A stretch of DNA of 64,000 nt from Sphingobacteriales bacterium. Lineage in GTDB: Bacteria; Bacteroidota; Bacteroidia; Sphingobacteriales; Sphingobacteriaceae. This document shows, piece by piece, positions 1 through 64,000 of this stretch. The position numbers were made by a program, and so were the translations under genes. The notes under the pieces were generated by a model, which saw nothing but the letters and a program-made list of their open reading frames with translations, had not been told where the DNA came from and made no database searches. The DNA lies in the NCBI GenBank assembly GCA_028288165.1, contig JAQBOG010000024.1, positions 62,001 to 126,000 of the forward strand, in the 5' to 3' direction. Numbering within the stretch: position 1 is the stretch's first letter; the number at the start of each line of letters is the position of its first letter.

Positions 1-172
1 ACGATATCTAACAGATGATCAGAAAGTTGATAATGCAAGAATTACAGCAACAGGTAAGGGTGAATATCAACCTTTAACAGCTGGTAACTCTCCTGAAATA
101 CGAAGTAAAAACCGAAGGATTGAAATTGTACTCTCTCCAAAACTGGATGAGCTTTATAATTTAATTAAATAA
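1..172 (+). CDS. OmpA-family C-terminal domain protein, 3' end only
   Basis: The first 172 bases are the end of a gene that begins before the window. The frame opening at base 2 reads 56 residues to a TAA at 170-172. The residues fit the end of an OmpA/MotB peptidoglycan-binding domain: a DNARITATGKGE segment, then PLTAGNSPEIRSKNRRIEI, where the N-R-R-I-E-I block is the family hallmark. Such domains tie outer-membrane proteins to peptidoglycan. The N-terminal part, and so the exact type of protein, cannot be seen. Confidence 0.8.
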   Translation, partial: RYLTDDQKVDNARITATGKGEYQPLTAGNSPEIRSKNRRIEIVLSPKLDELYNLIK

Positions 173-244
173 ACAAAAAGTAGTAGCTAGATCCAGCTAC
201 TTATTAGCTGAGTTCGACTTTCAATGCATGTTAAGATCCAGATG

Positions 245-368
245 AACGTTTTATTAAATGCGTTTTAATAAACTTGCTAGGTTTTGCGTTAGGGATTGAA
301 GTGAAAATCCTTTTTGCCCTCTTTCTTCGGGCAAAAAGATTGTAATGGAAAGCCCGCCCGAACGCCCA
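245..368 (-). repeat. Dispersed palindromic element, copy A
   Basis: Read on the minus strand this spacer begins GGGCGTTCGGGCGGGCTTTC, passes through ATCTTTTTGC, a short variable centre and GCAAAAAGGATTTTC, and ends CCCTAACGC followed by AAAACCTAGCA. GCGTTCGGG at one end pairs with CCCTAACGC at the other with one mismatch, and ATCTTTTTGC pairs with GCAAAAAGGAT in the middle, so the element can fold into one long imperfect hairpin. Similarity to copy C continues about 35 bases beyond the core, to 245. It lies between two convergent genes. Confidence 0.85.
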
Positions 369-416
369 AATGCTGTTGACTTACCATATGATTATCGAAC
401 TCAGTTTTTTGTATTT

Positions 417-965
417 TTAAAAAGGATTGTTAAGTTCCTGCAACGTAGGGAGAACTTTGTCCTTTTCTGAAAGAATTATCTCTTCTTTAGGAAGTCCCCA
501 ATCAATATTTAATTCGGGGTCGTTCCAAATACAGCCGATTTCTGAGGCTTTATTGTACGTATTTGTTACTTTATAAGTGAATATGGTATTGTCTTCAAGT
601 GTTACAAACCCATGTAAAAATCCGGGAGGTACCCAAAACATTAATTGGTTTTCTCCGGAAAGTTCAATAGCTAAATGTTGACCATAAGTTGGTGAGCTTT
701 TTCTAACATCTACAGCCACATCAACAACCTTACCTTGTATTACCCGTACTAATTTTCCTTGAGCATGTGGATTTGCTTGTGCGTGTAAACCTCTCAATGT
801 ACCCCTTTGCGAAAAGGATTGGTTATCTTGAACAAAATTGGCATCAATGCCCGCATTTTTGAAGAAACTTTCGCTGTAGCTTTCGAAAAAATAGCCTCGG
901 TCATCTTTCCAAATCTTTGGTTCTATTATGAAAAGATCTTTAATCTTAGTCTCTATAAACTTCAT
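417..965 (-). CDS. rfbC: dTDP-4-dehydrorhamnose 3,5-epimerase
   Basis: This 182-residue protein matches RfbC/RmlC in length and motifs. The family epimerises C3 and C5 of dTDP-4-keto-6-deoxyglucose in dTDP-L-rhamnose synthesis, in the cytoplasm. Visible motifs are DDRGYFFE, the RGLH block with the catalytic histidine at H61, the GKVVDVAVDVR strand and PPGFLHGF. The residue after the catalytic histidine is Ala where Tyr or Phe is more usual. The start ATG overlaps the stop of the upstream DUF4286 gene by four bases, which suggests translational coupling. No other rhamnose-pathway gene is in the window, so it is separated from rfbA, rfbB and rfbD here. Confidence 0.93.
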   Translation of the reverse strand: MKFIETKIKDLFIIEPKIWKDDRGYFFESYSESFFKNAGIDANFVQDNQSFSQRGTLRGLHAQANPHAQGKLVRVIQGKVVDVAVDVRKSSPTYGQHLAIELSGENQLMFWVPPGFLHGFVTLEDNTIFTYKVTNTYNKASEIGCIWNDPELNIDWGLPKEEIILSEKDKVLPTLQELNNPF

Positions 966-1270
966 TTGAATTCAATTAATTGCATAATGGTTCTGAATGC
1001 TACATATCTCTCTGCAAATTTGCATTGCAAATCAGCTTGTAATTTGCTTGCGAAATTAGTTCGATAAGTTTCATAAGTTTCTAAATCTTTGGCAGTGTAT
1101 TGAATAGAATAGGTAACCCCTTCATTCTGAGATTCAAGCACTTTAAATATCCGGTTCGATTCAAAACAATTGGTGCTCATCACTTCTTTTATGTGATGTG
1201 TATGCATCCAATCTAACCACTCAGCTTCAGCTTCTTCTTCGAGTATTACGGTTACGTTATATAAAATCAT
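962..1270 (-). CDS. DUF4286 family protein
   Basis: This 102-residue protein begins MILYNVTVILEEEAEAEWLD and contains WMHTHHIKEVM, matching my memory of the DUF4286 family, small cytoplasmic alpha/beta proteins common in Bacteroidota. The fold resembles a dimeric ferredoxin-like barrel, and no biochemical function is established. It is the middle gene of a minus-strand operon: the TPR gene ends 44 bases upstream and rfbC begins inside its stop codon. Confidence 0.85.
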   Translation of the reverse strand: MILYNVTVILEEEAEAEWLDWMHTHHIKEVMSTNCFESNRIFKVLESQNEGVTYSIQYTAKDLETYETYRTNFASKLQADLQCKFAERYVAFRTIMQLIEFK

Positions 1271-1314
1271 TACGCGAAATTAATAATTAATTTAACATAT
1301 AAATTGACGGTTAG

Positions 1315-3126
1315 TTACCCCAGTTTGTCACCCCGCAAGTTTCGGAATCGTTTACGTGCCTCGGTAACGAGTACGCTCCCTGGAAAATCGGTAATAAGTT
1401 GCTGGTAAAATTGAGACGCCTTAACCGGATCATTTAATTTGGTTTCGTAAATATCACCCATCATAAAAATCGCATCGTCTGCCCAAATGTCAAACGAGTA
1501 ATTTTCAATTATTTTCTTCAATTCATTTATAGACTCTTGATAGCTGTTCTTCTTCAAAAATATCTTTGCCCTATTCATCATAATGTCATCAATTAAAGGG
1601 CTTGATGGGAACTTTTGCTGAATACTATCTAATATTAATAAAGCTTTTTCCTGTTGGTTTTTGAAAATGTAAAGATCAGCCAAGGCAATCTTTTTCAATG
1701 CCTGCGTATCCGCTGCAGTTTGAAGATTGTCAGATATTAGAAGACTTAAATTCATAGCATCATTGGCTATCAATTGTGAGGTTGAACCCTTCAATATATC
1801 CAATTGTGCCTTTGCCCAAGTAAAATCAGCTTGATAATATGAAAGCTTTGAATTTCTAAACTTCGCTTCTTGTCCGAAAGGCTCATTAGCGAATTGCTTT
1901 TCGAGTTGCCCGTAAATTAACGCTGCTTCCCACATTTCACCAGAAAGTATATAAATATCACCCAAATCTAGTTTTGTCTGGCCTACTATAGAAGCTGATA
2001 AATTCGGGATAGCTAGTAGTCGCTCTAATAATGCTTCTGCACTATCTGTGTTATCAAGATAAAAGGCTTGTAAATTTGCTAATTGCCTGATAGCAAAAGC
2101 GGTGTTAAGGTTTTCTCCGAATTCGTTTAACAAATCCTTATAGCCTTTCTCAAGCGATAATAAATCCTGTTTGGAAAAGGTTCCAGCTACCACTAATTTA
2201 TTTTGTGAACTTAAAATGTTAATCTTTGCAGGGATATAGTATTTATTTGACGTTCCTTTCTTAAGTAAGTAATTAAGTGCCTCAATTGCTTGGTCATAGG
2301 CTTTGTTTTCGATTAGCAGTGCTGCTAATTCGTACACTCTTTCCCCTTCTTCTTTGAAACGTCTATCCAATGCCACTGTTTGGCGCAATGCCGAATCAAA
2401 TTCCTTTTGCTGTATATATTGCCAGGTGAGGAGTTCGGTGTAAACTAAATTTTGAGGATCTTTTTGTATCCGTTTTAATAAGGAATTTTTTAATATATCG
2501 TAATCATCATTGTCTTCTAGAGTAGACGACAGAATATTTTCAGCTTGGTTAAGAATTTCTGGATTAGTTGAGAGTACGTTCATATACTCATAAATCAACA
2601 TGACCTTATCCTTTCTATAACGGTACAAGCTTATTAGATCGAAAGCAAATGCACTCTCGTTTTTTAATATTTTCCGGCCGTTAACAAAAGCTTTTATGGC
2701 GTAATCATATGCCTCTATACGGTAAAAGTTATTGGCTAAATCCCGTATTATAAATTCGTTTTTTGGAAGGTCATTTAGAATGTTATTATACCACTCCGCC
2801 GCTTTCTCTGCCTGTCCTCTCTCTTGATATATTTTACCAATATCAATGGAGTACATGGCATTTTCCGGATCAATTTTATGTTGCTTTCGAGCTACCTTCT
2901 CAGCTTCATCATATAGTTTTAATTTAAGCAGGCTAGTAATAAGGGGCTCATAATAAATTGGGCTTTTACTTTTGTTAAATAGATTTTGATAAAGAACTGC
3001 GGCCTTTTCAAAGTCGCCACTTTGATAGTATTGTGCGGCAAGAATTTCATTATTTTTTTCTTGTGCCATCCCTACAAATGACACCAGCATTAAACCAATA
3101 ATTACTGCAGTTTTAAACTTAATCAT
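1315..3126 (-). CDS. Secreted tetratricopeptide-repeat protein
   Basis: This 603-residue protein begins with a signal peptide (hydrophobic residues about 6-20, then GMAQ). The rest is almost all helical repeats with TPR spacing, for example YYQSGDFEKAAVLYQNLF near the start and AVKASQFYQQL-like helices near the end, spread over the whole length. TPR arrays bind protein partners, so a periplasmic scaffold role is likely. It is the first gene of the minus-strand operon with DUF4286 and rfbC. No catalytic domain was seen and the partner is unknown. Confidence 0.85.
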   Translation of the reverse strand: MIKFKTAVIIGLMLVSFVGMAQEKNNEILAAQYYQSGDFEKAAVLYQNLFNKSKSPIYYEPLITSLLKLKLYDEAEKVARKQHKIDPENAMYSIDIGKIYQERGQAEKAAEWYNNILNDLPKNEFIIRDLANNFYRIEAYDYAIKAFVNGRKILKNESAFAFDLISLYRYRKDKVMLIYEYMNVLSTNPEILNQAENILSSTLEDNDDYDILKNSLLKRIQKDPQNLVYTELLTWQYIQQKEFDSALRQTVALDRRFKEEGERVYELAALLIENKAYDQAIEALNYLLKKGTSNKYYIPAKINILSSQNKLVVAGTFSKQDLLSLEKGYKDLLNEFGENLNTAFAIRQLANLQAFYLDNTDSAEALLERLLAIPNLSASIVGQTKLDLGDIYILSGEMWEAALIYGQLEKQFANEPFGQEAKFRNSKLSYYQADFTWAKAQLDILKGSTSQLIANDAMNLSLLISDNLQTAADTQALKKIALADLYIFKNQQEKALLILDSIQQKFPSSPLIDDIMMNRAKIFLKKNSYQESINELKKIIENYSFDIWADDAIFMMGDIYETKLNDPVKASQFYQQLITDFPGSVLVTEARKRFRNLRGDKLG

Positions 3127-3383
3127 GCTATTTTACGTTAAACACCACTTTAAATATAACGATTATGTAGTGGTAATAATATTTGCTTTAATGCTTTAGA
3201 AACTGATTTAAATACTATACAAACTGTATTTTAAATGTTACGGTTATCGCGTAACTTATCGAAGTTATTTGTGGTAATTTGAAAATGTTTTTTCTTTAAA
3301 CCTTTTTAGCATTAATTTTTAAAGATAAACTTATACTGGTTGTTTTTTACGAGCTTACTTCTAAGTGATAACTTAGAGTGTAT

Positions 3384-5294
3384 ATGATTTTAACTAAGCG
3401 TTTCATGCGAATTTTAACCAGGCATACTTGGGCTTTATGTTTTTTAATTTTGGGTGCTTGTACCAATGCTAGTGATCAGATTAGAAAGATTCCGTTAGTT
3501 AACTTTTTTGAAGACCCCCAAAGAACTGCTTTTAATATATCTCCAGACGGTAATTATATATCCTATCTTCATCCATATCATGATCGATTAAATATTTTTG
3601 TTCAAAGCGTTAAGGGCGATGATGTAATTCGTTTGACATCAGCTGAAGACAGAAATATAGCTTATTATTTTTGGGCGAATAACGAGGAAATATTGTATCT
3701 GCAAGACAAAAATGAAGTTGAAAATCAAACTTTATTTGCTGTTAGGAAAGATGGTTCAAAAGAGCGAACCTTAATTGATTTTAAGAATACCAAAATAAAT
3801 CTTATCTCTACGGGTAGGGTAACGAATAATGAAATATTGGTAGCTCTTAATAAAAGAGATTCCACAGTCTTTGATGCCTATCGATTAAATATCAAAACTG
3901 GTAGGCTTGTTTTATTAGTTAAAAATCCTGGTAATATAACGCGTTGGGTTTCTGATGCAAATGGGAAGCTAAGGATAGCTATTGTAAGTGACGAAGTAAA
4001 CGAGACCGTTCTTTATAGGGCAAATGAACAGGCTCCCTTTAAAGCAATTGTCACTAATAACTTTATAACGTCTATTTATCCCATTGGTTTCTCTGAAGAC
4101 GAAACCTGCATTTATGCCTTATCCAATCAACACAGAGATAAAAGAGCACTAGTAGAATTTAATTTGAAGACCGGGAAAGAGCATCGTGAAATTTACGGTA
4201 ATTCGCAAGTAGATGTATATGAAGGCGTGTACTCCAAACTAAAAAAGAAAATGGTATTTGCCACCTATGAAACTTGGAAAAAGCAGCGGCAATATTTAGA
4301 CAATGATGTAAAGCTGATGTATCAAAAGCTCGAAGATCAGTTGCCGAATACAGAAATAAAAGTTACAGATAAAGATAGCTCAGAAAGTAAATTCATCATC
4401 CGGACATTTACCGACAGAAATCCGGGTACATATTATCTATACGACAGTGTTGATGATAAACTAACTAAACTAAGTGACCTCAATACATCTTTCAAAGAGG
4501 AGGAGATGTGCAAAATGGAGGCAATTACGTATAAGTCTAGAGATGGTCTTTCCATTAATGGATATCTAACTTTACCTCATGTAAGTTCTGGTAGAAATTT
4601 ACCTGTAGTGGTAATCCCTCATGGCGGCCCTTCAGCCAGGAATAGTTGGGGATATAATGCCGAAGTGCAGTTTTTAGCTAACCGGGGTTACGCTGTTTTT
4701 CAAATAAATTATAGAGGATCAACCGGATATGGTAAATCATTTTGGATTGCGGGCTTTAAACAATGGGGCGGAAAAATGCAGGATGATATTACAGATGGTG
4801 TAAAATGGTTGATAAACGAAGGAGTTGCTGACCCGGCCCGAATCGCTATTTACGGATCAAATTTCGGAGGTTATTCAGCGCTTCATGGTCTCTGTTTCCA
4901 GTCGCAATTATACGCATGTGGAGCATCTTTATCCGGAATCACTAATTTATTTACCTATTCTAGGAGTGTACCCCCGTATTACAAACCTTACCAACGAATG
5001 ATGTTTGAAATGGTAGGAAATCCGGAAATCGACGCTGATTATTTTAGAGCTGTGTCACCTGTTTTTCATACAATAAAAATTAAAGTACCTGTGTTAATAG
5101 CCCAAGGAGGCAAAGACCCACGGACAAATGTGAATGAGACGAATCAATTTGTTAAAGAGTTAAAGGAGAAAAATGTACCTGTAATTTATATCGTTAAAGA
5201 TGATGAAGGGCAATATTTCCGAAAACAAGAGAATAAATTAGAATTTTACCGTCAGCTTGAAACATTCCTTGAAACTAATTTAAAGAAACGCTAG
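3384..5294 (+). CDS. S9-type (prolyl oligopeptidase family) lipoprotein with altered catalytic histidine
   Basis: This protein has a lipoprotein signal (hydrophobic stretch ending LILGAC), a beta-propeller region (residues about 35-360) and a C-terminal alpha/beta hydrolase domain (about 390-636) of the S9 family. The nucleophile motif YGSNFGGYSA places Ser at 492 (codon 4857-4859), and GGKDPRTNVNE gives Asp578 (5115-5117). The catalytic His, normally in an EGHGF motif 32 residues later, is Gln610 (CAA, 5211-5213), giving EGQYF. Peptidase activity is therefore doubtful. The ATG at 3384 is preferred over an upstream GTG at 3378; 3405 is another option. The kinase gene begins 4 bases after the stop. 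Confidence 0.9.
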   Translation: MILTKRFMRILTRHTWALCFLILGACTNASDQIRKIPLVNFFEDPQRTAFNISPDGNYISYLHPYHDRLNIFVQSVKGDDVIRLTSAEDRNIAYYFWANNEEILYLQDKNEVENQTLFAVRKDGSKERTLIDFKNTKINLISTGRVTNNEILVALNKRDSTVFDAYRLNIKTGRLVLLVKNPGNITRWVSDANGKLRIAIVSDEVNETVLYRANEQAPFKAIVTNNFITSIYPIGFSEDETCIYALSNQHRDKRALVEFNLKTGKEHREIYGNSQVDVYEGVYSKLKKKMVFATYETWKKQRQYLDNDVKLMYQKLEDQLPNTEIKVTDKDSSESKFIIRTFTDRNPGTYYLYDSVDDKLTKLSDLNTSFKEEEMCKMEAITYKSRDGLSINGYLTLPHVSSGRNLPVVVIPHGGPSARNSWGYNAEVQFLANRGYAVFQINYRGSTGYGKSFWIAGFKQWGGKMQDDITDGVKWLINEGVADPARIAIYGSNFGGYSALHGLCFQSQLYACGASLSGITNLFTYSRSVPPYYKPYQRMMFEMVGNPEIDADYFRAVSPVFHTIKIKVPVLIAQGGKDPRTNVNETNQFVKELKEKNVPVIYIVKDDEGQYFRKQENKLEFYRQLETFLETNLKKR

Positions 5295-5298
5295 CTGT

Positions 5299-7029
5299 AT
5301 GAAAGAACAGAAACAGCTATATCGAAAAAACTTTTTACTGATTAATATCTTTTTGATATTGATCACTATCTCATTGATATTTGCTGTTACCCTTGCTTAC
5401 AATCTCACCAAAAAATACGTAGAAAATGAGTTCTCATCACGGAAAATTAATGTGCTTGAGCAAACTATCAAACCTTATAACGATTTTTTTAAAAATCGAA
5501 TACCTGAAATTACCTTTTATCAGGGCTTTTTAGATTCAGCATCAGTAACCAAATACGTGCATAACGTTTTAACAAAGTTTCCATTTGTAGAACGGGTTGT
5601 TTTTTATGATACTGGGATAAGTAATCATACAATTACCGAAGGCTTTCGGGTAAACAACTTTGGAATTACTCCAAAAGCGGTTTATCAATTTGGGAAGAAC
5701 GTTCCTCAAAATGCTACTGTTTTATATAAAAGCAATGGGCTTACTAATTTATCGCTTAAAACTGCCGATGAGTTTAATAAAATGGCTATTAAATTTAGTG
5801 GATATATAGAATCATTGGACACAACTAAGTTGTTGAGTACAGAAGAGAATTTCAACATCTTTTACAGTGTAACACCCAACAGAATAACCTATATGAATAT
5901 TCCCCGCAGGGAGGATCTGAACATATATAAGGACTTAATGTCGAGGAATCAGCCACCATCTCCAATTTATGAGCAGGATATTCTTACATTTTATCTCAAT
6001 CCTGATAAGATTAAAATTGTGAACACTCATCCTGATTTGTATGAAAGCGTTTCAATAAAGCCATTAGTTTATGAAAATCTCGAAAATAATGAAGATCATA
6101 TGGGCACCGATATAACCCTTCCTGGGGCATTTTCTGAGAGTAAATTATATTTAAGTTCATCTAAAAGTTTTTTAAAAATAGAGATTGGACGTAGGTTTTT
6201 GCCGATAGCTCTGGCGTTATCAATTATTTATGGGGTGTTAGTTTTTATTGCCTATTTGATTTATAGAAATTTGAATGTGAATAGCAAAATGTTCAAACTG
6301 CAATATGACTTTATAAATAATTTAACACACGAGTTCAAAACGCCAGTTAGTGTGATTAAAATTGCAGGTAACAACATTCGAAGTGCCTTTCAATTATCAG
6401 AACGTGAGCGCAAGCATTATGGTAAAATATTAGATGAAGAAGCAGATAAGCTCAATGATTTAATGAACAAATTGCTTTCATTTACTCAAATAGAAAACAA
6501 CGCAATCACTATTAAGTACGAGGACGTAAACCTCGAAATATTCTGCCAAAATATAATTGATTCTTATCAAATCAAGTATCCACATTTTCAAATCACTTAT
6601 GAAATAAGCGACATAGCCTATTATAAAACAGATCCAGTGCTTTTGGCTAGCATTTTCCAAAATCTAATTGACAACGCTTATAAGTACTCCTCAGCAGAAC
6701 ATAAGGTATTATATATTGATATCTACAAACGAAAAAGAAGTGTAATTTTTCAATTTATAGATGAAGGCATTGGTATCGCCGCTACAGAAATGACAAATAT
6801 TTTCAGAAAGTTTTATCGAATACAAAACCAATACAATCAGCAAGGCAGCGTTGGGTTAGGACTGGCATTTTGTAAAGAACTCGTTAATTTTATGAACGGA
6901 ACGATTTCTGTTAAGAGTAAAGTTGGAAGTGGATCTGAGTTTACCATTGAGCTGCCAATTGAAAAACCTGTGCAATTAAACGAGGTAGAATCTACTTCTC
7001 AAACAAATAAATTTCTTACAATTAATTAG
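5299..7029 (+). CDS. Membrane sensor histidine kinase
   Basis: This 576-residue kinase has a membrane segment at about 12-34, a long extracytoplasmic region of about 260 residues with no domain I recognise, and a second membrane segment at about 302-322. The cytoplasmic part has a HisKA helix with NLTHEFKTPVS (phospho-acceptor H344, codon 6328-6330), then an ATPase domain with the N box NLIDNAYKYS, the G1 box DEGIGI and the G2 box GSVGLGLAF. It lies between the S9-type lipoprotein and its presumed partner regulator, with spacers of 4 and 2 bases, so the three genes look like one operon. The sensed signal is unknown. Confidence 0.95.
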   Translation: MKEQKQLYRKNFLLINIFLILITISLIFAVTLAYNLTKKYVENEFSSRKINVLEQTIKPYNDFFKNRIPEITFYQGFLDSASVTKYVHNVLTKFPFVERVVFYDTGISNHTITEGFRVNNFGITPKAVYQFGKNVPQNATVLYKSNGLTNLSLKTADEFNKMAIKFSGYIESLDTTKLLSTEENFNIFYSVTPNRITYMNIPRREDLNIYKDLMSRNQPPSPIYEQDILTFYLNPDKIKIVNTHPDLYESVSIKPLVYENLENNEDHMGTDITLPGAFSESKLYLSSSKSFLKIEIGRRFLPIALALSIIYGVLVFIAYLIYRNLNVNSKMFKLQYDFINNLTHEFKTPVSVIKIAGNNIRSAFQLSERERKHYGKILDEEADKLNDLMNKLLSFTQIENNAITIKYEDVNLEIFCQNIIDSYQIKYPHFQITYEISDIAYYKTDPVLLASIFQNLIDNAYKYSSAEHKVLYIDIYKRKRSVIFQFIDEGIGIAATEMTNIFRKFYRIQNQYNQQGSVGLGLAFCKELVNFMNGTISVKSKVGSGSEFTIELPIEKPVQLNEVESTSQTNKFLTIN

Positions 7030-7031
7030 AT

Positions 7032-7721
7032 ATGCAAAAAGATATAAAAGTTGCAGTTGTTGAAGATGATGAAAATCTGCGGTTTTTAGTAGTACACCGT
7101 TTAGAGACAGAAGGATATAAAGTTGTGGAAGCTGCGGATGGTAGAGCTGCTGAAGAATTGATTTTGAGCGAAAAACCAGATATCGTTTTACTTGACTGGA
7201 TGCTTCCGCACAAACAGGGTTCGGAAGTTTGTAAAAACGTTCGCGAAAAAGGCTTTAACAATCTCATTATTATGATGACTGCCAAGGCGCAGGACGTTGA
7301 TAAAATTGATGCTTATAGTTTTGGAGTATCGGATTATGTGGTTAAACCATTTAATATGGATGTTTTAGTAGCGTTAATAGGCAATAAAGTAAAGTTTGCT
7401 ATTAATAACGAAAAATCTGAAGTACACGTATTTGGAGATATGGAACATCATCCGAACACACATTCACTACTTAAGAAAGGCCGAAAAATTGAGTTGACCA
7501 TTTTGGAAAATAGAATTCTGCTGTATTTTTTACAAAACAACCAGAAAGTAATTAATCGTGAAGAGCTAATGATGGTTGTTTGGGGCTATAATTCGGATGT
7601 AAACACACGTACATTAGATATGCATATTGTGCGATTACGTAAGAAAATCGAAGATAACCCTGATCGTCCGCACTACTTGCAAACGGTTCGCGGCATCGGC
7701 TACAAGTTCGTAACAGAGTAA
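7032..7721 (+). CDS. OmpR-family response regulator
   Basis: This 229-residue regulator has an N-terminal receiver domain with the acidic pocket VVEDDEN (D12, D13), phospho-acceptor D55 in LLDWMLP, the MMTAKAQ threonine and the KPF lysine. Its C-terminal winged helix (about 130-229) contains TRTLDMHIVRLRKKIED and ends RGIGYKFV, typical of OmpR/PhoB DNA-binding domains. It starts 2 bases after the kinase gene and is very likely its partner. A strong terminator follows at 7736. Confidence 0.96.
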   Translation: MQKDIKVAVVEDDENLRFLVVHRLETEGYKVVEAADGRAAEELILSEKPDIVLLDWMLPHKQGSEVCKNVREKGFNNLIIMMTAKAQDVDKIDAYSFGVSDYVVKPFNMDVLVALIGNKVKFAINNEKSEVHVFGDMEHHPNTHSLLKKGRKIELTILENRILLYFLQNNQKVINREELMMVVWGYNSDVNTRTLDMHIVRLRKKIEDNPDRPHYLQTVRGIGYKFVTE

Positions 7722-7735
7722 AATCACCATAAAAT

Positions 7736-7769
7736 AAAGCCCTATTCATTAAACATGAGTAGGGCTTTT
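7736..7769 (+). terminator. Rho-independent terminator of the S9/kinase/regulator operon
   Basis: A 14-bp stem, AAAGCCCTATTCAT pairing with ATGAGTAGGGCTTT around a short TAAAC loop, is followed by TTTTGTTGT. It begins 15 bases after the regulator stop codon. Confidence 0.85.
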
Positions 7770-7799
7770 GTTGTAACTGAAATCTGAGAATCTTTATTT

Positions 7800-7893
7800 G
7801 GGCGTTCGGGCGGGTTTTTCGTTACAATCTTTTTGTTTTCCCTTTACGCTTTTCCTAAGCTACAAAAAGGATTTTCACTTCACCCCCTAACGC
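7800..7893 (+). repeat. Dispersed palindromic element, copy B
   Basis: This plus-strand copy starts GGGCGTTCGGGCGGG, has ACAATCTTTTTG and CAAAAAGGATTTTCACTT, and ends CCCTAACGC. Its centre, between the two poly-T/poly-A arms, is about 27 bases and unrelated to the other copies. It lies between convergent genes, directly after the terminator at 7736. Confidence 0.85.
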
Positions 7894-7964
7894 GGAACCA
7901 CTGAAATTAAGCCATTTAATATTACAGTATTGATGTGAGTTAATAAGAAATTAAGCTAATGCTT

Positions 7965-8537
7965 TTAAAAATAGATATCTACATAATCAGTAACCAAATT
8001 ACCTTCACAATTAATCATATTCTCTAAACGCCAGTATTTCCGGTTTCCGCTTGCAACAAACTTTTGTGTACCTGATTTTATGCATGGATCTCCGTTATTT
8101 ATGTGATCGATTCGGCTTTCAATTTGGCCATCAAATTCTAACTCACGATCATTGATGGGTTTAATTCGACCGTTAATTTTAAGATAATTCTCTTTGTTTT
8201 TACTAAATTGGCTTCCTGAAATTTTATACCAGCCGTTACTGGTTTTTTCAATCGTTGCTGAACCTGGCTCGTTCCAGCTAATCCATTGCAAGGTTAAGGC
8301 ATGTTCACCAGTGAAAGTTGAATAGTTTGGTGTGAATTTTACTGCCTCATCTAGTTTACTAATTGTATCAGGAACCACAGCAGGTTGTAAATTAAGTACT
8401 ACATTCCTTAAGCTATCATTTTCTCTTTTTAAGCTAAAGTTTTCCTCTCTTAATCTAGTTTCTGTATTTTCTCCTGGTTTCGGCTGGCATGAAATAAAAA
8501 CAATGGAAGTAATAAATAATAATTGAATGAGCTTCAT
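7965..8537 (-). CDS. Putative lipoprotein of unknown function
   Basis: This 190-residue protein has a lipoprotein signal peptide ending in FISC. A short charged coiled coil follows (about 27-50, with EENFSLKRENDSLRN), then a beta-rich C-terminal region with two cysteines (in GDPCIKSG and NMINCEGN) that could form a disulphide. I do not recognise the family. It is single and faces the response regulator operon. Confidence 0.75.
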   Translation of the reverse strand: MKLIQLLFITSIVFISCQPKPGENTETRLREENFSLKRENDSLRNVVLNLQPAVVPDTISKLDEAVKFTPNYSTFTGEHALTLQWISWNEPGSATIEKTSNGWYKISGSQFSKNKENYLKINGRIKPINDRELEFDGQIESRIDHINNGDPCIKSGTQKFVASGNRKYWRLENMINCEGNLVTDYVDIYF

Positions 8538-8582
8538 GATATGTTATTTGATGGCCAGTGTTCAAAGAACATACCAGAGGTG

Positions 8583-9242
8583 TTATTTAAGTTTATTAAG
8601 CATTATTCCGAAATGCTCTTGCCAGCTTAAAGTCAATGCATTTAAGTTTGCTAAACGGTTTAACATCTCTTTATTTTGAGTGTCATGATAACGAATTCTG
8701 TTTACAGCCATAACCGAAATTTCATCAGGGTGAGTGAATAAAGGCACCAACTTATTTGTCGAATTAAATATTCCAGTTTTTATGGTCCGCAAATAAAATC
8801 CTGTAAAGCCGGTTTCCTGAATATGAACAACAAACTTTTTGTAGTTATGTCTTACTCCTATAATATAACAGGGTTGTCTGGGTTGAGAAACTTCTACAAT
8901 AGCTTCTCCGAGTTGATACCTGTTGCCAATAAAAATATGCTCTTCTAAGGCCGCATTGCCAGTTAATGATAAATTCTCTCCAAATGCTGCATTCGATAAA
9001 TTGAAGCCTAGTTTTTCCTTCCAGAATGCAAAACGATCTATATTATAGCAACAAATTGCCTTATCATTGCCCCCATGATCATCGGTGTGGTACACACTGT
9101 CGCCTAAAATTCCATTCATGCCGAGTTCCAAGTCATAATTAACCGGGTTCTTTTTAAATGAGGTAGTTACAGATTGGTGATCTGCTACTAATAATTCAGG
9201 TGTTCCTTGAATGTTTACTGATGAAATGGTAATGGTATCCAT
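8583..9242 (-). CDS. MOSC domain protein (YiiM-like)
   Basis: This protein of about 219 residues has a MOSC domain like that of YiiM: GILGDSVYHTDDHGG, KAICCYN, FGENLSLTG, and the key cysteine in QPRQPC. A short helical C-terminal tail resembles the extra helical domain of YiiM proteins. MOSC domains bind molybdenum cofactor or act in its sulphur chemistry, and YiiM is linked to reduction of N-hydroxylated compounds. No molybdenum genes are nearby. The ATG at 9242 is preferred to an in-frame GTG at 9248. Confidence 0.85.
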   Translation of the reverse strand: MDTITISSVNIQGTPELLVADHQSVTTSFKKNPVNYDLELGMNGILGDSVYHTDDHGGNDKAICCYNIDRFAFWKEKLGFNLSNAAFGENLSLTGNAALEEHIFIGNRYQLGEAIVEVSQPRQPCYIIGVRHNYKKFVVHIQETGFTGFYLRTIKTGIFNSTNKLVPLFTHPDEISVMAVNRIRYHDTQNKEMLNRLANLNALTLSWQEHFGIMLNKLK

Positions 9243-9279
9243 TAACACAAAGATTTAATAAAAATAATGTTTACTTGCT

Positions 9280-10158
9280 TTAGACTGGAAGCCAATTGCA
9301 TGCTAAGAGCATTAAAAACTGTACAATCATTGTCCCATCAAGGTATAAAAAGTAGTAATATTCGTCCCTCTTCCAGCTTGATTTAAAAATTAACCAGCCA
9401 GTAAGCAAAACGGTAAGCATTATACCAAAGAAATTACGGTCAAAAGACGAGGTAAATAAAAAAAGTAAGATCAGGTAGGCGATTAATAAACCCTGACAAA
9501 CAAGATATGCATTTTTTTCGCCAACCATTACCGGGATGGTTTTGAGGGAACTATTCCGGTCTTGAAAAAGATCTCTAATATCAAACGGAACTGTAATGGC
9601 AGCGATAAACAGGAACCGCTTCGCTATCAATAACAATGTGTCTCGTGCTGGCGTAGTAACTGCCTGACTACTCTCTAACTCAAGTATTGGAAGCAGCACA
9701 CAACTAGCCGCCCATACCAATGCTATTAAAAACAATTTCAGTCCTGGGATATTTCTAATTCCAAATTTTTTATCCTGAAAAGTGAAAATGGGCAAGCTGT
9801 AGGTAATTGAAATTAGGCCCAAAAAAGCGATTAATATTTGTGATTGAAGTGAAAGGAATGTAACTAGAATCAAGCAGGATAATACAGCAATGAGCGTTAA
9901 GGATATCATGATCCGGTAGTGAGAAAATATCCACCTAACCCTTCTAAAAGGAGACTTTTCCGGATGTTTTGGTTTTGCTAAAAGAATGCTGAAGTTGTAT
10001 AAGGCCAGAGTTGAAAAAAACAAAAGCCTTAAAACATAATAATCGGGTTTTACATTTAGTAGCTGATACGTTACTAAGCCTTGAGCTACAGCACATAAAG
10101 CTATAAAGAGGTTGCTGAATAATAAAAAATCAAGCGTTTGCCGGAAGTATTTTATCAT
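9280..10158 (-). CDS. UbiA-like multi-pass membrane protein
   Basis: From the ATG at 10158 this is a 292-residue membrane protein with about eight hydrophobic segments. The motif TVPFDIRDLFQDRNSSLKT fits the second aspartate-rich motif of UbiA prenyltransferases (DxxxD, here DIRDLFQD). The first aspartate-rich motif (NDxxDxxxD) is not evident near NFSILLAK, so enzymatic activity is uncertain. A longer reading to 10254 would overlap the upstream metallophosphoesterase by 53 bases and add a non-hydrophobic leader, so the shorter start is chosen. Confidence 0.7.
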   Translation of the reverse strand: MIKYFRQTLDFLLFSNLFIALCAVAQGLVTYQLLNVKPDYYVLRLLFFSTLALYNFSILLAKPKHPEKSPFRRVRWIFSHYRIMISLTLIAVLSCLILVTFLSLQSQILIAFLGLISITYSLPIFTFQDKKFGIRNIPGLKLFLIALVWAASCVLLPILELESSQAVTTPARDTLLLIAKRFLFIAAITVPFDIRDLFQDRNSSLKTIPVMVGEKNAYLVCQGLLIAYLILLFLFTSSFDRNFFGIMLTVLLTGWLIFKSSWKRDEYYYFLYLDGTMIVQFLMLLACNWLPV

Positions 10159-10201
10159 TGATATAAGGGTAGCTATCAAATTAATAGACGTTCTCAGAAA
10201 T

Positions 10202-11467
10202 CTATGAATTGCTACTGCGTAATGTAAATATCGTAATTTCAGGTAAAATTCCAACTCTTCCCGGATATCCTAAAAATCCGTAACCAACATTAACGTACAA
10301 TTGTTGTTTGTTTACCTGATAAAAGCCTGCCCATTCATCGTATATATATTCTATCGGGCTCCACTGAAATTTTTCGGTTATCACACCAATTTGCATTCCG
10401 TGTGTATGGCCACTAAACATGGCATCAATTTGCGGATAATTTGGTAAAACCTGAGCTCGCCAATGTGATGGGTCATGAGATAATAGGAGCTTTACCGGAA
10501 GATCATCTGTGTTTTTTACAGCCAAATCCATCCGCCCATACTTCAAGAAACGCCCAGCTCCCCAATTTTCAATTCCTAAAATTCCAATTTCTTCTCCATC
10601 AATTTTTAAACGGCGGTTTTCGTTTAATAGTAAATCCCAACCCATGTTTTTATGAGTTACTTTCACCTCTCTTAAATTTTTGGCTTTCGCCGGAGATGGT
10701 TGCTTACCATAAAAGTAATCGCCATAGTCATGATTCCCTAATATGGAATAAACGCCTAGAGGAGCTTTAACTTTAGAAAAAATGTCCTGATAATCTCGCA
10801 TTTCTGATGCGATGTTATTAATAAGGTCGCCAGTAAAGAATATAAAATCTGGTTTCTCTGCTAATAGCATTTCAACACCACCTTTAACCGCTTTTTGATT
10901 ATAAAAACTTCCAGAATGAATATCGGAGATTTGCCCCATTTTAATGCCATCAAAAGCTTTTGGGAGGTTTAGTAAATACAAGGTTTTATGCTTTACGCGA
11001 TAATCATACGCTCCGGATGCAATACCATAAGTTAATGTAGCAAGAGGAACTGCAGCAATGGCAATACCTGCTTTTACTAAAAACTCTGAGCGAGGAATAG
11101 CGTCGTTGCTCGAAATTTTTTCCTGCTGTTTTGAAGCATGTTTTAACTGTGATTTTCTTTTAAACCAAATAAAACCTCTTCGTAAATCATCCAAAAGGAT
11201 AAAAAGCACAAAAAAGAATTTAGAAATATAAGTTAAAAAGAAAGCAACTAGAATTACAGACCTCAGCGATAGTTGGATATTGAAGTAAATGCCACAAAAA
11301 ACTCCCATAATGAGTAGGGCAGAATAAGCCCACCAAATAGAGGAAAAAAGTTTCCTTTGCCTACTTGTCCATTGAGATTTTACAGAAAGTACTGCTTTAA
11401 AAATATAGAAATCAATAATTATCAGCACGAGGCTGACAATTACCAACCCTAATACGCGGTTACCCAT
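10202..11467 (-). CDS. Membrane-anchored metallophosphoesterase (YaeI/YkuE-like)
   Basis: This 421-residue protein has about four N-terminal membrane segments (residues 4-110), a TAT-like or extra hydrophobic stretch near 130-150, and a calcineurin-like phosphoesterase domain (about 175-415). All metal-binding motifs are visible: GQISDIHSG, FFTGDLINN, LGNHDYGDY, LLSHDPSHW and FSGHTHGMQ. YaeI/YkuE relatives hydrolyse phosphoesters, including UDP-diacylglucosamine-type lipids in some cases. The substrate here is not known. It is likely co-transcribed with the downstream UbiA-like gene. Confidence 0.92.
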   Translation of the reverse strand: MGNRVLGLVIVSLVLIIIDFYIFKAVLSVKSQWTSRQRKLFSSIWWAYSALLIMGVFCGIYFNIQLSLRSVILVAFFLTYISKFFFVLFILLDDLRRGFIWFKRKSQLKHASKQQEKISSNDAIPRSEFLVKAGIAIAAVPLATLTYGIASGAYDYRVKHKTLYLLNLPKAFDGIKMGQISDIHSGSFYNQKAVKGGVEMLLAEKPDFIFFTGDLINNIASEMRDYQDIFSKVKAPLGVYSILGNHDYGDYFYGKQPSPAKAKNLREVKVTHKNMGWDLLLNENRRLKIDGEEIGILGIENWGAGRFLKYGRMDLAVKNTDDLPVKLLLSHDPSHWRAQVLPNYPQIDAMFSGHTHGMQIGVITEKFQWSPIEYIYDEWAGFYQVNKQQLYVNVGYGFLGYPGRVGILPEITIFTLRSSNS

Positions 11468-11514
11468 TTGATAATTAATTATTAGCCTAAAGGCAGTAAT
11501 GATAGGTTCAGGGA

Positions 11515-13023
11515 TTAATATCTACGACGAGAATTGTCATCATAATCATCGTCCTCATCACCAAACTCTGCGCTAAACAGGCTATTAAACATATCTGCAA
11601 AGGTAAAACCATTATCTAAGAAAGATTTACTTACCTGTGAATATTCTGCCAGGCCATGTAGCAGAAACTCCATGTACAAAAAGCGTTGATTTTCGGTGAG
11701 CTTATTATTGAACTGTTTTATTACCGCATTCAATCCTGGTATAGAACTTAAAGCGGCTTTATATTTTTGTTCAGAAAGATCATCCAAAATACTTATGTTA
11801 TTTCCTGAACCAAACCAATTTACGATTTCGCTGTAAGGATTGGCTGTTTTTGACTTCTTTGCTTTTTCAGGATCTGGGAAATATTTAACCATCATCGTTT
11901 TTACTGCCTTACCAATTAAGGTATTGGCAACTTTTGCTGGCCCTTCTAACTCACCTTCATACACTAATTCTATTTTTCCGGTAATGGCAGGGATTACTCC
12001 AAGGAAATCTGAAATACGAACAAAAGTGCTTTTCTCATCATTTATAAGCATTCGTCGTTCTGCGTTACTAATTAAATTTTCGTAAGCCGATATGGTTAAA
12101 CGAGCTGAAACGCCTGATTTTTTATCAATATATTCAGAGTTTCGAGCCTCGAAGGCGATTTGCTCAATCATATCTTTAACCAAACTATCAGCCTCGATAC
12201 TTTTCTTTTGGCTGCTAGTTAAGGAGGCTTCCTGCTCGGTAATTAAGCGGGAAGTTTCTATGTTACGAGGATAATGAGTCAAAATCTGACTTTCAATCCG
12301 ATCTTTAAGTGGCGTAACAATAGCCCCGCGGTTGGTATAATCTTCTGGGTTTGCGGTAAATACAAATTGCAGATCGAGCGGTAAGCGCAATTTAAAACCG
12401 CGTATTTGTATATCCTTTTCTTGTAAGATGTTGAATAGCGCTACCTGAATTCTGGCTTGTAAATCAGGCAATTCATTAATAACAAAAATGCCACGATGTG
12501 CACGAGGTATCAATCCAAAATGAATTACTCGTTCATCCGAATATGTTAATTTTAAAGTTGCGGCTTTGATTGGATCCACGTCACCAATTAAATCTGCAAC
12601 GGTAACATCTGGAGTTGCTAATTTCTCAGTATATCTTTCCGAACGATGCAGCCACGCAATTGGCGTTTCATCTCCTTTGGTTTCAATCTCATTTCTTCCA
12701 AACCAAGTAATTGGTGATAAAGGATCATCAAACAACTCTGCACCTTCTATATAAGGCACAAATTCATCCAAAAGATTAATCATTAAACGGGCAATACGAG
12801 TTTTAGCCTGGCCTCTTAATCCTAAAAGCAAAATATTATGCTGAGACAGTATCGCGGTTTGCAAATCTGGGATTACGGTATCTTCATAACCAATGATTCC
12901 TTCAAAGCCAGCGTCTTTATTTTTTAGCTGTTTAATTAAGTTCTCACGTAGTTCTTCTTTTACAGTTCGTGGTTTGTAACCGGATGCTTTTAACTCTTTT
13001 AATGTTTTTATATCTTGATTCAT
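11515..13023 (-). CDS. MoxR-like AAA+ ATPase (magnesium-chelatase-like)
   Basis: This 502-residue AAA+ protein pairs with the VWA gene upstream. The nucleotide-binding loop is GLRGQAKT, with Ala where the invariant Gly before Lys is usual. The Walker B strand is FVINELPDL, with Asn in place of Asp. TANPEDYTNRG and PLKDRIESQ fit sensor 1 and the arginine-finger region of magnesium-chelatase/MoxR proteins. From memory the NELPDL form is typical of this branch, so it is probably active. Such ATPases work with VWA proteins as chaperones or metal-insertion factors. The client is unknown. Confidence 0.88.
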   Translation of the reverse strand: MNQDIKTLKELKASGYKPRTVKEELRENLIKQLKNKDAGFEGIIGYEDTVIPDLQTAILSQHNILLLGLRGQAKTRIARLMINLLDEFVPYIEGAELFDDPLSPITWFGRNEIETKGDETPIAWLHRSERYTEKLATPDVTVADLIGDVDPIKAATLKLTYSDERVIHFGLIPRAHRGIFVINELPDLQARIQVALFNILQEKDIQIRGFKLRLPLDLQFVFTANPEDYTNRGAIVTPLKDRIESQILTHYPRNIETSRLITEQEASLTSSQKKSIEADSLVKDMIEQIAFEARNSEYIDKKSGVSARLTISAYENLISNAERRMLINDEKSTFVRISDFLGVIPAITGKIELVYEGELEGPAKVANTLIGKAVKTMMVKYFPDPEKAKKSKTANPYSEIVNWFGSGNNISILDDLSEQKYKAALSSIPGLNAVIKQFNNKLTENQRFLYMEFLLHGLAEYSQVSKSFLDNGFTFADMFNSLFSAEFGDEDDDYDDNSRRRY

Positions 13024-13029
13024 GTATTT

Positions 13030-13205
13030 TTTTTACTAGGATTTCACCGATTCAATATGATTTCACGGATTCAACTTGATATTTTTTTGTTAATGTTAGA
13101 CCGAAAGTCTGAAAATCAGAAGACGGAAAGCTGTATCGTATCACTTTGAACTCTTAGTGAAAAACAACTGATAGTCTTAACTCTAGTTATTCGGACTTCC
13201 CGACT
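13030..13205. repeat. Short-word repeat spacer
   Basis: The spacer between the AAA+ and VWA genes is made of short repeated words. It holds GATTTCACCGATTC and GATTTCACGGATTC in tandem near 13040-13075. Further on are CGAAAGTCTGAAAATCAGA and the complementary-looking TTCGGACTTCCCGACTTCTC near 13105 and 13190, which can pair across the spacer. No gene or promoter is evident. Confidence 0.6.
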
Positions 13206-13207
13206 TC

Positions 13208-14308
13208 TCACCTCACAGTTCTTCTTCTGTTTTTTATATAATCTTCAAAAATGTATTCGCCCAAACCGTTAAGTGAGCTGTAAAATGCCTTTCCGCTATT
13301 TATTTCCGTGAATTGACGCACGAATTGTTGCAAGTAAGGGTCTTTAGCAATCATAAATGTAGTAATTGGGATATTTAAGCGTTTGCATTGAGCTGCCATA
13401 TTGAGTGTTTTGCTGACTACTTTTCGATCAAGTCCGATGCTATTTTTATAATATTTATTTCCTTCTTTCAGGCAGGTTGGCTTGCCGTCAGTAATCATGA
13501 AAATTTGTTTATTATGAGTTTTCCTTCTTCTTAATAAATCAACTGCAAGTTCTAAGCCGGCGTAGGTATTTGTATGGTATGGGCCTACTTGCAAGTAAGG
13601 AAGATCTTTTAAGGTAATCGGCCAGGCATCATTTCCAAAAACCACAATATCTAAAGTGTCTTTCGGATATTTAGTGTTAATTAATTCGGCTAAGGCCATG
13701 GCAACTTTTTTTGCTGGTGTAATTCGGTCTTCGCCATACAAAATCATTGAATGGGAAATGTCGATCATCAAAACGGTTGAAGTAAGTGTTTTGTAATCCT
13801 TTTCCTCTACCTCCAAATCACGTTCAGTCATGGTGAAATCCCCGATGCCGTGATTGATCTGAGCGTTGTGAATAGATGCCGTCATATCTATTTGATCCAG
13901 GCTATCTCCAAATTGGTATTCACGACGGTCGGCATTTTTTTCTTCACCTAATCCCGATAGGTTTGAATTGTGATCTCCTTTGCCAGACTTTTTGAGCTTT
14001 CCAAAAATTTCTTCTAAGGCTGATTTACGAATGCTCTGTTCTGTTTTGCCCGTTATTTTAAATCCTCCCGGGTTTTGATCGTCATTATCGAGGTAACCTT
14101 TTTTCTTCAGGTCATCAATAAAATCGCCCATTCCATATTCATTGCTAGTAAGATTGTATTGCTTATCTAACTCATTCATCCATGCCAATGCTTCATTAGC
14201 ATCTCCAGATGTGTAATTAAGTAATTCTAAGAATACTTTTAATAGCTCATCAAACCCGCCTTTTGGAATTTCATTCGGTGTGAATTTTGAGAATTCATGT
14301 CCTCTCAT
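13208..14308 (-). CDS. VWA-domain protein
   Basis: This 366-residue protein has a C-terminal von Willebrand factor A domain with a complete MIDAS metal site: DISHS (DxSxS), a threonine in YHTNTYAG, and the aspartate in MITDGKPT. The N-terminal half is charged and helical and may contact the ATPase. It is upstream of the AAA+ gene on the same strand with a 184-base spacer, the usual MoxR-VWA arrangement. The role is probably remodelling or metal-assisted maturation of an unknown protein complex. Confidence 0.88.
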   Translation of the reverse strand: MRGHEFSKFTPNEIPKGGFDELLKVFLELLNYTSGDANEALAWMNELDKQYNLTSNEYGMGDFIDDLKKKGYLDNDDQNPGGFKITGKTEQSIRKSALEEIFGKLKKSGKGDHNSNLSGLGEEKNADRREYQFGDSLDQIDMTASIHNAQINHGIGDFTMTERDLEVEEKDYKTLTSTVLMIDISHSMILYGEDRITPAKKVAMALAELINTKYPKDTLDIVVFGNDAWPITLKDLPYLQVGPYHTNTYAGLELAVDLLRRRKTHNKQIFMITDGKPTCLKEGNKYYKNSIGLDRKVVSKTLNMAAQCKRLNIPITTFMIAKDPYLQQFVRQFTEINSGKAFYSSLNGLGEYIFEDYIKNRRRTVR

Positions 14309-14466
14309 ACTATGCCCTTCTAATTGAATTAACGAGATAACTAAGTTAAAAGTTTTGTAAGGCAGAATTTATCTTATTGATTAGATCTGCGAAGTTTTTA
14401 CATTAGAATAACAGGACTTGAGAAGCAAAATGATGCCAGAGTTTACTGGTATTGAAGCATTTTACA

Positions 14467-15351
14467 TTATGATGAAGAACGGATTTTATTTATCTCATCT
14501 AATTTATAAATAGGATTAGCTCCCCGGTTACTCGCCACAAAAGCGCCCATACAGCAAGCATCATTTAAGGCCTTCCCAATGGGGAGATTTTTAAGCAAAC
14601 TGCCAATAAAAGTGGCTAAAAAAGCATCGCCAGAGCCTACTGTATCAACAACATCCACTACATACCCTGGATGTTCGTAAAAATCATTGTCATATAATAT
14701 AATGGCTCCTTTATCGCCCCTTGTAACACAAACCTTCGTGCAGTTCAGGATGTCGGCAAGATGAAGGATTTTATCGTGCAGGCGAAATACATCACTTTGT
14801 GTACTTGTTAATATATCAAGCTCCTCGTCATTTACTTTAATAACGTCTGCCAGCACCGCTAATTCTTTAATGGCAGCAATTGAATAGTGTGGGGCTCTTA
14901 AATTGATATCAAACACTTTTAAGGCTTTGCTATTCTGCAGCAAATATATAAGCGTATTTTTTGTTTTATCATGCCGACAAGCAAGACTGCCAAAAACAAT
15001 TACGTTAGCTTGATTCGCAGCGTCAACCAGTTCAGGTGTGATGCATATGTTATCCCAGGAAACTGGAGAGGGTATAATGTACGTTGCCTGATGTTGTTCA
15101 TTTAATTTAACGGTTACTACACAGGTTTTTAGGTTATCCCCCTGAATTAAGGATGAGTAAATTTCATTTTCTTTCAGAAACTTGATTAGATCTTCGCCCT
15201 CTGTGTCTGCTCCTATGCTGGTGGCTATCAACGCATTTAAGCCTTGTTGCTTCAAGTGCATAGCTACATTCATTGGTGCTCCGCCAGGTTTTTTTTCGTT
15301 TTTAAAGGTATCCCATAAAACCTCTCCAAAACATAATATAGATTCAGGCAT
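14467..15351 (-). CDS. PfkB-family carbohydrate kinase (fructokinase-like)
   Basis: This 294-residue kinase has the PfkB signatures: GGAPMNVAMHLKQQG near the N-terminus and DTVGSGDAFLATF at the C-terminus, with catalytic base D242. The opening CFGEVLWDTF and the 'PGGAP' motif are typical of bacterial fructokinases, which phosphorylate fructose with ATP. Substrate is inferred from family resemblance only. It is a single minus-strand gene with no sugar transporter or hydrolase beside it. Confidence 0.88.
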   Translation of the reverse strand: MPESILCFGEVLWDTFKNEKKPGGAPMNVAMHLKQQGLNALIATSIGADTEGEDLIKFLKENEIYSSLIQGDNLKTCVVTVKLNEQHQATYIIPSPVSWDNICITPELVDAANQANVIVFGSLACRHDKTKNTLIYLLQNSKALKVFDINLRAPHYSIAAIKELAVLADVIKVNDEELDILTSTQSDVFRLHDKILHLADILNCTKVCVTRGDKGAIILYDNDFYEHPGYVVDVVDTVGSGDAFLATFIGSLLKNLPIGKALNDACCMGAFVASNRGANPIYKLDEINKIRSSS

Positions 15352-15467
15352 GATAAAAATTTTGCGACTTCAATGTAACAGTTCTATTTTAATTACCAAA
15401 GTGGGCTTTGTTTAATTTGGTATTCCACTAGTTTTTTCATTATGCCTAAAGGAGATAAGCATATAGC

Positions 15468-16349
15468 TTATTTGGGTTTGCTATTGCTTAAAGCTATGTC
15501 AGCTCTTTTGTGAGCCAGTTCTTCTTTCCAACTCATGTAGGTGGAGGCATAGTTTCTTTTCATGATGTCGTCAAATTTTCTTTGCAGTGTTAGGTTATAT
15601 AAACTTTTTGCCTTAACCAGCCATGATTTATCCCAAGCCCGAAGAGAAATTGAGAATGATCCGTCCAGATATTTCATCCAGTGCCAGTATCCGGTAGGCA
15701 TAAATAAGGTATCGCCATGTTCTAAAATACCCTGTTGCCCTTCAATTCCCTTTAATGCAGGGAACTTTTCAAAATCTGGATTTTCAATATCATAATCTTC
15801 CAGGGCGTAGGTTGCAAACGGTATACAGTATAAACGGTCTTTCCATTTATTTTCAAACAGAATGATTTTTTTACGACCATGAAAATGTGTGTGGAATATA
15901 TGAGCGAGATCTATGTCGTAATGAAGAAAAGTCACTGACCCTTTACCGCCAAAAAACATATTGGGATAACTGTCTAAAAAACCACCCATTAAATTTTTAG
16001 GAGCTCTATAATCATCTAGTAATTGAGGGGCGTATTTTATCGGATCAAATAAGAAAATGCGAAGATCGGTAGGTTTGTTTTGAATGAGATCTACATACTC
16101 TGAAAATTTCATTTCTCCTGCAGATGCATTAATTGGTTTAGAAGGATCTGCTTTAGAACTATCATATAACGGTACAATCAGATCGCCAACGGTATCTTTC
16201 AAATAATCGAAAGTCCACTTCGTAAAAGCAGGCCAATTTCTAGCCAGATTTTTAATTATTAACGGTTTACGTGTGTTAAGATATTTGTTAACGAAACTAT
16301 CTTTACTGATGTTGTCAACTATATCAATGGGTTTCAACAAAATTCCCAT
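15468..16349 (-). CDS. Cupin-like JmjC-domain protein (putative Fe(II)/2-oxoglutarate oxygenase)
   Basis: This 293-residue protein fits the cupin_8/JmjC family related to FIH and tRNA-modifying TYW5. The iron triad is visible as H143 and D145 in FLHYDID and H223 in TGYWHWMKY, and the opening RKPLIIKNLARNWPAF is the family's N-terminal motif. Members hydroxylate protein side chains or other substrates using 2-oxoglutarate and oxygen. The substrate is unknown. It is downstream of the fasciclin gene but separated from it by a terminator. Confidence 0.88.
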   Translation of the reverse strand: MGILLKPIDIVDNISKDSFVNKYLNTRKPLIIKNLARNWPAFTKWTFDYLKDTVGDLIVPLYDSSKADPSKPINASAGEMKFSEYVDLIQNKPTDLRIFLFDPIKYAPQLLDDYRAPKNLMGGFLDSYPNMFFGGKGSVTFLHYDIDLAHIFHTHFHGRKKIILFENKWKDRLYCIPFATYALEDYDIENPDFEKFPALKGIEGQQGILEHGDTLFMPTGYWHWMKYLDGSFSISLRAWDKSWLVKAKSLYNLTLQRKFDDIMKRNYASTYMSWKEELAHKRADIALSNSKPK

Positions 16350-16420
16350 GGCTTGGATATTTTGATATTAAAATTAGATAATTGTTATTTTTCTATTAAA
16401 TATATCTGTCATCAGAAAAT

Positions 16421-16458
16421 AAAAAAACCCGGCGGATGAGCATCTTGTCGGGTTTCCG
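16421..16458 (-). terminator. Rho-independent terminator after the fasciclin gene
   Basis: On the minus strand AAACCCGACAAG, a loop and GCCGGGTTTTTTTA form a hairpin followed by a T run. It lies just after the fasciclin stop codon and before the JmjC gene start. Confidence 0.85.
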
Positions 16459-16473
16459 AGTATTAATTTAAAC

Positions 16474-17025
16474 TTAGTTAGGTAATAATACAGTATCAAC
16501 CACGTGTATAACACCGTTACTTTGAAAAACATCAGAAATAGTAATAGTTGAAGTTCCGCCCTTTTCATCAGTAAGGATTAAAACTTGACCTTTCATAGAT
16601 GCGGTTAAAATCCCACCACTAACAGTCTGGAATTCAGCCTTGCCTTTACCAGCTTTAATAGCTTGTGCGATAGACACTGCGCTATGGTTGCCAGCTACTA
16701 CATGGTAAGTTAAAATTTTCGTTAATGTTGCTTTGCTTTCTGGTTTAACCAATGTTTCCACAGTACCGGCAGGTAATTTATCAAAGGCGGCATTTGTTGG
16801 TGCAAATACGGTAAACGGGCCAGCAGTTTTTAATGTTTCTACCAAACCTGCAGCAGTTACAGCAGCTACTAAAGTGGTGTGATCTTTTGAATTTACAACG
16901 TTGTCAACAATGTCTTTTGTTGGATACATAGCAGCACCGCCAACCATTTTAGTTTTTTGTGCGAATGTTTGAGTGCTGATTGCAGAAGCTACTAAAGCAA
17001 CAGCTAAAATTATTAATTTTTTCAT
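16474..17025 (-). CDS. Secreted fasciclin (FAS1) domain protein
   Basis: From the ATG at 17025 this is a 183-residue protein with a clear signal peptide (MKKLIILAVALVASAIST, cleavage near TFAQ) and one FAS1 domain. The H1 motif FTVFAPTNAAFDKLP, the central YHVVAG and the H2 motif GVIHVVDTVLLP are all present. FAS1 domains mediate adhesion or bind extracellular partners. The open frame extends upstream to 17118, but that part lacks a signal sequence and crosses a likely leader, so it is left out. The leader holds small hairpins (CCAGA/TCTGG and GTAATT/AATTAC). Confidence 0.92.
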   Translation of the reverse strand: MKKLIILAVALVASAISTQTFAQKTKMVGGAAMYPTKDIVDNVVNSKDHTTLVAAVTAAGLVETLKTAGPFTVFAPTNAAFDKLPAGTVETLVKPESKATLTKILTYHVVAGNHSAVSIAQAIKAGKGKAEFQTVSGGILTASMKGQVLILTDEKGGTSTITISDVFQSNGVIHVVDTVLLPN

Positions 17026-17125
17026 TTTAATATTGTTTTGGTTTTTTATTTGTAATTGTGAAGAATTACGGCAACCAGAACTGTCTGGATTTCCAAAAAA
17101 TAAAAAAATAATAATCAACCGTTTA

Positions 17126-17917
17126 TCAGGTTACTTTGGCTTTACGAATATAATTTGAAAACACTTTTGGAAAAAAACGTTTTAACAAAACGCCATATTT
17201 TTCTTTACCGCCGAAAAATATTTCTTCTTTTTTCTTCTCAATTGCCTTTATGATGAGCTGAGCACACTCTGCTGGTTCCATGGCATCTTGCATGATTTCA
17301 TCCATCTTATTTTGAGCGTCTCCGTCGCCAGTAAGCGCATTTAGGGTCACATTCGTTTTTACGAAGCCTGGGCAAACAAGTGTGATGTGGATATTTTTAT
17401 CAAACACTTCCGAACGCATGGAATCGAAATAACCATGTAAAGCATGTTTAGAAGCAGAGTATGATGATCGGAATTTTGTTCCGAATTTGCCCACCAAACT
17501 GCTGATAACAACCACATGGCCACCGCCTTGTTTAATCATTGCTGGTACTACTGTTTGAGTTAAAGCAATCGTTCCAAAGTAGTTAACATTCATGATTTTT
17601 TTAGCAACATCTAACGATGTCTCTAAGGCAGTTGCTCGCTGGCTAATACCTCCGCAATGAATCAAAATATCAATCCGGTCATAAATTCGTAGGGCGTCTG
17701 ATGCTTTTTCTGCTAACGTTTCCGTTTGCTCAAGATCCAATGTTAACACGTGTATATCAATGGGATTCTTTTTGCAATTTTGCTTTACCTGGTATAGGTT
17801 GTCACGGTTTCTGGCTGATATAATGAGCTTTGCTCCTAAGTCATTAAAAGCGAAAACTAATGCTTCGCCAATTCCGCTTGAAGCTCCGGTAATCCAAACA
17901 ACTTTATTGGTCATCAT
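17126..17917 (-). CDS. Short-chain dehydrogenase/reductase
   Basis: This 263-residue enzyme is a classical SDR. It has the nucleotide-binding motif TGASSGIG (residues 10-17), a CGG replacing the usual NAG at 88-90, catalytic S140, and Y153/K157 in YSASK. The sequence after the active site (CPGFVKTNVTLNAL) resembles the DHRS7-like group that acts on lipid or steroid-like alcohols and ketones. The substrate is unknown. NADP preference is suggested by Arg in SARNRDN after the second strand. Confidence 0.92.
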   Translation of the reverse strand: MMTNKVVWITGASSGIGEALVFAFNDLGAKLIISARNRDNLYQVKQNCKKNPIDIHVLTLDLEQTETLAEKASDALRIYDRIDILIHCGGISQRATALETSLDVAKKIMNVNYFGTIALTQTVVPAMIKQGGGHVVVISSLVGKFGTKFRSSYSASKHALHGYFDSMRSEVFDKNIHITLVCPGFVKTNVTLNALTGDGDAQNKMDEIMQDAMEPAECAQLIIKAIEKKKEEIFFGGKEKYGVLLKRFFPKVFSNYIRKAKVT

Positions 17918-17929
17918 TTAGGGATGTTA

Positions 17930-18005
17930 GATATTAGATGTGAGATAATAGAAGTTAGATAATAGATGTGAGATATTAGATTTGAGATGTGAGAAGTTAG
18001 AGAAT
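17930..18005. repeat. Short-word repeat spacer (TTAGATGTGAGATA type)
   Basis: About 75 bases upstream of the SDR gene are built from variants of the words TTAGATGTGAGATA, ATAGAAGTTAGATA and TTTGAGATGTGAGA. Nearly the same words, on the other strand, form the spacer at about 46,700-46,750. This looks like low-complexity sequence made by duplication. It is not a gene. Confidence 0.7.
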
Positions 18006-18052
18006 TTTTCTTAACAAATTGTTTAAAGATCACCTGGTACTGCTATGTCCGA

Positions 18053-19189
18053 TTAATTTAGATCATCAGCAAATATTTCAGATGCAATTCGGTCTGCAAA
18101 CAATTTGCCTTTTTGAGTAAGTGTAATCACATCATTCATGTTTACTACCCATTCATTGTATATAAATTCTTCAAGAGCGTTTTTAATATCGCTCACATAT
18201 TCACTGCCAAAGTCGCGATTAATTTTGTTTAAATCCATGCCCCAGATGGTTCTTAATGAAGTCATTATGTATTCGTTGAGGCGATTTATTTTAGTTAAAA
18301 CTTCTACCTCTGCGGGGATATTCTTCTTCTCGATCGATTCAATATACTTTGGATTGTTTGATACATTCCATTGCCTGGTTTCTCCATTAAACGAGTGAGC
18401 AGAAGGGCCAATTCCCAAGTAAGAAACACCTTTCCAATAATTTGAATTATGCCTTGAATACATTCCAGGCAACGCAAAATTTGATATTTCGTAATGCTCA
18501 AATCCTGCATTTGCTAATGTTTCAATCAGCATGGTTAATTGATCTGCGCTTTGAGATTCGTTCATAGGCTGCTGTTTGCCCTTTGCAATAAATGAAGCAA
18601 GTGCGGTAGCAGGTTCAACCGTCATAGAATAAGATGAAATGTGTGGTATTTTCATCTCAATGACTTTTTGAATATTGTTAAGCCATTTGTAATTTTCTAA
18701 CAGTGGATATCCGTAAATGAGGTCTGTTGTAATGTTTTCAAAGCCAGCGTCCTGAACTCTTTTGATAGAACTTTCTGCTTCTGAAGCGTTGTGAGCCCGA
18801 TTCATCCACTTTAAATCTTCTTCATAAAATGATTGAATGCCGATGCTAAAACGGTTGATCAGTGTTTGCTTCAGCTCTTTTACTTTTTGAGGATATAGAT
18901 CGTCAGGGTTTGCTTCAAGTGTAATTTCTGCATCTTCGGCTACTTCGTAATGCTCGGTAATGGTTGATACTAATGTTTGAATTTCATTGGCGGAAAGGAG
19001 TGAAGGAGTTCCTCCCCCAAAGTAGATAGTTTCGATTTTCTGGTTCCCCAGATAATTTTTTTGGAGGATTATTTCTGCCAGTAAAGCCGATATCATTTTG
19101 TCTTTTAGTAATGGCGATGTGCTAAAATGAAAATCGCAATAATGACAAGCTTTTTTACAGAAAGGTATATGTAGGTAAATTCCGGCCAT
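18053..19189 (-). CDS. hemW: HemW-type radical SAM protein
   Basis: This 378-residue protein is HemW, a haem chaperone formerly called oxygen-independent coproporphyrinogen III oxidase. The radical SAM cysteines are C11, C15 and C18 in FCKKACHYCDF. YFGGGTPSLL, the SAM-binding VTLEANPDDL-like region, and the HemW marker HNSNYW all occur, with the HemN C-terminal domain after that. HemW binds haem and delivers it to respiratory enzymes. It stands alone on the minus strand, with its promoter in the long spacer upstream. Confidence 0.92.
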   Translation of the reverse strand: MAGIYLHIPFCKKACHYCDFHFSTSPLLKDKMISALLAEIILQKNYLGNQKIETIYFGGGTPSLLSANEIQTLVSTITEHYEVAEDAEITLEANPDDLYPQKVKELKQTLINRFSIGIQSFYEEDLKWMNRAHNASEAESSIKRVQDAGFENITTDLIYGYPLLENYKWLNNIQKVIEMKIPHISSYSMTVEPATALASFIAKGKQQPMNESQSADQLTMLIETLANAGFEHYEISNFALPGMYSRHNSNYWKGVSYLGIGPSAHSFNGETRQWNVSNNPKYIESIEKKNIPAEVEVLTKINRLNEYIMTSLRTIWGMDLNKINRDFGSEYVSDIKNALEEFIYNEWVVNMNDVITLTQKGKLFADRIASEIFADDLN

Positions 19190-19385
19190 GCTTTATGTAT
19201 AATATATTCCTTTGTAATTAGATGTTATTTACTACGATGAGGAAATTGAGTGCTTATGGATGTATCGTATCAAAAGTTGATAAGGCAAAGGTAGTAGCAA
19301 TTACGAATTTCTTCAGATTTACGAGAATAAAGATATTTAGATGTTGACGGAATGACGTTCAAAAATACACGCTTGATTTATAAGC

Positions 19386-19420
19386 ACAAAAAAGGTCGGA
19401 ATTATTAAAATCCGACCTTA
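19386..19420 (-). terminator. Terminator-like hairpin
   Basis: AAGGTCGGA and TCCGACCTT pair around a 10-base AT-rich loop. On the minus strand the stem is followed by TTTTTTGTGC. It has no annotated gene directly upstream on that strand, which suggests an unannotated small transcript. Confidence 0.6.
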
Positions 19421-19507
19421 CATCTACCTATGAAAAACATGTCCTTTGGGAAGGACAAGTACGTGTACGCATGAATTTTAGTTAAGTTTCCATATTTTTT
19501 ACTAAAC

Positions 19508-19534
19508 ACAAAAAAACGCTAATTAGCGTTTTAA
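19508..19534 (-). terminator. Second terminator-like hairpin
   Basis: The palindrome AACGCTAATTAGCGTT is flanked by TTTTTTTG on the minus strand and TTTTAATC on the plus strand. It could end a transcript in either direction. The minus T run is stronger. Confidence 0.5.
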
Positions 19535-19877
19535 TCATTGGGACTATGGTATGTTTGTCAAGCGAAATTGTTTTTGAATTTTTTGTCTGAGGGAGAGTTT
19601 AGCAAGGTTGTTTGATAAATAAATCGATATTATTTGATTTTAAAATTCTGTAAGTGATTGCTAGTCAGGGTGGGAATGAAGGGATTTTTAAGAAAGTAGA
19701 TCATTTTTGTTACAATCCTGTTTTATCATGAAACCATTACCAGCCTTGCATAAGTGCTGAAAAGTTATGCACGATTAATGGCTTATTTTATAGAGGAGTG
19801 TCTAGTTTGAATAATAAAAGAATTCTGGGATGATATCTCGTTTACAAGCGGATATTTGATTATGCTATGTTGAATGC

Positions 19878-19920
19878 AATTAATAATAAAGGCCCCAATT
19901 TGGGGCCTTTATTATTAATT
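19878..19920 (-). terminator. Terminator of the osmC-catalase operon
   Basis: A perfect 20-bp inverted repeat (19878-19897 with 19901-19920, core AAAGGCCCCA / TGGGGCCTTT, loop ATT) lies directly after the catalase stop codon, with AT-rich flanks on both sides. It is a strong, probably bidirectional terminator. Confidence 0.85.
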
Positions 19921-21539
19921 TAATATGGTTTAGCTTCCCTAGAAACTTCTTCAGCTTCATGAACAGCATCTTCTGAATGAGTACTGCCAATCGAGCCACT
20001 TTGAATATTCATTCCTTCAACTTTTTTCAAGCCTTCTGCTACTCTTTTTCCATAATCAGGATCGCATTGAGTAAACAGGTCGATCATTTTATCTTTAACA
20101 ATTTGTTCAACCGGCGCAAGCGTATTTACCAGGTTGTTAATCAAGTCATCACGTTCCCAGTCTTCATGTAAACGATACCGCTCGCCAGCCTGTTTAAAAT
20201 TGTTTTGGCGTTCAATTTTTTCACGAACAAGCCGAGCTTGGTAAGATGGAGTATGATCTTCACCCGCTTTAGATGCTTCTTTCAATCCGTTTAAATTCGA
20301 CGGTTCGTAGTTTACATGTGGGTTGGCTCCCGGAGCAACATCAACATAATAAGTCATTTGCCCATCTCGCTGATTAGTTGCCACTTTTGCTAACGGGGCA
20401 TTAATTGGCAATTGCAAATAGTTTGATCCCACACGATGGCGTTGCGTATCCGAGTATGAAAAGGTTCTTCCCTGCAACATTTTGTCATCTGAAAAATCAA
20501 GTCCGTCAACTAAAACCCCGGTTCCAAATGCTGCTTGTTCTACTTCCGCAAAATAATTTTCAGGGTTTTTATTCAGAGTCATTTTACCTACCGGGATAAA
20601 AGGAAACTGATCTTGAGGCCAGATTTTAGTGTCGTCAAGCGGATCAAAATCTAATTCCGGATGTTCACCATCACTCATTATCTGAACGTTTAACTCCCAT
20701 TCCGGGAAATTACCAGCTTCTATAGCATCATACAGATCTTGCGTAGCATGATTAAAATTCTTTGCCTGAATCTGCTCTGCTTGTTCTTGAGTAAGGTTTT
20801 TGATTCCTTGCAACGGTTCCCAGTGATATTTTACTAGTACGCCAGTTCCTTCTTTGTTTACCCATTTATACGTATTAACTCCTGAGCCTTGCATTTGACG
20901 ATAATTAGCCGGAATTCCCCATGGAGAAAACAGGAAAGTAATCATGTGCATGGCCTCGGGCGTATTACTGATAAAGTCAAAAATACGCTGACCATCTTGT
21001 CTGTTTGTAATTGGGTCTGGTTTAAAAGCGTGGACTAAATCTGGGAATTTCATCGCATCCCGAATAAAAAACACTTTTAAATTATTCCCCACCATATCCC
21101 AATTGCCATCTTCTGTATAAAATTTAACTGCAAATCCACGAGGATCTCGCAAAGTTTCTGGAGAATGGCCGCCATGAATTACTGTAGAAAACCGAACAAA
21201 GACAGGTGTAATTTTACCTTTTTCCTGAAATAACTTTGCCCTGGTAAATTTAGAAACGTGCTCTTCGCCGACTGTGCTATAAGCTTCAAAAATTCCGTGT
21301 GCACCAGTCCCTCGGGCATGAACTACTCGCTCAGGAATGCGCTCGCGGTCGAAATGAGAGATTTTTTCCAGAAATTGATAGTTTTCAAGAGTTGCTGGCC
21401 CCCGGTTACCTACAGTTCTAATACTTTGGTTATTAGTTATTGGATGCCCTTGACGGGTGGTAAGTATATTAGAACCTTCATTTGTTTTCATATGACCATT
21501 ACTTTGGCCATTTGAATTTGTCTTTTGATCGTTTTCCAT
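19920..21539 (-). CDS. katA: Catalase (haem, monofunctional)
   Basis: This 539-residue enzyme is a haem catalase converting hydrogen peroxide to water and oxygen. The catalytic histidine is H74 in ERVVHARG. The distal-side asparagine lies in [13 protein letters not shown], and the proximal haem ligand tyrosine in [22 protein letters not shown] and [18 protein letters not shown] are also diagnostic. Its length fits a small-subunit catalase with a short, acidic, Ser-rich tail. The osmC gene ends 51 bases upstream on the same strand, so the two probably form an oxidative-stress unit. Confidence 0.96.
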
Positions 21540-21590
21540 TATAATAATTTATTGGTGTTAATTGATAACAGACAAGAGATTTGATATATG

Positions 21591-22001
21591 TTAAACCAAT
21601 TTGGCTTCAGAACTTATGGCTGTATCTAAAAGTTTAGAGATCGGACAATTTTCTTCCGCATCTTTTACGGCTGCCTGAAAATCTTCCTCACTAATTCCTG
21701 GTACTGAACCTTCAACAATTAAATGAGATTTAGTTACAGACCCATCTTCAAAGGTGATTTGACATTTAGTACTTAAAGCATCGGCTGTAAAACCTTTTTC
21801 GTTTAATACAAAGCTTAATTTCATGGTAAAACAACCAGCATGCGCAGCTGCAATTAATTCTTCAGGATTGGTACCAATGCCATCCGCAAAACGAGTATTA
21901 AACGAGTATTGAGTTTTGCTAAGCACAGTGCTTTGCGTAGATAAATGGCCCGAGCCTTCTTTTCCTGAACCGTTCCATACGGCAGTTGCATTTCTAATCA
22001 T
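21591..22001 (-). CDS. osmC: OsmC-family peroxiredoxin
   Basis: This 136-residue protein fits the OsmC subfamily, cytoplasmic thiol peroxidases that reduce organic hydroperoxides. The two redox cysteines are visible in [12 protein letters not shown] and [10 protein letters not shown], and the N-terminal arginine needed for catalysis lies in FNTRFADG. It is 51 bases upstream of the catalase gene on the same strand, and together they cover organic and hydrogen peroxides. Confidence 0.94.
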
Positions 22002-22106
22002 AAGTGTTTGAATTATTAATTGGTAAATATGTGTTTAGCTAATTTACCGTTGTATTGGCAATTAAACAACATATACATGTAAAAAAGAGGGTGTATTTTA
22101 TAGATT

Positions 22107-22436
22107 TTACTGGATCAAATCCGGGTTAACCTGGCCTTTATTGAGACTTGTTATTTTGCTTAGATCATAAACTTTTACTCCCTCTTGCTCATCGCCCTTT
22201 AGTAAACCTTTTTCATAAAGGTCAGATAAAATTCTGCTAGTATATTCTTGAATTATTTCGAGCGGTTCGGTTGGTTCGTACTCATGTATCTTATGTGCAA
22301 CGGCATGGGCTGTCCCTAATTCAATATCTGCCAAACAATAAATCACTTTATCTTGTTCGGAAGCATCAGTGTGGTAATCGGAGGGTATAGATAGTGGTTT
22401 ATACTCCTCAATAAATTTTTGGTCAGCCTTATTCAT
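22107..22436 (-). CDS. Hypothetical protein, possibly winged-helix-like
   Basis: This 109-residue acidic cytoplasmic protein has a helical N-terminus and a segment (CLADIELGTAHAVAHKIHEY, then SDLYEKGLLKGDEQEGVKVYDL) whose helix-helix-strand pattern resembles a small winged helix. No family is recognised. The 78-residue gene upstream ends 10 bases away, so the two are probably co-transcribed, with osmC and catalase downstream on the same strand. Confidence 0.65.
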   Translation of the reverse strand: MNKADQKFIEEYKPLSIPSDYHTDASEQDKVIYCLADIELGTAHAVAHKIHEYEPTEPLEIIQEYTSRILSDLYEKGLLKGDEQEGVKVYDLSKITSLNKGQVNPDLIQ

Positions 22437-22446
22437 AATCGTTGCG

Positions 22447-22683
22447 TTACATATTTAAGCGTTCAATTTTGTCAGCGAGTAAATGTAATATGGGTTCTTT
22501 GACTTCGCCCGGATTTTTGCATATGTGTAAAAATCCATGTCTATCTGGCTGAAAACTAGCTACTAGCTTGTTTTCAAGAAAAATTTCAAACTGGCACTTA
22601 TCTGTATCATCATGCACATAATCTACTATCTCAAAGTGTATTTTTTCATTGCCTTGTTCTACTTCAATGCTAAATTTGTCCAT
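22447..22683 (-). CDS. Hypothetical protein
   Basis: This 78-residue protein has a beta-rich pattern (KIHFEIVDYV, KCQFEIFLENKLVASFQP) and a C-terminal helix. I do not recognise it. It is the first gene of a possible four-gene minus-strand run with the 109-residue protein, osmC and catalase. That position suggests, but does not prove, a stress-related role. Confidence 0.6.
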   Translation of the reverse strand: MDKFSIEVEQGNEKIHFEIVDYVHDDTDKCQFEIFLENKLVASFQPDRHGFLHICKNPGEVKEPILHLLADKIERLNM

Positions 22684-22814
22684 GATAATTAAGCTAGAAT
22701 TTGTGTGTGTTCACTTTTTGTGCCAATGATCATTTAAATTTTTAATAATTAGTTTTAATATTGGATATTGTTCTCAATGCCAGGAGTTCGATTTTTTTAT
22801 AAAAAGGTGTGTTT

Positions 22815-22928
22815 GGGCGTTCGGGCGGGCTTTCCGTTACAATCTTTTTGCGAAGGGGGCAAAAAGGATTTTCACTTCAATCCCTAACGCAAAATCTAGC
22901 ATTTTCATAAACGTATTTCATAAAACGT
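22815..22928 (+). repeat. Dispersed palindromic element, copy C
   Basis: This is the most regular copy. It reads GGGCGTTCGGGCGGGCTTTC, CGTTACAATCTTTTTGC, centre GAAGGGG, GCAAAAAGGATTTTCACTT, CAATCCCTAACGC. The outer arms GCGTTCGGG/CCCTAACGC and inner arms ATCTTTTTGC/GCAAAAAGGAT pair. A further 35 bases to 22928 match the extension seen in copy A. It lies between divergent genes, and at 309 bases that spacer holds little else apart from probable promoters. Confidence 0.88.
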
Positions 22929-22992
22929 CGTAATGAGTATCACTACACATTCTAAAATCGAAGCGGGATTAACAACATATTAAAATCTAATA

Positions 22993-23586
22993 ATGGAATT
23001 TACTACTTCTGAAAAATATAAACTTGAAGACGAGCGGGTATTATTGCGCCCCTTAGAACGAAATGACAATTTGCATTTAGAATATTTTGCCGAGAATGAA
23101 CCTGAGCTTTTCAAGTATTCGTTGTCTCTGGTTGCTGGTAAAGAGAACCTGAAAAACTATATAAACCTTACATTAAGCGCCCGTGAAAAGGAAACGGAAT
23201 ATCCGTTTATTGTATTCGATAAGTTAACAGGAAAGTATGCTGGTACTACCCGATTTTATGATATTCAATTAAAAAATAAATCTCTTCAACTTGGATATAC
23301 TTGGTACGGCAAAGAATTTCACGGAAGTGGTTTAAATAAACACTGTAAATTTTTGCTCCTTGAGTTTGCCTTTGAAACTATAGGTATAGAACGTGTAGAG
23401 TTTCGGGCCAACAATTTAAATGAGAGAAGTAAGGCAGCAATGATCAGTATTGGTTGTACCGTTGAAGGAGTTCTGCGCCAAAGCATATTAGAACCTAATG
23501 GTTTTCGAAGAGATACGATAGTACTAAGTATTTTAAGAGAAGAGTGGCAAAATGGAATTAAGGAGCGGCTACAAGCCAAACTATAA
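22993..23586 (+). CDS. GNAT acetyltransferase (RimJ/RimL-like)
   Basis: This 197-residue protein is a GNAT acetyltransferase of the RimJ/RimL group. It opens with ERVLLRPLERND, continues with LGYTWYGKEFHGSGLNKHCK (acetyl-CoA binding region), and has the typical ERVEFRANNLNERSKAAMISIGC and EGVLRQSILEPNGFRRDTIV. The group transfers acetyl groups to protein N-termini or small amines. The substrate here is unknown. It is a single plus-strand gene. Confidence 0.9.
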   Translation: MEFTTSEKYKLEDERVLLRPLERNDNLHLEYFAENEPELFKYSLSLVAGKENLKNYINLTLSAREKETEYPFIVFDKLTGKYAGTTRFYDIQLKNKSLQLGYTWYGKEFHGSGLNKHCKFLLLEFAFETIGIERVEFRANNLNERSKAAMISIGCTVEGVLRQSILEPNGFRRDTIVLSILREEWQNGIKERLQAKL

Positions 23587-23683
23587 TTTGTAGGATCGCT
23601 ATAAAATTACCCGATACTTTTATGTAATGGTAAGCCCCAGCCAATTAGTTAATCGGTCAGTAAAGATTAATAAAATCCATTTA

Positions 23684-24046
23684 TCAAGCAGAAAGTTGAG
23701 ATTCCAAGCCATTGCGAAGCTTATCAAAATCAAAGGGTTTAGGTATAAAACCATCGGCAAAGCTATCAGCCATAACATCTTCTTCACGTGCATGTGCCGA
23801 CATCAGAAAAACAGGTATATGTTTGGTGGTTTCGTTTGTTTTAATAGTTCTGCATATTTCCCGGCCATCTAAAAACCCTAAACGAATGTCCATTAGCACC
23901 AGGTCCGGTTTGCAAATTTGTATAATAGGGATGATGTCTTGACCTGTTGTAGAAGTAATAACCTCATATCCTTCACTCGTTAATAGAATGTCTAGGATTT
24001 CTAAAATATCCGCATCGTTTTCTACAGCAAGTATCCTTTTTCCCAT
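23684..24046 (-). CDS. Single-domain response regulator
   Basis: This 120-residue protein consists of only a receiver domain. The phospho-acceptor is D53 in LVLMDIRLG, with the switch serine in FLMSAHA and lysine in PKPFDFDK. The acidic pocket reads AVENDAD: the first usual Asp is Glu and the second Asn (E9, N10, D11), an unusual but possibly functional pocket. There is no output domain and no kinase beside it, so it probably serves as a phosphorelay element or acts through partner binding, like other stand-alone receivers in Bacteroidota. Confidence 0.9.
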   Translation of the reverse strand: MGKRILAVENDADILEILDILLTSEGYEVITSTTGQDIIPIIQICKPDLVLMDIRLGFLDGREICRTIKTNETTKHIPVFLMSAHAREEDVMADSFADGFIPKPFDFDKLRNGLESQLSA

Positions 24047-24339
24047 ATCGTTTTATAAATGGAGGCTTATTTAAAGCGTTATAATTTAAGAGGATCGTTC
24101 GTCATTAATCATTCCACATTTAAGTTGTAACAACCAGTTTAAAATTTTATGTCGTCCGAAATACTACTTAAAGAATGGATTTTGCTTTTATTGCCTTCCA
24201 AGCCATTAAATGGGGATGAGATTAGATGCTTAAAATGTTTTTTGAAATTGGATGATTGAATTTATGTATAGTATAGAATTCAATTGTTTCTAAAAATGGA
24301 TACCGTTCAGATCAATCGATTAAGAAGGGCGGCCATAAG

Positions 24340-25200
24340 CTACTTAATGTATGTATCAAGCCATGTTAATACTTTTCCCAAGGCGGCAACACTATTTGCA
24401 GGGCTAACCACATTTTCGTGACCAACACCTTCTACTAAATAAAACTCATTTGGTACGTTGAAAAGATCTAATTTGGCCTTTAAATCTGTTGCTTGTTGAT
24501 ATGGCACTACCAGATCTTCTTTTCCATGAATTAACAATGTAGCTTTTGAACTTGCTGAAACGTGCGTTATTGGGCTAGCCGCTATGTACAGTGCCGGATC
24601 TTGCTGCTGGGTTTTACCTAAAAAGTTGGCAATAATAAGCTTTTGAACTTCAGTTAGGTTTCTGGAATCTGTTAAGTTAGTTGGGCCCGCAATTGAGATA
24701 ACAGTTTTTACCTTATCATCAGTGTTATAGGCATAAGTATATAACAAAGCCAAATGAGCTCCTGCGCTTGCCCCAATTAGGCCAAATCGATTTGCAGAAA
24801 CATGCCACTCGGCAGATTTTGACGATAGAAAATTGATTGCTTTCGTAATGTCATTGATTTGAGCCGGGTGTATGTTGTTCTCTGGCACTGTGGCTAACCT
24901 ATAATTCATATTTGCCACCGCATACCCGCTATTTTGTAAAGTTTTCACATACATCGAAAGATCGCTTTTGTCGCCACCTGTCCAAAAGCCGCCATGTATT
25001 AGCATTACTACTTTAGTGCTTTCATTACGCTTTTCTGGTAAGTACAGATCTAATACTTGTTTACTGTTTTCACCGTAGGCAATATTTAATTTGTCTTCAG
25101 CTGCTAATGAGATTTCTTCAATAGATTTTGCTTTTTTACAGCTCGGACTGATCACTGCCAACATTAAAATAGCCGCAATAATTCTAACTTTTATTCTCAT
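24340..25200 (-). CDS. Alpha/beta hydrolase lipoprotein (esterase/lipase)
   Basis: From the ATG at 25200 this is a 286-residue protein with a lipoprotein signal (hydrophobic stretch ending ISPSC). It is an alpha/beta hydrolase of the BD-FAE/esterase type: oxyanion motif MLIHGGFWTGG, nucleophile GASAGAHLAL, an aspartate in GKEDLVVPY and a histidine in GVGHENVV. It probably hydrolyses short ester substrates in the periplasm or at the outer membrane. An upstream ATG at 25233 would spoil the signal peptide, so the shorter start is preferred. Confidence 0.9.
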   Translation of the reverse strand: MRIKVRIIAAILMLAVISPSCKKAKSIEEISLAAEDKLNIAYGENSKQVLDLYLPEKRNESTKVVMLIHGGFWTGGDKSDLSMYVKTLQNSGYAVANMNYRLATVPENNIHPAQINDITKAINFLSSKSAEWHVSANRFGLIGASAGAHLALLYTYAYNTDDKVKTVISIAGPTNLTDSRNLTEVQKLIIANFLGKTQQQDPALYIAASPITHVSASSKATLLIHGKEDLVVPYQQATDLKAKLDLFNVPNEFYLVEGVGHENVVSPANSVAALGKVLTWLDTYIK

Positions 25201-25387
25201 GATTTTTGAAGATTGTATTTTGAAAAATTTCATTCATATAAGTTTGCCTAGTAACAATTGTATTTTATAAAGGTTTGGTAATTATTTTAAATGTATTTGC
25301 TCGTCTCCTCTGATATCTTTGCTCGAATTAAGATTGTTGATTTGGAAATGCCCAATTCGAATTACTGCGTTATTTGGGTTGTTAAGT

Positions 25388-25481
25388 GCGTTAACGATGG
25401 AAGCGACATCCTTTTTTGGTGTGTCTTGGGTTTGGTTGGTGGGGCCAAAAAAGATACAGCGGACAGCGTGTTAAAACGCCC
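25388..25481 (-). repeat. Related dispersed palindromic element, copy E
   Basis: The plus strand reads GCGTTAACGATGGAAGCGAC, ATCCTTTTTTGG, a 24-base centre, CCAAAAAAGAT, ACAGCGGACAGCGTGTTA, AAACGCCC. Its first arm matches the second arm of copies A-D (GCGTTA..GAT.GAAG.GA..ATCCTTTTT.G) at most positions, and its last bases AACGCCC mirror their start GGGCGTT. It is therefore a diverged member of the same family in reverse orientation. It lies in the spacer before the MFS gene. Confidence 0.65.
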
Positions 25482-25514
25482 AACTCATTCCGTATTCAAT
25501 TTAAATAATATTTA

Positions 25515-26699
25515 ATGCCTGAAGCTAAAAATTCTATTTATAGTATATCGTTTATCTTACTTTGTTTAAGCTCATTTCTCTTCTCTTCTAGCTTTAACAT
25601 GCTCATTCCAGAGTTGCCAGCTTATATAAGTAAGCTCGGCGGAGCGGAATATAAAGGGCTGATTATTGCATTGTTTACTTTAACTGCCGGGATTTCCCGG
25701 CCTTTTAGTGGCAAGCTAACGGATAGCATTGGTAGAATACCCGTAATGGCTGTTGGTTCAATTGTTTGTTTCGTCTGCGGGTTCTTATACCCGGTGTTAG
25801 TAACGGTATGGGGGTTCTTGTTTCTCAGGTTAATACATGGTTTCTCGACAGGTTTTAAGCCCACCGCCACGGCTGCGTATGTTGCTGATATTATTCCGGT
25901 TGCTCGTTGGGGCGAGGCTTTAGGCATTCATGGCTTATGTTTTAGCACCGGTATGGCAATTGGGCCAGCCATCGGAAGTGCTATTACATCGCGTTACTCT
26001 ATTAATGTTTTATTCTACGTTTCTTCCCTTTTTGCTTTACTGTCTATCGTGATTTTAATGAACATGAAGGAAACGTTAAAAGAGAAGCAGTCATTTAAGT
26101 TTTCATTGTTTAAAATAAACAGAACCGAAATAATAGAAAAACGAGTTTTACCAGCTGCATTAGTAACATTACTTGCTTATATAAGCTACGGAGCCATATT
26201 AACAATAATTCCGGATTGGAGTCACCATCTTGGAATCCAAAATAAAGGAACCTTTTTCATGGTGTTTACGATATCATCTTTACTTGTCAGATTTTTTGCT
26301 GGTAAACTTTCAGATCAGTATGGTCGGGTATTGGTTCTGCAAATAGCGCTTGTATTGCTAGTTATATCGCTGGTTGCCATAGGTTCAGCACAATCCATTA
26401 TACTGTTGCATGTTGGCTCTATAATTTATGGCTTTGCTACCGGGATTCTTTCACCTGCGGTATCAGCGTGGACAGTAGACTTAAGCTTGCCTAAATTTAG
26501 AGGGAAAGCGATGGCAACCATGTACATCGCACTGGAAATGGGGATTGGCTTAGGAGCTTTAATAGCAGGTTGGATTTTTAAAGATGTTATTCCAATGATC
26601 CCTATTATTCTATATTCATCTGCGGGCATAGCTTTAATCGCATTACTATATCTAATTTATTACAAAGCTGTTTCAAATAAAATTGAAAAACAGATTTGA
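25515..26699 (+). CDS. Major facilitator superfamily transporter
   Basis: This 394-residue protein has 12 hydrophobic segments and the MFS pattern. The first loop has the A-like motif GRPFSGKLTDSIGRIPVMA, and the second half repeats it as FAGKLSDQYGRVLVLQ. The fifth-helix region GLCFSTGMAIGPAIGSAI resembles motif C, which is typical of drug or metabolite exporters. The substrate cannot be read from the sequence. It is a single gene. Confidence 0.9.
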   Translation: MPEAKNSIYSISFILLCLSSFLFSSSFNMLIPELPAYISKLGGAEYKGLIIALFTLTAGISRPFSGKLTDSIGRIPVMAVGSIVCFVCGFLYPVLVTVWGFLFLRLIHGFSTGFKPTATAAYVADIIPVARWGEALGIHGLCFSTGMAIGPAIGSAITSRYSINVLFYVSSLFALLSIVILMNMKETLKEKQSFKFSLFKINRTEIIEKRVLPAALVTLLAYISYGAILTIIPDWSHHLGIQNKGTFFMVFTISSLLVRFFAGKLSDQYGRVLVLQIALVLLVISLVAIGSAQSIILLHVGSIIYGFATGILSPAVSAWTVDLSLPKFRGKAMATMYIALEMGIGLGALIAGWIFKDVIPMIPIILYSSAGIALIALLYLIYYKAVSNKIEKQI

Positions 26700-26922
26700 A
26701 TTTAAAAAGAGCTTATGTTTGAAGTTTTTTCTATAAATCTATTCGCTTTGATAATATTTATGCCGCTTGGTATACAGGTCAAATTCTTAAAATTCCAAAT
26801 AGTAAGTGATATTATACCATACTTAGTTTTTACAGATTATTATGGAAGGATTTTTGTTTTGAAATTTATGGGTTAGCGATGATAAAATAATCCGGTAAAG
26901 TTCCATTACAAAAATTACTTCT

Positions 26923-27183
26923 ATGAGCTTTCAACTTACTACCGAAGATAAAATAGATTTATTCCAAATGGCTTATAATGCAGTGGATGATTATAGCGAT
27001 GAATGTTCTGGATTATTATTAAGGGTTAAGTCAGTACTTGAATCGTTGTTGCGGTTGGAAGAAGATTGCCGTAATCCTGAACAATGCATCGAAGATCTCG
27101 AAATTTTAATTTTGGGTTTTGAATCAAAAATCCGTAAAAAGGAAAGCTTTGAATTAGTCATGAATCAAGTAAGTTTCGACTAA
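26923..27183 (+). CDS. Hypothetical protein
   Basis: This 86-residue acidic protein is almost wholly helical (for example LLLRVKSVLESLLRLEEDC and CIEDLEILILGFESKIRKK) and has several cysteines. I recognise no family. It stands alone between the MFS gene and the GH43 gene on the same strand. It could be a small regulatory or adaptor protein, but nothing in the sequence proves this. Confidence 0.55.
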   Translation: MSFQLTTEDKIDLFQMAYNAVDDYSDECSGLLLRVKSVLESLLRLEEDCRNPEQCIEDLEILILGFESKIRKKESFELVMNQVSFD

Positions 27184-27434
27184 CGCTCATTTTTTGTTTA
27201 TCAATCAGTTGTCGGTTCCTCTTAACTTATTTCCACTTGCAACGCAAGTATTGCTTCGTACAACTCTGTACTGAGGCTTAAAATTTCACAATATATTCCG
27301 TATCGATTAATTTAGAAACAACAAAGTTATTATTTATGCAATCGGTTGCATTCTTAAGTTTATTGTTTATTTTTAGGTCTTATAATCAACATGCGCATTT
27401 GTTCATATCCTTTCCAATAAACCTATTTATTAAA

Positions 27435-28505
27435 ATGACCATCAACTCAATTAAAAGCTCTTTGTTACTAGCTCCACTGTTAGTTCTGAGCATTTCCGCT
27501 TTAAGTCAGGATGCAAAGCCTGTTGAAAACAAAAAATACCTATCTCAACCACTGGTTAAGCATATTTATACAGCAGATCCCTCAGCACATGTTTTTAATG
27601 GCAAAATTTACATTTACCCTTCTCACGATATTGAAGCTGGTGTCCTGGAAAATGATAATGGAGATCACTTTGATATGCGGGACTATCATATTCTATCCTT
27701 GGATAAAATTGGAGGTAAAGTAACAGATCATGGAGTTGCATTGGATATTAAAAATATTCCTTGGGCGGGCAGACAACTTTGGGCTCCAGATGCTGCCTAT
27801 AAAAACGGTATTTATTACCTCTATTTCCCGGTTAAAGATAAACAGGATATATTTCGAATTGGTGTTGCGACTAGTAAGTCGCCTACAGGGCCGTTCAAAG
27901 CAGCAGCCAATCCAATAAAAGGTAGTTTAAGTATAGACCCAGCCGTTTTTACAGATACCGATGGCAAGTCATATATGTATTTCGGCGGGATTTGGGGAGG
28001 ACAGCTTCAGAGATGGCGATCAACAAGTTATAACTTAAAAGGTGAAGAGCCTAAGGATAATGAGCCTGCTATGGGGCCACGAGTGGCAAGATTATCAAAA
28101 AATATGCTTGAGTTTGATGAGCCTGTTGAGGAAATTAAAATTCTTGATAAAGACGGAAAGCAATTGCTAGCGGGAGATCATAATAGAAGATTTTTTGAGG
28201 CATCATGGATGTATAAACATAAAGGGAAATACTATTTCACTTACTCAACTGGTGATACTCACTATATTTCATATGCTATTGGAAATTCGCCTTACGGGCC
28301 GTTTGTTTATAAGGGAATAATATTAAATCCAGTTCAGGGCTGGACAAATCATCAATCAATTGTAGATTTTAAGGACAAAACATATCTTTTTTATCATGAT
28401 ACTCAATTGTCTGGCAAAACACACTTAAGAAATGTGAAGGTTACTGAACTGGTCTTTAATAAAGATGGATCGATTCAAACAATTGACTCAGTTCAAGACA
28501 AGTAA
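27435..28505 (+). CDS. Glycoside hydrolase family 43 enzyme
   Basis: From the ATG at 27435 this is a 356-residue secreted protein (signal peptide with LLLAPLLVLSISALSQ) with a five-bladed beta-propeller GH43 fold. The three catalytic acids are D48 in TADPSAHVF, D168 in SIDPAVFTD and E255 in FFEASWMYK. GH43 enzymes remove arabinose or xylose from plant polysaccharides, and the substrate cannot be fixed here. The frame extends upstream to 27336, but the extra residues precede a good signal peptide, so the shorter start is chosen. No SusC/SusD pair is nearby. Confidence 0.9.
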   Translation: MTINSIKSSLLLAPLLVLSISALSQDAKPVENKKYLSQPLVKHIYTADPSAHVFNGKIYIYPSHDIEAGVLENDNGDHFDMRDYHILSLDKIGGKVTDHGVALDIKNIPWAGRQLWAPDAAYKNGIYYLYFPVKDKQDIFRIGVATSKSPTGPFKAAANPIKGSLSIDPAVFTDTDGKSYMYFGGIWGGQLQRWRSTSYNLKGEEPKDNEPAMGPRVARLSKNMLEFDEPVEEIKILDKDGKQLLAGDHNRRFFEASWMYKHKGKYYFTYSTGDTHYISYAIGNSPYGPFVYKGIILNPVQGWTNHQSIVDFKDKTYLFYHDTQLSGKTHLRNVKVTELVFNKDGSIQTIDSVQDK

Positions 28506-28575
28506 ATCGAGGGACGTCTTTTTTATTTTCTTGTTAACCTGAGTTTGGTTACAAATATTAAAAAAAAATGTTGTG
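28506..28575. other. Spacer after the GH43 gene, no gene seen
   Basis: The 70 bases hold the end of the GH43 unit and lead into repeat copy D. The bases 28665-29181, between that repeat and the ammonium channel gene, also hold no gene. They contain a possible promoter near 29044-29073. Confidence 0.5.
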
Positions 28576-28664
28576 GGGCGTCCGGGCGGGCTTTGCGTTC
28601 CAATCTTTTTGCGAAGGGTGCAAAAAGGATTTTCACTGCCATCCCTAACGCAAAACCTAGCAAG
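28576..28664 (+). repeat. Dispersed palindromic element, copy D
   Basis: This reads GGGCGTCCGGGCGGGCTTTG, CAATCTTTTTGCGAAGGG, TGCAAAAAGGATTTTCACT, ATCCCTAACGCAAAACC. The centre GCGAAGGG(T)GC is nearly identical to that of copy C, and the outer and inner arms pair as in the other copies. It lies between two plus-strand genes. Confidence 0.87.
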
Positions 28665-29043
28665 TGTAATAAAGTTATTCAATGAAGGTCTTTCTGAGCC
28701 ATGGTGGCACATTTTAATCGTACTCAGGTTACTATATAATATGGAAGGGAATTGCTAGTGCAGTTCCCTTTTTTTGTTAAGCCCCCATTCTTTAAATATT
28801 GATCTTAAAAATGAGTTTCAAAATTGTCTGTATTTGTCGTTGAAAAAATCCTTGAGATTTAATTCTAGGCGACGAATCATGACTTTGTGCTATTGTGGTT
28901 TTAAAATACTTGTTTTTATGTAATTAATTTCCCTATTTTTTCTTTATCTATAGATTTAGCTTCATTATTATTGTCGTAAATCATATAATTTGTTGATTTA
29001 TGACTGTAATTTTTAAAATTTCACATTTTTTTTAATAAAAAAC

Positions 29044-29073
29044 TTGTAAAGTTGTTTTATTTGCTTACTTTCA
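29044..29073 (+). promoter_or_regulatory. Possible promoter of the ammonium channel gene
   Basis: TTG at 29044 is followed after 19 bases by TACTTTCA, close to the Bacteroidota -7 box TAnnTTTG. The spacing is right and the -7 box matches partly. The gene begins 109 bases later. Confidence 0.4.
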
Positions 29074-29181
29074 TTAAAAATTCAGTATTAATAAGTGTTC
29101 AGATATCAATTTTAGTTGTTTTGTAGCGAATAAATCGATTTAGTAATTAACAGTGTTTATACTTAACAAACCATAATAATT

Positions 29182-30489
29182 ATGAAAAGAGCAATACCCT
29201 TTGCAGTGCTAATGATAGTACTGATCCTAGCATTCCTTTATCCATCCGTAGAATTAACGGAAATAAAAGACAGCAAAATAGACACTGGCGATACTGCCTG
29301 GCTTCTTGTTTCAACAGCTTTAGTTTTATTAATGACTCCTGGTCTCGCATTCTTTTATGGAGGAATGGTTAGAAAGAAGAATGTTATCTCTACGATGCTG
29401 CAAAGTTTTGTTTGTATGGGGCTGATAACCGTTATCTGGGTTGTTTTTGGATTTAGCCTTGCTTTTGGTGATGATATTGGTGGTGTTATTGGTAATCCTT
29501 CTACATTCTTTATGATGAAAGGGATGCTTGGTAACGCAACATGGTCATTAATGCCAACTGTCCCAATTGTGCTTTTTGCTATGTTCCAGTTAAAATTCGC
29601 TGTAATTACGCCGGCGTTGATAACAGGAGCTTTCGCTGAACGGATTCGCTTCAATTCGTATTTAATTTTCTTGTGTTTGTTTATGATTTGCATATACGCT
29701 CCACTAGCACATGCAACATGGCATCCAATGGGTATCATGTTTGAAAAAGGAGTATTAGATTTTGCAGGAGGTACAGTTGTACACATGTCTGCAGGTTGGG
29801 CTGCACTTGCTTCCGCATTATATCTTAAAAAACGTAGTACTTCAGATCATACTCCAGCACGTGTTAGTTATGTAATACTAGGTACAGGTTTACTATGGTT
29901 CGGTTGGTTCGGTTTTAACGCTGGTTCTGCTGGTGGTGCAAATACGCTTGCTGCAACTGCTTTAGCAACTACTACCACTGCATCTGCTGCTGCAGCTATT
30001 ACCTGGATATTTTTTGATATGCTTCGCGGTAAAAAACCATCAGCTATCGGAGCATGTATTGGTGCTGTTGTAGGTTTGGTTGCTGTTACTCCAGCTGCGG
30101 GTTATGTTACAGTTCCGCATTCATTAGCTATCGGTATTATTGCCGCTGTAGTTAGCAACTTGGTTGTAATTTGGAGATCACGTACAAATATTGATGATAC
30201 GTTAGATGTATTCCCTTGTCACGGTGTTGGAGGTATGGTAGGTATGCTTTTAACAGGTGTATTTGCTAGTCAAGCTGTAAACAGCGCTAACACTACTGGT
30301 AATGGATTGTTCTACGGTGAAACCCATTTATTCTTAGTCCACCTTGCTGCTTTAGTTGGAGTATCAGTATTTGCATTTTTCGGGTCATTACTTTTACTTA
30401 AAATTACCGACTTAATTAGTCCACTTCGTGTATCTCCTGAAGATGAAATCGCAGGTTTAGATATGAGTCAACACGACGAAGAGCTTTAA
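29182..30489 (+). CDS. amtB: Ammonium transporter (Amt)
   Basis: This 435-residue membrane protein is an ammonium channel of the AmtB/Mep/Rh family. It has about eleven membrane segments after a first hydrophobic N-terminal segment. The twin histidines of the pore are H201 (VVHMSAGWAAL) and H347 (PCHGVGGMVG), and GLAFFYGGMVRKKN and GLLWFGWFGFNAGS are hallmark blocks. No glnK/PII gene follows, which differs from many amtB loci, and a terminator ends the unit at 30507. It imports ammonium under nitrogen limitation. Confidence 0.96.
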   Translation: MKRAIPFAVLMIVLILAFLYPSVELTEIKDSKIDTGDTAWLLVSTALVLLMTPGLAFFYGGMVRKKNVISTMLQSFVCMGLITVIWVVFGFSLAFGDDIGGVIGNPSTFFMMKGMLGNATWSLMPTVPIVLFAMFQLKFAVITPALITGAFAERIRFNSYLIFLCLFMICIYAPLAHATWHPMGIMFEKGVLDFAGGTVVHMSAGWAALASALYLKKRSTSDHTPARVSYVILGTGLLWFGWFGFNAGSAGGANTLAATALATTTTASAAAAITWIFFDMLRGKKPSAIGACIGAVVGLVAVTPAAGYVTVPHSLAIGIIAAVVSNLVVIWRSRTNIDDTLDVFPCHGVGGMVGMLLTGVFASQAVNSANTTGNGLFYGETHLFLVHLAALVGVSVFAFFGSLLLLKITDLISPLRVSPEDEIAGLDMSQHDEEL

Positions 30490-30506
30490 AATATTTTCTT
30501 CAACTT

Positions 30507-30546
30507 AGCCCCATTACACATACATGTAATGGGGCTTTTTTATTTT
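30507..30546 (+). terminator. Terminator after the ammonium channel gene
   Basis: AGCCCCATTACA pairs with TGTAATGGGGCT around a CATACA-type loop, followed by TTTTTTATTTTT. It begins 18 bases after the amtB stop codon. Confidence 0.88.
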
Positions 30547-30690
30547 TAGAGTTGCCGATAAAAATGTCTAATCCTTTAATCCCGTTTTAAAGCCCATCGA
30601 AATTCGAGGATTCTCAATCAGAATATTATTAAATTATTTATAAAAATTGAAATACAAGTAGTTTATTGCCGTTATCTAAGAAACGGTTAT

Positions 30691-30924
30691 ATGGGATTAC
30701 AGTTACGCATAACTTACAAAGACAAAGATTACGTTTACGAAATATTAAATAATACTTCCATCACTAAAGCCACATCTGAATTAGAAATTCAGCTAAATGG
30801 AGAGAAACTAATTCTTCAAAAAGATGAAAGGAAGGTTTGGGTTCAAAAGGGCGGAGAGACAATAATAGACCCAGAATTTGCTCAGGCCTTAGGTCGGTCG
30901 GTATCCTTAAGATATAGAATGTAA
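30691..30924 (+). CDS. Hypothetical protein
   Basis: This 77-residue protein has a beta-rich pattern (LQLRITYKDKDYVYEIL, ELEIQLNGEKLILQ, KVWVQKGG) and ends RSVSLRYRM. I do not recognise the family. It is a single plus-strand gene closed by a shared terminator at 30931 that also serves the convergent DUF2383 gene. Confidence 0.6.
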   Translation: MGLQLRITYKDKDYVYEILNNTSITKATSELEIQLNGEKLILQKDERKVWVQKGGETIIDPEFAQALGRSVSLRYRM

Positions 30925-30930
30925 AAAGAA

Positions 30931-30963
30931 AAGCCGTCACTTTGGGATGACGGCTTTTTTTTA
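30931..30963 (+). terminator. Bidirectional terminator
   Basis: GCCGTCA and TGACGGC pair around CTTTGGGA, with an A run before and TTTTTTTT after. It lies between two convergent genes and should serve both directions. Confidence 0.88.
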
Positions 30964-30977
30964 CGGAATGTTAAACT

Positions 30978-31430
30978 TTAGGCTTCTGCATCACGCAATT
31001 CTTTTATCCGATCGTGAGATAGTTTCAACGATTCTTTTTGATCAGCAATTAATGAGTTGATATAAGCTGGAACGTCATCATCTTCTAATGCAACTTTGTA
31101 TGCTTTTTGAGCAGCATCTTCACCAAATTCGCAATTTGCTAAAATTGATTTACGATCATTACCTGTGAAAGCAGCTTTTACATCCATCCAAACTCTGTAA
31201 ATCTTCCCACTATTCGTGGTTCCTGTATCAATGTCTTCGCCTGAAGCCGCCACTTCAGAAGCAAGTGCCAGTTTGTATTGATGGCTTTCACCAATCATCT
31301 GAATAAATAAAGCTTTTAAATCTTGATCGCTGTCTTTTAATTCTTTAATTGCACGTTCGTACCCTTCAATTCGGTCATTATTGATCTGAATCAAATCATT
31401 CAGTATTGTTGTTGTTTCTTTAGTTTCCAT
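30978..31430 (-). CDS. PA2169-family four-helix-bundle protein (DUF2383)
   Basis: From the ATG at 31430 this is a 150-residue helical protein matching the DUF2383/PA2169 family of ferritin-like four-helix bundles. It opens TTTILNDLIQINNDRIEGYERA and ends with LIADQKESLKLSHDRIKELRDAE. The family is linked to stress responses in bacteria, and no enzyme activity is established. A frame continuing to 31460 adds ten residues but lacks better support. Confidence 0.85.
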   Translation of the reverse strand: METKETTTILNDLIQINNDRIEGYERAIKELKDSDQDLKALFIQMIGESHQYKLALASEVAASGEDIDTGTTNSGKIYRVWMDVKAAFTGNDRKSILANCEFGEDAAQKAYKVALEDDDVPAYINSLIADQKESLKLSHDRIKELRDAEA

Positions 31431-31624
31431 AATAGTAGTGTGTTTTAGGCAATGTTGCAATTACTGTTCCAGAACATTATTAAGCAATTCTGCAAAGAAT
31501 ACACCTAAAAATTAAGCACAATTTTGCTTCTTCCCATTTTCCAGAATGATTGTAAATCGTCGCTTTACTGATTAAAATTAAGGCATTAAAATTGTTAAAA
31601 GCTGTCAATATAATTCTTAAACCC

Positions 31625-32152
31625 ATGCTTATATCTGAAGAAAAAAATATTATAAATCTGGAATACAATGGCGATTTATCTACCATAAATTGGGAAAGAG
31701 TATGTGAACTATTTTATAATGTTAATTGGAATAAACGGTACCCGAATGAAATTAAAGAAGCATTTGAAAAGAGCTCCCATACCATCTTTGCTTATGACAA
31801 TGATTTAATTATAGGTTTTGGAAGAACGGTTGATGATGGTAAGTATTATGCGATGCTTGCTGATATAGTAATTGATCCAGGCTATCAAAAAAAAGGCCTA
31901 GGTAAACGCATTGTAAATAAACTAAAAGAAGCGGTGCTCGGTTATCATTTTATCACCTTGACGGCGGCTCCAGGTAAAAGCGATTTCTATAAAAATATTG
32001 GCTGGAAAAAGCAATCAACGTCCTACATCTGGCCGCAAACACCTAAACAAGTCCGTCAGCATTGTGAAAAAGAGAAACATATAGAAGGGCATGAATTAGG
32101 AAATTTTCTTACTAAAAAATGTGTTTCAAGGGAAGTTGAAAATAAAACGTAG
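31625..32152 (+). CDS. GNAT acetyltransferase
   Basis: From the ATG at 31625 this is a 175-residue GNAT protein. It has the acetyl-CoA motif DPGYQKKGLGKRIVNKL (Q/RxxGxG/A type) and the following TLTAAPGKSDFYKNIGWKKQ block typical of small N-acetyltransferases. The substrate is unknown. Its 3' end overlaps the 3' end of the convergent kinase gene by 41 bases. An upstream ATG at 31592 adds eleven residues and is less likely. Confidence 0.88.
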   Translation: MLISEEKNIINLEYNGDLSTINWERVCELFYNVNWNKRYPNEIKEAFEKSSHTIFAYDNDLIIGFGRTVDDGKYYAMLADIVIDPGYQKKGLGKRIVNKLKEAVLGYHFITLTAAPGKSDFYKNIGWKKQSTSYIWPQTPKQVRQHCEKEKHIEGHELGNFLTKKCVSREVENKT

Positions 32153-34553
32153 AACCTTCACCTTTAATGCTTTCAATCCATAGTTGCCCTTTATGCCTTT
32201 TTAAAATCTCATTTGATATAAATAATCCGAGCCCCAAGCCCTGAAAACGCATGGAGGTTTCATCAACACGATAATACCTGTCTATTATCCTTCCAATATC
32301 TTCTGAATCTATACCTATACCGAAGTCGGTTACACTAAAGAAAACGTTGTTATTATAAAGAGTAGATTTAATAATAATTGTATCAGCTTCGGGAGAATAT
32401 TTTATGGCGTTTGACAATAAGTTATAAATTACCTGTTCAATGCGGTATTTATCGCCGAGGTATTGAAATTGGTCAGAATGTTCAAGTATTAACGTATGTT
32501 TAGGGGTACTATGCTGCACACTCTTGATTAACTCTTCAACCATTTCGTGAAAATCAAATGCGGCTTCATTGTATGAGAGTTTCCCTGCATTAATTTTTGA
32601 AACGTCTAACAAATCGGAAATTAATCGTTCCAAACGTGATAAATGTTCGGAAGCTTTAGTTGCAAATTTGAATGTTTTTTCTTCTGGGTTGATGGATTTT
32701 TCAATTAGTTGTATAAAAGCCTTAACACTCGTTAATGGAGTTTTAAGTTCATGGCTTGCTATACTCAAAAACTCGTCTTTCTTTTCAGATAACTCCCTCA
32801 AAGCTTGGCTCGCCACTTCTTGATCTGTTATGTCCACAATGCTGCCTATAAATCCTGCAAATGCGTCTTGCAAGTAATAAGGATTAGCCTGTGCAATCAC
32901 CCATCGAAGCTCGCCATTTGAAATTCTCAATTTAAATTTTGTTTGATAAGATGTTCTTGAATCAATAGCCGCAAGCCATTCTTCCCGAACATTTGCCTTG
33001 TCAACCACCATTACTTTGTTAAAACCAAATCCAAGGCTTTCTTCGAAGGAGACACCTGTTATTTCTATCCATTTCTTGTTGACATAAACACATCGGCCCT
33101 CTGCATCAGACTTCCATACCATAAAAGGTGTTTCATCAGCAAGAGTTCTAAAATATATCTCACTTTCTTCGAGCTGTTTTACCTGTTCTTTTTGATCATG
33201 GATATCGGTGCTTATCGCGATTCTCATAATCATATTCCCATTCGCGTCGTTTAATGTATTTGCTTGGGTTAAATGTGTTCGATAAGTTCCATTTGCCGAC
33301 TTATACCTGATCTCCATACTAAATTGAGATCCGGTTTCTATTGCTTGGCTCCAATTTTTTAGCATTTCGTCCATATCATCGGGATGTACAAAGCCCCGCC
33401 AGTCAATATGTTGGGATTGTTTAGGTGTCACATCTAAGTATTCGAGCCATGCCTTGTTTAAATAATCAATTTTATCTTGTGAGTTTATTATCAGCGTTTT
33501 GTGAAGCATATTATCAGTAACGAAAGAAAACCTGTTTCTACTCAACTCCATCTCCTGATTTGCCATCACTAAATCGGTTACTTCAAATCCGAAAGTAGTA
33601 ATTCCATCTACTTTGTTATTGCAATCATAAACAGGACTTAAGTAATAGTCCAGATACATTTCCTTACTGTTTCCCGCTTCAGATTTATAAGTAATCCTAT
33701 GCCGTACATCTCTTTTCGGAATGCCTGTTTCATAAACTTCTCTAATCATTTGATCGTCTTCAGATGATAAGATGTTGGGCTGGATTTCCTGGAGCGTTTT
33801 TCCAAAATAGTCATCCCTTCCAGAAAAATCCATTACCATTTTGTTTACAAAATCATACCGTAGCTCCGAGCCTCGTCTTATGGTAATAAAGGCTGGAGCA
33901 TTCATAAACACTGATTTAAATTCTTCTTGTTGTTGTTCTATAATCGATTGTAAAATCGAAGCTTGATTCTCCGCTATTTTCTTTTCAGATATATCAATCA
34001 TATACGTTACAGCGTCACCTTTTTGCTGTTCATTTGTCAATCTTGCCGCACCTAATAATACCCATATTCTCGAGCCATCTTTCCGAAAATACTGCTTTTC
34101 AAAAGGTGTGGAAACGCCCGTAGATTGTAACTGATATATCACTTGTTCGGATATTTCTTTAAATTCAGGCGGAGTCATTTTGTCCCATCTAATACTATTA
34201 GAAGCAAGATCCTCCTGTGTATAGCCTAACATTTTTAAAAAGGTGTCATTCGCATCAATGATTGCACCATTAAAGGAGGAGACAACAATCCCAATTAAAT
34301 CAGATTCATAAATTTTTCCAAACTTATATTCTGCACTCTTAAAGCGTACTTTCCCGATTTTGATGGTATTAATTACGGCCTTTCTTAATATTAAAAAAAG
34401 GATAGTGGCTGCAATCAAGAAAAAAGTTAAAACAAATTTTATAGTGCTAACATCTAATTTACTAAAATGAAGTAGCAATATGGTGATAGCTATTAAAATA
34501 AGGATGCCATAGGATGCCCATTCTAATAATTTATAGGTGTTTTTTTCTTGCAC
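32112..34553 (-). CDS. Multi-PAS sensor histidine kinase
   Basis: This 813-residue protein starts with two membrane segments (about 14-35 and 40-60). Four or more PAS domains follow, roughly 90-195, 215-330, 345-450 and 465-575 (for example DLIGIVVSSFNGAIIDAND, WVLLGAARL and FGFEVTDLV). The HisKA domain has ASHELKTPLTS with phospho-acceptor H601 (codon 32751-32753). The ATPase domain has NLLSNAIKYSP, DFGIGI and GLGLGLFISNEI. The start codon is GTG. No response regulator is next to it, so it is an orphan kinase. The PAS domains suggest redox, light or small-molecule sensing. Confidence 0.93.
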   Translation of the reverse strand: MQEKNTYKLLEWASYGILILIAITILLLHFSKLDVSTIKFVLTFFLIAATILFLILRKAVINTIKIGKVRFKSAEYKFGKIYESDLIGIVVSSFNGAIIDANDTFLKMLGYTQEDLASNSIRWDKMTPPEFKEISEQVIYQLQSTGVSTPFEKQYFRKDGSRIWVLLGAARLTNEQQKGDAVTYMIDISEKKIAENQASILQSIIEQQQEEFKSVFMNAPAFITIRRGSELRYDFVNKMVMDFSGRDDYFGKTLQEIQPNILSSEDDQMIREVYETGIPKRDVRHRITYKSEAGNSKEMYLDYYLSPVYDCNNKVDGITTFGFEVTDLVMANQEMELSRNRFSFVTDNMLHKTLIINSQDKIDYLNKAWLEYLDVTPKQSQHIDWRGFVHPDDMDEMLKNWSQAIETGSQFSMEIRYKSANGTYRTHLTQANTLNDANGNMIMRIAISTDIHDQKEQVKQLEESEIYFRTLADETPFMVWKSDAEGRCVYVNKKWIEITGVSFEESLGFGFNKVMVVDKANVREEWLAAIDSRTSYQTKFKLRISNGELRWVIAQANPYYLQDAFAGFIGSIVDITDQEVASQALRELSEKKDEFLSIASHELKTPLTSVKAFIQLIEKSINPEEKTFKFATKASEHLSRLERLISDLLDVSKINAGKLSYNEAAFDFHEMVEELIKSVQHSTPKHTLILEHSDQFQYLGDKYRIEQVIYNLLSNAIKYSPEADTIIIKSTLYNNNVFFSVTDFGIGIDSEDIGRIIDRYYRVDETSMRFQGLGLGLFISNEILKRHKGQLWIESIKGEGSTFYFQLPLKHIF

Positions 34554-34845
34554 GAATAGTGATTTGTTTATGCCGAAATATAAATATTAATTATTGACTG
34601 GATGAATAATTAAAAGAAATTGTCGAAAACTTCATCATAATAAATCTGCTGGATTAGGTAATTATTATACTTGAAAAGCGAGCAAACTACTTATTGAATA
34701 ATAGGCTTGATCTTTCATACGTGTTAATTGTTCTTTGTGTAAAGGATGATTCTTAAAATCTATTTACTTTTGAATATCAGAAATTTACGGTTTAAAATTA
34801 AGCATTCTGGTTGTTTTGTAAGATTCCCTGTTATTTAATATCTTA
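34554..34845. other. Spacer between divergent kinase and cold-shock genes
   Basis: About 360 AT-rich bases (34554-34914) separate divergent genes. Apart from a possible promoter for the cold-shock gene at 34846-34877 I see no gene, repeat or clear hairpin. The kinase promoter must also lie here. Confidence 0.5.
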
Positions 34846-34877
34846 TTGAAATATTCCAATCTATTTTACGAACTTTG
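34846..34877 (+). promoter_or_regulatory. Possible promoter of the cold-shock gene
   Basis: TTG at 34846 and GAACTTTG at 34870-34877 are separated by 21 bases. The -7 box differs from TAnnTTTG only at the first base, and the gene begins 37 bases downstream. Confidence 0.45.
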
Positions 34878-34914
34878 CAATGCGGAATAGTCGCGTAAAA
34901 AGAACATTAGTAAT

Positions 34915-35367
34915 ATGGGTAGATCAACGGAAACGTTTGGCAAGAAAGAAAGAGAAAAAGCAAAAGTTAGAAAGCAAAAGGATAAAAAAGAAAAGGCAGA
35001 AGAGCGGAAGAACAATTCATCAAAAGGAAGCAGCTTAGATGATATGATTGCTTACGTTGACGAAAATGGAAATATTTCTTCAACTCCTCCAGATCCAACT
35101 AAAAAGAGAAAGTTTAATTTAGAGGATATTGCAGTAGGTGTTGCTAAACAAACAAACGAACCAGTAGAACTTATAAGAAATGGTAAAGTAACCTTTTTTA
35201 ATGAGTCAAAGGGTTATGGCTTTATTGCAGATTTGCAATCTCAAGACAGTATTTTCGTTCATGTTAATGGATTATTAAATCCGATTAAAGAAAACGACAA
35301 AGTGACTTTTGAAATTGAAATGGGTCAAAAAGGGCCAACAGCTGTACGGGTTAAAAAAACCAGCTAA
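34915..35367 (+). CDS. Cold-shock domain protein with basic N-terminal tail
   Basis: This 150-residue protein ends in a cold-shock domain (about residues 84-148) with both RNA-binding motifs: KGYGFI and IFVHV. The first 40 residues are strongly charged (KKEREKAKVRKQKDKKEKAE), and a Ser/Pro-rich linker (about 41-80) joins the two. CSD proteins bind single-stranded RNA or DNA and act as RNA chaperones. The basic tail could add RNA affinity. A terminator follows at 35376. Confidence 0.92.
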   Translation: MGRSTETFGKKEREKAKVRKQKDKKEKAEERKNNSSKGSSLDDMIAYVDENGNISSTPPDPTKKRKFNLEDIAVGVAKQTNEPVELIRNGKVTFFNESKGYGFIADLQSQDSIFVHVNGLLNPIKENDKVTFEIEMGQKGPTAVRVKKTS

Positions 35368-35375
35368 ATATTAAG

Positions 35376-35405
35376 AGTCAATCAGTAACTGGTTGACTTT
35401 TTTTA
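35376..35405 (+). terminator. Terminator after the cold-shock gene
   Basis: AGTCAA pairs with TTGACT around an 11-base loop, followed by TTTTTTT. It lies 9 bases after the stop codon. Confidence 0.8.
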
Positions 35406-35412
35406 TATCTAC

Positions 35413-37023
35413 TTATTCCTGCTCTACAACCTGATAAGGTATTTCAACTTTATTATAAAGCAGGTCCTTATCTTTTATCTGGTATTGGTGTAGAACATTA
35501 GCTAATTGCTTAGACAAGGTTATTATTCTGCCACAACTTTCAGCATGCCATATTCGCAAATTCTTGTTTAGGTTTCCAGCGAGTAATGGACCCATTAAAA
35601 AAAGATTTTTATTTGCTTCGAAATTTTCATTCACTTTGAAGCCATTCTTTGACTCATTTGTAACACAAACCTTTTGAGATATTAAATTGCTTATAAGCTT
35701 TGATGAAGATGAGCTTGTTAAGTGTTGGAATCCGGTACAATCTATAATTACTTTGACATTTGGATCAATACTTTTTATTGAATCACTTGACTTGTCTAAA
35801 TAATTAAACTCCTCTCGTGATTTGTTATGGTTATACTTTTTTATAAATCTTCCTTTTAAATTTTCTAATTTATTCTGTTCTCTTAAGTTCTCTACTACGT
35901 CTAAGTATTCATTTCCTGCTCTGCGTTGATATTTGCCAATTTCAACCCCATACTTCAATACAAATCTCTTTTGCTGAAAACTATTTAAACGATTTAATAG
36001 CTCAATCACTAAGTAAGATATCGAATTAAATGTATCAGCAATATTTATATTGTTTGTTTCAGCTAACAATACATCTTTCTTTACGGCCTCTAGTATTTTT
36101 TTGGATGTGAATGTCTTTGAGTTTCGCAGCAAAGTCAAATGTTGAGGGAGGTAATTTTTAACAACATTCTTATTAATTCGGCTTGGAAAAATACCTGCAG
36201 ACGAAACAACATAAAATTTATTGATTAGATTAGGTAAATCACTAAAGTCATTCAAATGGTAAATCGCCTCTAATGCACTTGCATTTGAGCCAATAATTAA
36301 AATATTGTTTTGATTGATTTTTTCCGATTGAAGTAAAGCACGGCGGATTTTCTGTATGTTGTGTGATATATCCGGCTCGTAAATATCATTTATAATACAA
36401 GGGGGTGTTTTGATGTGGATGCATTCAAAGGTATGTTTAGGAGGGCTGCCTATCGATAAAATTACTTTTTTACCAACTAAAGTGATTTCAGTATTATTTT
36501 CGCCTGTTGCAATTATTTTATAAAGATGCTCTTGTTTTATGATGTTGGTAACCTGAGCTTTAATTATCGTATAATCAATTTTGCAATTGTTAACAGCCTT
36601 TTGCAGTAGATTGGTAACCTTATCTTTTATATATAATCCAAAAATATAGCGTGGAATAAACAAATCGTCCCATTCATTTCTATCAATTGCACTTTCGTTT
36701 TTCTTTAACCAGGATTCAGATAGCTCACCACCTTCTTTCTTAAAGTCATTAAATATCCAATTTACATTTATTTTAATCCAATCAACAAACTCAGTACGTT
36801 CCGGGTCGGGAATAAATTCTCTTAACGAAGTTATAATGAGTGAGTTAAAGCCAGCCTTTGCCCCATAAGGTATGCCACTCCATAAATGATTTGATTGTTC
36901 CAGTATGGTGATACTGATTTTTTTTAATGAAGTAGACTTTAATAATAAACTTAGATAATGAATTAGGGTATAAGTCGATGATAATCCCGATCCAACAAAT
37001 ACCATGTCCTTAGTTATTAGCAT
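35413..37023 (-). CDS. FAD/NAD(P)-binding protein (NAD_binding_9 type)
   Basis: This 536-residue protein begins with a Rossmann motif (DMVFVGSGLSSTYTLIHYL) and has LWSGIPYGAK, IPDPERTEFVDWI and a second nucleotide-binding region NILIIGSNASALEAIYHL, matching the FAD-NAD(P)-binding_9 family. Members are flavoproteins related to lysine/ornithine hydroxylases and amine oxidases. The reaction is not known. It follows an acetyltransferase gene by 88 bases on the same strand. The region is rich in Ile, Lys and Asn codons, so it may be of recent origin. Confidence 0.82.
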   Translation of the reverse strand: MLITKDMVFVGSGLSSTYTLIHYLSLLLKSTSLKKISITILEQSNHLWSGIPYGAKAGFNSLIITSLREFIPDPERTEFVDWIKINVNWIFNDFKKEGGELSESWLKKNESAIDRNEWDDLFIPRYIFGLYIKDKVTNLLQKAVNNCKIDYTIIKAQVTNIIKQEHLYKIIATGENNTEITLVGKKVILSIGSPPKHTFECIHIKTPPCIINDIYEPDISHNIQKIRRALLQSEKINQNNILIIGSNASALEAIYHLNDFSDLPNLINKFYVVSSAGIFPSRINKNVVKNYLPQHLTLLRNSKTFTSKKILEAVKKDVLLAETNNINIADTFNSISYLVIELLNRLNSFQQKRFVLKYGVEIGKYQRRAGNEYLDVVENLREQNKLENLKGRFIKKYNHNKSREEFNYLDKSSDSIKSIDPNVKVIIDCTGFQHLTSSSSSKLISNLISQKVCVTNESKNGFKVNENFEANKNLFLMGPLLAGNLNKNLRIWHAESCGRIITLSKQLANVLHQYQIKDKDLLYNKVEIPYQVVEQE

Positions 37024-37111
37024 CTTATAGTTAATAAATTATATCAACAAACTGGAACGGCTTTTGTTCATAAAATGCTCCTTTTTTTTACATCCTAAAT
37101 TGAAAGGGGTT

Positions 37112-37750
37112 TTACGCAAATACTATTGTATTTTTTATAATTTTCATGGGATTACCAACCACAGTACACCTGTCAGGAATGTCTTGTAATACGATACTAC
37201 CAGCACCTATTTTACACCACTTTCCTACAGTAACATTCGGGTTAATTACTGCACCTGCACCTACGTGCGTACCTTCGCCAATTACTGCATTTTCAGAGAC
37301 TACACTATGTGGAGAAACATGAGCATAATTTTCTATTCTAGCTCCATTACAAATTCTTGCTGCGGTGTTTATTAAGACATGTTTGCCAATACTTACATCA
37401 TTTTGCAAAATTGCACCTTGCAAAACAACGGTTCCATCTTCTATTAATTCATTATTTGAAATAATGGCTGATGAATGAATTGCCTTACCATATGCAACAT
37501 CTAACAATTTTGCTATCTCTGCCCTTCTTTCATTATCGCCAATACTAATAATTAAAGGTAATTCTAGCTTTGGAAAAGTGCCTTTTTTAGAAATCTTAAT
37601 TCCCTTGTTTATCTGGAAACCGCATAAGGGTCGTATATAGATGTTATCGTCAAATATTCCTTTGATCTGAATATTATAGCTTTTAATGATTTCCATGATC
37701 ACTTTAGCATGACCACCAGCTCCGTATAAGTACATAAATTCCTTATCCAT
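37112..37750 (-). CDS. NeuD/PglD-like sugar O- or N-acetyltransferase
   Basis: This 212-residue protein is a NeuD/PglD-type acetyltransferase. An N-terminal Rossmann-like domain (LYGAGGHAKVIMEII) precedes a left-handed beta-helix of hexapeptide repeats (about 85-205, for example GTVVLQGAILQNDVSIGKH and VIGEGTHVGAGAVI). The histidines in ENYAHVSPHSVV are likely catalytic. The family acetylates amino sugars or sialic acid in glycan synthesis. No other glycan gene is near; the only partner is the flavoprotein downstream. Confidence 0.9.
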   Translation of the reverse strand: MDKEFMYLYGAGGHAKVIMEIIKSYNIQIKGIFDDNIYIRPLCGFQINKGIKISKKGTFPKLELPLIISIGDNERRAEIAKLLDVAYGKAIHSSAIISNNELIEDGTVVLQGAILQNDVSIGKHVLINTAARICNGARIENYAHVSPHSVVSENAVIGEGTHVGAGAVINPNVTVGKWCKIGAGSIVLQDIPDRCTVVGNPMKIIKNTIVFA

Positions 37751-37825
37751 TAATTTAATGGATAAGGTAATTATTGAAATAATTGTTTTAGAAATTTATA
37801 AGTAGGGATTTTGGCTCGAGCCGGA

Positions 37826-40282
37826 TCAAATATTACCTGAATTGATGAAGATTCTATGGTTCATCACGGCTCTTAAATCGTTGTAAAGTACCTCGTCGCC
37901 CAAGGCAGATTTTGCTTCACTTGTTGTTAAAGTCGGATTTTGAATCAGAAATGCCATTATTTTAGCAACTTTAATCTTAGAGACGATATCAAAAACTGAT
38001 ATTTCACCAGTGCTAATAAAATGTGTTAAATGGCCTTCAATGGTTCCAGTCGTATAACCTCGCTCTTGAGCAATTTCTAAGATAGACTTGCCAGACTTAA
38101 ATAGATCAAACGAAACTTGCTTTGTGTCAGTTTTAACTTTTTCCGGTTTTAGCTTAATTTCCATCGGATTGCGCTCAATTCCTTGTTCAGAGCAGTAATC
38201 TGCAATCATAGTGAGCAAATCTCGCCCATATTGCTTGGATTTGGTTTTACCAATTCCCTTTATGCTTTCTAATTCTGGTATGGATGAAGGTAATTTAGTA
38301 ACCAGCTCAACCAATGACTTTTGTGGAAGGATAATGTAAACAGGTGAATTTTTTTCCAATGCCAAATCATCCCGCCATTTTTTAATTATAGCGTATAACT
38401 GCGGATTAGGCACATTTATATTTGTACTGATTTGGAGTTTTTTGCTTTTTAAAATATTTACATAGTCAATCTCCAGGTTAGCTTTATTTTGAAGATAGCT
38501 AAGTGTTTTAAAGCCATCAATACACAGCTTCATTAGGGAGAGTTTAATGAAGCATTCTTTTAAATAGTTTTCGAAATTTTCATTAACAGTTGTTTGCACC
38601 GATTTATTATCTGTTGATAAGTTGAATGAAATAACCGGGTAATATAAGATGCTCTCGATTTTCTCTAAAAAATAGCTACAGCCCTTTTTTACACGCTCTT
38701 GCACTAAAGCATCATCTTCAGGAAGATTAATTGAGTTCGATAAATTGCTAAGTTGCTTCTTAAAGGAATCAGCAATTTTATATATTTCATTTTCAGCCCG
38801 AAGTTTTAAGCTATTAAGGCTATTGATTAAATCATCCGGTAGAATATTGTTGTGATCTTCTACTATTTTATTGCAATAGAATAAACGGGTTTTGATTCCA
38901 GAAAAATCGAATAGTTCAAATAATAGCGATTGTTGAAACGCCACTTTTGATTGAAGGAGCTGCTGTTCCGTTGGCGAATTATCATTAGCATTCTTTGTAT
39001 AAGCAGCCACAGTTCCATCAGTTTTAATGCTGTTTATGGCAATCGGCGTGCTCAATACCATTCCTTCAAAACTTTTGCATCGGCTTAAAGCCACATAGAC
39101 CTGGCCGTGAGCAAAGGCAGCATTCGCATCGATAATTGCTTTTTCAAATGTCAGGCCCTGGCTTTTATGGATAGTGATGGCCCAGGCAAGCTTTAACGGA
39201 TATTGCGTAAAAGTGCCGATCACTTTTTCTTCAATTTCTTTTGTCTCTGCATTAAGTTCGAACTTAATATTTTGCCATTCAAGCGGTTCAGCCGCTATTT
39301 CAAAGTAGTCTCCTGGGCACTTCACATAAATTTTTCCTTCACTTATATTGGTAACCTTTCCAATTTTACCATTATAAAACAAGCGCTCTCGTGATGCGTC
39401 ATTTTTAACAAACATAACTTGGGAGCCAATTTTCAATTCAAGCTCGGGTGTCACAGGGTAGGAGAACTCTGGGAATTCATCTTTAACAACAGCGTTAAAT
39501 TTATAAATGGGCTTGTCAATCTCATTCAATTTAACGTCGTTAATTCGTTGAGCAGCATTGTTATGAGTTGTTAAAGTGATATATCCTTCATCATCAGAAG
39601 CTTTAAAATTTGGTATATGTCTTTTATTGAGTTGATGTAAAACGGTTTCGGTGATTTTGTTTTCCCTTACACTATTAAGCAAATCAATAAAATGTGCATC
39701 ACTTTGGCGATAGATGTGTTTAAGTTCAATGCTTATCGGTTGAGTTTGTTGAAGCGCTTTGCTATTGAAAAAAAAGATGTTTGGGTAAAAATCCTTTAAT
39801 ATTTTCCAATCTTCATCTTTTACTACAGGTGATAATTGGTGTAAATCACCAATCATCAGTAATTGTACACCTCCAAAAGGTTGTGAATGATCTTTATAGC
39901 GTCTTAAAATTTCATCAATACCATCTAAAGTATCTGCTCTCACCATGCTTATTTCATCAATCACTAAAAGGTCTAAACTCCTAATCAGATTAATTTTTTC
40001 GCGATGGAATTTTCTGTGAGGCTCACTCACTGACAGATTTCCTGCTCCTTTAGGTACGAATGGACTGAAAGGCATTTGGAAAAAAGAGTGAATAGTTACT
40101 CCGCCGGCATTAATAGCTGCAACTCCTGTCGGAGCAACAATCGCCATTCTTTTAGGAGTTGATTTTTTTAAATTATGAAGGAAGGTTGTTTTTCCGGTAC
40201 CTGCTTTTCCGGTCAAAAATATATTTTTATTCGTGTATTGCACAAAATCAAATGCCATTTCCAACTGCACATTCGTCTCCAT
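37826..40282 (-). CDS. PIF1-type helicase with HRDC and C-terminal HTH domains
   Basis: From the ATG at 40282 this is an 818-residue protein. The N-terminal half (about 1-440) is a PIF1/RecD-like superfamily 1B helicase: Walker A GKAGTGKTTF, Walker B LLVIDEISMV, GVQLLMIGDLHQLSPV and the C-terminal TIHKSQGLTFEKAIID and ALSRCKS. An HRDC-like domain follows (about 625-700, SIKGIGKTKSKQYGRDLL), then a C-terminal helix-turn-helix segment (IAQERGYTTGTIEGHL) seen in RecQ-like proteins. It probably unwinds DNA in recombination or repair. A start at 40309 is possible. Confidence 0.92.
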   Translation of the reverse strand: METNVQLEMAFDFVQYTNKNIFLTGKAGTGKTTFLHNLKKSTPKRMAIVAPTGVAAINAGGVTIHSFFQMPFSPFVPKGAGNLSVSEPHRKFHREKINLIRSLDLLVIDEISMVRADTLDGIDEILRRYKDHSQPFGGVQLLMIGDLHQLSPVVKDEDWKILKDFYPNIFFFNSKALQQTQPISIELKHIYRQSDAHFIDLLNSVRENKITETVLHQLNKRHIPNFKASDDEGYITLTTHNNAAQRINDVKLNEIDKPIYKFNAVVKDEFPEFSYPVTPELELKIGSQVMFVKNDASRERLFYNGKIGKVTNISEGKIYVKCPGDYFEIAAEPLEWQNIKFELNAETKEIEEKVIGTFTQYPLKLAWAITIHKSQGLTFEKAIIDANAAFAHGQVYVALSRCKSFEGMVLSTPIAINSIKTDGTVAAYTKNANDNSPTEQQLLQSKVAFQQSLLFELFDFSGIKTRLFYCNKIVEDHNNILPDDLINSLNSLKLRAENEIYKIADSFKKQLSNLSNSINLPEDDALVQERVKKGCSYFLEKIESILYYPVISFNLSTDNKSVQTTVNENFENYLKECFIKLSLMKLCIDGFKTLSYLQNKANLEIDYVNILKSKKLQISTNINVPNPQLYAIIKKWRDDLALEKNSPVYIILPQKSLVELVTKLPSSIPELESIKGIGKTKSKQYGRDLLTMIADYCSEQGIERNPMEIKLKPEKVKTDTKQVSFDLFKSGKSILEIAQERGYTTGTIEGHLTHFISTGEISVFDIVSKIKVAKIMAFLIQNPTLTTSEAKSALGDEVLYNDLRAVMNHRIFINSGNI

Positions 40283-40408
40283 TTTATTTGTTGAAATTAG
40301 ATGTAACACAATATTACAGATTTATTGCGGAGTACAAATTGAATCAAAAAGAAAATGGGTTAAGAATTGCATTGCAACTCTTAACCCATTCAGTATTACC
40401 AAGGCCAA

Positions 40409-41809
40409 CTATTCTAACCCATCTATGCTGATAGCAACCTTTCCTTTTGCTACAACCATCGTTATAATTGCGTTAGGCGTTAAAACGATTTTGTTTGGAG
40501 CCAGTTCCGTCATAGCCCCATTTACTTTAACTCCTTTTACAGGTTGGTAGTTAGTTAAATAAGTAGCCATTGTTTTCTGGCCTTCATTAAGCTGATCAGC
40601 AATAGAGAAACGGCAACTTTGTTCCATTTTTTTCAAAATTATTCCATGCACTAACCAGTCGCCCGCTTTTAACAATTTGCTTTTGGAATCTAAAACAAAA
40701 TCCACCTCATCTAAAAATATCTCCTTGGTTACGGCATCATATTTCGGTATTCCAGAAAGATAAAAATCACCATTGATGGTTCCTTCCATGGCTAATTCTA
40801 CTATTAGTTTACCATCTTTTCCCCACAAATTTATATCCTTAACAGTTACTGAGCGCTTTCCTGATTCAAATTTTTGCCCGGCGAAGTTTTTACGCACCAT
40901 CGCAGCAGCATTTTCATAAGTAATAAATCCGGCAACGTTCGCATTAAACTCATTTGGCATCTTTTCTACTGATTTCAGCACGAGCTTACTCTTATCAAAA
41001 CTTAACGTAGGCTTAGACCCGATTGAAGTTTCCATGTATGATTTCATGCCCATATTTACCGTAATTTTTTTATTTGCTACAATGGCTTTTGTAGCGTAAA
41101 GCTCTACGGGTTGTATGGCAAACCATGTTTTGTATTCCGGGTTTACCTCCACAGGTTTACTCACCTGCTCTAGTGCATCTAACACATAAGGCTTAATATC
41201 TAAAGATTGTGCAATGGCATCATCCATTATTTTAGCTAGCCTACTTTTAAAAACAATTAATGCAGGATTAATCAAATAAGTTATCGGCATATTTTTACCC
41301 ATCACACTTATGCTTGGACTTTCATTCCATACAATATCTTCAATTTGAGTTTTCGTGGTTATTTTCCAATTACTCAACCCTGCCACAGAATTTAGTTTTA
41401 TAGTTCCATTTAAATTAAGATCACGAGTATCATAAGCCGAAATGCCGAATTTCTCTACGCCATATTTTATTCTAGTCCATATTTTCAAAGGAAGTTGCAT
41501 TTGCAGTTTACCGTTTTGCTCACTCACAATAATTGGAGCTTGTTTCCACACCTTTAGCATTAGGTTATCATCTTCCAATACATTGTCTTCGTAAATCAAG
41601 CCGTTTAAATATTTATTAGTTTGGGTTTGAATGTCGGCAACGCTCAATTCCACCGGAAGATTAATGAAAGAAACTTGTTTGTCGTATACAACAGCTGCAT
41701 TATTATAACCTGGCAGCGGTTTCAAAGTGACTAATTTACTGCTTGTGCTACAAGAGGTGACGCCTAAAAGAACGGCTGCAAAAAACGGAAGTATAGAGTT
41801 GTGTTTCAC
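40409..41809 (-). CDS. DUF4403 family lipoprotein
   Basis: This 466-residue protein has a lipoprotein signal (ending LLGVTSCS) and matches my recollection of the DUF4403 family in its spread of conserved blocks (QVSFINLPVELSVADIQ near the N-terminus, MQLPLKIWTRIKYG in the middle, and FVLDSKSKLLKAGDWLVHG near the end). The family is predicted to be exported and has no known function. The start codon is GTG, since no suitable ATG precedes the lipobox. Confidence 0.85.
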   Translation of the reverse strand: MKHNSILPFFAAVLLGVTSCSTSSKLVTLKPLPGYNNAAVVYDKQVSFINLPVELSVADIQTQTNKYLNGLIYEDNVLEDDNLMLKVWKQAPIIVSEQNGKLQMQLPLKIWTRIKYGVEKFGISAYDTRDLNLNGTIKLNSVAGLSNWKITTKTQIEDIVWNESPSISVMGKNMPITYLINPALIVFKSRLAKIMDDAIAQSLDIKPYVLDALEQVSKPVEVNPEYKTWFAIQPVELYATKAIVANKKITVNMGMKSYMETSIGSKPTLSFDKSKLVLKSVEKMPNEFNANVAGFITYENAAAMVRKNFAGQKFESGKRSVTVKDINLWGKDGKLIVELAMEGTINGDFYLSGIPKYDAVTKEIFLDEVDFVLDSKSKLLKAGDWLVHGIILKKMEQSCRFSIADQLNEGQKTMATYLTNYQPVKGVKVNGAMTELAPNKIVLTPNAIITMVVAKGKVAISIDGLE

Positions 41810-41866
41810 TGTGTTTAATTTTTATGCGAAGATATTACGGATTGTGTTAAAAGCAATGGAATTTTA

Positions 41867-42176
41867 ATTCGTGCTTATCCAAACGAACTTTAATCAGATA
41901 TTATCAAGATAACACCTCGTCGAAAAAAAAACTTGAGGCTTGGTTCAAAGAGGTTGAAGATAGTGATTGGGAAAAGCCTGGCGATGTTATTAAAGATTAT
42001 CCTTTGCAGATGTTATTAGAGGCAAAAGGTTTGTTTTTAATATTAAAGGAAATGATTTCAGACTCATTGCAGATATTGAGTTTAGAATCAAAGTAGTCTT
42101 TATTGTTTGGATTGGAGCACATGCCAGTTATGATAAAATAGATGTGAAGGAGGTTAGCTATGTTAAAAATAATTAA
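41867..42176 (+). pseudogene. HigB-like toxin, frameshifted
   Basis: The plus strand encodes a HigB-type mRNA interferase in two frames. The first part reads SKRTLIRYYQDNTSSKKKL, then EAWFKEVEDSDWEKPGDVIK and DYP. One missing T near 42003-42006 then shifts the frame. The second part reads RGKRFVFNIKGNDFRLIADI, then WIGAHASYDKIDVKEV, to a stop at 42174-42176. At the 5' end the start appears lost (ATT) with a further likely one-base loss near 41875. It overlaps the higA start by 17 bases, the order usual for higBA. The toxin should be inactive. Confidence 0.82.
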
Positions 42177-42516
42177 AACAGAAAGTGAGTATGATGATGC
42201 TTTGGCACAGGCATATTTATTAATGCAAAAAGACGATTTATCTGATTCAGAGTCAGATGAATTTGAACTGTTGACTCTTTTGATAGAACATTACGAAAAG
42301 GAACATTATCCAATTGCGCCACCTAGCCCTATTGATGCAATCAAATTCAGATTGGAACAATTAGGGAAGCCGGAATCAGAGCTTTCCAAAATTTTAGGAG
42401 CGAGAAGCAGACAATCTGAAATATTAAGCGGAAAACGAAAATTAAGTTTGAGCATGATCCGGAAATTACATGAAGTTTTGGGAATTCCTGCTATTAGCTT
42501 GATAGGGGAATATTGA
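42160..42516 (+). CDS. higA: HigA-type antitoxin
   Basis: This 118-residue protein resembles HigA antitoxins of Bacteroidota. An acidic N-terminus is followed by a C-terminal helix-turn-helix (SKILGARSRQSEILSGKRKL with LSLSMIRKLHEVLGIPAISL). The antitoxin binds HigB and represses the operon promoter. It is intact although the toxin upstream is broken, so it may be kept as an orphan regulator or be a recent leftover. GGAGG lies just before the start (GAAGGAGGTTAGCTATG). Confidence 0.88.
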   Translation: MLKIIKTESEYDDALAQAYLLMQKDDLSDSESDEFELLTLLIEHYEKEHYPIAPPSPIDAIKFRLEQLGKPESELSKILGARSRQSEILSGKRKLSLSMIRKLHEVLGIPAISLIGEY

Positions 42517-42955
42517 ACGGGATAATTTATTAAAACATACCCATGTTTTAATAAAATTAAAAGCAATGTTTGAAAAGCAGGTTTCTGTGTTTCATCGCTT
42601 GGTTCAGTCCCGCCAATCATTGCAAATCCTCATTCTTCCCCGCCGCTCTATTCTCTTGCTCATTCCGGGTTTTCCGTTTTTGTCGGGTTTACTTTGGGTA
42701 AGTATTTCGCTTTATTAAAGTAGCAGCGCACTTACTGACCGTTTTTAGCACCTCTTACTTAATTAAGATAGTAGTTAAAACCCCTCTTTTTATAAACCTG
42801 ATAACAACGGCATCCGCTTCTCTTGCGGATATAGTGGATAGCAGGACTGCACTTAAATAGTAGCACAAATGTTCATTTTCTAATAATTCGAGATAAATCA
42901 TTCAGCCAAAGCATCATATCTAAAAATCAGTCATAATCTTTTTTAGGTCAACTGC
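42517..42955. other. Spacer before the str operon
   Basis: Of the roughly 515 bases between higA and rpsL, the first part (42517-42790) shows no gene or clear structure. A weak hairpin element is at 42797-42862 and the rpsL promoter is at 42956. Confidence 0.5.
42797..42862 (+). repeat. Possible degenerate palindromic element, copy F
   Basis: GATAACAACGGCATCCGC, then TTGCGGATATAGTGGATAGC and AGGACTGCACTTA, resemble the arms of copy E (GATGGAAGCGACATCC and GATACAGCGGACAGCGTGTTA). ATCCGC and GCGGAT pair around TTCTCTT. The similarity is partial and the assignment is tentative. Confidence 0.35.
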
Positions 42956-42985
42956 TTGAAAATCAAAAATAAGTTCATACTTTTG
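42956..42985 (+). promoter_or_regulatory. Promoter of the str operon (rpsL-rpsG-fusA-rpsJ)
   Basis: TTG at 42956-42958, a 19-base spacer and TACTTTTG at 42978-42985 match the Bacteroidota promoter consensus (TTG, 19-20 bases, TAnnTTTG) exactly in both boxes. The rpsL start follows 47 bases later. Confidence 0.8.
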
Positions 42986-43031
42986 CGTTCCTTTTAAATA
43001 AGGATAAAACTATAAACACAAAAAGCAAGAA

Positions 43032-43457
43032 ATGCCTACTATTCAACAATTAGTTAGAAAAGGTAGAGTAGCTCTGGTTGACAAGAGTAAGTCGCCAGCG
43101 TTGGACAGTTGTCCACAGCGAAGAGGAGTGTGCACACGTGTATACACCACTACCCCTAAAAAACCAAACTCAGCAATGCGTAAAGTTGCCCGTGTGCGCT
43201 TAACCAACGGTAAAGAGGTGAATGCCTATATACCTGGAGAAGGTCACAACTTGCAAGAACACTCAATCGTTTTGATTCGTGGTGGTCGTGTTAAGGATTT
43301 ACCGGGTGTACGTTATCACATTATTCGTGGTGCATTGGATACATCAGGTGTTGCTGGTAGAAATCAACGTCGTTCTAAATACGGAACTAAGCGTCCGAAA
43401 CCAGGTCAAGTGGCTGCTCCTGCAAAAGGTGCCCCGCAAAAAGGTAAAAAGAAATAA
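43032..43457 (+). CDS. rpsL: 30S ribosomal protein S12
   Basis: This 141-residue protein is S12, which monitors codon-anticodon pairing in the decoding centre. [19 protein letters not shown] and [13 protein letters not shown] are conserved. The lysines that, when changed, give streptomycin resistance (K43, and K88 in GRVKDLPG) are unchanged, so a sensitive allele is predicted. The lysine-rich tail ([12 protein letters not shown]) is longer than the E. coli form. It is the first gene of the str operon. Confidence 0.98.
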
Positions 43458-43475
43458 TTAGCGGAGGAAAGCACA

Positions 43476-43943
43476 ATGAGAAAGTCAAAACCAAAAAAGA
43501 GAATCATCCTGCCTGATCCAAAGTTTAACGACGTAATGGTTACCAGGTTTGTAAATAATATGATGTACGACGGTAAAAAGTCTATTGCTTATACAATATT
43601 CTATGATGCTGTTGAACTAGTTGAGAAAAAAACCAGCGAAAGTGGTTTAGAAGCTTGGAAAAAAGCGTTGAACAACGTAATGCCTGCCGTTGAAGTAAAA
43701 TCACGCCGTGTAGGTGGTGCTAACTTCCAGGTTCCTACTGAAGTTCGCCCAGAGCGTAAAATCGCTTTAGGAATGAAATGGTTAATCAATTATTCTCGTA
43801 AACGTGGCGAAAAAACCATGATGGAGAAATTAGCTGGTGAAATTATTTCAGCATCTAAAGGTGAAGGTGCAGCAGTTAAGAAAAAAGAAGATACCCACAA
43901 AATGGCGGAGGCGAACAAAGCGTTCTCTCACTTCCGTTTCTAG
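43476..43943 (+). CDS. rpsG: 30S ribosomal protein S7
   Basis: This 155-residue protein is S7, an assembly initiator in the small-subunit head. [38 protein letters not shown] and [10 protein letters not shown] are conserved. A strong Shine-Dalgarno-like GGAGG lies just upstream (GCGGAGGAAAGCACAATG), unusual for this phylum. A hairpin follows the gene at 43968. Confidence 0.98.
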
Positions 43944-43967
43944 AACAACCGATTACACAGATTTAAG

Positions 43968-44010
43968 GATTACACCGATTGTATTTTTATGATCGGTGTA
44001 ATCTTTTAAA
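43968..44010 (+). terminator. Terminator-like hairpin between rpsG and fusA
   Basis: GATTACACCGAT (43968-43979) pairs fully with ATCGGTGTAATC (43992-44003) around 12 bases, then TTTT. It has the shape of a terminator inside the str operon and could act as an attenuator. A GATTACACAGATTT word just upstream shows the stem belongs to a repeated-word spacer. Confidence 0.6.
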
Positions 44011-44034
44011 AATCAAAGAAATCATTTTTCAAAA

Positions 44035-46140
44035 ATGTCAAGAGATCTAAAATATACAAGAAATATTGGTATCGCTGCTCACATAGATGCTGGTAAAACA
44101 ACTACTACTGAGCGTATCCTTTATTATTCTGGTGTTAGTCATAAAATTGGTGAAGTGCACGAAGGTGCAGCAACCATGGACTGGATGGCACAAGAGCAGG
44201 AGCGTGGTATCACTATCACGTCTGCTGCAACTACAGTTGATTGGAAATACAGAAATCAAACTTATCACATCAATATTATTGATACTCCCGGACACGTTGA
44301 TTTTACCGTTGAGGTAAATCGTTCATTACGTGTATTGGATGGATTGGTTTTCTTGTTTTCTGCAGTTGATGGTGTTGAGCCTCAATCTGAAACTAACTGG
44401 CGTTTAGCAAACAATTATAGCGTTGCACGTATTGGTTTCGTTAATAAAATGGACCGTTCTGGTGCTGACTTCTTAAAAGTTGTTAAGCAAGTTAAAGATA
44501 TGTTAGGCAGTAATGCTGTTCCTTTACAATTACCTATCGGCGCTGAAGAAGGTTTTCAAGGCGTAGTTGATTTGATCAATAACCGCGGTATTGTTTGGAA
44601 TGAGCATGATAAAGGGATGACTTTCACTGAAGTTCCAATTCCAGAAGATATGTTGGAAGAGGTTGCTGAATGGAGAGAGAAATTGCTTGAGTCTGTTGCA
44701 GAATATGATGAAAGCTTAATGGAGAAATTTTTCGAAGCTCCTGAAACAATTACTGAACGCGAAGTTTTAGACGCTTTACGCCAAGCTGTTTTGGATGCTA
44801 AGATTGTTCCTATGGTTTGTGGTTCATCTTTCAAAAACAAAGGTGTTCAAACCATGCTTGATTATGTGATGGAATTACTTCCTTCACCAATGGATGTTGA
44901 AGGTATTGTGGGTACTCACCCTGATACTGGTGCTGAAATTGTACGTCAACCTTCGGAAAAAGAGCCATTTGCAGCATTAGCGTTTAAAATTGCAACAGAT
45001 CCATTTGTAGGTCGTTTGTGTTTTATCCGCGTTTACTCCGGTAACTTAGATGCTGGTTCTTATGTGTATAACATGAGATCTGGAAATAAAGAGCGTATTT
45101 CTCGTATTTTCCAAATGCATGCTAACAAGCAAAATCCTATTCCAAATGTTGGAGCTGGAGATATTGCTGCGGTAGTGGGTTTTAAAGATATCAAAACAGG
45201 TGATACACTTTGTGATGAGAAAAACCCAATTGTATTGGAGTCTATGAATTTCCCTGAGCCTGTTATCGGTTTAGCTATTGAGCCTAAAACTCAAGCTGAC
45301 TTAGATAAGTTAGGTATGGCTTTAGGCAAGTTATCTGAGGAAGATCCTACTTTCCACGTTAAAACGGATGAAGAAACTGGTCAAACAGTTATTTCAGGAA
45401 TGGGCGAGCTTCACCTTGATATTATCATGGATCGTTTGAAACGTGAATTCAAAGTTGAAGTTAACCAAGGTGCTCCACAAGTTTCTTACAAAGAAGCAAT
45501 TACAGGTACTACGCAACACCGTGAAACATACAAGAAACAAACTGGTGGTCGTGGTAAATTTGCAGACATCCAAATCATTGTTTCTCCGAATGATGAAGGT
45601 AAAACTGGTTTACAGTTTATCAACGAAATTTCAGGTGGTTCAATTCCACGTGAATTTATTCCATCAATCGAAAAGGGATTTGCTGCTGCAATGGTAAACG
45701 GTGTTTTAGCTGGATATCCATTACAAGATATGAAAGTTCGTTTAATTGACGGATCATTCCACGCTGTCGATTCAGATGCTTTATCTTTCGAGATTTGTGC
45801 TAAATCTGCTTTCCGTGAGGCATTGCCGAAATGTAAGCCTGTTTTATTAGAGCCAATCATGAAAATCGAAATACTTACCCCTGAAGAAAACATGGGTGAT
45901 GTAATTGGTGATATGAACCGTCGTCGTGGCCAGCTTTTAGGTATGGATTCACGTGCAGGAGCACAAGTTATTAAGGCAACTGTACCTCTTTCAGAAATGT
46001 TTGGTTATGTAACTCAGTTACGTACTATCACTTCTGGACGTGCAACGTCAACTATGGAGTTTGATCACTATGCTGAAGCGCCAAGAAACGTTCAAGAAGA
46101 AGTAATTGCTAAAGTAAAAGGTAAAAAAGCTAACGCTTAG
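44035..46140 (+). CDS. fusA: Elongation factor G
   Basis: This 701-residue GTPase is EF-G, which translocates tRNA and mRNA during elongation. G1 AHIDAGKT, switch region [11 protein letters not shown]3 DTPGHVDF and G4 NKMD are in the first 150 residues. Domain IV contains [11 protein letters not shown], and the C-terminal part [16 protein letters not shown] and [16 protein letters not shown] is typical. Length is normal. The gene is third in the str operon, and no tuf gene follows it. Confidence 0.98.
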
Positions 46141-46141
46141 T

Positions 46142-46216
46142 AAGTTGTAGGTTATGGGTTGTAAGTTGTATGAAGTATACGCTTAAGTTCAACTTACAAC
46201 CTTCAACCTACAACTT
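46142..46216. repeat. Long word-repeat hairpin between fusA and rpsJ
   Basis: A 27-base arm (46142-46168, words AAGTTGTAGGTT and GGTTGTAAGTTG) pairs with 46190-46216 with three mismatches around a 21-base loop. The same words appear between rplP and rpmC (53343-53416). The hairpin has no T run and is probably transcribed within the operon. Confidence 0.8.
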
Positions 46217-46234
46217 TCAACAATAAATAAACAA

Positions 46235-46264
46235 CCTTGCTTAATTAATAGCTCTTAAGTAAGG
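46235..46264 (+). promoter_or_regulatory. Hairpin just before rpsJ
   Basis: CCTTGCTTAA (46235-46244) pairs with TTAAGTAAGG (46255-46264), a 10-bp stem with one G-U pair, ending 16 bases before the rpsJ start codon. Its place suggests translational control of S10, or a stabilised 5' end. This is an inference. Confidence 0.5.
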
Positions 46265-46280
46265 ATAACTTAAAAACAAA

Positions 46281-46586
46281 ATGAGCCAAAGAATCAGAAT
46301 TAAATTGAAATCTTACGATTACAACTTAGTAGATAAATCTGCTGAGAAAATCGTTAAAACTGTAAAACCTACAGGTGCAGTGGTAAGTGGACCAATTCCT
46401 TTGCCTACAGAAAAGAAAATTTTTACTGTACTTCGTTCTCCACACGTAAACAAGAAAGCTCGTGAGCAATTCCAATTATGTGCCTACAAACGTTTGTTAG
46501 ATATTTATAGCTCAAACTCAAAAACAGTTGATGCTTTAATGAAACTTGAGTTACCAAGTGGAGTTGAAGTTGAAATTAAAGTTTAG
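46281..46586 (+). CDS. rpsJ: 30S ribosomal protein S10
   Basis: This 101-residue protein is S10. [36 protein letters not shown] and [14 protein letters not shown] are conserved. S10 is in the small-subunit head and also acts as NusE in antitermination. It closes the str operon here, since a terminator follows at 46609, and it is separated from rplC by two other genes. Confidence 0.98.
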
Positions 46587-46608
46587 TTATTCGATTTTCC
46601 AAAAATTG

Positions 46609-46637
46609 AGGGCTGCCATTTATGGTGGCCTTTGTTG
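46609..46637 (+). terminator. Terminator of the str operon
   Basis: GGCTGCCA and TGGTGGCC form an 8-bp stem with two G-U pairs around TTTA, followed by TTTGTTGTT. It starts 23 bases after rpsJ. The T run is interrupted, so strength is moderate. Confidence 0.65.
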
Positions 46638-46679
46638 TTATTAAATATTTCGATTCAATCTCAACATTCAATAGATTGC

Positions 46680-46755
46680 CGATTATCTAAGTCTCACAAT
46701 AATACCTCAATAAGTAAATCTCAAATCTACTATCTCATATCTCACCTCTCCACAC
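46680..46755. repeat. Short-word repeat spacer (ATCTCAAATCTACTATCTC type)
   Basis: The spacer before the prephenate dehydrogenase is made of variants of ATCTCAAATCTACT, ATCTCATATCTCACCTC. On the other strand these words match those at 17930-18005. It holds no gene. Confidence 0.65.
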
Positions 46756-46767
46756 TATCTTAGCAAA

Positions 46768-48027
46768 ATGAATATAGGTATCATTGGTCTGGGTGATATG
46801 GGCCGCTTATACGCTAAAGCTTTCGCTAAAGCGGGATATATAGTTTTTGGTTGTGACTTACCTCAACGACGTGAGCAACTTGAAGAAGAGCTTTCTCCTT
46901 TAGGCATTAAAGTTCTAGGCGATGGGAAAGAGGTTTCCAGGCAATGTGATATTATATTTTATTCTGTGGAGGCTGAAAAAATATCTGAGGTGGTTCAATT
47001 GTATGGCCCGTCAACTAAGTACGGTGCAATAGTAGCCGGACAAACATCAGTTAAGCATCCAGAAATTGAAGCTTTTGAGAAATACCTTCCAACTGATATT
47101 AATATTGTAACCTGTCATTCTTTACATGGGCCGGGCTTCGATACGGTTGGCCAAAAATTAATTGTTATCCCTCATAGAACAACTAAGGAAGCATATCAGA
47201 GAATGACTGATGTACTTACATCCTTAGGTTCAGAAATAGATGAAATTGCCGATTACCACGAACATGATAAGATCGTTGCAGATACACAGGCCGTAACTCA
47301 CGTTGGTTTTGAAAGTATGGGCACAGCCTGGAAAGAAGCTGGATTTTTCCCATGGGAAAATGCTTCGTATGTTGGAGGGATAGACAACGTCAAAATATTA
47401 ACAACGCTTCGGATATTTAGCTATAAATCGCACATATATAGTGGCTTGGCAATATTAAACCCCTATGCAAGGCACCAAGTTAAACGATATGCACAGTCTG
47501 AGTCTGATCTTTTTAAGTTAATGATCAAAGAGGAGGAAGCTACATTTCGTGAACGACTGTATAAAGCTCGCGACTTTGTTTTTCATGAAAGTCGGGTTCC
47601 TCTTATGTTAGATGATAAGATAATGAAAGAGTTTTCTCTTTCCGGTCAGCCTGGAAAGCGCAAACCTAACTCACATTTAAGTTTATTAAGTATGGTAGAT
47701 GCCTGGCATCATTTAGGAGTAAACCCGTATGATAACTTAATTTGTCAAACACCACCCTTCAGGCTTCGATTAGGTATTGCAGAATATTTATTTAAAAACG
47801 AAGAACTTCTGGAAGAGTCGATTCAAACTGCTCTTTATGATAAAAGTATTCGGAATGATGATCTTGAATTTCATTCAGCGGTTCGTGAATGGTCTTCCAT
47901 TATTTTTTATGGTGATCTTCAAGGATATAAACAACACTTTGATCAGGTTAAAAATTTCTTCGGAGACAGATTGGTACAAGGAAGGGAACAAAGTGTCGAA
48001 TTAATACGCCGACTTCAGATTGAGTAA
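46768..48027 (+). CDS. Prephenate dehydrogenase, fungal TYR1-like
   Basis: This 419-residue protein resembles the yeast TYR1 (prephenate dehydrogenase, NADP) more than bacterial TyrA. It has an N-terminal Rossmann domain (GIIGLGDMGRLYAKAF), then DIIFYSVEAEKISEVV, TSVKHPEIEAFEKYLP, TCHSLHGPGF, ADTQAVTHVGFESMGTAW, YVGGIDNVKILTTLRIFS, PNSHLSLLSMVDAWHHLGV and DDLEFHSAVREWSSI along the whole length, as I recall from the fungal enzymes. The reaction makes 4-hydroxyphenylpyruvate, the tyrosine precursor. There is no ACT or chorismate mutase domain. It sits between rpsJ and rplC, with no aromatic pathway gene near. Confidence 0.82.
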   Translation: MNIGIIGLGDMGRLYAKAFAKAGYIVFGCDLPQRREQLEEELSPLGIKVLGDGKEVSRQCDIIFYSVEAEKISEVVQLYGPSTKYGAIVAGQTSVKHPEIEAFEKYLPTDINIVTCHSLHGPGFDTVGQKLIVIPHRTTKEAYQRMTDVLTSLGSEIDEIADYHEHDKIVADTQAVTHVGFESMGTAWKEAGFFPWENASYVGGIDNVKILTTLRIFSYKSHIYSGLAILNPYARHQVKRYAQSESDLFKLMIKEEEATFRERLYKARDFVFHESRVPLMLDDKIMKEFSLSGQPGKRKPNSHLSLLSMVDAWHHLGVNPYDNLICQTPPFRLRLGIAEYLFKNEELLEESIQTALYDKSIRNDDLEFHSAVREWSSIIFYGDLQGYKQHFDQVKNFFGDRLVQGREQSVELIRRLQIE

Positions 48028-48040
48028 GCCTATCCTAAAA

Positions 48041-48634
48041 TTAGCGGTTATTTAGTAACTCCTCTAGTCTGTTTCTTTCTGTTTGAAGTTCACGGGAAAG
48101 CTTTTTCTCTTTTTCATTTGATTTTAATTTATGAGTCTGATACTCTTTAGACAGATCTTCATATAAGCCAATCCTATATTTAGCTTCTCGTTTTGCACTT
48201 ACAGAAAGATAGGTTGTTATTCCTAGGCAGATTGCTAAGAAACCTAAAATGCCTAGAATCAAATTCGTTTTATCTTCTGGAATGCTTTCCTTTTGAACAA
48301 CTTGAGCGGTACCATTCCTTATAACAAGTAAACTGTCATTTGCTGTTTTTAAGTCGTTTTTCAGATTGGTATTTTCCTTGTTAAGGTCTTCTACTTGTAT
48401 TTTAAATTTATCTAGTTGAGTCTGCTGCGTTTTCAGGCTGTCAATTATTTTTTTCCAATATGGTACAGCTTTATAAGCTTTAACTGGCTCCGCTGGTTGT
48501 GAAATGCTTTTTGAAGGTAAAGCAATTGATGATTTTGCGTTAGCAGCTTTCTTTACGCTATCGTTAACTCCCTTTTGAGCCATGGCAGAAATACAAGTTG
48601 TAATAATTATAACAATAAAAAGGAAGCTTTTCAT
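48041..48634 (-). CDS. Hypothetical secreted/membrane coiled-coil protein
   Basis: This 197-residue protein has a signal peptide (SFLFIVIIITTCISAMAQ), a coiled-coil region (about 70-115, for example KFKIQVEDLNKENTNLKNDL), one membrane segment (about 125-145, NLILGILGFLAICLGITTYL) and a second charged coiled coil at the C-terminus. It is similar in layout to small envelope or cell-division accessory proteins, but I recognise no family. It lies on the opposite strand inside the split ribosomal cluster. Confidence 0.72.
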   Translation of the reverse strand: MKSFLFIVIIITTCISAMAQKGVNDSVKKAANAKSSIALPSKSISQPAEPVKAYKAVPYWKKIIDSLKTQQTQLDKFKIQVEDLNKENTNLKNDLKTANDSLLVIRNGTAQVVQKESIPEDKTNLILGILGFLAICLGITTYLSVSAKREAKYRIGLYEDLSKEYQTHKLKSNEKEKKLSRELQTERNRLEELLNNR

Positions 48635-48874
48635 ATCGAATGTGTTAATTCACTTACAAACTAGGTAGTGATTTCTTTACTAGGATTAAGATAGCATTTT
48701 GCTTGGATATTTTCTATAAAGATTTAATAAACCTCGTTTCCAAAATAAATATCCTTTTTCTGCATGTTTGAGCATTTAAGCTGTATTGTTAATGATTTTT
48801 AACATTCAGAATTATTCCTAAAATCATGTAAAAAATCATTTTTTAACAAATAAAAAAAAATAACTCCCTAAGTG
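48635..48874. other. Spacer before the S10-spc operon
   Basis: About 240 AT-rich bases between the divergent hypothetical gene and the rplC promoter hold no gene and no clear hairpin. The promoter of the minus-strand gene must lie near 48640-48750. Confidence 0.5.
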
Positions 48875-48905
48875 TTTGTTATTTAATAACAGTTTTCTAT
48901 CTTTG
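48875..48905 (+). promoter_or_regulatory. Promoter of the rplC operon
   Basis: TTTG at 48875-48878, a 19-base spacer and TATCTTTG at 48898-48905 match the Bacteroidota consensus very well. It starts the long operon from rplC to at least rplQ or its internal breaks, and gives a leader of about 70 bases before rplC. Confidence 0.85.
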
Positions 48906-48938
48906 CCCTCCCTTAATAGGGATTTACTCTGCCTTGAA

Positions 48939-48956
48939 CGAAGCCCTACTGCTTCG
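48939..48956 (+). promoter_or_regulatory. Leader hairpin before rplC
   Basis: CGAAGC pairs perfectly with GCTTCG around CCTACT within the leader, 28 bases before the rplC start. It could be an autoregulatory site such as that bound by L4 in other bacteria, but this is inference. Confidence 0.4.
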
Positions 48957-48983
48957 ATGGGCACAAATTGATTTAAAAAGAAA

Positions 48984-49601
48984 ATGTCAGGAATTATTGG
49001 AAAAAAAGTAGGAATGACCAGCATTTTTGATACCGACGGGAAGAATATTCCTTGTACGGTAATAGAAGCTGGCCCCTGTGTAGTTACGCAACTACGTACC
49101 ATTGATCAGGACGGCTACAATGCAGTTCAGTTAGCTTTCGACGAAAAGAAAGAAAAAAACACATCCGGACCATTAAAAGGACATTTTGCAAAAGCAAACA
49201 CAACTCCAAAACGCAAGTTAGTGGAGTTTAAGACTTTTGAAGATGAAAAAACTCTTGGAGATACGGTAACTGTTGGAATCTTTTCAGAAGGTGACTTTGT
49301 TGATGTAGTTGGTACTTCAAAAGGTAAGGGATTTCAGGGTGTTGTGAAACGCCATGGTTTTGGTGGTGTTGGTGGACAAACTCACGGACAACACAATCGT
49401 TTAAGAGCGCCGGGTTCATTAGGAGCGTCATCATGGCCTTCTCGTGTATTTAAAGGTATGCGTATGGCTGGCCGTATGGGTGGCGATCGTGTAAAGGTTC
49501 AAAATCTTGAGATTTTGAAAGTATATCCGGAGCAAAATTTATTAGTAGTTAGCGGTTCAATTCCGGGAGCTAAAGGTTCTTACGTAATCGTTGATAAATA
49601 A
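48984..49601 (+). CDS. rplC: 50S ribosomal protein L3
   Basis: This 205-residue protein is L3. It starts [16 protein letters not shown] and has [15 protein letters not shown] and [19 protein letters not shown], the extended loop that reaches the peptidyl-transferase centre. The glutamine in the GQTHG loop is at the site methylated in some bacteria. It is first in the S10-spc operon. Confidence 0.98.
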
Positions 49602-49604
49602 GAC

Positions 49605-50234
49605 ATGGAAGTTAACGTAATTAATATATCAGGCCAAGAAACAGGTGCCAAGGTGCAACTTCCTGATGCGATCTTCGCTGTCAATGTAAATGATCATGCG
49701 ATTTATTTAGATGTTAAGCAATATTTGGCAAATCAACGTCAAGGAACGCATAAATCTAAACAACGTAATGAAATTGCTGGTTCAACCCGCAAGTTATATA
49801 AACAAAAAGGTACTGGTGGTGCTCGTGCAGGATCTATCAAATCACCTTTATTTAATGGTGGTGGTCGTGTTTTCGGTCCTCAACCCCGTGATTATAGTTT
49901 TAAACTAAACAAGAAGTTAAAATCTCTTGCTCGTAAATCAGCTTTAACTTATAAAGCACTTGATAATAACATCGTTGTTATCGAAGATTTTAGTTTTGAT
50001 GCTGTTAAAACGAAGGAATATATAAAGTTTGTTGCAAATTTAAACTTTACTAATGAGAAGACTCTTTTAGTATTGCCTGCAGCAAATGATAACATTTATT
50101 TATCAAGCAGGAATATTAAGAAAGCTAAAGTGGTTACTGCATCTCAACTTAATACATATGATGTATTAAACGCAGGTAAGCTTTTACTTACTACAGAAAC
50201 TGTTAAAACTTTAGAGGAGGCTTTTGCTAAGTAA
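49605..50234 (+). CDS. rplD: 50S ribosomal protein L4
   Basis: This 209-residue protein is L4, with [32 protein letters not shown] and [16 protein letters not shown], the conserved core that lines the exit tunnel. In other bacteria L4 also represses the S10 operon. It begins 3 bases after the rplC stop codon. Confidence 0.98.
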
Positions 50235-50235
50235 G

Positions 50236-50526
50236 ATGGACATACTTAAGAAACCAATTTTAACTGAAAAAGCATCTGCCTTAACCGAGAAACTTAATCG
50301 TTTCACTTTTAAAGCTGATCACAGAGCCAACAAATTGCAAATTAAAGGTGCAATTGAAAAAATGTATGGCGTAAATATCCAAGCTATCAACACCATGGTG
50401 GTTTTTGGAAAAATGAAATCGCGTAACACGAAAGCTGGTGTTGTAACTGGTAATATTGCCAAATACAAAAAAGCTATTGTAACGCTTAAGGATGGTGAAA
50501 CTATTGACTTTTATAGCAATATATAA
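50236..50526 (+). CDS. rplW: 50S ribosomal protein L23
   Basis: This 96-residue protein is L23, located at the exit tunnel and used as a dock by signal-recognition particle and trigger factor. ILKKPILTEKASALTEKLN and the C-terminal KAIVTLKDGETIDFY are typical. The ATG at 50236, 1 base after the rplD stop, is preferred to an upstream TTG at 50224 that overlaps rplD. Confidence 0.97.
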   Translation: MDILKKPILTEKASALTEKLNRFTFKADHRANKLQIKGAIEKMYGVNIQAINTMVVFGKMKSRNTKAGVVTGNIAKYKKAIVTLKDGETIDFYSNI

Positions 50527-50532
50527 TTAGAC

Positions 50533-51357
50533 ATGGCAGTTAAAAGATTTAAACCGGTTACCCCTGGTACTCGCTTCCGAGTTGGAGCTGATTATTCTGG
50601 TATAACTACTAACGTTCCAGAAAAGTCGTTAGTAACTTCTATCAAGAAATCAGGTGGTAGAAATAATTCCGGTAAAATGACTATGCGTTATCTCGGTGGG
50701 GGACATAAAAAGTCATACCGATTAATTGATTTTAAACGCGATAAACACAATATCCCCGCAACAGTTGCCACTATAGAATACGATCCAAATCGTAGCGCTC
50801 ATATTGCCCTTGTAAATTATGCAGATGGTGAGAAGCGTTATATTATTGCTCCGGAAAGTTTAACTGTAGGACAGATAGTAATATCTGGAGATGCAGTAGC
50901 TCCTGAAGTTGGTAATGCGTTACCTCTTAAGAGTATCCCTCTTGGATCTATTATTCATAATATTGAACTTAATCCTGGTCAAGGTGCATCAATTGCACGT
51001 AGCGCAGGTACTTATGCTCAATTATCTGCACGTGACGGTAAATACGCAATCATCAAAATGCCTTCAAGCGAAACTCGCATGATCCTGGCAACTTGTATGG
51101 CAACAATCGGAACTGTTTCTAATTCAGAAAAAGCTAACGAAGTGTTAGGTAAAGCTGGTAGAAAACGTTGGTTAGGTCGTCGTCCAAGAGTACGTGGTGT
51201 AGCTATGAACCCTGTCGATCACCCTATGGGTGGTGGTGAAGGTAGATCATCAGGTGGTCACCCTCGTTCAAGAAAAGGCTTGTTATCTAAAGGATTCAAA
51301 ACTCGTGATAAGAAGAAATCGTCTGATCGTTATATAATTGAGAGAAGGAAGAAATAA
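50533..51357 (+). CDS. rplB: 50S ribosomal protein L2
   Basis: This 274-residue protein is L2, needed for peptidyl transfer and subunit joining. [39 protein letters not shown] and the C-terminal [18 protein letters not shown] are invariant blocks. The stop overlaps the rpsS start (TAATGG), suggesting coupling. Confidence 0.98.
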
Positions 51358-51623
51358 TGGCACGTTCAATAAAAAAAGGACCTTATATAGATCATAACGT
51401 AGAAAGAAAAGTTCTTACTATGAATGATAGCAATAAAAAGTCGGTAATCAAAACTTGGTCTCGTCGGTCAATGATCTCACCAGATTTTGTAGGTCATACA
51501 TTTGCAGTACATAACGGTAATAAATTTATCCCTGTGTATGTAACAGAAAACATGGTTGGTCACAAGTTAGGAGAGTTTTCCCCAACTAGGACTTTTAGAG
51601 GTCATTCTGAAAAGAGGAAATAA
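51357..51623 (+). CDS. rpsS: 30S ribosomal protein S19
   Basis: This 88-residue protein is S19. It starts [15 protein letters not shown] and has [20 protein letters not shown] and [15 protein letters not shown]. It forms part of the small-subunit head with S13. Confidence 0.98.
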
Positions 51624-51626
51624 GCA

Positions 51627-51989
51627 ATGGAAGCAATAGCAAAATTAAATGATTGCCCCACTTCACCACGTAAAATGAGATTAGTAGTTGATCTAATCCG
51701 TGGAGAGAGAGTTGAAAAAGCTTTATCTATTTTGAAGTATTCTAATAAAGAGGTTGCAATAAGAGTTGAGAAACTATTATTGTCTGCTATCAAAAACTGG
51801 GAATCAAAAAACGAAGGACAACGTCCGGAAGATAATGAGTTGTTTGTGAAAACAATCAGTGTTGATGGTGGCCGCCAATTAAAGAGATTAAGACCAGCTC
51901 CTCAAGGTCGTGGACATAGAATTCGCAAGCGTTCAAACCACGTTACATTGATAGTTGATAGTAAGAATATTGAACCAAAAGCTAATTAA
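51627..51989 (+). CDS. rplV: 50S ribosomal protein L22
   Basis: This 120-residue protein is L22, whose beta-hairpin lines the exit tunnel. [18 protein letters not shown] and the [17 protein letters not shown] block of the tunnel hairpin are conserved. Length is normal. Confidence 0.97.
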
Positions 51990-51995
51990 GGAGAA

Positions 51996-52880
51996 ATGGG
52001 ACAAAAAGCACATCCAATAGGTGCCAGATTAGGTATCATCAGAGGTTGGGACTCTAATTGGTTCGGTGGAAACGATTACTCCGAAAAATTAGTTGAGGAC
52101 GAAAAAATAAGAAAATATCTTTCTGTACGTATTTCGAAAGGTGGTATTTCTAAAGTTGTTATCGAACGTACTTTAAAACGAATTACTATTACTATTCACA
52201 CTGCTCGTCCGGGTATTGTGATTGGAAAAGGCGGTCAGGAAGTTGACAAAATTAAAGAAGAGCTAAAAAAGCTTACAAAAAAAGACGTTCAAATTAACAT
52301 TTTTGAAATTAAACGTCCTGAACTTGACGCTCAGTTAGTTGGCGAAGGAGTTGCAAAACAATTAGAAGCTCGTATTTCTTTCCGTCGTGCCATGAAGACT
52401 TCAATCGCATCAACGATGCGTATGGGAGCTGAAGGTATAAAAATTATGTGTTCAGGTAGATTAGGCGGTGCTGAAATGGCTCGTACTGAACAATATAAAG
52501 ATGGTAGAGTTCCATTGCATACTTTCCGTGCTGATATAGACTATGCTTTAGCAGAAGCTTTAACAACTTATGGTAAAATAGGTGTTAAGGTATGGATATG
52601 TAAAGGTGAAGTTTACGGTAAACGTGATCTATCTCCTAACATTGGCCAAACTACCGGAGTAAAAGGACGTGAAGGTAACCAACCAGCATTTGGTGGAAAC
52701 GAAAGACGTGGTGGTGGAAACGAAAGAAGAGGTGGTGGAGACAACAGACGTGGTGGAGATAATCGTGGTGCTGGCCAAAATCGTGGTGGTAATGCAGGAG
52801 GTCAAAATCGTGGCCAAGGCGCTAATCGCGGTGGTGGACCAGGTGCAGGTGGTGCTGGTGGTTTCAGAGGTAAGAAATAA
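51996..52880 (+). CDS. rpsC: 30S ribosomal protein S3 with long Gly/Arg/Asn-rich tail
   Basis: Residues 1 to about 212 form a normal S3 (KH domain [14 protein letters not shown], then [18 protein letters not shown] and [16 protein letters not shown]). S3 is part of the mRNA entry site and its helicase activity. The protein then runs about 80 residues longer than usual, with a tail of imperfect repeats ([18 protein letters not shown]) to GGFRGKK. The tail is repeated in DNA as well and may bind RNA. A GGAG motif precedes the start. Confidence 0.96.
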
Positions 52881-52919
52881 TTAGGTTTAGACATCGTTTA
52901 ACGATAAAAAAATAAAAAA

Positions 52920-53342
52920 ATGTTACAGCCAAAAAGAACGAAGTTCAGGAAGATGCAAAAAGGCAAAATGAAAGGTTTAGCAACCCGTGGCGCTGAACTT
53001 GCCTTCGGATCTTTCGGAATTAAATCATTAGAACCGGCCTGGATTACCAGTCGCCAGATCGAAGCTGCACGTATTGCCGTAACTAGGTTCATGAAACGTG
53101 AGGGTCAAGTATGGATCCGCATTTTCCCTGACAAACCAGTTACCAAGAAACCTGCCGAAGTACGGATGGGTAAAGGTAAAGGTGCACCAGAATATTGGGT
53201 TGCAGTTGTTCGACCAGGAAGAATGATTTTTGAAGCTGAAGGTGTTCCTTTAGAAGTTGCTAAAGAGGCAATGCGCTTAGCCGCTCAAAAATTACCAGTT
53301 CAAACTAGATTCGTAACACGTAGAGATTACGTAGAAGCATAA
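52920..53342 (+). CDS. rplP: 50S ribosomal protein L16
   Basis: This 140-residue protein is L16. It starts [19 protein letters not shown] and has [38 protein letters not shown] and KLPVQTRFV. It helps position tRNA at the A site. A word-repeat hairpin follows it. Confidence 0.98.
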
Positions 53343-53416
53343 TTAGTTGTAAGTTATAGGTTGAGAGTTGTAAGTAAAATTACATCTGCAACTTACAACC
53401 TCCAACACATAACAAA
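53343..53416. repeat. Word-repeat hairpin between rplP and rpmC
   Basis: Words GTTGTAAGTT and TATAGGTTGAGAGTTGTA at the left pair imperfectly with CAACTTACAACCTCCAACA at the right (about 18 of 23 bases). The same words occur in the fusA-rpsJ hairpin. There is no T run, so it should be transcribed through. Confidence 0.65.
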
Positions 53417-53425
53417 ATTAAAAAC

Positions 53426-53653
53426 ATGAAATACTCAGAAATTTTAGAGCTTTCAACTGAAGAAGTTATTGCTAGAATTAATGAAGAGAAAGCTAATCTC
53501 ACCAAATTAAAATTTGCACATTCTGTTTCTGCAATTGAAAATCCTAGTAGGATTACAAAAGTTAGAAAAGTTGTAGCACGTTTAAACACAGAATTGACTA
53601 AGCGCAAGGCGGATATGAAAGTATCTTCTGAGTTAGAGTCCGCTTCTGAATAA
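53426..53653 (+). CDS. rpmC: 50S ribosomal protein L29
   Basis: This 75-residue helical protein is L29. It starts MKYSEILELSTEEVIARI and contains ENPSRITKVRKVVARLNTEL, matching the family. It lies near the exit tunnel. Confidence 0.95.
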   Translation: MKYSEILELSTEEVIARINEEKANLTKLKFAHSVSAIENPSRITKVRKVVARLNTELTKRKADMKVSSELESASE

Positions 53654-53666
53654 ATAGAAAGTCGTA

Positions 53667-53921
53667 ATGGAAAGACAATTAAGAAAAACAAGAATCGGGC
53701 TGGTTGTAAGCAACAAGATGGATAAGTCTGTTGTAGTGGCGGTTGAAAGAAAGGTGAAGCACCCGATCTATGGTAAGTTCGTGAAGAAAACTACCAAGTT
53801 CATGGCTCATGACGAGAGCAATACTTGCGGTATCGGTGACACGATATTGATCATGGAAACTCGTCCGCTGAGTAAGACTAAAAACTGGAGATTAGTTGAA
53901 ATTTTAGAAAGAGCTAAGTAA
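53667..53921 (+). CDS. rpsQ: 30S ribosomal protein S17
   Basis: This 84-residue protein is S17, an early assembly protein. [39 protein letters not shown] and [18 protein letters not shown] are conserved. Confidence 0.98.
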
Positions 53922-53922
53922 C

Positions 53923-54291
53923 ATGGTACAACAGGAATCAAGACTGAATGTTGCTGACAACAGTGGAGCTAAGGAAGTATTAGTAATCCGTGTTTTAGGT
54001 GGTACCGGTAAGCGTTATGCATCATTAGGTGACAAAGTTGTTGTCACTGTTAAAAGTGCGCTGCCATCGGGTAATATCAAAAAAGGAACTGTTTCAAAAG
54101 CAGTTGTTGTGAGAACAAAGAAAGAAGTTAGACGTAAAGATGGTTCTTACATCCGCTTTGACGATAACGCAGCAGTATTATTAAACGCTCAGGACGAGCC
54201 ACGTGGTACACGTATATTCGGCCCTGTTGCAAGAGAGTTGCGTGAAAAACAATTCATGAAGATAGTTTCACTAGCACCGGAGGTTCTGTAA
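53923..54291 (+). CDS. rplN: 50S ribosomal protein L14
   Basis: This 122-residue protein is L14. It starts [19 protein letters not shown] and has [18 protein letters not shown] and [15 protein letters not shown]. It forms an intersubunit bridge and binds RsfS when the ribosome is silenced. It starts 1 base after the rpsQ stop. Confidence 0.98.
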
Positions 54292-54292
54292 A

Positions 54293-54634
54293 ATGAAAAA
54301 TAAAGTTAATTCACAACCTAAATTCAAAATCCGTAAAGGTGATCTTGTTCAAATTGTAGCAGGTGACTCTAAAGGAAAACAAGGTAAGGTTATAGAAGTT
54401 CTGTTACAAAAAGACAGAGTTGTAGTTGAAGGTGCTAATATGGTATCTAAACATACAAAACCAAATGCTGCTACTCCAAACGGTGGTATCATTAAGAAGG
54501 AAGCCGCTCTTCATATTTCAAACGTTATGTTAGTTGATGCCAAAACTGGTAAACCAACACGCGTAGGTAAACAAAAGAATAGCGAAGGTAAATCTGTTAG
54601 AGTATCTAAAAAATCTGGGGAGGAAATTAAGTAA
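54293..54634 (+). CDS. rplX: 50S ribosomal protein L24
   Basis: This 113-residue protein is L24. [20 protein letters not shown] is its KOW motif, and [19 protein letters not shown] follows. It starts assembly of the large subunit. A GGAGG sequence precedes the start. Confidence 0.97.
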
Positions 54635-55197
54635 TGACTTACGTACCAAGATTAAAATCGAAATATAAGGAAGAAGTAGTTACTGCTTTAAAGGAGAAAT
54701 TCCAATATAAAAGCGTAATGCAAGTTCCTCGTTTAGTGAAAATAGCGATCAACCAAGGTGTTGGTGCTGCTGTTACAGACAAGAAATTAATTGATACTTC
54801 AATCAACGAACTATCTACTATTACTGGACAGAAAGCAGTTTCTACTAAATCAAAGAAAGATATCTCTAACTTTAAATTGCGTAAAGGTATGCCAATTGGT
54901 GTGCGTGTTACTTTACGTGAAAATACAATGTATGAGTTTTTAGATAGATTGATTGCTGTTGCTCTTCCTCGTATTCGTGATTTCAAAGGAATCAATGATA
55001 AAGGATTTGACGGAAAAGGTAATTATACATTAGGTATTACTGAGCAAATCATTTTTCCTGAAATAAACATAGACCAAATTAACAAAATTATGGGTATGGA
55101 TATTACATTTGTAACCACTGCGAAAACTGACGTTGAAGCATTGGAATTATTAAAGCAATTTGGTTTACCATTTAAGAATCAAAATACAAGTTTATAA
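54634..55197 (+). CDS. rplE: 50S ribosomal protein L5
   Basis: This 187-residue protein is L5, which holds 5S rRNA and forms a bridge to the small subunit. [34 protein letters not shown] and the C-terminal [20 protein letters not shown] are conserved. Its last base is shared with the rpsN start. Confidence 0.98.
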
Positions 55198-55466
55198 TGG
55201 CTAAAGAAGGTGTAAAAGCTCGTGACGTAAAACGTGCTAGATTAGTTGCCCAATATGCTGAGAAGAGAGAAATCTTAAAAGCAGCAGGTGATTACCAAGG
55301 TTTAGATAAATTGCCAAAGAATGCATCACCAGTACGTTTACACAATCGTTGTAAATTATCAGGTCGTCCGCGTGGTTACATGCGTCAATTTGGTATTTCA
55401 CGTGTAGTATTTCGTGATATGGCATTAGCAGGTAAAATACCAGGAGTAAGAAAAGCGAGCTGGTAA
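55197..55466 (+). CDS. rpsN: 30S ribosomal protein S14, zinc-free form
   Basis: This 89-residue protein is S14 of the long, zinc-free (C-) type. It has [19 protein letters not shown] but lacks the CxxC pairs of the short zinc form. It starts directly on the rplE stop. A long hairpin follows before rpsH. Confidence 0.97.
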
Positions 55467-55473
55467 TAATTAT

Positions 55474-55513
55474 TTATAGTTGATTTAGCTGTCTAGTTTT
55501 AAATCAACTATAA
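55474..55513 (+). promoter_or_regulatory. 13-bp hairpin between rpsN and rpsH
   Basis: TTATAGTTGATTT (55474-55486) pairs perfectly with AAATCAACTATAA (55501-55513) around 14 bases. No T run follows. It lies in the spacer before rpsH, the gene for the spc-operon repressor S8 in other bacteria, so it could be a regulatory or processing site. Confidence 0.55.
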
Positions 55514-55590
55514 TTAAATTTAATGAAATTAACCGACGGTAGGTCTTTTAGGATAGTCCGAGAAGAAACCACCATCATTATTAAATAAAA

Positions 55591-55989
55591 ATGAATACAG
55601 ATCCAATAGCGGATTACTTAACCCGTGTTCGGAATGCAATAAAAGCAAACCACAGGGTAGTAGAAATTCCTGCCTCTAATCTTAAGAGAGAAATTACAAA
55701 AGTACTTTTCGATAAAGGTTACATCTCAAACTACAAGTTTGAACAAACTACTGTTCAAGGCACTATCAAGATAGCCTTAAAGTATAATTCAATTACAAAA
55801 ATCTCTGCAATTCGTTCTATTTCTAGAGTTAGTAAGCCAGGTCTTCGTAAATATGCTGGTGTTGAAAAATTACCGCGTGTTTTGAACGGTTTAGGTATTG
55901 CTATTCTTTCTACTTCTAAAGGTGTAATGACTGATAAAGAAGCTAGAACCTTGAATATTGGTGGCGAAGTTTTATGTTACGTTTATTAA
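55591..55989 (+). CDS. rpsH: 30S ribosomal protein S8
   Basis: This 132-residue protein is S8, a primary 16S rRNA binder. DPIADYLTRVRNAIKANH, RISRVSKPGLRKYAG and the C-terminal GVMTDKEARTLNIGGEVLC are conserved. In E. coli S8 represses the spc operon by binding its mRNA. Confidence 0.98.
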   Translation: MNTDPIADYLTRVRNAIKANHRVVEIPASNLKREITKVLFDKGYISNYKFEQTTVQGTIKIALKYNSITKISAIRSISRVSKPGLRKYAGVEKLPRVLNGLGIAILSTSKGVMTDKEARTLNIGGEVLCYVY

Positions 55990-56004
55990 TAGGAGGATTT
56001 AGAA

Positions 56005-56562
56005 ATGTCAAGAATAGGAAAAGCCCCAATTAGTATTCCAGCAGGAGTAAGTGTTATGGTTTCTGATGCAAACTTAGTAACAGTGAAAGGTCCAAAGGGA
56101 CAGCTAACTCAACAAGTAGATTCAGATATCGAAATAGTTGAAGAAGAAGGAAACATTATAGTAAAACGTCCATCTGAACAAAAACGTCATAAAGCATTAC
56201 ATGGTTTATACCGTTCATTGCTTAATAACATGGTTACAGGTGTTACTGAAGGATATAAATTAACCCAAGAATTAGTAGGTGTAGGTTATCGTGCCACTAA
56301 TCAAGGAAATACGCTTGATCTTGTATTAGGTTATTCTCACCATTATGTGTTTGAATTGCCAAAGGAGATTTCTGTAGCAACTACAGCAGATAAAGGTAAA
56401 AATCCAACAATTATCTTAGAAAGTATTGATAAACAACTTTTAGGTCAGGTTGCAGCGAAGATTCGTTCTTTACGTACTCCGGAGCCGTATAAAGGTAAAG
56501 GTATCAAGTTTGTTGGAGAAGTTTTAAGAAGAAAAGCTGGTAAATCAGCGTCTAAAAAATAA
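56005..56562 (+). CDS. rplF: 50S ribosomal protein L6
   Basis: This 185-residue protein is L6, near the factor-binding site. It starts [17 protein letters not shown] and has [18 protein letters not shown] and [22 protein letters not shown] lies 15-20 bases before the start, a clear Shine-Dalgarno. Confidence 0.98.
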
Positions 56563-56566
56563 GGTC

Positions 56567-56920
56567 ATGGCAGGAATTAAATTGTCTCGCAGAGAGCGAA
56601 TAAAAAGAGGAATCAGAAAGCGATTAACTGGTTCTGCTGAACGTCCTAGATTATCTGTTTACAGAAGCAATAAAGGAATATATGCTCAGATTATTGATGA
56701 TAGTACCGGCTTAACTTTAGTTTCAGCATCTTCTTTATCTAAAGATTTTACTGCTACAGGAAATAAATCCGATCAGTCTAAAGCTGTTGGAGCTGCAGTT
56801 GCTCAAAAGGCGATCGCTGCAGGTATTGTTGATGTAGTTTTTGATAGAAACGGTTACTTATATCATGGCCGTGTTAAATCATTAGCTGAAGGTGCACGTG
56901 AAGCAGGTTTAAATTTTTAA
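56567..56920 (+). CDS. rplR: 50S ribosomal protein L18
   Basis: This 117-residue protein is L18, which binds 5S r[23 protein letters not shown] and the C-terminal [20 protein letters not shown] are conserved. Confidence 0.97.
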
Positions 56921-56930
56921 TCAGTAAGAG

Positions 56931-57449
56931 ATGTCAACTATTAATATAAAAAGAGTTAAAACGAGCGAGATTGAGTTAAAAGATCGCTTAGTTAGCATCC
57001 AACGTGTTGCTAAAGTAACTAAAGGTGGACGTACATTCAGTTTTTCAGCAATTGTTGTTGTTGGAGATGAAAATGGAGTTGTTGGCTTTGGTTTAGGTAA
57101 AGCTAAAGAAGTAACAGAAGCTATTGCAAAAGGAGTAGACGATGCTAAGAAGAACCTTGTTAAGGTTCCGATTATCAACGGTACTGTTCCTCACGAACAA
57201 TATGGTAAATATTCAGGTGGTTTTGTATTTATAAAACCAGCTGCTAATGGTACCGGTGTTATTGCTGGTGGTGCGATGCGTGCTGTATTAGAAAGTGCTG
57301 GTGTACATAATGTATTAGCTAAATCTAAAGGTTCATCAAATCCGCATAACGTGGTTAAAGCTACGGTTTTAGCGCTTTCGCAATTGCGTGACGCTTACAC
57401 TGTTGCTCAACATCGTGGAGTTGATTTAAAAAAGGTTTTTAACGGATAA
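56931..57449 (+). CDS. rpsE: 30S ribosomal protein S5
   Basis: This 172-residue protein is S5. It has [38 protein letters not shown] and [18 protein letters not shown]. It contributes to decoding fidelity and the mRNA entry site. Confidence 0.98.
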
Positions 57450-57454
57450 GCAAG

Positions 57455-57634
57455 ATGGCTAAGATTAAAATAACACAAATCAAGAGCGTAATCGATAGAA
57501 GCGAACGCCAAAAAAGAACTATACAGGCTTTAGGTTTAAGAAAAATTAACCATTCTGTAGAGGTTGAAGCCAATCCTGCTATTATAGGAATGGTAAGAAA
57601 AGTTAATCATTTAGTAGCAGTAAAAAGTATTTAA
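57455..57634 (+). CDS. rpmD: 50S ribosomal protein L30
   Basis: This 59-residue protein is L30, fitting the family exactly: [36 protein letters not shown] and [12 protein letters not shown]. It starts 5 bases after rpsE and ends 2 bases before rplO, the usual place in the spc operon. Confidence 0.97.
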
Positions 57635-57636
57635 TC

Positions 57637-58083
57637 ATGAACTTAAGTAACTTGAAACCTGCAGAAGGTTCAACAAAAAATAGAAAAAGGATCGGTCGTG
57701 GTACCGGATCCGGTCGTGGGGGAACTTCAACACGTGGTCATAAAGGAGCAGGTTCACGCTCTGGATATAAAAGTAAAGTAGGTTTTGAAGGTGGTCAAAT
57801 GCCTTTGCAACGTCGTGTGCCTAAAGTAGGTTTTACTCCCATAAATAAAGTTGAATACGTTGGTATCAACTTAGATGCATTACAATCTTTAGCTGAGAAA
57901 TTTAATCTTACCTCTATTGATTTTGATACGTTGAGAGAACACGGATTAGCATCTAAAAAGGATCTTGTTAAGATACTTGCTCGTGGTGAAGTTAAATTGA
58001 AGATAGAAGTTAAAGCTCATGCGTTTTCAGCTGCTGCACAAAAGGCTATTGAAACGCTTGGAGGTACAATAGTTAAATTGTAA
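57637..58083 (+). CDS. rplO: 50S ribosomal protein L15
   Basis: This 148-residue protein is L15. It starts [20 protein letters not shown] and has the glycine-rich [18 protein letters not shown] and [19 protein letters not shown]. It is a late assembly protein of the large subunit. Confidence 0.98.
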
Positions 58084-58086
58084 TAA

Positions 58087-59415
58087 ATGAAGAAGCTGTT
58101 CACAACCTTATCTAATATCTGGAAAATTGAAGATTTGAGAGCCAGAATTTTATTCACTCTCATGTGTCTTCTTGTTTACAGAATAGGTTCATTTGTTGTT
58201 CTGCCAGGAGTTAACGCAGAAACATTGAACAGTCAAACAAATAAAGAAGGATTGCTCGGTTTACTTAACATGTTTGCCGGTGGTTCTTTTTCCCGTGCTT
58301 CGATATTTGCACTGGGGGTTATGCCTTACATTTCTGCATCTATTGTGGTGCAACTTCTAAGCATTGCTGTACCATCTTTTCAAAAAATGCAAAAGGAAGG
58401 TGAAAGTGGACGTAAAAAAATTAATCAGATAACGCGTTACCTAACTATAATTATTACGGTTCTGCAGTCTGTTGCTTATATACGTTCTCAAATTAGCCCT
58501 GATGCTAGAATTTTACCTGAACCTTTATTTACGATAACGTCGATGTTCGTTTTAACAGCAGGTACTCTGTTTGTTATGTGGCTTGGCGAGAAAATTACCG
58601 ATAAAGGGATTGGAAATGGTATCTCATTGATCATTATGGTCGGTATAATTGCTCAACTTCCGAGTGGTATTATTCAGGAGTTTGATTCACGTATGGGTGG
58701 TCAAGGCGGACTTATTCCTTTCATTTTAGAAATTGCGGTATTATTCCTTGTGGTTATGTTCACAATTCTTATTGTACAGGGAGTTCGTAAGATACCTGTT
58801 CAGTATGCAAAGAAGATCGTTGGAAGTAAACAATATGGTGGAGTTCGTCAGTATATACCTTTAAAGGTTAATGCAGCTGGTGTAATGCCAATCATTTTTG
58901 CTCAGGCAATCATGTTTATTCCTGCTACTATCGGTTCGTTTTTCCCTGGTGCTCAATCTCCTTTTTTAACATCATTTAGTGACTATACTTCATTAACGTA
59001 TAATATTTCGTTTGCATTAATGATTATTGTATTCACATTCTTCTATACTGCTATAACCGTTAATCCGGTTCAAATGGCAGATGATATGAAAAAGAATGGA
59101 GGGTTTGTTCCTGGTGTAAAACCTGGTAAAACTACCGGAGATTATGTAGATGCAGTAATATCTAAAATTACATTGCCTGGTGCTATTGCCTTAGCAATTA
59201 TCGCGATCTTACCGTCTCTTGCAATAATCTTAGGAGTTAATAGTCAGTTTGCTCACTTCTTTGGCGGTACTTCCTTATTAATTCTTGTTGGGGTTGTGCT
59301 TGATACTTTACAGCAAATTGAAAGTCATTTGTTAATGCGTCATTATGATGGATTGATGAAAACAGGTAGAATTAAGGGGCGCACTCCTTTGCCTGCTGGT
59401 GGATCGGTAATTTGA
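58087..59415 (+). CDS. secY: Preprotein translocase subunit SecY
   Basis: This 442-residue membrane protein has ten membrane segments and is the channel of the Sec translocon. IGSFVVLPGVNAETLN, GVMPYISASIVVQLLSIAVP, RQYIPLKVNAAGVMPIIFA and the cytoplasmic loop FVPGVKPGKTTGDYVD are conserved. It is in its usual position between rplO and map. Confidence 0.98.
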   Translation: MKKLFTTLSNIWKIEDLRARILFTLMCLLVYRIGSFVVLPGVNAETLNSQTNKEGLLGLLNMFAGGSFSRASIFALGVMPYISASIVVQLLSIAVPSFQKMQKEGESGRKKINQITRYLTIIITVLQSVAYIRSQISPDARILPEPLFTITSMFVLTAGTLFVMWLGEKITDKGIGNGISLIIMVGIIAQLPSGIIQEFDSRMGGQGGLIPFILEIAVLFLVVMFTILIVQGVRKIPVQYAKKIVGSKQYGGVRQYIPLKVNAAGVMPIIFAQAIMFIPATIGSFFPGAQSPFLTSFSDYTSLTYNISFALMIIVFTFFYTAITVNPVQMADDMKKNGGFVPGVKPGKTTGDYVDAVISKITLPGAIALAIIAILPSLAIILGVNSQFAHFFGGTSLLILVGVVLDTLQQIESHLLMRHYDGLMKTGRIKGRTPLPAGGSVI

Positions 59416-59419
59416 TATA

Positions 59420-60205
59420 ATGTCTAAAGTTTATTACAAAACGCCTGATGAGATAGAGCTGATAAGAAAAAGCTCTCTACTTGTGTCAAAGACTTTAGCT
59501 GAGGTGGCTAAAATTATTGGACCTGGTGTTAAAACAATTGAGTTAGACAAAGTAGCAGAATCATTTATAAGAGACCATGGTGGTATTCCAGCATTCTTAA
59601 ATTATAATGGTTTTCCAAACTCTCTGTGTATTTCCTTAAATGATCAAGTGGTACATGGGTTTCCAGGTGACTATGAATTGAGAGAAGGCGATATAGTTTC
59701 AGTTGATTGTGGAGCTATTTTAAATAATTACTTTGGAGATTCTGCTTATACTTTTTCAATCGGAAAAATAGATCAGAAATCTAAAGAACTACTTAGAATA
59801 ACTAAGGAATGTCTTGAATTAGGCATTCAAAAGGCGGTGGCTGGCTTAAGAGTGGGAGATATTGGCTTTGCAGTACAAGATCATGCTGAGAAAAACGGTC
59901 TAGGTGTAGTGAGAGAACTCGTTGGCCATGGAGTTGGTGTAAAGCTTCATGAGAAACCTGAAGTTCCTAATTACGGTAAACGTGGTTCTGGGATGAAATT
60001 GGAAGAGGGACTTGTAATAGCCATCGAACCGATGATCAACGCTGGCAGGGCTTCTGTCAAATTTTGGAAAGATGGATGGACTGTCAGTACAACTGACAAA
60101 AGTATGTCGGCCCATTTTGAACATACAGTAGCCATAAAAAAAGAAAAAGCGGATGTTTTATCCACCTTTGATTTTATTGAAGAAGTTTTAAAACAAAAAC
60201 AATAA
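59420..60205 (+). CDS. map: Methionine aminopeptidase type I
   Basis: This 261-residue enzyme removes the N-terminal methionine from new proteins. The five metal ligands are D96 (VSVDCG), D107 (YFGDSAY), H170 (VGHGVG), E203 (AIEPM) and E234 (HFEHTVA), all present. It lies between secY and infA, as often in this operon. Confidence 0.97.
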   Translation: MSKVYYKTPDEIELIRKSSLLVSKTLAEVAKIIGPGVKTIELDKVAESFIRDHGGIPAFLNYNGFPNSLCISLNDQVVHGFPGDYELREGDIVSVDCGAILNNYFGDSAYTFSIGKIDQKSKELLRITKECLELGIQKAVAGLRVGDIGFAVQDHAEKNGLGVVRELVGHGVGVKLHEKPEVPNYGKRGSGMKLEEGLVIAIEPMINAGRASVKFWKDGWTVSTTDKSMSAHFEHTVAIKKEKADVLSTFDFIEEVLKQKQ

Positions 60206-60233
60206 TAATTAAATATTTTTATTTAATTTTGCA

Positions 60234-60241
60234 ACCCCGTT
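60234..60241 (+). promoter_or_regulatory. Possible internal promoter before infA
   Basis: TAATTTTG matches the -7 consensus TAnnTTTG perfectly, 36 bases before infA. The -33 region at the proper distance has no clear TTG, so strength is doubtful. Confidence 0.4.
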
Positions 60242-60276
60242 AAGGTGAGCTAATTGATAAAAATCTACAGAAATAT

Positions 60277-60495
60277 ATGGCTAAACAAGCCTCGATTGAA
60301 CAAGACGGAATAATAAGGGAAGCATTGTCAAATGCTATGTTCCGTGTTGAGTTAGAAAACGGACATGAGATTATCGCTCATATCTCTGGTAAGATGAGGA
60401 TGCACTACATCAAAATTTTGCCTGGGGATAAAGTGAAACTCGAAATGTCTCCCTATGATTTAAGTAAAGGCAGAATAACTTATAGATACAAATAA
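60277..60495 (+). CDS. infA: Translation initiation factor IF-1
   Basis: This 72-residue OB-fold protein is IF-1, which blocks the A site during initiation. [38 protein letters not shown] and [15 protein letters not shown] are conserved. rpmJ starts 1 base after it. Confidence 0.98.
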
Positions 60496-60496
60496 G

Positions 60497-60613
60497 ATGA
60501 AAGTTAGAGCATCCATCAAAAAGCGTAGCGCTGATTGCAAGATCATTCGTCGTAAAGGGAAACTTTACGTAATTAACAAAAAAAACCCTAAGTACAAACA
60601 ACGTCAGGGATAA
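60497..60613 (+). CDS. rpmJ: 50S ribosomal protein L36, zinc-free form
   Basis: This 38-residue protein is L36, reading [20 protein letters not shown], then [18 protein letters not shown]. Of the zinc ligands C11, C14, C27 and H33 of the E. coli form only C14 remains (Ser11, Asn27, Tyr33), so it is the zinc-free type. It begins 1 base after infA. Confidence 0.96.
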
Positions 60614-60617
60614 TTAT

Positions 60618-60699
60618 TTGAAAGTTTGAAAAATTGGAAGATTGAAGAATGTCAATCATTCAACAACTCAATCTATTCAATCAATCATTAAAAGTAAAT
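60618..60699. repeat. Word-repeat spacer before rpsM
   Basis: ATTTGAAAGTTTGAAAAATT, GGAAGATTGAAGAATG and the complementary CAATCATTCAACAACTCAAT and CTATTCAATCAATCA show repeated words that can pair across the spacer. It has no T run. Confidence 0.55.
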
Positions 60700-61077
60700 A
60701 TGGCAAGGATAGCAGGTATTGATTTACCAAGAAACAAAAGAGGCGAAATCGGACTTACTTACATTTACGGTATCGGCAAGACAACTGCTCAACGCATTTT
60801 GAACACTGCAGGTATTGGTTACGATGTTAAAGTACAAGACTGGAGCGATGATCAATTAGCATCAATTCGTGGTCTTATCAATGATGAGATTAAGGTAGAA
60901 GGAGCATTGCGTTCCGAAGTGCAATTAAACATTAAACGTTTAATGGACATCGGTTGCTACCGTGGTTTACGTCATCGTAAAGGATTACCTGTTAGAGGTC
61001 AACGTACCAAAAACAACTCACGTACCCGTAAAGGAAAACGTAAAACTGTTGCCAACAAGAAAAAGGCTACTAAATAA
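60700..61077 (+). CDS. rpsM: 30S ribosomal protein S13
   Basis: From the ATG at 60700 this is a 125-residue S13. It has [34 protein letters not shown] and the [20 protein letters not shown] block that reaches the intersubunit bridge, with a basic tail. The frame continues to 60649 only through repeated-word spacer sequence. Confidence 0.97.
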
Positions 61078-61080
61078 AAT

Positions 61081-61150
61081 ATAGCAGTTAAAGAGTTATT
61101 GTGTGATTTAAAGTAAAACATAAATAACCCAATAACTAATAACTAATAAA
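61081..61150. repeat. Word-repeat spacer between rpsM and rpsK
   Basis: AGTTAAAGAGTTATTGTGTG at the left and CAATAACTAATAACTAATAA at the right can pair imperfectly. The words ATAACTA and GTTATT recur. There is no gene and no T run. Confidence 0.55.
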
Positions 61151-61154
61151 GATA

Positions 61155-61544
61155 ATGGCTAAAACTAAAAAAGTAACAAAAAAACGTATAGTTATTGTTG
61201 AACCAATAGGTGAAGCACACGTTAACGCAACATTTAATAACATTATTATTACCTTAACTAATACCCAAGGTCAAACAATATCTTGGTCATCTGCAGGTAA
61301 GATGGGTTTTAAAGGTTCTAAAAAGAACACTCCATATGCTGCCGGTCAAGCAGCGTCTGATTGCGCTAAGGTTGCACATGATTTAGGTTTGCGTAAAGTG
61401 CAGGTGTTCGTAAAAGGCCCTGGATCTGGTCGTGAGTCTGCAATCCGCACATTGCAAACTTCAGGTATTGAAGTTACAACAATACAAGACATTACTCCGC
61501 TTCCTCACAATGGATGTCGCCCTCCAAAAAGGAGAAGAGTTTAA
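61155..61544 (+). CDS. rpsK: 30S ribosomal protein S11
   Basis: This 129-residue protein is S11. [39 protein letters not shown] and [16 protein letters not shown] are conserved. It is part of the small-subunit platform. Confidence 0.98.
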
Positions 61545-61573
61545 TTATTTATTCATTTTTAAAGCTAAGATTC

Positions 61574-61590
61574 GGCAGCTGTGGGCTGCT
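61574..61590 (+). promoter_or_regulatory. Hairpin before rpsD
   Basis: GCAGC (61575-61579) pairs with GCTGC (61585-61589) around TGTGG, about 25 bases before the rpsD start. S4 is a known autoregulator, so this could be a leader element, but the stem is short. Confidence 0.4.
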
Positions 61591-61613
61591 TGATACTTTA
61601 AAAAACACTACAA

Positions 61614-62222
61614 ATGGCAAGATATACAGGCCCCAAATCAAAGATTGCTCGTAGGTTCAGAGAACCTATTTTCGGTGCTGATAAAGCATTAGAAAGAAAA
61701 AATTATCCTCCAGGAATGCATGGTACCTCTAGAAAAAGAGGTAAGCAATCTGAATATGCTGTTCAGTTAATGGAAAAGCAAAAGGTTAAATATACTTATG
61801 GCGTTTTAGAACGTTATTTTGAAAATTTATTCCACAAAGCTTCTTCTAAAGAAGGCATTACAGGAGAGAATCTTTTAAAGTTATTAGAAGCTCGTTTAGA
61901 TAATACTGTTTATCGTTTAGGAATTGCTCCTACACGTTCAGCTGCACGTCAGTTAGTTGGCCATAAACACATTACAGTTAATGGTGAAGTGGTTAATATC
62001 GCTTCTTATTCATTACGTAGTGGAGATGTTGTTGCCGTTCGTGAGCGCTCTCAATCTTTAGAGGCTATCACTAATTCTGTATCTGTAAGAACAATTAATA
62101 AATATAGTTGGTTAGAGTGGGATGCTAATAATTTAACTGGCAAATTCCTTAGCTACCCAAGTAGAGAAGATATTCCTGAAAACATCAAGGAGAATTTAAT
62201 CGTCGAATTGTATTCTAAATAA
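61614..62222 (+). CDS. rpsD: 30S ribosomal protein S4, zinc-free form
   Basis: This 202-residue protein is S4, a primary 16S binder. [40 protein letters not shown] and [20 protein letters not shown] are conserved. It has no cysteine at all, so the N-terminal zinc finger of the other type is absent. Confidence 0.98.
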
Positions 62223-62251
62223 TAGTATTTAGCTTTTAAGAAGCAATATCT

Positions 62252-62283
62252 ATTACATTTAACATAAACAATTACATTTAACA
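62252..62283. repeat. Direct repeat before rpoA
   Basis: ATTACATTTAACA occurs twice (62252-62264 and 62271-62283) with a 19-base period, in the spacer before rpoA. No function is evident. Confidence 0.6.
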
Positions 62284-62292
62284 ATATAGTAA

Positions 62293-63285
62293 ATGGCAAT
62301 TTTAGCATTTCAGAAACCTGATAAAGTTATCATGCAGAAATCTACGGATTTCGACGGAACATTTGAATTCAGACCGTTGGAGCCTGGTTTCGGTGTTACC
62401 ATTGGCAATGCTTTAAGACGTATCCTTTTATCTTCACTAGAAGGTTTCGCGATAACTTCTGTTCGTATTTCTGGCGTATCGCATGAATTTTCAACAATAA
62501 AAGGTGTTGTTGAAGACGTTACAGAGATCATCTTAAACTTAAAGCAAGTACGGTTTCAAAAAACCGGAGATTCTGGTGACAATGAAAAGATATTTGTGAT
62601 TATCAATGGCCAGAATGAATTTAAAGCTGGTGATATATCTAAGTTCTCTAACAATTTTACTGTATTAAATTCTGATCTTGTAGTATGTAACATGGAAACA
62701 TCTGTTACACTAGAAGTAGAACTTACAGTTAGTAAAGGAAGAGGATATGTGCCTGCTGAAGAAAATAAAAATGCTGATGCTTTAGTTGGTGTCGTTGCTA
62801 TCGATTCGATCTTTACTCCAATTAAAAATGTTAAATATAGCATTGAAAACTATCGTGTAGAACAAAAGACGGACTACGAAAAGTTAGTTTTAGATATAAC
62901 TACTGATGGTTCAATTCATCCGGAAGATGCTTTGAAAGAAGCAGCAAAAATCTTAATCCATCATTTTATGTTGTTTTCTGATGAAAACATCATGTTAGAA
63001 TCTCAGGCAAAAGAAGAAACTAAAGAAGTTGATGAGGAAATTTTACATATGCGTAAAATCCTTAAAATGGAATTAGTCGATCTTGACTTATCTGTTCGTG
63101 CTTTAAATTGCTTGAAGGCTGCAGATATTCGTTCTCTAGCTGATCTAGTATCATATGATGTTGCGGATATGTTGAAATTCAGAAACTTCGGTAAGAAATC
63201 ATTAACAGAAATTCAGGATTTAGTTAAATCAAAAGGTCTTTCTTTTGGAATGAACCTGTCTAAATATAAATTAGACGAAGAGTAA
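62293..63285 (+). CDS. rpoA: DNA-directed RNA polymerase subunit alpha
   Basis: This 330-residue protein is RNA polymerase alpha, which starts enzyme assembly and contacts activators. The N-terminal domain has [20 protein letters not shown] and [16 protein letters not shown]. The C-terminal DNA-binding domain (about 255-320) has [16 protein letters not shown] and [15 protein letters not shown]. It lies before rplQ, as in most bacteria. Confidence 0.98.
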
Positions 63286-63355
63286 TAGCGAATGCATAAT
63301 TCCCGATCCCTTTTATGGTCGATTGACGGTATGCACGTGCAAACAAATATAAAAA

Positions 63356-63868
63356 ATGAGACACGGTAAAAAAAACAATCATCTTAGTCGTACTGACAGT
63401 CATCGTAGAGCGATGTTGGCAAATATGGCTTCTTCGCTTATACTACACAAGCGCATTACTACAACTTTAGCGAAAGCAAAAGCATTGCGTATTTATGTTG
63501 AGCCTCTAATTACAAAATCAAAAAATGACACAACACATTCTCGTCGTACTGTGTTTAGTTATTTAAAAGATAAGGATTCTGTTTCTATCTTATTCCGTGA
63601 TGTTGCTGCAAAAGTTGCGACTCGTCCTGGTGGATATACTCGTATTTTAAAACTAGGTAATCGTTTAGGTGATAATGCTTCAATGGCAGTTATCGAGTTG
63701 GTAGATTACAATGAGATTTACAAATCTGGTGATATTGTTGCCGTAGAAAAGAAAACTACTCGTCGCCGTGGATCTAAAAGCAAAAAGGCTGATGATGCTA
63801 CAACAGTTGACGCTGTAGCAGAAGAAGTTAAAGCAAGTGATGTACCTACTGAGGATACAGAAAAATAA
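63356..63868 (+). CDS. rplQ: 50S ribosomal protein L17 with acidic tail
   Basis: This 170-residue protein is L17. [40 protein letters not shown] and [20 protein letters not shown] are conserved. About 45 residues follow the usual end (E. coli L17 is 127), with a Lys-rich part ([17 protein letters not shown]) and an acidic end ([15 protein letters not shown]). It ends the operon. Confidence 0.97.
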
Positions 63869-63891
63869 AACATGAATTAAAATATTTTTGG

Positions 63892-63920
63892 AAGCCTCGC
63901 ATTTATGTGAGGCTTTTTTG
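63892..63920 (+). terminator. Terminator of the rplC-rplQ operon
   Basis: AGCCTC pairs with GAGGCT around GCATTTATGT, followed by TTTTTTG. It lies 24 bases after rplQ and closes the ribosomal block. Confidence 0.85.
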
Positions 63921-63957
63921 TTTTGGGTTAGCTGGAACGTTATTAAGCGTCAGTTTT

Positions 63958-63972
63958 ATGACATCGTGTCAT
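63958..63972. promoter_or_regulatory. 15-bp palindrome, possible operator
   Basis: ATGACATCGTGTCAT is a perfect inverted repeat (ATGACA-TCG-TGTCAT) near the end of the window, after the terminator and presumably before the next gene. Its form suits a dimeric repressor site. No gene is visible to link it to. Confidence 0.4.
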
Positions 63973-64000
63973 TTTGTGTTGGAAGTTTCGTGACGAATAA

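Follow-up and report, generated by a model that had tools for sequence, protein, structure and literature searches.

How does a gene for tyrosine synthesis, whose product resembles the Tyr1 enzyme of yeast along its whole length, come to lie between two ribosomal protein genes in a member of the Sphingobacteriaceae, and what has become of the usual bacterial enzyme in that family? The locus belongs to a stretch of 64,000 nucleotides, which is called the window when the whole of the analysed DNA is meant. A first-pass annotation had read from it a protein of 419 residues, of the fungal TYR1 type of prephenate dehydrogenase, encoded between rpsJ and rplC. Both the frame, which starts with ATG and holds every sequence block quoted for it, and its position between the ribosomal genes were confirmed. 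The locus is arranged as follows.

46281..46586, plus strand: rpsJ (S10), the upstream neighbour, gene name read from the sequence
46607..46634, plus strand: terminator-like stem-loop of 12 pairs after rpsJ
46768..48027, plus strand: TYR1-type TyrA gene with ATG start, predicted prephenate dehydrogenase of 419 residues
48041..48634, minus strand: frame of 197 residues, convergent with the TYR1-type gene, apparently (judged by eye) with a signal at the N-terminus and a membrane segment
48984..49601, plus strand: rplC (L3), the downstream neighbour, gene name read from the sequence

The open reading frame is well past chance, with at least 80 related loci that are 75-87% identical (the best 80 of 127 confirmed genome-contig loci). 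The GC content (0.386) and GC3 (0.288) of the gene lie between the extremes of ten other genes measured in the window. Residues 1-284 of the protein form the TyrA core, and the remainder is a C-terminal extension. For the alignment, the sequence of E. coli K-12 TyrA was taken from its database record, and conservation was read from 105 bacterial TYR1-type rows, 104 of them distinct. The segments and residues concerned are given below.

46786..46803, plus strand: NAD(P)-binding glycine motif GLGDMG, residues 7-12, aligned with G106/G108/G111 of E. coli TyrA, with Pfam Rossmann-family matches
47116..47118, plus strand: H117, aligned with H197 of E. coli TyrA, a His in each of the 105 bacterial TYR1-type rows
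47299..47301, plus strand: H178, aligned with H257 of E. coli TyrA, His in 105 of 105 rows
47410..47412, plus strand: R215, aligned with R294 of E. coli TyrA, Arg in 105 of 105 rows
47422..47424, plus strand: Y219, equivalent to N222 of soybean PDH1, a site of substrate preference, Tyr in all 105 bacterial rows
47620..48024, plus strand: C-terminal extension (residues 285-419), lacking in E. coli TyrA and in four classical TyrA proteins of the family, modelled as helices only

Of the E. coli residues, H197 is taken here to be catalytic and R294 to be substrate-binding. The AlphaFold2 model of the protein, with 18 aligned family members as input, has a mean pLDDT of 84.8 and a pTM of 0.83, and it builds residues 283-419 from helices with zero strands. 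An ACT domain (beta-alpha-beta-beta-alpha-beta) was not found at the C-terminus, where the model has no strands, and no ACT family is among the Pfam matches. The best Foldseek matches in the PDB, with 20-22% identity and a TM by target of 0.72-0.77, are prephenate dehydrogenases of soybean. Soybean PDH1 (5t9e, 5whx) is the best PDB match by sequence as well as by structure, but it is about 20% identical and is without the extension (a 271-residue chain).

The claim that the protein departs from usual bacterial TyrA was borne out by the profile scores. Pfam PDH_N gives 25.9 bits by hmmscan against a cut-off of 26.5, and 28.3 bits, above the cut-off, for the same gene in the DNA-level genome search; the F420_oxidored and NAD_binding_2 families are above their cut-offs. 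Of 29 NCBIfam matches, 25 are listed, and every TyrA model among these stays below its own cut-off. The best NCBIfam score is that of NF006411, the PRK08655-type TyrA (93.3 bits, E 1.4e-26, residues 5-284), which is far under its cut-off of 464 and ends before the C-terminal extension. NF006307, which describes the classical Bacteroidota TyrA, scores 23.7 bits against a cut-off of 295, and the same model gives 355.2 and 359.2 bits on two classical TyrA proteins from related genomes. This points to a TyrA clade that goes unrecognised at the cut-offs of the listed NCBIfam TyrA models. In pairwise comparison, E. coli TyrA is 20% identical over 260 residues; three of four classical TyrA proteins of related genomes are 20-21% identical over stretches of 123-291 residues, and the fourth yields a 12-residue match only. 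The classical Bacteroidota enzyme (NF006307 / PRK08507 type, about 280 residues) shares the alignable core, the same His/His/Arg and, judging from the mutual exclusion described below, probably the place in metabolism, but it is about 20% identical where aligned and has no C-terminal extension. Likewise, E. coli TyrA, a chorismate mutase-prephenate dehydrogenase, shares the core with H197/H257/R294 and a non-acidic specificity residue, but it carries the fused chorismate mutase and is without the extension.

For the fungal side of the comparison, a sequence of 452 residues was used that is presumed, not drawn from a database record, to be that of S. cerevisiae Tyr1. BLASTP aligns the two proteins with 202 of 423 residues identical (48%, E 9e-141), extension included, and in the MAFFT alignment 142 of 283 core residues and 59 of 135 extension residues are identical. 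They are colinear over their full length and have the same catalytic residues and the same C-terminal extension. They differ in the host, which is here a bacterium, in Tyr219 against Asn in yeast, and in the termini, as the bacterial protein is 13 residues shorter at the N-terminus and has a shorter C-terminal tail. The bacterial TYR1-type rows are 44-49% identical to the presumed yeast sequence, and the most distant pair among them is 58% identical. In a 21-row tree, the presumed yeast row and the bacterial TYR1-type rows fall into one clade with a support of 100/99, within which this single fungal row has no supported position; a long-branch warning attaches to yeast, E. coli and Ilyobacter. 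Of the 22 TYR1-type loci chosen, 14 entered the tree and the others lay outside the set of distinct sequences, and frames from two weak-match loci (G136, G426) were kept out. Since a presumed sequence underlies both the first-pass annotation and the follow-up, the yeast match is a strong lead and not a database result. The TYR1 identity put forward in that annotation is supported by the 48% full-length match, against about 20% with E. coli and classical TyrA, and by the clade; the yeast match itself is not independent of the earlier one.

No fungal TyrA appears by molecule name among the matches listed in the PDB sequence searches, and a literature search with peptides of the presumed yeast Tyr1 found no paper. 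In the accessible parts of a published TyrA tree, plant enzymes form clade I and fungal ones clade II, and the fungal TyrA shares its group with certain enzymes of archaea, gamma-proteobacteria and chloroflexi (PMC5681985). Yeast TyrA is elsewhere described as a cohesive cluster, again in the accessible part of the source (PMC1173090). The accessible parts of these two papers make no mention of the TYR1 type in Bacteroidota (PMC5681985; PMC1173090), and no report of fungal-type TyrA in these bacteria is among the matches listed in the literature searches, as far as the abstracts and excerpts seen extend.

In tyrosine synthesis, the TYR1-type TyrA would convert prephenate to 4-hydroxyphenylpyruvate by NAD(P)-dependent oxidative decarboxylation, presumably taking prephenate rather than arogenate as the substrate. 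This preference is linked to the position held by Y219, which was equated with soybean N222 by anchoring an alignment without gaps on the Leu/Ile-Tyr pair that follows (HMMER places the gaps of this stretch differently); the soybean position was located from PDB chains, one of which has D for N. The same position is Q298 in E. coli TyrA and N234 in the presumed yeast Tyr1. According to the accessible part of the published work, arogenate activity is associated with an acidic residue at position 222, and Gln or Asn stands there in nearly every enzyme of clade II, a group considered prephenate-specific (PMC5681985). Tyr219 is non-acidic but departs from the clade II pattern of Asn or Gln, which is not a strict rule. 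The substrate is likely prephenate, but less certainly so because the residue lies outside this series. Tyrosine would thus be added to the residues (acidic, Asn, Gln) known at a position linked to prephenate or arogenate preference.

The fate of the usual enzyme is seen in the distribution of the two types. The family (f1 in the genome set, Sphingobacteriaceae by record titles and taxonomy) was sampled with 241 genomes, and the TYR1 type was found at E <= 1e-15 in 137 of these, belonging to 12 of 25 genera. Classical TyrA was found in 77 (PDH_N at 97 bits or more, the next score being 34), both types together in none, and neither type in 27. Two genera (g14, g42) contain both kinds, in different species. 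The TYR1-type and classical enzymes are mutually exclusive in Sphingobacteriaceae, and these counts are therefore strong evidence of functional replacement. Whether a second tyrA sits in the source genome, a point raised at the outset, was also answered: PF02153 finds this gene alone in that genome (68.6% complete), and a second TyrA was rejected on this ground and on the absence of both types together from all 241 genomes. Prephenate dehydratase is present in 223 of the 241 family genomes, namely in 133 of 137 with the TYR1 type, 76 of 77 with the classical type and 14 of 27 with neither. The source genome, at its 68.6% completeness, is one of four TYR1-type genomes without a detected prephenate dehydratase.

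The 27 family genomes that have neither TyrA (e.g., G005, G015, G090, G515) are a separate observation. A Biopterin_H gene (phenylalanine hydroxylase family) occurs in 12 of the 14 neither-type genomes that keep prephenate dehydratase, and a phenylalanine route to tyrosine is possible in them. However, the route is not specific to these genomes, because Biopterin_H genes are also present in 9 of 14 TYR1-type and 7 of 12 classical genomes tested.

The profile searches covered Bacteroidota only. In a phylum sample, 11 of 395 genomes match at 1e-15, of which nine are full length and all from Sphingobacteriaceae; the other two, from other families, are partial matches of the N-terminal 175-185 residues (1e-16 and 1e-18) and are not counted as TYR1-type. 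One of the two partial-match genomes (G136, the other being G426) also has a strong PDH_N match. In a class sample, 10 of 360 genomes match at 1e-30, all from Sphingobacteriaceae. These two samples overlap, with the first few candidates per genome scored, and no full-length TYR1-type copy was found in them outside the family. PDH_N at E <= 1e-15 matches 195 of 296 phylum genomes, a limit that is strict because only 9 of 14 control genomes reach it, and the PDH_N type of TyrA is the more common state in the phylum at this strict limit. Among 60 related genomes, 26 matched the TYR1 type, 23 in full length (the source genome included) and three weakly, at the N-terminus, near 1e-4. A genome-contig scan, which favours close relatives of the gene, gave 127 loci, and the titles of the best 80 name Sphingobacteriaceae or its genera in 71 cases, 'Bacteroidetes bacterium' in seven, 'Sphingobacteriales' in one and Flavihumibacter in one. 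The closest relative among the matches listed (87%) is the last of these, in record NZ_JAAFZB010000091.1, titled Flavihumibacter soli R14; the record name may be wrong, because its coordinates agree with a genome (G013) placed in the genus of the source organism. A phage or plasmid gene was considered and rejected, as phage records gave no match, 72,556 plasmid records gave no TYR1-type copy and eight partial matches at 23-29% identity, and none of 53 pattern matches in viral contigs is a relative.

The genomes that keep the old enzyme show what may have been displaced along with it. Four classical loci were read from the seven regions retrieved, and in three of these tyrA sits after an aminotransferase, the fourth having none. 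The aminotransferase is 65-69% identical among the three loci, and the one tested belongs to Pfam Aminotran_1_2. In 19 genomes without classical TyrA (14 TYR1-type, five with neither), its best matches are at most 28% identical. Because no close aminotransferase is found in these 19 genomes, the pair may have been lost jointly where it was present.

The S10-L3 junction is usually compact in bacteria, and the first-pass annotation had considered a gene insertion at this place to be rare. The family contradicts this. In a set of 37 rows that hold rpsJ, the TYR1-type gene and rplC (the window and several genomes present more than once), the gene lies inside the interval in all 37 and on the rpsJ strand in 36, and the interval measures 2.4 to 11.5 kb. 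The two ribosomal genes lie within 1.5 kb of each other in three of 22 genomes examined, all three among the 13 with classical TyrA. The rpsJ-rplC interval is therefore a commonly opened junction in Sphingobacteriaceae. Nor is the ribosomal-cluster location special to the gene, because among the best 80 of 127 contig loci 32 show both rpsJ and rplC, 16 show one and 32 show neither (some owing to contig ends). For example, in one Daejeonella genome the TYR1-type gene stands between a DeoR-type regulator and a frame of 1,389 residues. The minus-strand frame of 197 residues (48041-48634) has no Pfam or NCBIfam match at the limits used; minus-strand matches to it, 26-33% identical, lie upstream of the TYR1-type gene in related loci, mostly of Mucilaginibacter. 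Elsewhere in the window, at 42160-42516 on the plus strand, a protein of 118 residues gives a helix-turn-helix match of 22.8 bits against a cut-off of 23 and looks like a HigA-type antitoxin by eye. The sole same-strand frame of at least 35 residues just upstream of it has 46 residues and overlaps the neighbouring gene.

Distances between TYR1-type proteins follow those between ribosomal L3 proteins in the 37 rows (Mantel r 0.75, reached by 0 of 999 permutations). Judging from this correlation, the copies close to rplC, at any rate, seem to have passed mostly vertically through the family. A recent insertion or an assembly error was rejected: close relatives of the gene occur throughout the family, its distances track those of L3, and its composition is like that of its neighbours.

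The gene would also be transcribed from a promoter of its own and not within the S10 operon, and two elements bear on this.

46756..46763, plus strand: TATCTTAG, a promoter -7-like element that ends 4 bases before the TYR1-type start codon
48875..48905, plus strand: TTTG-N19-TATCTTTG before rplC, a fit to the promoter consensus of Bacteroidota

The consensus behind both elements is the one presumed for Bacteroidota. TAnnTTWG occurs within 60 bases of the start in 77 of 101 distinct upstream stretches, against 8.7 expected in base-shuffled stretches, and in 58 of the 101, that of the window included, exactly 4 bases separate it from the start codon; the counts overstate independence, because the stretches are related. 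The perfect TAnnTTTG is present in only eight of the 101, none of which has TTTG 18-22 bases before it. The fixed 4-base distance of the TATCTTAG-type element suggests a nearly leaderless transcript. Since TTTG-N19-TATCTTTG precedes it, rplC need not rely on read-through.

As for the origin, it is probable, taking the parts of the claim jointly and going by sequence and genome comparison, that the TyrA of this organism is of the TYR1 type, that it replaced the classical enzyme and that an exchange between kingdoms brought this about. The gene would long ago have passed between a lineage of the fungal type and an ancestral member of the Sphingobacteriaceae, and it would since have been inherited mainly vertically. 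The first-pass annotation had left the choice between a TyrA type older in bacteria than assumed and one that moved between kingdoms. The second fits better, because full-length copies are restricted to one family (in the overlapping 395 and 360 genomes) and the PDH_N-type enzyme is commoner in the phylum; the first is retained among the rivals. Transfer from fungus to bacterium is the favoured direction, at a confidence that taken alone comes close to even. The fuller course of events is tentative and stays somewhat short of even: a fungal TYR1 may have entered an ancestral member of the Sphingobacteriaceae and displaced the native TyrA, with the adjoining aminotransferase where present, in about half of the sampled genera, may now serve the route from prephenate to tyrosine, and may have had its specificity retuned by the lineage-specific Tyr219.

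The same evidence has to be read against other explanations. An ordinary bacterial TyrA with a superficial yeast resemblance would agree with the TyrA-like matches in Pfam and NCBIfam, with PDH_N over its cut-off in the genome search and with catalytic residues that are those of TyrA generally. It is hardly credible and was rejected, as 48% identity to the presumed yeast sequence over the full length stands against about 20% to classical TyrA, and the 135-residue extension is common to the presumed yeast Tyr1 and the bacterial protein. That the protein is a TyrA homologue which prefers arogenate or another cyclohexadienyl compound is improbable, less drastically so: Tyr219 is invariant in 105 of 105 rows where the presumed yeast enzyme has Asn and that of E. 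coli has Gln. Yet the residue is not acidic, as those marking arogenate enzymes are in the accessible part of the source (PMC5681985), and, whichever substrate is used, the mutual exclusion with classical TyrA speaks for a role in tyrosine synthesis.

The remaining alternatives concern the path of the gene. A TYR1 type that arose in bacteria and was acquired by a fungal lineage would suit the depth of the bacterial members, which differ down to 58% identity beside the 44-49% to the presumed yeast sequence, and a tree that gives no supported placement of yeast outside the bacterial rows. This reverse direction is unlikely, though to be taken seriously, as full-length copies in Bacteroidota occur in one family only (overlapping 395 and 360 genomes) and PDH_N-type TyrA, seen in 195 of 296 genomes at E <= 1e-15 (reached by only 9 of 14 controls), is commoner in the phylum. 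The type could also be an old bacterial subfamily that is present in other phyla and reached Sphingobacteriaceae and fungi separately, with no direct step between fungus and bacterium. Another bacterial phylum might be the source, as the profile search covered Bacteroidota, the contig scan favours close relatives, and its titles are those of the best 80 of 127 loci. Against such a course, which is judged rather doubtful, are the 71 of these 80 titled Sphingobacteriaceae or its genera, though the scan has the bias just named, and the lack of any TYR1-type copy in the 72,556 plasmid records.

The exchange between fungi and bacteria, with entry into the family as the favoured direction, bears on both partners. 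To our knowledge, transfers from a eukaryote to a bacterium that replace a core biosynthetic enzyme have seldom been documented. The replacement is sharp in the family (137, 77 and 0 of 241 genomes with the TYR1 type, the classical type and both) and extends over 12 of 25 genera, and related genomes keep the old enzyme for direct comparison. If the fungus was the donor, an essential biosynthetic enzyme of a bacterium would here have been replaced by a eukaryotic one; if the bacterium was, fungi would owe their tyrosine synthesis to bacteria. Tyrosine synthesis in many Sphingobacteriaceae apparently relies on a TYR1-type enzyme as in yeast, in place of the common bacterial TyrA; this suggests that fungi and bacteria at one time exchanged a gene of core metabolism.
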